IMG/VR virus record: IMGVR_UViG_3300022539_000093
Location: 1 to 23,977 of that record
Direction: 5' to 3' (one strand)
Length of the DNA: 23,977 nucleotides
From: a virus
Below the pieces are notes generated by a model. That model did not search any database and had not been told where the DNA came from. It was given only the letters and a program-made list of their open reading frames with translations. This document shows, one piece after another, positions 1 through 23,977 of this stretch. A program made the position numbers and the translations under genes. Every line of letters starts with the position of its first letter. Position 1 is the first letter of the stretch.

Positions 1-20
1 GGCCGGGCGGATACCCGGCC
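1..20 (+). other. Perfect hairpin upstream of the beta-helix gene
   Basis: GGCCGGG (1-7) pairs perfectly with CCCGGCC (14-20) around a 6-nt loop. It sits at the window edge, 32 bases before the first gene, probably just downstream of the capsid gene (inference from gene order). No T-run follows, so a classical intrinsic terminator is not shown. It could be a weak terminator or an mRNA-stabilising or processing hairpin. Confidence 0.6.
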
Positions 21-52
21 ACGTCCGGGGTATCCAATGGAAGGAGATAATC

Positions 53-1033
53 ATGGCAAGCGGATATCCGATCGATAGGATTTACCGTAAACAGGGCGGG
101 CAGGAGATGGTCTTCCCCGCCGAAACGATCCTCAATATGCAGGGCGGTGCTATCATCGGTATGATGCCGACCACCGACTATTTCGTGGACGGCGCGAATG
201 GAAGCGACGATAATACCGGCCGATCATGGAGTTTAGCCTTTGATACCATCCAGGCGGCGATGGATGCGATTACTGCGCTCGGGGCGCAGAGGGGCAGAAG
301 TAGAGTCTTCGTGGCTCCTGGCGGTTATGCCGAGAACGTCATCACACCAACCAATGCTATCGCACCGTTCGGTCAATTGATCGGGGTTAACCCGACCGGG
401 CGGAGTTTCGGTGGGGCGTATATCTATGGCGCCACGGGGGTGAGCCTAACGATCAGGGCCCGCGGCTGGCTCGTTGAGGGCTTCGAGATCGGCGCGATTG
501 CGAACTTCGGCGCAATCCTGCTACATGGCGACGCCGGTGGTAATAAAGCTAACGGTACGGAGATCAGGAACTGTATCATCTCCGGCTGGGGCGCCACGGC
601 TACCTACGGGATTAACGTGATCTACAACGGTGCGCCGCTGACGGTAGTCAGGAACTGCCACTTTAACGGCTGCGTCGGTCCGGCGATCAAATGTACGGAA
701 TCTGGTTTCGACCAGCCGCGGTTCTGGGAGATCGACCGCTGTACCTTTGTGGACAACGGCCAACATATCGGCATGAATCCCCGCGGCTTCAAGGAATCGT
801 GGATTCACCATTGCGCCTTTATCGAGGTAGGAGCGAATCGTACGGCGACGGAGCAACTGGATAACCGAGGTGGGAGCAACTGCATCATCGGCCCCGGTAA
901 CTTCTTATCGAGCACCTACGACTGGGCTGGCGGCTATCGCGCTGGGTCCAATGAGTACTGGCGCGGGAATCATCACGAGGACAGTGGCGGTCCGGGTGAC
1001 GCTGCCACCGGCGAATCCAACCCGGCAGAGTAG
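53..1033 (+). CDS. Right-handed beta-helix virion protein
   Basis: 326 aa. After a short N-terminal segment, residues 41-65 read DYFVDGANGSDDNTG followed by a W..AF.TIQAA pattern, the usual entry of phage and pectate-lyase-like right-handed beta-helix proteins. The rest is short hydrophobic strands alternating with Asn/Gly turns (for example IRNCIISGWG, VRNCHFNGC, IDRCTFVDNG), as expected for successive helix coils. No signal peptide or membrane segment is visible. AAGGAG about 8 bases before the ATG supports the start. Its place beside small structural genes and upstream of the head-tail connector suggests a capsid-bound decoration or adhesion protein, perhaps binding or cleaving polysaccharide. 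No catalytic residues can be assigned, so enzymatic activity is not claimed. Confidence 0.75.
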   Translation: MASGYPIDRIYRKQGGQEMVFPAETILNMQGGAIIGMMPTTDYFVDGANGSDDNTGRSWSLAFDTIQAAMDAITALGAQRGRSRVFVAPGGYAENVITPTNAIAPFGQLIGVNPTGRSFGGAYIYGATGVSLTIRARGWLVEGFEIGAIANFGAILLHGDAGGNKANGTEIRNCIISGWGATATYGINVIYNGAPLTVVRNCHFNGCVGPAIKCTESGFDQPRFWEIDRCTFVDNGQHIGMNPRGFKESWIHHCAFIEVGANRTATEQLDNRGGSNCIIGPGNFLSSTYDWAGGYRAGSNEYWRGNHHEDSGGPGDAATGESNPAE

Positions 1034-1045
1034 CAAACAACCTTA

Positions 1046-1073
1046 GCGGGATGGGGACCATTCCCCGTCCCGC
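1046..1073 (+). other. Long GC-rich hairpin between structural genes
   Basis: Bases 1046-1057 pair with 1062-1073 to give a 12-bp stem with one G-U wobble and a CCAT tetraloop. It starts 13 bases after a stop codon and ends 18 bases before the ATG at 1092. Only CTTCT follows rather than a clean T-run, so it may be an imperfect terminator, an attenuator lowering downstream expression, or a 3'-end stabiliser. Confidence 0.7.
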
Positions 1074-1091
1074 CTTCTGGTGAGGGTTGAT

Positions 1092-1748
1092 ATGACGCTG
1101 AGACGAAGGACTGGGAATCTTCAGACCTATATCGATGACGAGACTGGTACGTTGCACCTAGTCCATGTTTCGGACGGTGTCGTTACCGATATCGTTGCCT
1201 ATCAGCAGCCCGACGTCGTGGCGGCGATAGAAGCTATGCAAACCGCTTTGATCCCCCTGCTCCCCCAGGATTCACACGTCGGGGCGCTGGAAAATGTTGA
1301 TTATCAGTCTGTGGCAGCCCATGATGGAAAAGCATTTCTCGCCTGCTACATGGACACCGCCGTAGGGGATACTGAAATCGTCACCTTGCGGTTAGTCGTC
1401 CCCGCCGCGAAACACATGCACCTATTTCTCGATGTTAAAGGAATATTCGAGACTTCGTGGGAACTCTTCGAGGATACCACCCACAGCGCTGGCACGGAAT
1501 TGACGGCCTACAACCGGGACCGGAACAGCGCCCTGGAGGCTACCATGACGGTTACCCATACCGTCTCCGGCGGCAATGATGGGACGAGGATTTGTGCCGG
1601 GGCCTTCGGATCCGGCAAATCGGGCGGTGGGATGCGCGCAGAGGTGGGCTGGGTGCTTGACCAAGGTAAGGTTTACCTGTTGAAGGCCACATCACATAAG
1701 GTGGCCAATTTAATCGCGGTCATCGCCAGATGGAACGAGGAAGATTAA
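1092..1748 (+). CDS. Phage structural protein, function unknown
   Basis: 218 aa from the ATG at 1092, preferred over GTG 1080 because GGTGAGG lies about 6 bases upstream. It is soluble, with no signal or membrane segment. The C-terminal half has the pattern YNRDRNS, then THTVSGGNDGTRI, then a Gly-rich FGSGKSGGG stretch and GWVLDQGKVYLLKATS. I recognise this arrangement from uncharacterised proteins encoded next to phage capsid genes; that is recollection, not a search. Probably a virion-associated beta-rich protein. It precedes another common capsid-adjacent protein, which supports a structural role. Exact function unknown. Confidence 0.75.
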   Translation: MTLRRRTGNLQTYIDDETGTLHLVHVSDGVVTDIVAYQQPDVVAAIEAMQTALIPLLPQDSHVGALENVDYQSVAAHDGKAFLACYMDTAVGDTEIVTLRLVVPAAKHMHLFLDVKGIFETSWELFEDTTHSAGTELTAYNRDRNSALEATMTVTHTVSGGNDGTRICAGAFGSGKSGGGMRAEVGWVLDQGKVYLLKATSHKVANLIAVIARWNEED

Positions 1749-1766
1749 GAGGGATAAGGAGAGATC

Positions 1767-2123
1767 ATGCATATCGAGAGACACGTCGTCGCGATCACGA
1801 CCGCCGTCGGTGGCGCTAAGACGGCTTATACTACTAAGCTCGTCAACGGTCGTATCCTGGCGATCTCGTATATCAAAGGCGACTTCGACGACGGTGTGGA
1901 CTTCACGATCACGACTGAGTTGACGCTTCAGAATCTGTGGGTCCAATCGGACGTCAACGCTACCGCGATGGTCTACCCGTTCGTGAGGACCAACGATCAG
2001 AACGGGGGCGGCACCACCGATCCGAAATACACGCGGATCGTCGCCGCACGGGAGCGCGTGAAGATCGTCATCGCGAGTGGCGGCGACGAGAAGTCCGGCA
2101 CGTTCCATGTGCTGGTGGGATAG
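1767..2123 (+). CDS. Small phage structural protein
   Basis: 118 aa with GGAGAG (1757-1762) before the ATG. The N-terminal MHIERHVVAITTAVGG, a central YIKGDFDDGVDFTITTE and the C-terminal RVKIVIASGGDEKSGTFHVLVG match a recurrent type of small all-beta protein encoded near phage head genes. The sequence suggests one beta-sandwich domain, possibly a head decoration or neck-associated protein. No catalytic motif is present. It lies 18 bases after the preceding gene, in the same operon. Confidence that it is a gene is high; the role is inferred from position. Confidence 0.8.
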   Translation: MHIERHVVAITTAVGGAKTAYTTKLVNGRILAISYIKGDFDDGVDFTITTELTLQNLWVQSDVNATAMVYPFVRTNDQNGGGTTDPKYTRIVAARERVKIVIASGGDEKSGTFHVLVG

Positions 2124-2126
2124 ATC

Positions 2127-2243
2127 ATGACTGATCACCAGCGAACCTACGCGACGTTCAGGATCAGTTATTCGGCGTTTCAGAAGTTCAAGGACGCTAT
2201 TGACGAATTCTTAAAACTGACCAGGCAGGTACCTGGATCTTAG
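2127..2243 (+). CDS. Possible small protein, 38 aa
   Basis: An ATG three bases after the previous stop opens a 38-codon frame, beginning MTDHQRTYATF and ending TRQVPGS. A GGTGGGA sequence lies about 6 bases upstream and could act as ribosome-binding site. The frame fills the gap between two well-supported genes, and its composition resembles the neighbouring coding DNA. No family is recognised. It could equally be leftover spacer. Confidence 0.45.
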   Translation: MTDHQRTYATFRISYSAFQKFKDAIDEFLKLTRQVPGS

Positions 2244-2260
2244 AAAACGAAAGGATCGAC

Positions 2261-2590
2261 ATGACCAGAATCAGGATGCGAAAGACGATGGCCGGTCCCG
2301 GCGGTTGCGCTACGGCCGGGCAGGTCACCGAAGTCAGCGCGACGTTCGCCGATCATCTGGTGAAAATCGGCGCGGCCGAGCATATTCAGGGGCGGCTGCC
2401 GAAGAAGACCAGGGTGACCAGCGTGGAGGCGCCACCGACCGAGGATATCAGGGACGCCGAACGCGAGATCGCCGAGAAAGCGGAGATCGCTGCCGAGAAG
2501 GCCAGGAGCGAGACCGCCGCGGTCGATACGGGGGAGAAGGCCGTAGCCGCGGCCCCGAAGAAGAAGGCGGCCCCGAAGAAGAAGGCGTAA
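2261..2590 (+). CDS. Phage protein with Lys/Ala-rich tail
   Basis: 109 aa. Residues 1-50 (TRIRMRKTMAGPGG, then GQVTEVSATFADHLVKIGAAE) look like the small SH3-like or beta-barrel proteins often found directly before the head-tail connector gene. Residues 57-85 are a charged helical stretch rich in Ala, Glu and Arg. The C-terminus is a basic tail with two APKKKA repeats, which could contact DNA or the capsid interior. AAAGGA precedes the ATG. The stop abuts the next start (GTG 2591) with no gap. The role is inferred only from position. Confidence 0.7.
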   Translation: MTRIRMRKTMAGPGGCATAGQVTEVSATFADHLVKIGAAEHIQGRLPKKTRVTSVEAPPTEDIRDAEREIAEKAEIAAEKARSETAAVDTGEKAVAAAPKKKAAPKKKA

Positions 2591-3190
2591 GTGAACTACC
2601 ACTTCGCCCTGGACCTCAGCTCTGCCCCCGGAGCCGAGCCGATCCTCATCGCCGACGCGAGGATGCACCTCCGCGTAACGGCGACCGGATCGCCGGCTAC
2701 CCATCCCGACGACACTCTAATCAACAGGATGATCAAGGCGGCCAGGCGGAAGACGGAGCGCGATACCAGCCGCGGGCTAATCACGCAGACATGGGTCCAG
2801 TATATGGACGGCTTCCCCGGGGAGATCCTGCTCGCCCGGGCACCGGTCTCTTCCGTTACCAGCGTTAAGTACGTTGACGTTGATGGTGACGAACAGACCA
2901 TTGATACTGCCGACTACAGGACCGACCTCATTAGCGAGCCGGCCCGGATTAACCCGGTCTACGGGGAGGTCTGGCCGAGCTCCAGGGACGTGACCAACGC
3001 CGTGTACGTGACCTTCGTCGCGGGCTACGGGGCAGCCGGTAGCGATGTCGACGAGGATCTCCTTAGCGCGGTCTACCTGTTACTTGGCCACTATTACGAG
3101 CACCGGGAGGCCGCCCAGGACGTGACGAAGGTGGAGGCCGTACCGATGGGTTACTACAACCTTATAGCCGATTACATACTGAGGGCGTGA
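2591..3190 (+). CDS. Head-tail connector (gp6-like adaptor)
   Basis: 199 aa, starting at a GTG directly after the preceding stop. The features fit the HK97 gp6 / Phage_connect_1 type of adaptor protein: an early hydrophobic ADARMHLRV segment, HPDDTLINRMIKAARRKTERDT for the first helix pair, a beta insertion (LLARAPVSSVTSVKYVDVDG, then DYRTD) and a C-terminal helix with AVYLLLGHYYEHRE. This family forms the ring below the portal to which head-closure and tail proteins attach. It is separated from its usual partner, head closure, by three modification-type genes, which is unusual. Start choice is slightly uncertain because the ribosome site is weak. Confidence 0.85.
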   Translation: MNYHFALDLSSAPGAEPILIADARMHLRVTATGSPATHPDDTLINRMIKAARRKTERDTSRGLITQTWVQYMDGFPGEILLARAPVSSVTSVKYVDVDGDEQTIDTADYRTDLISEPARINPVYGEVWPSSRDVTNAVYVTFVAGYGAAGSDVDEDLLSAVYLLLGHYYEHREAAQDVTKVEAVPMGYYNLIADYILRA

Positions 3191-3192
3191 CG

Positions 3193-3876
3193 ATGACCGA
3201 GCCAGAATTAAAATGGCCGTCCGACGATAGGTTGATACTATGGAAGGTCGATCCCGAATGGCCCGAGACCACGTTCGTCGTCATCGGCGGGGGCCCGAGC
3301 CTCACGCCCGCGCAGGTGGACCAGTGCCAACGTGATCATGTTCGAGTGATCGCCGTGAACGACGCCTACAAGTTGGCACCGTGGGCCGACGTGCTGCACG
3401 GCGCGGACGCGAGGTGGTGGGTTCGTAATCAGGGCGCGCTTGACTTCAAGGGGATCAGATCCGGACTCTGCTGGGATGCGGTCGAGGGGGTATTCTACCC
3501 GGGTTGGAACGCCAACCTTTACCCGGGTATGCGATACCTGGCCAGCACCGGTGTCGAGGGGTTGGAGATGTGGCATCGCAGGGCGGTACGTAACGGCGGT
3601 AACAGTGGTCATCAGGCGATCAACCTGGCCGTACATCTCGGCGCGAGCAGGATCATCCTGATCGGTTTCGACCTGAAACCATCCGCCGACGGCAGGCACC
3701 ACTGGTTCGGCGATCACGAGGACTGGCAACCGCCGAACTACATCGCGATGCACATGGCCTTCTTCTTCCTGCCGCGGGCTGCGAAGGATGCCGGCGTCGA
3801 GATCGTCAACTGCACGCCTGGATCTGACCTGATGAACCTGTTCCCGGAGATGCCCCTGGAGGTGGCGCTGGGATGA
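3193..3876 (+). CDS. DUF115/MAF-type glycosyltransferase-like protein
   Basis: 227 aa from ATG 3193; GAGGG seven bases upstream favours it over the overlapping GTG at 3187. Residues near 27-37 read TTFVVIGGGPSL, a nucleotide-binding-like loop, followed by VIAVNDAYKLAPWADVLHGAD. Near the C-terminus NSGHQAINLAVHLGASRI leads into IGFDLK and a HHWFGDH motif. This series is typical of phage proteins of the DUF115 / MAF-flagellin-glycosyltransferase-like group. The fold is known in motility-associated glycosyltransferases and MptE-like pyrophosphokinases. Substrate unknown. It heads a three-gene cassette with overlapping stop/start codons, so it is probably co-translated with the methyltransferase that follows. 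Confidence 0.7.
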   Translation: MTEPELKWPSDDRLILWKVDPEWPETTFVVIGGGPSLTPAQVDQCQRDHVRVIAVNDAYKLAPWADVLHGADARWWVRNQGALDFKGIRSGLCWDAVEGVFYPGWNANLYPGMRYLASTGVEGLEMWHRRAVRNGGNSGHQAINLAVHLGASRIILIGFDLKPSADGRHHWFGDHEDWQPPNYIAMHMAFFFLPRAAKDAGVEIVNCTPGSDLMNLFPEMPLEVALG

Positions 3877-4454
3877 GCGAGAGGCAGACGGCGACCACCT
3901 TGGCGACTGTACAGGCTGATCATATCGGTCGTTACGTTTTCGCCGCAGAGGAGGAACGGGGCTTTATGAGCCCGGTTCTGGACTTGGGCTGCGGGTGCGG
4001 TTACGGAAGCTGGATTCTGGCTGACACAGGCTATGGCGTGCTCGGGATTGATAAAGACCCGGAGGCGATCGCCTTCGCCTGCGAACATTGGTACCACGAG
4101 AGGACATCCTACCTTGTCCTGGACGTGGACGGCTTTAAAGATCATTTCATCTCCTGCGGCGGCGCGACCCTTTTCGAGATTATTGAGCATCTGAGCGATC
4201 CGGCCACGATGCTGAGATCCCTGCGGGAAGCCTGCCCGCGGATCGTGATGAGCGTACCGAATGCCAATGTGGTCCCATTTGAACGCGCCCGTTTTCCCTA
4301 CCACAAACGTCATTATACTGAGGTTGAGCTGGACGAACTGCTGAGATCAGTAGGCTTTACACCGACTGCTTGGTGGACACAATACGAGAGAAGTTTAAAA
4401 ACGGTAGTACCGGGTACGCGTGGCCGGACGATCGTCGTGGAGGCATCGAGATGA
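3873..4454 (+). CDS. SAM-dependent class I methyltransferase
   Basis: 193 aa, ATGA overlap with the preceding gene. Motif I is clear at about residues 34-48 (VLDLGCGCGYGSWIL), followed by GYGVLGIDKDPEAIAFA, in which the acidic residue after beta-2 binds the adenosyl ribose. LFEIIEHLSDPATMLRSLRE is the motif seen in UbiG/Methyltransf_23-type small-molecule or glycan methyltransferases. No NPPY or DPPY motif is present, so an adenine or cytosine-N4 DNA methylase is unlikely. Lying between two glycosyltransferase-like genes, it probably methylates a sugar or a virion component (inference). The end overlaps the next start. Confidence 0.85.
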   Translation: MSERQTATTLATVQADHIGRYVFAAEEERGFMSPVLDLGCGCGYGSWILADTGYGVLGIDKDPEAIAFACEHWYHERTSYLVLDVDGFKDHFISCGGATLFEIIEHLSDPATMLRSLREACPRIVMSVPNANVVPFERARFPYHKRHYTEVELDELLRSVGFTPTAWWTQYERSLKTVVPGTRGRTIVVEASR

Positions 4455-5275
4455 CGCTGAAAGTAACCATCCACATGAACCCACCGATGGCACATCACCA
4501 ACTGTGGGGTGAGGCGTTCGCCGATGGGCTACGTATCCATGGCATCGAATCGCAGATCATCGGTGGTTACCTGCCTACCGAATGCGACCTCGCCGTCTTC
4601 TGGGGCCATCACGATCGGGCTCTCCCGGTGATGGATGCCCAATGGCAAGTAGGAAAACGTTATCTGATGATGGAGCGCGGGAAGTTCGGCGACCGCTACA
4701 AGATGACCTGTCTCGGTTACGACGGTAACGCGGGGAGGGCTGACTTCCTTAACGCGAACAGCCCATCCGACCGCTGGGAGAAACATGGCGTCCCGATCGA
4801 TCGGTGGAAGCGCGGCGGCGGGGTGGTGCTGATCATGGGTCAGCTACATGCGGACTCATCCGTTAAATACGTGAACATCGTCTCGTGGTACAGGGATACG
4901 GTAAAGGAGCTGCGAAGCCTGGGAGTCAAGAACGTCCTGCTGCGAAGGCACCCGCTAGACGCCTCCGAGAAGATAGATGTCGGTTGCGAGTATAGCGACA
5001 TCGAAGATCTGGATCGGGATCTCTCCCGCACCAGGATAGTCGTGACATTCAACTCGACCTCGGGCGTCAACGCGATCATTGCTGGCGTGCCGGTGATCGC
5101 CCTGGACAAGGCCAGCATGGTCTGGTCGGTAGCGGCCCACGAACTGAAGGCGGTTAAGAGGCCGATACGACCGGACAGGCAACAGTGGCTTGACGATCTG
5201 GCGTACTGCCAATGGACGGAGGCGGAGATCAGGAGTGGCGAGGCGTGGGAGCACCTGAAAAAGGGACTACGATGA
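4451..5275 (+). CDS. GT-B-like glycosyltransferase / capsule-synthesis-like protein
   Basis: 274 aa from ATG 4451, which overlaps the previous stop (ATGA) and has GGAGG seven bases upstream; a longer in-frame extension to 4370 lies inside the methyltransferase and is disfavoured. The N-terminal half (KVTIHMNPPMAHHQLWGEAF, then DLAVFWGHHD) and the C-terminal half (RTRIVVTFNSTSGVNAIIAGVPVIAL) match the two-domain arrangement of GT-B or KpsC/capsule-polysaccharide-like phage proteins, where the second segment forms the donor-binding turn. No signal or membrane segment. With the two upstream genes it forms a compact cassette placed between connector and head closure. The substrate may be a virion protein, host glycan or DNA base; none is shown. 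Confidence 0.65.
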   Translation: MTLKVTIHMNPPMAHHQLWGEAFADGLRIHGIESQIIGGYLPTECDLAVFWGHHDRALPVMDAQWQVGKRYLMMERGKFGDRYKMTCLGYDGNAGRADFLNANSPSDRWEKHGVPIDRWKRGGGVVLIMGQLHADSSVKYVNIVSWYRDTVKELRSLGVKNVLLRRHPLDASEKIDVGCEYSDIEDLDRDLSRTRIVVTFNSTSGVNAIIAGVPVIALDKASMVWSVAAHELKAVKRPIRPDRQQWLDDLAYCQWTEAEIRSGEAWEHLKKGLR

Positions 5276-5592
5276 GGGCTGGTAAGCTACGCAGGCGGGT
5301 GGCGATCCAGAGCCTCACGGAGACGAAGGATACTTATGGTGAGCCGATCAAGTCGTGGACCACCGTCTATACCGTTTATGCCCAGGTATTGCCGTTACGG
5401 GGTGACGAGCGGGCGCAGAATCAGCAATTGATGAGCAGGGCGGATACGAAGTTCCGAATCCGTTACAATAGCGACATGACGATCACCACGAAACACCGGC
5501 TGGTCTACGACGGCGATAATTACGACATCACGGCGATACTGGAGATCGGCCGGAAGGAGGGCTGGGAGATCCTGGCCCACAAGGTAGAATGA
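5272..5592 (+). CDS. Head closure protein (head-tail joining family)
   Basis: 106 aa from ATG 5272, overlapping the previous stop; the longer form to 5212 is rejected because it runs into the upstream gene. The sequence RAGKLRRRVAIQSLTETKDTYG, then a W..VYTVYAQVLPL segment, FRIRYNSDMTITTKHRLVYDG and the C-terminal YDITAILEIG is a close fit to phage head-tail joining / SPP1 gp16-like stopper proteins (Phage_H_T_join). These small beta-barrels plug the connector after DNA packaging and bind the tail. It is followed by a gp10-like tail completion gene with an ATGA overlap, the standard order. Confidence 0.88.
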   Translation: MRAGKLRRRVAIQSLTETKDTYGEPIKSWTTVYTVYAQVLPLRGDERAQNQQLMSRADTKFRIRYNSDMTITTKHRLVYDGDNYDITAILEIGRKEGWEILAHKVE

Positions 5593-6059
5593 TAGACGTT
5601 GACCTCACGGTAGAATGGCGGAGCCTAGAGAGGGCGTTAAACACGCTCCCTAACGCGATGGCGAAAGGCGTGCTGAAATCAGCGATGAAGAAGGCTCTGA
5701 AGCCGGTGCTGGCGGAAGCGGAATCGAATGCCCCCGTGAGGGAGGGTAGGTTTAAGAGTAGCTTCAGGATCAGTCCCACCGTCTCCCGCTCCCAGCGGAA
5801 GGATCGGCAGGTGCCACCCGGAGCCGTCGTCATGAGCGTCGGGTCCACCGATTTCAGGGGACACCTGATCGAGTTCGGGACGGCCAGGACGTCGGCGCAG
5901 CCCACGCTCCGGCCGGCCTGGGATACGAACAAAAGGCAGGTACTGACTACCTTCGCCCGCGAGGTAGGGAAAAGTCTGGAACGCACCGCCAAGCGGCTGG
6001 CGAGACAGGCGGCGGCGGATAAGCTATCCAAGAAGGGAAAGGCGGCGCTCGGTGTATAA
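5589..6059 (+). CDS. HK97 gp10-like tail completion protein
   Basis: 156 aa, ATGA overlap with head closure. Helical N-terminus (SLERALNTLPNAMAKGVLKSAMKKALKPVL), then AEAESNAPVREGRFKSSF, the hallmark of HK97 gp10 family proteins. Residues 85-110 (VVMSVGSTDFRGHLIEFGTARTSAQPTLRPAW) carry the conserved EFGT and P-x-RPA motifs. The basic C-terminal helix ends KKGKAALGV. Function in the family: an adaptor or neck protein between head closure and the tail terminator. Length is normal and nothing is odd in the sequence. Confidence 0.9.
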   Translation: MIDVDLTVEWRSLERALNTLPNAMAKGVLKSAMKKALKPVLAEAESNAPVREGRFKSSFRISPTVSRSQRKDRQVPPGAVVMSVGSTDFRGHLIEFGTARTSAQPTLRPAWDTNKRQVLTTFAREVGKSLERTAKRLARQAAADKLSKKGKAALGV

Positions 6060-6258
6060 CAAGGTAACTTTAAGATGGCCCGCGATCACGGACTCCGATC
6101 ATAGGAGGGAAGTGACTATCAACGGGGTGGAAATAAAACAAGTACAGCGCGTAATAATCGAGCCGGACGAGGATGGCGTCACCACGGTGAAGATCGAGTT
6201 CCCCGCGGAAGTTTATGCCGACGTCGAGGGGCGGGCGTTTAAGATCGAGCAGATGTGA
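6052..6258 (+). CDS. Small phage protein, unknown
   Basis: 68 aa starting at GTG 6052, overlapping the gp10-like gene by 8 bases. The sequence is beta-rich: VTLRWPAITD, REVTINGVEIKQVQRVIIEPDEDG, TTVKIEFPAEVY. The alternating hydrophobic pattern suggests a small beta-sandwich or barrel. No named family recognised. Tight overlap with both neighbours (its stop overlaps the next start) and codon use like its neighbours support real coding. It could be an accessory neck or tail protein. Confidence 0.65.
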   Translation: MYNKVTLRWPAITDSDHRREVTINGVEIKQVQRVIIEPDEDGVTTVKIEFPAEVYADVEGRAFKIEQM

Positions 6259-6656
6259 TGGAGTCGGCGCTCAGAACGTACATCCTGGCCGGCGGTGCCG
6301 TGGACGCACTGGTGAGCGACCGGATGTATCCCGGCAAGATGCCCCAGGAACCGACCTTACCCCTACTAGTGTACCAGCGGGTGAGCGGCCCGCGGGAGCA
6401 TGACATGGACGGGGCGGCGGGGATCGCGAATCCCAGGATACAGATCGACGCCTGGGCGACCACTTATGCGGGGGTTAAGACGTTGGCGACGGCGGTCAGA
6501 AAGAGGTTGGATGGTTACAGCGGTGATGTTGGCTCCCCGGCGGTGAATGTGATAGTCGCTATGCTATTAAACGACCGCGATCTTTATGACGCCGAAACGG
6601 AACTATGGCGAATCTCGATGGATTTCGAGATCATGCATTACGAGGCGATAACTTAG
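6258..6656 (+). CDS. DUF3168-like tail terminator/completion protein
   Basis: 132 aa from ATG 6258; a GTG one codon earlier is also possible. ESALRTYILAGGAVDALVSDRMYPGKMPQEPTLPLLVYQRVSG is the typical N-terminus of DUF3168 proteins, with the conserved RI/MYP...P.LP.LVYQ pattern; IQIDAWATTYAGVKTLATAVRKRLDG follows as expected. The family includes tail terminators that cap the tail tube and bind the neck. Position directly before the tail tube genes agrees. The start overlaps the previous stop (TGATG). Ordinary length. Confidence 0.88.
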   Translation: MESALRTYILAGGAVDALVSDRMYPGKMPQEPTLPLLVYQRVSGPREHDMDGAAGIANPRIQIDAWATTYAGVKTLATAVRKRLDGYSGDVGSPAVNVIVAMLLNDRDLYDAETELWRISMDFEIMHYEAIT

Positions 6657-6668
6657 GAGGGATGAGAT

Positions 6669-7100
6669 ATGGCACGACTAGGATCACACGCGGTTGAGCT
6701 GCAGAAGGGGGACGGGGCCAGCCCAGAGGTTTTCACGGCTAACGTAGCCCAGGTGCTTTCCATCGGTGGCCCTTCGTTGAGCCGCGAGACGATCGACACG
6801 ACCGACGCCGATGCGGCCGATGATTGGCGAACCTTTATAGCGAGCTACATCGATGGGGGGGAGATCTCATTGGAGATCAATTACGACCCGGATGAGGCGA
6901 CCCATGCCCCGACCGCGGGGATACTGGAGGCGTTCGCAAGTAATGTGGCGACGAATTATAGGATTCAGTTTCCAACGTCGCCGGTGACCACCTGGTCATT
7001 CAGCGCGATATGCGTTGGCTTTGAATCGTCAGCGCCCCACGACGGCGTATTAACCGCGTCCGTGACCTATAAGGTCTTGGGCAAGGTAACATTAGCGTAA
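6669..7100 (+). CDS. Major tail tube protein, copy 1
   Basis: 143 aa preceded by GGAGGG. Residues 30-80 include VAQVLSIGGPSLSRETIDTT, DDWRTFIASYIDGGEISLEI and NYDPDEATH, which match phage lambda/HK97-like major tail tube proteins (the ETIDTT.....W....ASYIDGGEI pattern). The C-terminal FESSAPHDGVLTASVTYKVLGKVTL is the conserved last beta-strand pair. In the virion, hexameric rings stack to form the DNA-conducting tube. A second copy follows after a 13-base gap, with 46 of 49 residues identical across the central core, so the pair arose by tandem duplication. Copy 1 has a longer loop near residues 13-22 (KGDGASPEVF). Confidence 0.9.
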   Translation: MARLGSHAVELQKGDGASPEVFTANVAQVLSIGGPSLSRETIDTTDADAADDWRTFIASYIDGGEISLEINYDPDEATHAPTAGILEAFASNVATNYRIQFPTSPVTTWSFSAICVGFESSAPHDGVLTASVTYKVLGKVTLA

Positions 7101-7113
7101 GGAGGATAACGAC

Positions 7114-7527
7114 ATGGCAAGATACGGAGGACACGGTTGTACGATCCTACGTACGAGCGGGACCAAGATCGCTCAGGTTCTGAGCATATCGGGACCGTCG
7201 ATCAGTCGCGAGACGATCGATACCACCGACGCGGACGCGACCGACGACTGGCGGACGTTCATCGCGTCTTATATAGACGGCGGAGAAATATCGTTGGAGA
7301 TCAACTATGATCCCGATGACGCCACCCATGCCCCGGCCGCGGGGATACTCCTGGATTTCGCCGCGACGACGTTGGACAACTGGAGTCTGGTATTTTCTGA
7401 CGCTTCACCGGCGGTTACCTGGACATTCGACGCGCTGGTGACAGGCTTCGAGCCTTCGGCACCCCACGACGGAGTACTGACCGCATCGGTAACGCTAAAG
7501 ATCATGGGTAAGATCACGCTGGCTTAA
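7114..7527 (+). CDS. Major tail tube protein, copy 2 (tandem paralogue)
   Basis: 137 aa, preceded by AAGGAGGA. It has the same architecture as copy 1 with the same ETIDTTDADA core and SAPHDGVLTASVTLKIMGKITL terminus, but a different N-terminal segment (HGCTILRTSGTK) and a different central variable loop. In the shared core most codons differ only at the third base, so the protein is under purifying selection while the DNA has diverged. Both copies keep intact frames and strong ribosome sites, so neither looks like a decaying relic. They may build mixed tubes or specialise, for example one as tube and one as a terminal ring (inference). Confidence 0.9.
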   Translation: MARYGGHGCTILRTSGTKIAQVLSISGPSISRETIDTTDADATDDWRTFIASYIDGGEISLEINYDPDDATHAPAAGILLDFAATTLDNWSLVFSDASPAVTWTFDALVTGFEPSAPHDGVLTASVTLKIMGKITLA

Positions 7528-7557
7528 GGTTATAACGGCCTAACACGGAGGCTTTAC

Positions 7558-7914
7558 ATGAAAATCGGACGTAAGAGCGTAGCGGTTTACTACGACTGGG
7601 TGAGGATCAAGCATATCCAGGATGAGCTGGGGCTAGACTTCGAGGAGAAGATCGCCCAGGCCTGTCTGGATACGGACCTGGTAACGCTTTCAAAAGTCCT
7701 CGCCATAGGTACCGGGCTAACGGCGGAGGAAATCCAGAAGGCTTCGCCGCCCGTCTTAACGGTGATCGAGAGTATCACCCGGGCGATCAACCTCGCCTTT
7801 CACGGCACGGAGGAGCCGGTTCCCATAAACCCTCTGATGACGATTCTGAGAAAGATTCTGAAGCCGTTGACCTGGTTCTTCAGACACAAAAAGCCGCATA
7901 TCGCTACGGCCTGA
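7558..7914 (+). CDS. Tail assembly chaperone (gpG-like, short form)
   Basis: 118 aa. ACGGAGG lies upstream of the ATG. The helical sequence (WVRIKHIQDELGLDFEEKIAQ, then DLVTLSKVLAIGTGLTAEEI, then VIESITRAINLAFHG) fits GTA gp10 / gpG-type tail assembly chaperones, which sit between tail tube and tape measure and keep the tape measure soluble during assembly. The reading frame ends at 7912-7914, but the -1 frame continues with typical gpT-like sequence, so this is probably the short product of a programmed frameshift pair. Confidence 0.85.
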   Translation: MKIGRKSVAVYYDWVRIKHIQDELGLDFEEKIAQACLDTDLVTLSKVLAIGTGLTAEEIQKASPPVLTVIESITRAINLAFHGTEEPVPINPLMTILRKILKPLTWFFRHKKPHIATA

Positions 7915-8186
7915 AACCAGCTGAGTTCTGGATTCTGACGCCTTATGAAACCCGTATCTGGATAGAGGCGAGGATCGATGGGATCAACGAGCAATACAAG
8001 CTGGCCACATGGACGGCCTGGCACGTAGCCGCGTTCAGCCGGGTTAAAAAGATGCCCGATCTTAAAACGATCATACGGAAGATCGGTGGCGAGAAGCCCA
8101 AAAAGCAGAGCACGAAACAGATGCTGGAGATGGCCGAAATGATCACCGGCATGATGGGTGGAAAAGATCTGAGAAAAAAGGGCTAA
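7558..8186 (+). CDS. Tail assembly chaperone, -1 frameshift form (gpGT-like)
   Basis: The frame shifts by -1 near 7887-7893. The -1 frame is open from 7839 to the TAA at 8184-8186. If slippage occurs at C AAA AAG, 112 residues of the short form join 97 residues starting AAYRYGLKPAEFWILTPYE. The GLKPAEFW.LTP.E segment is the well-known start of the downstream chaperone domain in many phages, where it is read in place of the short form's last residues. The extension has no start codon or ribosome site of its own at its beginning. Family knowledge: the minor GT product binds the tape measure and recruits tube protein. A separate internal initiation cannot be fully excluded. Confidence 0.75.
7887..7893 (+). 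promoter_or_regulatory. Candidate -1 ribosomal frameshift slippery site
   Basis: CAAAAAG in zero frame is C AAA AAG. A -1 slip re-pairs the P-site AAA on CAA and the A-site AAG on AAA. It lies upstream of the zero-frame stop (7912) and downstream of the last -1-frame stop (7836-7838), the only window where the two frames can join, and is the only A-run there. It departs from the canonical A AAA AAG by its first base. Confidence 0.65.
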
Positions 8187-8960
8187 TTAAAAAATATTTA
8201 GAATGGCATTTAAAATGAGCGAGAAAATAAACTAGTTTGGGAAATCCTAAAAAAGGGGGAGCAATCGAAATATTTTCCAGTTGACCATTAAAAAAAGGAA
8301 GAAATAAAAACAGATTTAGAAATCGGTAAAATAAAGGTATAATTAGAAAATTTTCAGATTGCGTTTCAAAATTGGAGAAAAATAAAACTAGTTTTAAAAA
8401 AGTTGAAAATTGAATGATGATTGAAAAATTTCCTAAAAGCATTTGAAAAATGAGTAAAATAAAAAACAGTTTAAAAATATCTGGAAATCAAAGATCATCT
8501 AAAAATTTTTCAGATTGGATTTCATTTTTAGGATTTTTTAAAACTAGTTTCAGTAATTCTATTTTTCAGAGCCATTCTAGAAAATTTTTCAATCAGGTCT
8601 TGGAAAAATGATTTTATTCAAACCTTTTTTACGATTTCGATTTTTCAACTACCCGTCAAAATATTTTCATTTTGACTCGTGGAAACCGGTTCTTAGGCAA
8701 ACTATTCTCGAAATAGCGGTTTCTCGACGAGAAAAATGGCTCAGAATGGGCATAATATCCAATATTGCCCTTGAAAAATGGGAATCGGGCAAACTATTTT
8801 TGAGGGTATTATCCCTGAATAACTACCCGAGAAATATTTTAAATCGCTCTCAGAAAACGGAATCCGATAAAACCTTTCCTAGTGAGCCTTGTTGTCGAAT
8901 AGCCGCCATAAAAATATTTCATCCGGCTTTTGGAAATGGGATATGAGGGAAAGATAAAAT
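8187..8960. repeat. Degenerate 78-bp tandem repeat array, AT-rich, gene-free
   Basis: 774 bases of very AT-rich DNA between chaperone and tape measure, where phages normally have almost no gap. Units begin with a run like AAAATWTTTTC at 8191, 8268, 8347, 8425, 8502, 8581, 8658, about 8754, 8832 and 8911, so spacing is 77-79 except one longer unit (8658-8753). Each unit then carries a GAAAAATGG-like segment around base 22-30 and an AAACTAGTTT-like segment around base 38-48. ACTAGT recurs at 8231, 8387 and 8543, exactly 156 apart; the in-between units carry AACAG or AACCT. CAGATTG at 8355 and 8511 is also 156 apart. No ribosome site, tRNA or convincing gene is present. Later units (from 8658) are less AT-rich. 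Function unknown. Confidence 0.85.
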
Positions 8961-10631
8961 ATGGCCCCGCCTGTAGGCGCTCTTAGAGCAGATATAACCG
9001 CCTCGACAGCCAAGTTCGAGGCCGGAATGAAGAAGGCGAAGCGGATCGCCAAGCAGAATTCCAGTGCTATGAAACGCTCATTTGCCAAGCTCAAAGGCGG
9101 CGTAGGGAAGCTTACGAAATCCCTGGGTGGCCTTAAGATGGGCATCATCGCCCTGGCCGGGCCAGCCGTCATAGGCTTGCTCATTAAGAAGTCACTGGCC
9201 GCCGCGGATAAGATCGCTAAGATGTCCGATGCTGCGGGGATCTCCACGGATATGATGCAGGAATTATCCCACGCCGCGAACATCGCGGGGATCGAAACAT
9301 CGGCACTACAGGGCGCGATGACCAAGTTCACCAAAGGCATCGGCGAGGCGAAGGTCAATACCGGTACGATGGTCACGATCCTTCGTAAACTCGACGAGGA
9401 GCTACTGAATAATATCATAGCCTCAAAGGGCGCGGAAGAGGCTTTCGATCTCATCATGCAGAAGGCCGCCGGTATGGCCGATCAGACCCAGCGGGCTGCT
9501 CTGATGGCGGCGGCGTTCGGGCGTACCGCCGGGACTCAGATGGCGCTGCTCATCAAGGACGGCGTGAAGTCGTTGGACGACCTGCGCCAGGAGGCTCACG
9601 ACCTAGGCATCGTCATTGATGAAGATCTGCTCAGGGGGGCGGAGGCGGCGAACGACGCCATGACACGGCTGGGATCCTCGATTAAATCAAGGGTGACGGC
9701 GGCGGTGTTGACGCTCGCGCCGGCCATCGAAAACCTGGCGAAAAGCCTCCTTGACGGGTTACCCGCTCTATTCGGATGGATCGAGAACCTGGCCATAATG
9801 GCCGGGATAATCGAGAAGTCGTTAAAGATACAGTTATCGGAGGCGCAATCCCGCCTGGAGAAACTGGAAGGTATTATGGCGGCCCCGGGGTGGAAAAAAT
9901 TCATCCATCTGATGTGGGAGAATATTACTACTACCGATATACTTGTAAAGACGTGGCATGATTGGGAAACCGAAGCCATGATCTTGAAGGCGGATGTTGA
10001 CTTTTTGACGAAGGCGCTAGAAGATCAAGCGGAAGCAACGAGAGAGGCCGCCAGTGTTACCATCAGCAGCGGCCTTGATATTGATAAATCAATGAAGAAG
10101 ACGATCAACGTAGCGCGAGAGCTTCAGTCGGCATTTGGCGTCGCCTTTGATCCTGATCTTACAGAGGGAGAGAGAATTCAGAAATTCATATTGCAGTTGT
10201 TGAACATGATGGAAGGGGTGATACTTGCATCTGAGGCAGTAAGTGTAGCTATATCCAGCTCGTTCCTTGGAGCAATAGGATTGCCCGCCATCATTGCTTC
10301 ATTGATTGGTCTGGAAGCGGCTAAGGCAAAAGTTAGAACGGCGACATTCGCCAAGGGCGGTATCATAGACCGGCCCACGCTGATGCCGATGAGGGGCGGA
10401 ACGGCATTGGCCGGCGAGGCCGGCCCGGAGGCGATCCTACCGCTGACGAGGCTCCCCGGCGGGGACCTAGGTGTACGGGCGATAGGCGGTGGTGAGACTA
10501 AAATCGTACTGGAGGCCCATTTCTATAGCGCGCTCACCGATAAGCGTGTAGTGCAGGAGATCGTAATACCCGTCCTAGAAGAAGGCGCTAGACGGCTCGA
10601 GAACAAACTCGCACTGAGGGATAAAGGCTAA
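8961..10631 (+). CDS. Tail tape measure protein
   Basis: 556 aa. The N-terminus APPVGALRADITASTAKFEAGMKKA is the typical tape measure opening, followed by a long helical region with a hydrophobic stretch near 56-72 (LKMGIIALAGPAVIGLL) and Ala-rich segments (SALQGAMTKFTKGIGEA, MAAAFGRTAGTQMALLI). The C-terminus has AKGGIIDRPTLMP and GEAGPEAILPLTRLPGG, the standard closing motif of this family. The protein sets tail length and is ejected with the DNA; 556 residues is short and implies a short tail. The segment around 10080-10360 is visibly richer in A+T than the rest. GAGGGAAAG precedes the ATG, and the 78-bp array ends right at its leader. Confidence 0.92.
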   Translation: MAPPVGALRADITASTAKFEAGMKKAKRIAKQNSSAMKRSFAKLKGGVGKLTKSLGGLKMGIIALAGPAVIGLLIKKSLAAADKIAKMSDAAGISTDMMQELSHAANIAGIETSALQGAMTKFTKGIGEAKVNTGTMVTILRKLDEELLNNIIASKGAEEAFDLIMQKAAGMADQTQRAALMAAAFGRTAGTQMALLIKDGVKSLDDLRQEAHDLGIVIDEDLLRGAEAANDAMTRLGSSIKSRVTAAVLTLAPAIENLAKSLLDGLPALFGWIENLAIMAGIIEKSLKIQLSEAQSRLEKLEGIMAAPGWKKFIHLMWENITTTDILVKTWHDWETEAMILKADVDFLTKALEDQAEATREAASVTISSGLDIDKSMKKTINVARELQSAFGVAFDPDLTEGERIQKFILQLLNMMEGVILASEAVSVAISSSFLGAIGLPAIIASLIGLEAAKAKVRTATFAKGGIIDRPTLMPMRGGTALAGEAGPEAILPLTRLPGGDLGVRAIGGGETKIVLEAHFYSALTDKRVVQEIVIPVLEEGARRLENKLALRDKG

Positions 10632-10632
10632 C

Positions 10633-12909
10633 GTGCCGATCACCGTCTCCAGCGAATGGCTGTCACTCTCGCAGATCGCGGGCGGGAAGATGCTCATACT
10701 AGCGCGGATGTACTACGGCGACGAATCCGCCTACGTATCCCTGAGCTCCGGTAAACCGTCCCCGGCGCTGGGGACGGAGAAGTTTCTGGACATACTTTCA
10801 GCCGATCCCTTTCCCGAGGTCGCCCAGGAACTGGATATGCTGGAGCATACTCATTCTATCCAGAATCTACAGCTGATGATTGATAATCTAGAATTCGAGC
10901 CCGGCAAGAGGTGGTCCGACCTGGTGGAAGATACTGGGCTTGGAGCCGGCGCCGACATCGGTTTCTATAACCGCAGGATCGACATCCGGGCTTACCTGCC
11001 GGACGTCACCACCTTTGCCAACTGCTTCCCGCTATTCTCCAATGGTATCGTCAGAGACATCAAACATACCCGCGAGAAAACTACCATCAATATTGAGGAT
11101 CGGTCAGAGATTGCTAATATTGATATTGGAACTTATTTGACGGATTCCGATGCCGCCGATACTGGTCAAGGATTGCCAGAAAATAGTCAAGGAAAAATAA
11201 GGCCGGAGATATGGGGAGATCATAGATTTTACAGGGGTGATGATTCAAAGGCATTGGATACGGCTTCAGAAATTAGTAATCCTGTTCCGTCCATTTCTTT
11301 GGGGGTTGATTCATCTGGAAATCCCCGCTGGTTTATAGCAGGAAATAAAATGGACTCATTGTCTGTTTCGGGGCTTCAGGTGGAATTATGGGCCAAAGAT
11401 AGAATCCTTAATCGTTTTGTCCGATTATTCAATGATGCCACTCCACTTGTAGCCGTAGAGCAAAATACCTCTTCTGGCTGTATAATCTCACACAATATTG
11501 ATCCAAAATATTTAGATTATGTTTACGCTGTAGATTCAACAGCGGGCAAGTCTGGCGATGGGGTTACAAATTTATTGCCAATTGAATCCGTCCATGATAA
11601 AGACTTCAGCACCGCTTCAAGTGGTGATATGGATAATGACGTTGCAGCAATATCTATTGGTGATTATATGCAAATTGCTACAACCTATTGGCGCGAATGG
11701 GAAAACCAAGGACTTGCTGATACGGGAATATCAAACGTCGATTTATTTTATTACGGGAAATTAACTTATGCAAATGGTGCGGCTGATGGTGATATTAAAG
11801 TTAAAATGGCTGTTGGTGCCCTAGTTGTATGGACAGATCAAACGACAAAGCCAAGCGGCGCAAGCTATCCCGATGCGCGAATTATAAATGATAGCTCACA
11901 TATATCAGCAGATAAAACAGGGATATCAACAAATGCCGGAATAAGACTAGAAGCAATTACAAACTTTACGGGCACTGAAAAAGTAGATTTTGATATTTAT
12001 GAAATATATAAACAAATTACATATACCCCAGGTGAGATTTATCAGCTCTTTTTCGCTGGCAAGGGCGTTGAGTATGGCACCTGGATAAATGACCGGGCAG
12101 TAGGGGATGGATATACTGAAGAGCATGAGGACCATAACGAAGAAGCGGGATCAGATAATGCCATTGAGAATTTCGCCGGGGTAATTGAATCGGTTTTGCG
12201 CGATCTTATTTCTTTGGGTAATACAGAAATTGATCGGGATACATTCAATATTGCCAGTAATGATGTCCCGGCGATCTCTTATAAATGCTCTACTTCTTTA
12301 ACTGAGCGGATACCTGCAAGAGATTTCCTTTTTTCTCTTTGCAAAGATTCCCAGTCCTGGATATGGTGGCAGACAGACGGCACAATAAAAATGAAGGTTA
12401 TGATAGCCAGTTATACTTCCAGCGATAGGGTTCTTGATGCCAGAGATATAACAGGTCTAGAATTTGATCGGACGCCGATTTATGACATTAAGACGGCGGT
12501 GGATGTGCGGTATAATCTTTCGGAAGGGCGATATATGTCTGCTGCCGGCATATCGGAAGACACCGATCAGCAGACCAAATACAACATCACTGAAGCGCAA
12601 AGCACCTTGATCCACGAAGCCCCGAATATAGGCGATAGTGCTACGGCGATTAATTTAAGGACTTTTCTGCTGAGATTTTTCAAACAGCCCCACAATATCG
12701 CTATCGGGACACTGGACAAAATGCACCTCGATCTTGACGTGGGGGATATCATCGAATTCTCCAACGTACCGTATAAGGTTTACGGCGAGGACGTCACCGC
12801 GAACGCTACCCGCAACGGCCAGACGATCTACAAGTATTGGTGGGTATTCAAGGTCGCGCGGTCGGACGTGATGCGCTTCGAGGCGATACAACTGCACGAT
12901 CTATCGTGA
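10633..12909 (+). CDS. Tail hub / tip-like protein
   Basis: 758 aa starting at GTG 10633, two bases after the tape measure stop. Residues 1-190 contain SEWLSLSQIAGGKMLILARMYYGDE, DPFPEVAQELDMLEHTHSIQNLQLMIDN and INIEDRSEI, resembling the start of phage tail proteins that form the distal hub ring. The C-terminal third holds FAGVIESVLRDLISLGNTEID, SLTERIPARDFLFSLCKDSQSWIWWQTDG and a VGDIIEFSNVPYKVYGE segment; this order is familiar from central tail or baseplate hub proteins. The middle, about DNA 11090-12640, is much more AT-rich with different codon choice while the two ends match the genome, which suggests an acquired or exchanged middle region. Family assignment is by pattern only. Confidence 0.7.
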   Translation: MPITVSSEWLSLSQIAGGKMLILARMYYGDESAYVSLSSGKPSPALGTEKFLDILSADPFPEVAQELDMLEHTHSIQNLQLMIDNLEFEPGKRWSDLVEDTGLGAGADIGFYNRRIDIRAYLPDVTTFANCFPLFSNGIVRDIKHTREKTTINIEDRSEIANIDIGTYLTDSDAADTGQGLPENSQGKIRPEIWGDHRFYRGDDSKALDTASEISNPVPSISLGVDSSGNPRWFIAGNKMDSLSVSGLQVELWAKDRILNRFVRLFNDATPLVAVEQNTSSGCIISHNIDPKYLDYVYAVDSTAGKSGDGVTNLLPIESVHDKDFSTASSGDMDNDVAAISIGDYMQIATTYWREWENQGLADTGISNVDLFYYGKLTYANGAADGDIKVKMAVGALVVWTDQTTKPSGASYPDARIINDSSHISADKTGISTNAGIRLEAITNFTGTEKVDFDIYEIYKQITYTPGEIYQLFFAGKGVEYGTWINDRAVGDGYTEEHEDHNEEAGSDNAIENFAGVIESVLRDLISLGNTEIDRDTFNIASNDVPAISYKCSTSLTERIPARDFLFSLCKDSQSWIWWQTDGTIKMKVMIASYTSSDRVLDARDITGLEFDRTPIYDIKTAVDVRYNLSEGRYMSAAGISEDTDQQTKYNITEAQSTLIHEAPNIGDSATAINLRTFLLRFFKQPHNIAIGTLDKMHLDLDVGDIIEFSNVPYKVYGEDVTANATRNGQTIYKYWWVFKVARSDVMRFEAIQLHDLS

Positions 12910-12918
12910 GGTGAGACG

Positions 12919-14916
12919 ATGCCGATCATGACGCCGACCAAGATGAAGCTGATCGTTCCCGACCTGGCGAACGTCGATCAGACCGCCGAGCCGACGGTCG
13001 AAGACCAGGGCGCGACCGACTACCTGGGCAACTCCGTTGCGGACGGAGCTCAGGCGGTCAATGTGATGGACGGCTACCCGGAGCGGCCGGTACAGGTCGA
13101 CACCAGCGGGGAGCGCACCACCTGGCGGCTGGATACGGCGCTGACGAAGCGGCGTACGTATGACGCCTTCGTGATCGACGGCCAGAACCTGCCGGTCGCC
13201 TATCCGCTGGCCCTGCGCGATATGATCAATATCCTGGCGCACACCTCCGACGCGGTGGGGTCGGCCACCGAGGTCACCTACTCGAAGATCATATCGGGTC
13301 TGCTGGGGAAGGGGCGGCCACGGTTGAGGCTTAACGGGATAGCCGATAAGGTTGTCGTTTCCGATGATGCTGATCTGGATTGGGGCTATGGAGATGGGGC
13401 GATTGAGTGTATTATCGATATGCCCGACCTCTCAAACGTTCCGATCTTATTCTCACGCTATAAGGATTCGAACAATTTCATGCGGATTACGTATAATGGC
13501 ACCCATCTTGATGCCGCGATTAAGGTCGGCGGAAACGTCCTCCAGCAGGTTAAATGTATCTGGTCACCGACTGCAAATACGCGGTATCATATTATATGGA
13601 CGCTTGTAAATGGAACCTCCAATGCCTTGTATACTGATGGGGTTTCTCAATCATTAAGCACTGATATTAAAACAGGTGGGGATTTGGATTTGCCCGCCAC
13701 AGCTCATTTGGAGTTCGGGTTTCATAATATCACTTATTACAAAGAAAATATAGATCTCTTTCGCCTATGGAACCGCAATTTATCTGCCGCCGAAGCCCTC
13801 GCCCGCTACAACGGCTGGACTCATACACCGATACCGGTGGCGGATCAGTGGGGTAGTATGACTTCATTTATTACCAGCGATGATTCAGATATGGATACTG
13901 CCGGAAATTGGGTGGGCAGCGGAGCAACTATAACCGGGGGATACGACAGTGGAGACGCGGGCCATGATAAAACTTTGAGGATCCAAGCAAACGATGGGGT
14001 AAGTGATTCGGCGCGACTTAATGATCAATTTACTTGCACGGCGGGGATTAAATATCGGATAACTTTCGATTATAAGCATATAGAGATAACTGATTTATCC
14101 CATACTCTCATAAGAGTAGGGAAGACTGCATTAATTGATCCGGGCAATGTAACTCTGAGTGAGGGCTCTTGGGATACATATTCCGAGGAGTTTACTGCAA
14201 CCGAGACGGGGACACATGATTTGTTGATTTATGCCGATGATGGTAGTGGTCACGCCGACAACGAAATACTTATCGACAATGTAACCCTTGTCCAAATCGG
14301 CTGCGTGGCGGAATACAATCATGATGGGATCGATAAGGAGGCCGGGAAGTGGGAGGACGCCAGCGGGAACGACCTGCACGGTACGATTACCGGCTGCGAA
14401 TATATCGACTGCCCGGACGATGACGATCTCGGCTTCTATCTGGTGGAATTCACCGATGTAGAGGATAACTTATTCTGGTTCCTCCAGGTCGTCCAGGATG
14501 ACGGCGCTAGCAACGCGCGGGCCGACTCCTACGTCGGGCTGGCCGCGCCCGCTAAGGTCTACGAGTTCGACATCAAAGCGACCGGCGGTTACGCCGCGGA
14601 GTTCGGCTATCCGGGCGTAAAGACGCGACGGACGGCGAGCGCCCGCACCCTGGCCGAGCAGTACTACGGCAGGCTGGACTCGTTCGAAATCACCCTGGCT
14701 CCGATGACCGAGGCCGAGTTCGGGGAATTCCAGGAGTTCCAGGACCGCGTCGAGGGCGCGCGGTTCCCGTTCTACTGCATCTTTAACGACGATGACGCCG
14801 ATAAGATAGTACGCCGGCTCAGGATGGAGGGGCTACCGAAGATCGATTTCGTGGCCGGTTCCAATAAACCGTTTAACGTCAGTTTGACCATGATGGAGGA
14901 TACCGATGAGGTTTAA
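12919..14916 (+). CDS. Modular tail protein with LamG-like and carbohydrate-binding-like domains
   Basis: 665 aa; GTGAGGTGAG precedes the ATG. Residues 1-133 are a conserved phage N-terminal domain (SGERTTWRLDTALTKRRTYD). About 134-297 look like a concanavalin A/LamG-type jelly roll: RLRLNGIADKVVVSDDADL, then AIECIIDMPDL, LFSRYKDSNNFMRITYNG, and a closing DLFRLWNRNLSAAEALARYN. About 310-460 resemble a CBM4/9-like module (SDMDTAGNWVGSGATITGGY, then SWDTYSEEFTATETGTHDL). A short WEDASGNDLHGTITG stretch follows, and residues 500-665 form a GC-rich C-terminal tail domain. DNA for the lectin part is more AT-rich than the ends. Likely a receptor-binding or tip-associated protein that recognises surface glycans (inference). 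Confidence 0.75.
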   Translation: MPIMTPTKMKLIVPDLANVDQTAEPTVEDQGATDYLGNSVADGAQAVNVMDGYPERPVQVDTSGERTTWRLDTALTKRRTYDAFVIDGQNLPVAYPLALRDMINILAHTSDAVGSATEVTYSKIISGLLGKGRPRLRLNGIADKVVVSDDADLDWGYGDGAIECIIDMPDLSNVPILFSRYKDSNNFMRITYNGTHLDAAIKVGGNVLQQVKCIWSPTANTRYHIIWTLVNGTSNALYTDGVSQSLSTDIKTGGDLDLPATAHLEFGFHNITYYKENIDLFRLWNRNLSAAEALARYNGWTHTPIPVADQWGSMTSFITSDDSDMDTAGNWVGSGATITGGYDSGDAGHDKTLRIQANDGVSDSARLNDQFTCTAGIKYRITFDYKHIEITDLSHTLIRVGKTALIDPGNVTLSEGSWDTYSEEFTATETGTHDLLIYADDGSGHADNEILIDNVTLVQIGCVAEYNHDGIDKEAGKWEDASGNDLHGTITGCEYIDCPDDDDLGFYLVEFTDVEDNLFWFLQVVQDDGASNARADSYVGLAAPAKVYEFDIKATGGYAAEFGYPGVKTRRTASARTLAEQYYGRLDSFEITLAPMTEAEFGEFQEFQDRVEGARFPFYCIFNDDDADKIVRRLRMEGLPKIDFVAGSNKPFNVSLTMMEDTDEV

Positions 14917-15400
14917 GAGGACGTTTGTTAACAGCGTGGGTAAGATCGTTAAGGAGGTCCTGATCGGCCTCGATATGTATACCGAGGAGGCATTCGGGCT
15001 GGTGATGCGTACCGGCGCGGTGGAGACCGGATATCGGGCTCTTGAACAGCAACCCCGGGGCCCGGGGCTGGGCTTCTGGCAAGTGGAAAGCGGGCCACCG
15101 GACAGGGATCCGCTTCTGACGGCGGAGGACATCTGGTTCAACTACGCGGTATTCAGGGGCAACTTACGCGAGAGGATCCAAAATATCACCGACATCGAGA
15201 AGGGTCCGTGGACGAGATCCCAAATCCTCAGGAATATCGCCCTTCAGGTTGTTCTTTGCAGGCTGAAATATCGACGCGATCCGAACCCCATCCCGAAAGG
15301 TTTGGAGGAGCAGGCGGCCTACTGGAAGCGAATCTACAACCCTACCGGTAAGGGGACGGTGAAGAAATTCGTCGAGGCGGCCGGGCGAATGGAGGTCTGA
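14906..15400 (+). CDS. Lysozyme-fold-like muralytic candidate
   Basis: 164 aa; GGAGGA precedes the ATG, which overlaps the upstream gene by 11 bases. AVETGYRALEQQPRGPGLGFWQVE (residues 38-61) has the shape of lysozyme-like phage proteins in which a catalytic Glu (here E40) is followed by a GPGLG-x-WQ-x-E loop. A DIWFNYAVFR segment and ILRNIALQVVLCRLKYRRDP, then AAYWKRIYNPTGKGTVKKF, complete a pattern I recall from small phage proteins related to transglycosylases. No signal peptide. It lies directly before two membrane proteins of lysis type, so it may be the cytoplasmic endolysin. Catalytic activity is inferred; a virion-associated role is possible. Confidence 0.55.
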   Translation: MRFKRTFVNSVGKIVKEVLIGLDMYTEEAFGLVMRTGAVETGYRALEQQPRGPGLGFWQVESGPPDRDPLLTAEDIWFNYAVFRGNLRERIQNITDIEKGPWTRSQILRNIALQVVLCRLKYRRDPNPIPKGLEEQAAYWKRIYNPTGKGTVKKFVEAAGRMEV

Positions 15401-15627
15401 TGGCGTTCACCGATAAAGACCGGGAGAATCTGACCACCGTCTGCAATGACGTTAAGTGGCTTAAAACGAGCCATGAGCAGCGACTGAAAAACCTCGAGGA
15501 CGAAGACAAGGTATTGCATCATCGAATCAATAAGGTACGCAATATTTATATCGGAGTTTCAGCGGGGATAGCCGCCGTGTCTAGCGGGATAACCGCGTGG
15601 ATAAAATCAAACTTAGGAGGTAACTGA
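15400..15627 (+). CDS. Small coiled-coil membrane protein (XhlA-like lysis accessory)
   Basis: 75 aa. GGAGG is 4 bases before the ATG, which overlaps the preceding stop (TGATG). Residues 1-45 are a charged amphipathic helix (DRENLTTVCNDVKWLKTSHEQ, then RLKNLEDEDKVLHHRINKV), and residues 49-68 are one membrane segment (IYIGVSAGIAAVSSGITAWI). This topology, a short soluble coiled coil followed by a C-terminal anchor, resembles hemolysin XhlA-type lysis accessory proteins. With the holin next door it probably helps form or time the membrane lesion. Assignment rests on topology and position. Confidence 0.65.
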   Translation: MAFTDKDRENLTTVCNDVKWLKTSHEQRLKNLEDEDKVLHHRINKVRNIYIGVSAGIAAVSSGITAWIKSNLGGN

Positions 15628-15628
15628 A

Positions 15629-15976
15629 ATGGGTTTTCTGTCTGTGGTTGGCAAGGTTGCCGATGTGGTGGATAAGTTCGTGCCCGATACGGACAGGGCC
15701 AACGAATTGAAGGCCGAGATTGAGAACGCCCTCATTGACGCCCGTGCTCAGGTTGTGATATCCGAGTCGAAGGGCAGTTGGTTACAGCGGCACTGGCGAC
15801 CGATCACGATGATGGTTTTCGTGTTCATCATCTTCAATAACTATATCCTGGCGCAGTACCTGATCGCGCTCGGGGTCGATTTCCCGATTCTTCCCATACC
15901 GGGCGGTATGTGGAATTTACTCACCATCGGCATAGGCGGTTATGTGCTTGGCAGGTCGTGGGAAAAGAAGAAATGA
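15629..15976 (+). CDS. Holin, GTA-type (3TM family)
   Basis: 115 aa, with TAGGAGG upstream. An N-terminal amphipathic part (GFLSVVGKVADVVDKFVPD) and a helical linker rich in Ala/Glu lead into ESKGSWLQRHWRPITMMVFVFIIFNNYIL, then a second hydrophobic stretch around ALGVDFPILPIPGG, and MWNLLTIGIGGYVLGRSWEKK. The S.WLQR.WRP motif and the LLTIGIGGYV.GRS end are characteristic of the gene-transfer-agent-type holin family (3TMs). It should permeabilise the inner membrane at lysis. It ends the late operon; a 255-base spacer follows. Confidence 0.88.
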   Translation: MGFLSVVGKVADVVDKFVPDTDRANELKAEIENALIDARAQVVISESKGSWLQRHWRPITMMVFVFIIFNNYILAQYLIALGVDFPILPIPGGMWNLLTIGIGGYVLGRSWEKKK

Positions 15977-16037
15977 TCCGCAGCCTGCGCCCAACCCCCA
16001 CGTACCCGCTTATTTTCCCCTAACTGGAGTCTAACAC

Positions 16038-16060
16038 GGCCTTAACCGGATTTTAAGGCC
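16038..16060 (+). terminator. Hairpin after the lysis genes, possible terminator
   Basis: GGCCTTAA (16038-16045) pairs perfectly with TTAAGGCC (16053-16060) around a 7-base loop. It lies 62 bases after the holin stop. No T-run follows (CGCCACG), so if it terminates transcription it is not a standard intrinsic terminator. It could instead be a protein-binding palindrome. Confidence 0.35.
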
Positions 16061-16130
16061 CGCCACGTAGTTGGGCTTCCTAGAAGGTTAGCGTCCTTCA
16101 GCGACCTCCCAGAGCGTTATTTCCCCCCCT

Positions 16131-16160
16131 ATTAAATAATAATTAAAAAAGTAGTATCAT
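16131..16160 (+). promoter_or_regulatory. AT-rich candidate promoter region
   Basis: Thirty bases almost free of G and C interrupt GC-rich surroundings about 75-100 bases before the ATPase gene. TTAAAT and TAGTAT resemble weak -35 and -10 elements, but their 14-base gap is short. The position at the start of a new module makes a promoter plausible; exact elements are not defined. Confidence 0.25.
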
Positions 16161-16231
16161 CCCGCCCCTGGGGTGCTTATATTGGAGCCGTGAAAGGGTC
16201 CGAAACACGTAATAAATAAAGAGGTGATAAT

Positions 16232-17641
16232 ATGAACCGACTGGAGATTGATACGAAGGGGTTCGCCGAGCTCCAGGCCGGGAGGCCGAAGTGGAGTTTC
16301 GTTCGCGAGCTCGTATCGAACGCCTGGGATGAGGACGTGACCTTCTGTAAGGTCGACGTCATCAAGAACGGTAACCGGGCGGCGGTTATCACGGTGGAGG
16401 ATGACGGTGCCGGGTTCCGGGATATCAGGGACGCATACACGCTGTACGGGCATACGCCCAAGCGGGCCGATCCTACGGTACGCGGTCGTTTCAACCTCGG
16501 CGAGAAGGAGCTCGCCGCCATCGCGCTATCGATGCGGATCGAAACGACCTGCGGCGGGATCGAGTTCCCGCGGGGAGGTGGCCGGCGGAGGCTGACCAGG
16601 AGGCGTGAAAACGGAACGCTGGTGACTACCGAGGTGACGTGGACGAAAGCCGAAGTTAAGGAGGTAGTCGAGATGCTACGCCTGTTCATGCCGCCACCCG
16701 GTAAGCGGCTGATCGTGAACGACGAGACGTACTCGTCCCCCAGCGAGCCGATCGGCGCCCAGAAGGTAGCGCTCAATACGGTGATCGAGAGCGATGGCGT
16801 GCTGAAGGAATCGTATCGGATGACCGACGTGGTGATCCATCATAAACCTCATTGGACCGAAACGGGGTGGCTCTACGAACTGGGTATTCCGGTGCAGCCG
16901 CTGGCGTGCCGTTACTCGGCTGACGTGCAGCAGAAGGTGCCGATGCCGCCGAACCGCGATACCGTGGGCGATTGCTACCTCAGGGATATTTACGCGGTGA
17001 TCCTTAATAACGTCGCCGAAGGTCTTGATCCCGACGACTGTTCCGAGGCGTGGATCAGGCTTGCGATGGAGAGTTCCGATCTCGTTAGCGGTTCAGTACT
17101 CGCGGTCAGCAGAAAACGTTACGGCGAGAAGGTCGCGATCTGGTCGCCGGATTCGGAGGCCAACGAGAGGGCGATCGGCGCGGGTTTCATGCTCGTTCAT
17201 CCCCGTACGTTATCGGCATCTGAGAAGTCCCGCTTCAAAGAGGCGGGGATCGTCAGCGCCCACGAGAACTTCGGCGCGATCCCGAAAGCAGTGGACTATA
17301 TCCCGTTTGACGATTGGACGGAAGATATGATGATGTTAGCCAACTACGCCATATTCTTGAGTAACGAGCTACAGCGTAAGCGATTAAACGTGAGATTCTT
17401 CAGGGATTACGAGATTTCAGGGTTGGCGAATTTCTGCGATGGGACGATCACGTTCAATCTCGCCAAGATCACGCTCGATCCGATCATCCCTGGGCTGACG
17501 GGACTGATCCTGCACGAGCTTGCCCATCGGAAGGGTGAAGGACACTTCGATATAAAGTACATAAACGAGCTCGACCGGCTAGCGGGCGAGGCGGTTCATC
17601 TGGCGTTAGATAAGCCAGATGGGTTCCTGATAAAATCCTAA
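16232..17641 (+). CDS. GHKL ATPase fused to metzincin-type zinc motif
   Basis: 469 aa; GAGGTGAT precedes the ATG. The N-terminus is a GHKL (Hsp90/MutL/histidine-kinase type) ATP-binding domain: N-box E26-L-V-S-N30-A-W-D33, G1 box D58-G-A-G-F62, and a GRFNLGEKE segment (85-93) in the ATP-lid/G2 position. The middle (about 120-400) is not recognised. Near the end HELAHRKGEGH (428-438) matches the metzincin signature HEXXHXXGXXH exactly: three zinc-ligand histidines, catalytic Glu and the conserved Gly. No signal peptide, so it acts in the cytoplasm. As the first gene of the early-side module it may remodel or cleave a host target in an ATP-dependent way (inference). No His-kinase dimerisation domain is visible. 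Confidence 0.85.
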   Translation: MNRLEIDTKGFAELQAGRPKWSFVRELVSNAWDEDVTFCKVDVIKNGNRAAVITVEDDGAGFRDIRDAYTLYGHTPKRADPTVRGRFNLGEKELAAIALSMRIETTCGGIEFPRGGGRRRLTRRRENGTLVTTEVTWTKAEVKEVVEMLRLFMPPPGKRLIVNDETYSSPSEPIGAQKVALNTVIESDGVLKESYRMTDVVIHHKPHWTETGWLYELGIPVQPLACRYSADVQQKVPMPPNRDTVGDCYLRDIYAVILNNVAEGLDPDDCSEAWIRLAMESSDLVSGSVLAVSRKRYGEKVAIWSPDSEANERAIGAGFMLVHPRTLSASEKSRFKEAGIVSAHENFGAIPKAVDYIPFDDWTEDMMMLANYAIFLSNELQRKRLNVRFFRDYEISGLANFCDGTITFNLAKITLDPIIPGLTGLILHELAHRKGEGHFDIKYINELDRLAGEAVHLALDKPDGFLIKS

Positions 17642-17659
17642 CAAATAAAGGAGAGAAAC

Positions 17660-17863
17660 GTGAGAGTATCAAAAGTGATCTTGAACGATAAGGGAAGGCC
17701 GATCACGAAGGATCAGGCCAGGCGCGAATTAAGGGAATCTCTTCTCGCTGCGGTTCTCAATGCTTACAAAGATGGTTTACATCAGATCGAGATAGCCTTC
17801 GATATGACTATCGATGACAACGCCGAGATAACCGTAGGTGACCTGGCTAAACGGATCGTCTAG
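17660..17863 (+). CDS. Small phage protein, unknown
   Basis: 67 aa from a GTG start with AAAGGAGAG upstream. The sequence is charged: RVSKVILNDKGRPITKDQAR, then RELRESLLAAVLNAYKDGLHQ, then IEIAFDMTIDDNAEITVGDL. It has one helical centre flanked by beta-like segments, with no membrane segment or known motif. It is 18 bases after the ATPase stop and probably co-transcribed with it. After it the coding run stops for about 490 bases. Confidence 0.65.
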   Translation: MRVSKVILNDKGRPITKDQARRELRESLLAAVLNAYKDGLHQIEIAFDMTIDDNAEITVGDLAKRIV

Positions 17864-17946
17864 CCCATTATTAGTCCGGTCGGTACCGTCAGGGGAGACG
17901 CCTGGAGGGGCCCTCGACGTTCCGGTTCGACTCCGATTCGGGCGCA
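17863..17946 (+). other. tRNA-like sequence, degenerate
   Basis: GGTTCGACTCC at 17924-17934 matches the tRNA T-arm consensus (GGTTCGANTCC) exactly. TAGTCCGGTCGGTA at 17872-17885 resembles a D-arm (compare TAGCTCAGTCGGTA). Between them 17889-17905 folds as a 5-bp stem (one G-U) with a 7-base loop, like an anticodon arm. GCCC at 17863-17866 could pair with GGGC at 17940-17943. The D-stem and T-stem do not close properly, position 33 is G instead of U, and no CCA end is encoded. A functional tRNA is therefore unlikely; a tRNA relic, attachment-site core or tRNA mimic fits better. Confidence 0.4.
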
Positions 17947-18028
17947 TCCGGGGCGGTATGGTATCTGGGGAGATCCCAGAGCGGGCGCGGCAACTGCCTC
18001 ATGAAACACCGCCCCAATATTTTTTGAA

Positions 18029-18108
18029 TTGGCAGAGATGTAGCATCGGCTGGAGAAATCTTGCAAAATTCGTAAATGAGCTCAACGAATATCACTACTC
18101 TCTGCCAA
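18029..18108 (+). ncRNA. Candidate structured RNA closed by 10-bp inverted repeat
   Basis: TTGGCAGAGA (18029-18038) and TCTCTGCCAA (18099-18108) are perfect reverse complements. Inside, ATTCGT (18068-18073) pairs with ACGAAT (18085-18090), and GATG/CATC (18037-18047) may form a small hairpin that competes with the last two outer pairs. This gives an 80-nt multi-branched fold. The patch is more AT-rich than its surroundings. A compact inserted element with inverted ends, or a palindromic binding site pair, is an alternative. Transcription is not shown. Confidence 0.4.
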
Positions 18109-18274
18109 CGTTCTTTGAAATCCCCGTGCGGCGCGGTAGAGCCGTGTAAGATTGGGCATCGCTACTTGAGATCAGCGCCATTTAGGAACGGAATGGCCCG
18201 CGAGGGTAGGCCGAGTGGAGAATCCGGCCACGGGGATATTATTCAGGAGGTATCATTCAGGATCGGCGGTCGAT

Positions 18275-18325
18275 GAGACGGTAATATCACCTCCCGTCTC
18301 GTCTGGTTATCATTACCCAGACGGG
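18275..18325 (+). promoter_or_regulatory. Mutually exclusive hairpins upstream of the RHH gene
   Basis: GAGACGG (18275-18281) pairs with CCGTCTC (18294-18300). The overlapping CCCGTCT (18293-18299) instead pairs with AGACGGG (18319-18325), and CGTCTGG (18300-18306) pairs with CCAGACG (18317-18323). The first and second folds share bases, so only one can form. They end 30 bases before the GTG of the ribbon-helix-helix-like gene. This is the arrangement of an attenuator or of overlapping operator half-sites; no T-run marks a terminator. Confidence 0.4.
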
Positions 18326-18355
18326 CCGCTGATCCGCCTTTGAGAGAGAAAAGAC

Positions 18356-18700
18356 GTGAAAGATAAACATAGGATACGAGTGGACGACGAAGTCTGGAAG
18401 GTCATCCAGAACATCTCGACGCCGATAACGGACACGCCGAACAGCGCGTTACGTCGTCTGCTGAAGCTGGATATACCGCCGTCATCGAATGTCACGAGGA
18501 TCAACGTCCTGACGTTCAACGATATGGACGTCGGAGACATCAGGACGTTCCGACCAGCTCTCGGCGAAACCTTTCAGGGCTTGCAGGGTAGGCTCGCGGC
18601 GACCGCCCACAGATTCGGTCAGAAAATGCAACGTAATTTTACGACTACCAGCCGTCACCCGAGATATCCCGGGAAGATCGTACTGAAGAGGGTATCATGA
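18356..18700 (+). CDS. Ribbon-helix-helix-like DNA-binding protein
   Basis: 114 aa from GTG 18356, with GAGAGAG upstream. Residues 5-37 (HRIRVDDEVWKVIQNISTPI, then DTPNSALRRLLKL) fit a ribbon-helix-helix domain like the SeqA N-terminus: a basic beta-strand, a helix, and the DTPN..LRRLL second helix. The C-terminal half (DVGDIRTFRPALGETFQGLQ, then LAATAHRFGQKMQRNFTTTSR) resembles a small domain seen in phage proteins with a GK..G..F.TR pattern. Probably a transcriptional regulator or DNA-organising factor. Its upstream leader contains alternative hairpins that could be its own operator. The stop overlaps the next start. Confidence 0.6.
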   Translation: MKDKHRIRVDDEVWKVIQNISTPITDTPNSALRRLLKLDIPPSSNVTRINVLTFNDMDVGDIRTFRPALGETFQGLQGRLAATAHRFGQKMQRNFTTTSRHPRYPGKIVLKRVS

Positions 18701-18942
18701 GCGCCGTCAAGCACCGGGTCAATCGCGAGGTTATAACTCAACAGATCGCATACGTGCCGGTAGATGTGGTGAGACATTTCAAGGAGATGCAGGCCGATCG
18801 GAACATCCGTCTGCGCGCCGAACTGCTGATGAGGGCGCTGGCCGCCCTGGAGGTGGTGGAACGATATCCCGGGCTGACCGGCGAGCTGCGCGAGCGTCTG
18901 AAGGAAGAACCATATAGATTGGAAAGAACGGGAGAATTATGA
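18697..18942 (+). CDS. Small phage protein, unknown
   Basis: 81 aa, ATGA overlap with the regulator and ATGA overlap with the next gene. Mostly helical and basic: HRVNREVITQQIAYVPVDVVRHFKEM, then IRLRAELLMRALAALEVVERY. No cysteine cluster, membrane segment or known motif. The N-terminal VNREVITQQIAYVPVDVVRHF could be another strand-helix DNA-binding unit. Translationally coupled on both sides, so probably produced with the recombination proteins. Confidence 0.7.
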   Translation: MSAVKHRVNREVITQQIAYVPVDVVRHFKEMQADRNIRLRAELLMRALAALEVVERYPGLTGELRERLKEEPYRLERTGEL

Positions 18943-19880
18943 ACGATAAGGTTAAAGAGGGAGAGGTTCATACCGAGACCGGATTGGCTCCGGCAGATCG
19001 GGAGCATAGAATCCCGTTCGCCGAGGCGGTGGGATTCCAGACGAAGGAGGAGGTCGACAGGTTCATGGAGGCCGCCGAACGTAAGGTGGATATGCTCCAG
19101 AAGCTAAAGATCATCGCGCTGAAGGCGACCAAGCCGTCGGACTGGGTAGACGAGGCTGGATCCCCGTACCTCCAGGCGACCGGGTCCGAGGCGGTAGCCC
19201 ACGTCTTCGGGCTGTCGATCACCAGCCACCGATCCGAGAAGATCTGGGCGGATGACAGCGAGGGGCGTTACTATATCTACAAGCATTACGCGCAGATCGG
19301 CCTGGCCGGTCGCGTCATGGATATCCAGGGGAAGTGCTCACAACGGGATAAATTCCTATCTATGAAGTACGGCAAGCGGGTCGAGCCGGACGAGACCAAT
19401 ATCGATCAGAAAGCGTACAGCAACATGTTAGGTAACGGTATCAAACGTTTCCTGGGTCTGCGGAACATCACCTGGGAGGAACTCGAGGAAGTTAATATCG
19501 CTAGGAGCGACGTAAAGTCGGTGGAGTATGGTAAGAAGGCTTCCGATAAGGCTGGGGCCGGAAAATCCGGCGGGAAGAAAGAGGGCGAGAAGTCGACCGG
19601 CACAATAGACGAGGCCAGAATAGAACTGCGGGCGATCATCGAGAAGCTCTACGGGATCGGGGATGAAGATATTCAGAAGGGCGTCCGCGAACTGAGCGGT
19701 TTTACGAACGATAAAGATAAGTTCATCTACAAGAACCATATCACGGAGCTCTCCCGTAACTGGCTGTTCAGGACGCTGAAGAAGGCCCGTGACGATCTGG
19801 GTGCGATGAAATCTGAGGATAAAAAAGAAGAGCCGCCAACCGAAGAACAGCCAAATAAAGACGACGATATTCCGTTTTAA
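18939..19880 (+). CDS. Candidate single-strand annealing/binding protein with SSB-like tail
   Basis: 313 aa, coupled to the preceding gene. Residues 65-100 (ATKPSDWVDEAGSPYLQATGS, then EAVAHVFGLSI) and the middle (YYIYKHYAQIGLAGRVMDIQ, then CSQRDKFL, then DETNIDQKAYSNMLGNGIKRF, LGLRNITWEEL) resemble phage proteins I associate with single-strand annealing (Erf/Sak/RecT-like functional class), though the exact family is not certain. Residues 200-220 are a flexible Lys/Gly linker. The last residues, DDDIPF, are identical to the bacterial SSB C-terminal tip that recruits SSB-interacting proteins. A Cas4-like exonuclease lies two genes downstream, as in exonuclease/annealase pairs. It could instead be a dedicated ssDNA-binding protein. 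Confidence 0.6.
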   Translation: MNDKVKEGEVHTETGLAPADREHRIPFAEAVGFQTKEEVDRFMEAAERKVDMLQKLKIIALKATKPSDWVDEAGSPYLQATGSEAVAHVFGLSITSHRSEKIWADDSEGRYYIYKHYAQIGLAGRVMDIQGKCSQRDKFLSMKYGKRVEPDETNIDQKAYSNMLGNGIKRFLGLRNITWEELEEVNIARSDVKSVEYGKKASDKAGAGKSGGKKEGEKSTGTIDEARIELRAIIEKLYGIGDEDIQKGVRELSGFTNDKDKFIYKNHITELSRNWLFRTLKKARDDLGAMKSEDKKEEPPTEEQPNKDDDIPF

Positions 19881-19889
19881 GGAGACAAC

Positions 19890-20174
19890 ATGAAGGTACT
19901 CGCGCATAATGATAATAAGGATATCTACGTACTTGAGGCGAGCGGCGCGGAGGTAAGAATTATCGCGCTGATCGAGGGTGCGCTGGAAGGTCAGACGCGG
20001 GAAGATGAAGTGGGTAGGGAACCGAACAGGATGCCGAGGCTCCCGGACCACGAGAAGATGGTCACGATCCTGTTGAACTTCCTGTCCGCTATGCGGGACC
20101 ACAACGACTTCGCGAGGTCATTCGAGGTGCTGAAGGAACTGCTGGCCGAACATAAAGAGGAGGATTCATCATGA
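19890..20174 (+). CDS. Small acidic phage protein, unknown
   Basis: 94 aa; AAGGAGA lies 7 bases before the ATG. Charged throughout: KVLAHNDNKDIYVLEASGAE and VRIIALIEGALEGQ at the N-terminus, then LLNFLSAMRDHNDFARSFEVL and a Lys/Glu-rich end. The beta-then-helix pattern suggests one small domain. No motif recognised. Lying between the annealing-protein candidate and the exonuclease, with an ATGA overlap into the latter, it is likely part of the same recombination operon. Confidence 0.7.
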   Translation: MKVLAHNDNKDIYVLEASGAEVRIIALIEGALEGQTREDEVGREPNRMPRLPDHEKMVTILLNFLSAMRDHNDFARSFEVLKELLAEHKEEDSS

Positions 20175-21100
20175 TCGACATCATCGCGGCGATCGATACC
20201 TTCAAGGCCGAGAAGATCAAAGTTTACCCGGTACACACGAACCGGGCCAGCGCGCTCGGGGACCCATGCGAAAGACGGCTGGTCCTCGAGCGCACCGACT
20301 GGAATAAGAAGGCGGCGTACGATCTCAGATTGCAGTACATATTCGATGAGGGGAACCACCAGGAGAAGGCGATCAAGCGTGACCTCGCCGATGCCGGCAT
20401 CGACGTGATCGGGCAGCAGCGCCCGGTGGAATGGAAGGAGCATAACATCACCGGCCACATGGACGGCTTCGTGCTCGTCGACGATGTACAGATCCCGCTG
20501 GAGGTCAAGACGTCCAGCCCGTTCACTTGGGTGAAGATCGATACGTACGAAGATCTAATGAGGCTATCCCGCAGCCGACCGTGGCTGGCGAAGTGGTCGG
20601 CCCAGATGCAGATATACTTGCTGCTCGCCGAGTACGAGGAGGGGATCATTCTGATCAAGAATAAGACCAGCGGCCAGTTCAAGCAGATCGACGTCAGCCT
20701 GGATTATAATTATGCCGAGGCCCTCATACAAAAGGCTGACCGGATCGAGAGTCACGTAAAGAACGGTACCAGGCCGGATTTCGTGCAGGATCAGTCGCTC
20801 TGCCTCGACTGCCCGCTGGCACACGTCTGTATGCCGCCGCTGGATTACGGGGACGAGCTGGAGATCGTCACGGACGCCGAGATCATCGAGATGCTGGAGC
20901 GTCGGATGGTGTTGAGGCCCGCCAAGAAGGAGTACGACGATCTCGATAAGGTGGTCAAGGCCGCCCTTGGGGAACGAAAGAACGCGCTGGTCGGTAATTA
21001 CCGCGCCACCACGAAGAGCTATACCCGAAAGGGTTATACCGTTAAGGAGGCGAAGGTGACCAGATGGGAATTCGAGAAGATTGAGGAAGCGTCATCATAA
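20171..21100 (+). CDS. Cas4/RecB-like PD-(D/E)XK exonuclease with Fe-S cluster
   Basis: 309 aa, ATGA overlap with the preceding gene. Catalytic motifs of the PD-(D/E)XK fold are visible: GHMD (95-98), E111-V-K113 in PLEVKT, and Q145-M-Q-I-Y149 matching QxxxY. Cys33 (GDPCERR) together with C211-x2-C214-x5-C220 gives the four-cysteine arrangement that holds a 4Fe-4S cluster in Cas4, AddB and related phage nucleases. The family resects DNA ends to make single strands. With the annealing candidate at 18939 and the resolvase at 21601 it forms a recombination set. No CRISPR array or cas1/cas2 is present, so a phage recombination role is more likely than spacer acquisition. Confidence 0.87.
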   Translation: MIDIIAAIDTFKAEKIKVYPVHTNRASALGDPCERRLVLERTDWNKKAAYDLRLQYIFDEGNHQEKAIKRDLADAGIDVIGQQRPVEWKEHNITGHMDGFVLVDDVQIPLEVKTSSPFTWVKIDTYEDLMRLSRSRPWLAKWSAQMQIYLLLAEYEEGIILIKNKTSGQFKQIDVSLDYNYAEALIQKADRIESHVKNGTRPDFVQDQSLCLDCPLAHVCMPPLDYGDELEIVTDAEIIEMLERRMVLRPAKKEYDDLDKVVKAALGERKNALVGNYRATTKSYTRKGYTVKEAKVTRWEFEKIEEASS

Positions 21101-21125
21101 TAGACCACAAGAAGGAGAATAAATT

Positions 21126-21617
21126 ATGAGTGAAAAAATCACGTTTAGTAAGATAGCCGTGAAGGGCGAGGGCGAGAGCCTAAAGGTCCACTTGACCTTC
21201 GTCGCCCCCACGGAGGCCGGCAGCGAGGAACACGACATCATATCGAAAGACGCGCCGCTCGATTCGTTCCTGGCGGCCATGAGGAAGTTCGACGGGCATG
21301 TCGGATATATGTGCGATTTCCCGAAGGAGTACGCCCAAGGCTGCGTGGTCCATACCGTCTCGCTATCGGATCAGAAAGGTAGGATCGGGCTGATCCTGTC
21401 GGCCAGAAAAGATCTTGGGAGCGGGAAAGCGTTCAATTTCAACACGCCCCGTTACGACGAGCCCGCTGAAGATGAGACCACCGAATACTCGCTTAGTCGG
21501 CAGACACTCAAAGCCGTGAACGACCTGATCAAAGAAGCTAACCGTTACCGACTCGGGGAACGTTCGCAGATCGGGATGTTCGAGGATAAAAAGGAGCCTG
21601 ATGCCACAAAATCTTAG
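21126..21617 (+). CDS. Phage protein of the recombination operon, unknown
   Basis: 163 aa; AAGGAG lies upstream of the ATG. Beta-rich: ITFSKIAVKGEGESLKVHL, then VAPTEAGSEEHDIISKDAPL, then LIKEANRYRLG with an acidic/basic C-terminal tail. Residues about 70-95 (GCVVHTVSLSDQKGRIGLILS) form a further strand pair. No catalytic motif seen. Possibly an ssDNA-binding or nuclease partner given its place between exonuclease and resolvase, but that is guilt by association. The RuvC-like gene starts inside its last 17 bases. Confidence 0.7.
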   Translation: MSEKITFSKIAVKGEGESLKVHLTFVAPTEAGSEEHDIISKDAPLDSFLAAMRKFDGHVGYMCDFPKEYAQGCVVHTVSLSDQKGRIGLILSARKDLGSGKAFNFNTPRYDEPAEDETTEYSLSRQTLKAVNDLIKEANRYRLGERSQIGMFEDKKEPDATKS

Positions 21618-22071
21618 CATCCTCGCCCTGGACCTCGCGACGAAGCTCGGCTGGGCGTTCGCTGCGTTCGAGATGCCGATCGTCTCCGGGGTCCAGAACT
21701 TCACCCCGAACCGATGGGACGGCGCCGGTGTACGTTATCTACTGTTTCGGGCCTGGCTGAAAAAGACCTTCCTGCACGATTCGTTACCAAACCTGGTGGT
21801 ATACGAGGAAGTGCCGCGGCACCTCGGAAGGGCTGCGGCCGCCGTATATCACGGCTTCCTGGCTGAGCTTCAGGCCTGGGGAGAGCAGAACGAGATCCCA
21901 TATAAAGGGATCCCGATCGCGACGATTAAGAAGTTTGCGACGGGTAAGGGGAACGCGAATAAGCAGGCGATGATGGACGCTGCCCGAGCGAGAGGTTGGA
22001 GGTTCGAGGACGACAATGAGGCCGACGCGCTCTGGCTACTGGAGGTAGCGACCGACATGATAGGGGAATAA
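21601..22071 (+). CDS. RuvC-like Holliday junction resolvase
   Basis: 156 aa; AAGGAGC precedes the ATG within the upstream gene. An RNase H fold of RuvC type is supported by LSILALDLATKLGWA (catalytic D11 at the end of strand 1), the central VVYEEVPRH (E69 or E70), and the late DDNEADALWLL (D138 and D142), the usual acidic residues that bind two Mg ions. Spacing and length agree with phage RuvC-like resolvases. Likely function: cutting branched DNA before packaging and during recombination, together with the exonuclease and annealing candidate upstream. Confidence 0.85.
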   Translation: MPQNLSILALDLATKLGWAFAAFEMPIVSGVQNFTPNRWDGAGVRYLLFRAWLKKTFLHDSLPNLVVYEEVPRHLGRAAAAVYHGFLAELQAWGEQNEIPYKGIPIATIKKFATGKGNANKQAMMDAARARGWRFEDDNEADALWLLEVATDMIGE

Positions 22072-22073
22072 AC

Positions 22074-22325
22074 ATGGGCGAATCGCAGGTGATCGAGATA
22101 CCCGAATATCTGAAAAATAAACTACCGAGGACGACCATAAATCTATATGGCGATCCTCGCTGTCCGAATTGCTTCGGTGGTTCTATCCACCGCGTGAGAC
22201 GAGGTACCAGCGGACCGTTCAGGCTTGAGGTATGCTCTAAAGCTTTGATTGAGATCGTCGAAGTTCGGGGATCTGGAGAAGGTAACAACCAGACGGCTTA
22301 TTCTAAGGAGGACAACCATGAGTAA
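22074..22325 (+). CDS. Small Cys-containing phage protein
   Basis: 83 aa, two bases after the resolvase stop. The centre has RCPNCFGGSIHRVRRG, a CPxC knuckle like half of a zinc ribbon, followed by a third cysteine in RLEVCSKAL; a fourth ligand is not obvious (His is nearby). The N-terminal VIEIPEYLKNKLPRTTINLYG is unremarkable. It overlaps the next gene by 8 bases. A nucleic-acid-binding role is possible but not shown. Confidence 0.6.
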   Translation: MGESQVIEIPEYLKNKLPRTTINLYGDPRCPNCFGGSIHRVRRGTSGPFRLEVCSKALIEIVEVRGSGEGNNQTAYSKEDNHE

Positions 22326-22578
22326 AACAGATACAGGTGGACCAGCGTTCCCATCTGAAGGTGAGGGACATGGCGATTCTAATTATTGGGATATGGGTAT
22401 GACCTTGCTGGATTACTTTGCGGGGCAGGCGATGCAGGGAGAATTGGCCTCGCAAGAGTTTGCGCCAGATGGCGGATATTACTATGCCAATGATAAGTCT
22501 AATAGGTATAACCTTGCTGAAAAATGCTACAATATTGCCGAAGCCATGATCGCCGAGAAGCGCAGGAGGGAGCAATGA
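22318..22578 (+). CDS. Small conserved phage protein (GGPAFP..GMTLLDYFAGQA type)
   Basis: 86 aa from ATG 22318, chosen because AAGGAGGA lies directly upstream; longer in-frame extensions run into the preceding gene. SKTDTGGPAFPSE, then YWDMGMTLLDYFAGQAMQGE, then NLAEKCYNIAEAMIAEKRRR is a very common phage pattern (GGPAFP...GMTLRDYFAA) of unknown function, usually found near replication genes. DNA here is more AT-rich than that of the recombination genes. The stop overlaps a possible ATG of the next gene. Confidence 0.75.
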   Translation: MSKTDTGGPAFPSEGEGHGDSNYWDMGMTLLDYFAGQAMQGELASQEFAPDGGYYYANDKSNRYNLAEKCYNIAEAMIAEKRRREQ

Positions 22579-22616
22579 CATCACCTAAAACTTCTCACCA
22601 AACTGGAGGCACTGAA

Positions 22617-22862
22617 ATGAGCAAGATTGAATTAGAAGAAGGCCAAACATTAACCGCACATGACATTAATGGGATTTACAGGGCCATAAAAGCCGAGATC
22701 AGGGGTGCTGAGGATAAGCGGGGGGAGGAAGTGCTGGAGTTGGCATTGAAAGAAATTGAAGACGAGATAACAGATAACTTAGTAAGTCCTTTCGACAATG
22801 TTCTTAAACGTATTAATCTGGTAATCCGCCAAGCCTACAAGGAGCGATATGAGCAGGGCTGA
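22617..22862 (+). CDS. Small helical phage protein, unknown
   Basis: 81 aa from ATG 22617, where GGAGG sits 7 bases upstream; an alternative ATG at 22575 (AGGAGGG 4 bases upstream, overlapping the previous stop) would add 14 residues. The sequence is charged and helical: SKIELEEGQTLTAHDINGIY, then EIRGAEDKRGEEVLELALKE, ending VIRQAYKERYEQG. No motif recognised. It overlaps the start of the Gp37/Gp68-like gene by 14 bases, so these genes are transcribed together. Confidence 0.65.
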   Translation: MSKIELEEGQTLTAHDINGIYRAIKAEIRGAEDKRGEEVLELALKEIEDEITDNLVSPFDNVLKRINLVIRQAYKERYEQG

Positions 22863-23730
22863 CCGGCTGGCGAAGGGGATATACTGGGATCGGTCGTGGA
22901 ACCCATTTACGGGCTGTTCACCAGTAGGTGCGGGCTGTGATAACTGCTGGGCACGGCGAATGGCTGCCCGGCTCAGGGGCAGATGCGGTTATCCCGCTGA
23001 CGAGCCTTTCCGCCCGACGTTTCACCCTGATCGGCTATCCCAGGTGAACAGCACGCAGAAGCCGCAGGTAATAGCGGTGTGCTTTATGAGCGATCCGTTC
23101 CATGAGGCACACCAAGATAAAGATATTTTGCGGATGCTATACCAGGCTACGAGATGTCCGCAACACATCTTCATTGCCTTAACAAAGCGACCCGAAAGAA
23201 TGGCGGATATTTTAGACTATTATTCTAATTATTCCATCCCCAACCTCGTCGGCGGCGTCTCTGTCTGGGATCAGCCATCGGCGGACAGGATGATCTCGAT
23301 ACTGCTAGAGATGAATCTTGCGACTAGGATTGTATCGCTGGAGCCGTGTTTGGGGGCGGTAGATATTAGGAAGCATTTATCATTATTCAGTCATCAAGCC
23401 CTATTTCATAGGGTTAACGGCGTTATCATGGGCGGCGAGAGCGGGCCGGGGGCCAGACCGATGCACCCGGACTGGGCAAGATCGGTGCGGGACCATTGCC
23501 AGGCGGCCAACGTTCCTTTCCTGTTTAAGCAGCATGGGGAATATGTTGAATGGGACAGGGATAAATGGGGGGCACCATCAATATATGATTGCCCTTGGGG
23601 TGCCTTAGAACCAGCGATGAAACGCGTCGGCAAGAAAGCCGCTGGCCGCCTGCTGGACGGGCGAATGTGGGATGAGCTGCCGGAGGTGATGAATGCCCCC
23701 GCTGGCGAGAAGGCGCTGGAGACAACGTGA
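22849..23730 (+). CDS. Phage Gp37/Gp68-like protein (DUF5131)
   Basis: 293 aa; AAGGAGCG precedes the ATG. The N-terminus IYWDRSWNPFTGCSPVGAGCDNCWARRMA is the family signature (W..A.WNP.TGC....GC.NCYA), with three clustered cysteines as in radical-SAM-like folds. Further conserved segments: VIAVCFMSDPFHE, FIALTKRPERM, GGVSVWDQPSADRMISIL, RIVSLEPCLG, and GVIMGGESGPGARPMHPDW leading to PFLFKQHG. The family is common in phages and prophages; its chemistry is not established to my knowledge. The cysteine cluster and barrel-like pattern suggest an Fe-S enzyme that modifies a nucleic acid or nucleotide. Length is typical. Confidence 0.88.
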   Translation: MSRADRLAKGIYWDRSWNPFTGCSPVGAGCDNCWARRMAARLRGRCGYPADEPFRPTFHPDRLSQVNSTQKPQVIAVCFMSDPFHEAHQDKDILRMLYQATRCPQHIFIALTKRPERMADILDYYSNYSIPNLVGGVSVWDQPSADRMISILLEMNLATRIVSLEPCLGAVDIRKHLSLFSHQALFHRVNGVIMGGESGPGARPMHPDWARSVRDHCQAANVPFLFKQHGEYVEWDRDKWGAPSIYDCPWGALEPAMKRVGKKAAGRLLDGRMWDELPEVMNAPAGEKALETT

Positions 23731-23736
23731 AATCCT

Positions 23737-23977
23737 ATGAGGCTATGCGTTATCATATTATCCTTTGGATTTTTGTATGCACAATCGCCATCAGAGTGGT
23801 GGAACGGCTGGTACAATGCCAAAGGCGAGTATCAGGCGGGAGCCGACAGCAGCCAGAAGGCATCAATACGAGGCTCCTATGACCGTAACAAGCAATACGA
23901 TAAGGGATGGACATTGGCGGCGCTCAATGCGATTGAAAGCTCTGGCGGTCTCCATCTGCTACGTCTCGGCGAAGATT
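23737..23977 (+). CDS. Exported protein, truncated by window end
   Basis: At least 80 residues, open to the window edge. The N-terminus RLCVIILSFGFLYAQSPSE is a short signal-peptide-like segment with a hydrophobic core and a probable cleavage after YAQ. The mature part contains WWNGWYNAKGEYQ, then RGSYDRNKQYDKGWTLAALN and AIESSGGLHL. The AALNAIESSGG piece resembles the catalytic-Glu region of lytic transglycosylases, so a secreted wall-active enzyme is possible, but most of the domain is outside the window. The ribosome site is weak (GTGA 6 bases upstream). An overlapping frame from GTG 23727 encodes 51 aa with one membrane segment and cannot be excluded. Confidence 0.5.
   Translation, partial: MRLCVIILSFGFLYAQSPSEWWNGWYNAKGEYQAGADSSQKASIRGSYDRNKQYDKGWTLAALNAIESSGGLHLLRLGED

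Follow-up and report, generated by a model that had tools for sequence, protein, structure and literature searches.

Between the putative tail assembly chaperone and the tape measure gene of an unclassified phage, 774 non-coding bases are organized as ten degenerate tandem units of about 78 bp, each of which is quasi-palindromic in a fixed register, with two dyads 39 bp apart. The quasi-palindromic character of the units, overlooked in the first-pass annotation of this DNA, points to symmetric protein-binding sites. We tentatively read the array as a non-coding cis-acting DNA element that offers symmetric sites to a dimeric or oligomeric protein and, less surely, as a late-region element of an origin-like or fork-stalling kind. 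Few regions of a phage genome are as compact and ordered as the tail operon, and a function is hard to avoid for a non-coding palindromic array of this length that splits genes normally overlapping or abutting.

The window, meaning the whole 23,977-bp stretch analysed, is an IMG/VR virus record. Its main genes lie on the + strand and include those for a head-tail connector, a tail terminator, two copies of the major tail protein, a putative tail chaperone pair, the tape measure and further tail proteins, together with a holin and, for recombination, a Cas4-type exonuclease and a RuvC-like resolvase. The immediate neighbourhood of the array is as follows.

7558-7914, + strand: putative tail assembly chaperone, first frame; named from synteny, without a family match
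7812-8186, + strand: second part of the putative chaperone, in an overlapping -1 frame; phrog_19318, function unknown
8187-8960, no strand: the array as a whole, an AT-rich quasi-palindromic repeat of 78 bp in ten degenerate units; from autocorrelation and unit profile
8961-10631, + strand: gene for the tail tape measure protein; best match to PHROG tail length tape measure families 4.5e-28

The stop codon of the putative chaperone -1 frame (8184-8186) adjoins the array, and the tape-measure start follows it at 8961. Just upstream, two neighbouring major-tail-protein genes (6669-7100 and 7114-7527) are 68% identical, a tandem duplication. The flanking genes had been taken to be normally adjacent, and this is borne out in 55 measurable tape-measure relatives, where the gap to the preceding ORF has a median of -4 and a maximum of 249. 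Among the window and 101 tape-measure loci scanned, an AT island is present only in the window, and no array-like element was seen at the relatives' loci surveyed. Wider searches gave the same picture. Blastn of the array against phages returned chance matches only, and its comparison with plasmids returned none. Exact-pattern scans of IMG/VR and GTDB genomes gave hits that all lack 78-bp periodicity; since such scans demand exact matches, an equally diverged array elsewhere would escape them. Neither the 758-aa tail protein nor the major tail protein led to a close relative of the phage among viral contigs, and the former led to none in the phage collection or in some 1,130 bacterial genomes. 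An intact gene of which the array is a decayed copy, raised at the outset as a counter-explanation, was not found; close phage relatives are absent from the collections searched.

The periodicity is strongest in the 5' part of the array. Over 8174-8560, identity is 0.576 at lag 78 (z 9.8) and 0.610 at lag 156 (z 9.4), the highest z among 300 dinucleotide-preserving shuffles being 4.4. Both peaks had been anticipated, as had the 156-bp higher-order pattern, which is present in the first five units. In the 3' half the period is weaker and peaks at lag 79 (8500-8960: 0.44, z 7.2). A unit profile recovers all ten units (E 1e-12 to 1e-5) and nothing else in the window; as the profile derives from these same units, the recovery measures their mutual consistency and not an independent discovery. 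The units placed by the profile, all on the + strand, are these.

8187-8264, + strand: unit 0, 78 bp
8265-8342, + strand: unit 1, 78 bp
8343-8420, + strand: unit 2, 78 bp
8421-8498, + strand: unit 3, 78 bp
8499-8576, + strand: unit 4, 78 bp, with a switch from A-rich to T-rich near 8506
8577-8655, + strand: unit 5, 79 bp, with a 1-bp insertion (also from the alignment)
8656-8747, + strand: unit 6, 92 bp, about 13 of them inserted near 8735-8747
8748-8826, + strand: unit 7, 79 bp
8827-8905, + strand: unit 8, 79 bp
8906-8960, + strand: unit 9, partial; the purine-rich GAGGGAAAG lies at its end, directly 5' of the tape-measure start

The first-pass annotation had described a degenerate ten-unit array with unit starts every 77-79 bases. 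The array itself stands, and its landmarks are exact (ACTAGT at 8231, 8387 and 8543; CAGATTG at 8355 and 8511). The spacing holds for the first five units, which are exactly 78 bp, and for the 79-bp units that follow, but not for unit 6, which a 13-bp insertion brings to 92 bp. Likewise, the interval is AT-rich overall, but its 3' half is less so (about 38% GC, as against about 22%). A tandem-repeat finder had been expected to detect the array; Tandem Repeats Finder misses it because the units are too degenerate. Register and dyad phase can thus reveal arrays that are beyond the reach of repeat finders.

The dyads are of two kinds, with cores that are AAAATWTTTT-like (A-type) or AAACTAGTTT (B-type). 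In unit 0 they were located by dyad phase.

8189-8200, no strand: A-type dyad, AAAATWTTTT-like, unit 0
8229-8238, no strand: B-type dyad, AAACTAGTTT, unit 0

Further copies of the A-type dyad keep the register, at intervals of about 78 bp, near 8272, 8350, 8428, 8506, 8585, 8662, 8834 and 8913. The B-type dyad has exact copies at 8385 and 8541 and is present in altered form in the remaining units. Complementary pairs cluster at a single phase of the 78-bp period. Since a periodic array inflates a dyad score, the null was obtained by permuting alignment columns, which keeps both the tandem array and the consensus dinucleotides. The observed score is 0.469, compared with a null maximum of 0.388 +/- 0.014, and none of 2000 permutations reaches it. 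Both halves of the array share the dyad phase: with units 5-8 alone, the best phase falls in the same place (p 0.003 with that phase fixed in advance; 0.115 if any phase is allowed). Under the stricter, column-permutation null, the signal for a 39-bp sub-period is modest (p 0.01), and that for a 19.5-bp AA/TT lattice, which looked strong in the raw spectrum, is not significant (p 0.065). The arms of a dyad are no more complementary within a unit than between units, indicating that the symmetry is a property of the consensus, as in a protein site, and not of hairpins. Neither 39 nor 78 bp is a whole number of helical turns, so the sites would not share one face of B-DNA. CTAG occurs 5 times in the 774 bp of the array and 24 times in the other 23.2 kb, an excess that comes mostly from CTAG being the centre of the B dyad. 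An A- and G-rich to T-rich strand switch within 8480-8680 lies near 8506, at the A-type dyad of unit 4.

The units are homologous, having arisen by common ancestry and mutation and not by convergence. Transitions make up 0.42-0.47 of between-unit mismatches, as opposed to 0.29-0.31 for random pairing at equal compositions, and this excess is what identifies the units as true copies. The 3' units are poorly conserved. By a parsimony count, at least 207 substitutions separate the units, compared with about two indels, namely one single-base gap column in the alignment and the 13-bp insertion; the early impression that spacing was kept while sequence diverged is thus confirmed. In wild-type Vibrio mutation-accumulation lines, indels were found at 60 per 219 and 22 per 138 substitutions (PMC5854121). 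These ratios, from an organism that is neither phage nor host, predict about 33-57 indels for 207 substitutions. That far fewer are seen points to selection on spacing, though the mutational spectrum of this phage and its host may differ from that of Vibrio.

The array also stands out in composition. GC is about 22-24% in its 5' part, about 38% in its 3' half and 54% in the window, and the array is the least stable duplex in the window. Runs of A/T of four or more account for 215 bases, compared with 71 +/- 16 in mononucleotide shuffles, whereas TpA steps are depleted (55 vs 94). A row of protein sites would fit the consensus-level dyads that lack pairing compensation, the fixed spacing and the A-tract richness. 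On this reading, a DNA-binding protein of phage or host, dimeric or oligomeric, would dock at the dyads and may load cooperatively along the roughly 770 bp, so that spacing would outweigh exact sequence. Less surely, the array may act as a late-region replication-origin-like or fork-stalling element, a role suggested by its low duplex stability, as for an unwinding element. It could alternatively be used as a platform for transcription control or partition. As to other marks of an origin, DnaA-like boxes are not clearly enriched (6 vs 2.9, p 0.075), and cumulative GC skew has no turning point at the array. The top sigma-70-like promoter match of the region lies in unit 1 at 8315-8343 on the + strand (TTTAGA-17-TATAAT, 10/12), and promoter-like matches do not recur in register along the array.

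Several known systems share some of these features. In the Bacillus phage SPP1, the late origin oriR, which is bound by gp38, combines direct repeats with an AT-rich unwinding region; the segment that holds them breaks into the order of the virion genes, and a fork-stalling role has been proposed for the origin (PMC6316719). By that description, the array resembles oriR in being an AT-rich non-coding stretch with direct repeats between virion genes (PMC6316719). The likeness is drawn from the description and not from the layout of boxes, the array itself comprising ten 78-bp quasi-palindromic units. Among the genes scanned in this 24-kb fragment, neither a gp38/gp39-like initiator nor a helicase loader was found. 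The iterons of λ-type origins, which bind the O protein, are also tandem, imperfectly symmetric sites near AT-rich DNA, as in the array. However, the λ sites number four, measure about 19 bp and lie inside gene O, whereas the array has about 20 dyads over 774 bp in a tail operon, and an O-like initiator was not found among the genes scanned in this 24-kb fragment. At the partition centromeres of plasmids and phages (parC, tubC), a ribbon-helix-helix or winged-helix protein binds cooperatively to short repeats arranged in an array. The tail-operon array differs from them in that its spacing is not helically phased, and no ParM, ParA or TubZ partner was seen in the fragment. A candidate lead for a DNA-binding partner is a 114-aa protein at 18356-18700, which may be of the ribbon-helix-helix class to judge from a sub-threshold match to SeqA_N (E 0.014); its predicted model is too poor to inform. 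If the array is an origin or a nucleoprotein platform, it would extend the oriR arrangement to a phage that is unrelated to SPP1 and differs in architecture. A more doubtful proposal is that it represents a new class of phage cis-element, a satellite-like quasi-palindromic array in a tail operon that selection on spacing would maintain as a nucleoprotein scaffold, be it for an origin, a fork barrier or the control of late genes.

A close second to the binding-array reading, and a real possibility, is that the array is a functionless satellite-like relic: a short palindromic unit, brought in by a moron-like insertion, would have been tandemly duplicated from 39 to 78 to 156 bp and then left to drift. 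The 156-bp higher-order pattern and the graded divergence are typical of tandem duplication, the transition excess is that of ordinary mutation, the GC content (about 0.24 vs 0.54) is foreign to the genome, and no relatives of the array were found in the collections searched. The array does resemble satellites and minisatellites in its tandem units and higher-order dimer structure, but differs from them in its extreme divergence by substitution, its near lack of indels and its in-register dyads. Similarly, it is like late-operon morons in being an AT-rich insertion between virion genes, but unlike them it holds no gene. Against a relic stand the scarcity of indels by the Vibrio yardstick (about 2 vs about 33-57) and the retention of the same dyad phase by the two halves. 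Phage genomes, moreover, are compact and tend to shed idle DNA.

It is improbable that the array is a decoy or silencing platform, on which a nucleoid or regulatory protein of the host, such as one of the Lrp type, would bind A-tract DNA in the late operon. The excess of A/T runs would suit such a role, as would nine Lrp-consensus-like matches where 4.1 are expected (p 0.015), most of them at A dyads. However, the Lrp signal is weak after correction for the eleven motifs tried, and the consensus is that of E. coli, which may not suit the host; the matches at A dyads are leads only. The depletion of TpA speaks against such a platform, and consensus sites for H-NS, IHF, Fis and ArgR are not enriched in the array. 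Intrinsically bent DNA, one of the roles first proposed, is rejected, in that curvature by a wedge model equals that of shuffles (z about 0 at all scales).

It is very unlikely that the array is what decay has left of a gene encoding a 26-residue repeat protein. The unit length equals 26 codons, indels are few, a 26-residue periodicity is seen in several frames, and three ORFs of 53-112 aa lie within the array. However, the frame is lost at the 79- and 92-bp units of the 3' half, and the ORFs carry no coding signal, in keeping with the original description of the interval as gene-free. Codon fit is negative in all three, and codon-position composition in the 112-aa ORF is flat (0.38/0.38/0.35, compared with 0.58/0.43/0.65 in the tape measure). 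No codon position in the array evolves clearly faster, and Pfam has no match to the six read-through translations of the array. A coding repeat protein or pseudogene is therefore rejected. Least probable of all, and likewise rejected, is the repeated structured RNA that had been suggested, here within the tail-operon transcript: the interval as a whole has a somewhat lower folding energy than shuffles (z -2.8 on the + strand, -3.4 on the - strand), but the two strands fold about equally, as expected for palindromic DNA, a consensus fold computed from nine units is devoid of pairs, compensatory pairing and base-pair covariation are absent within units, and a search of the array against Rfam gives no match.

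Elsewhere in the window, a 469-aa protein at 16232-17641 has a GHKL-type ATPase domain (HATPase_c_3, 1.8e-7), and a DUF5131 protein (1.6e-67) is encoded at 22849-23730, close to the end of the record.
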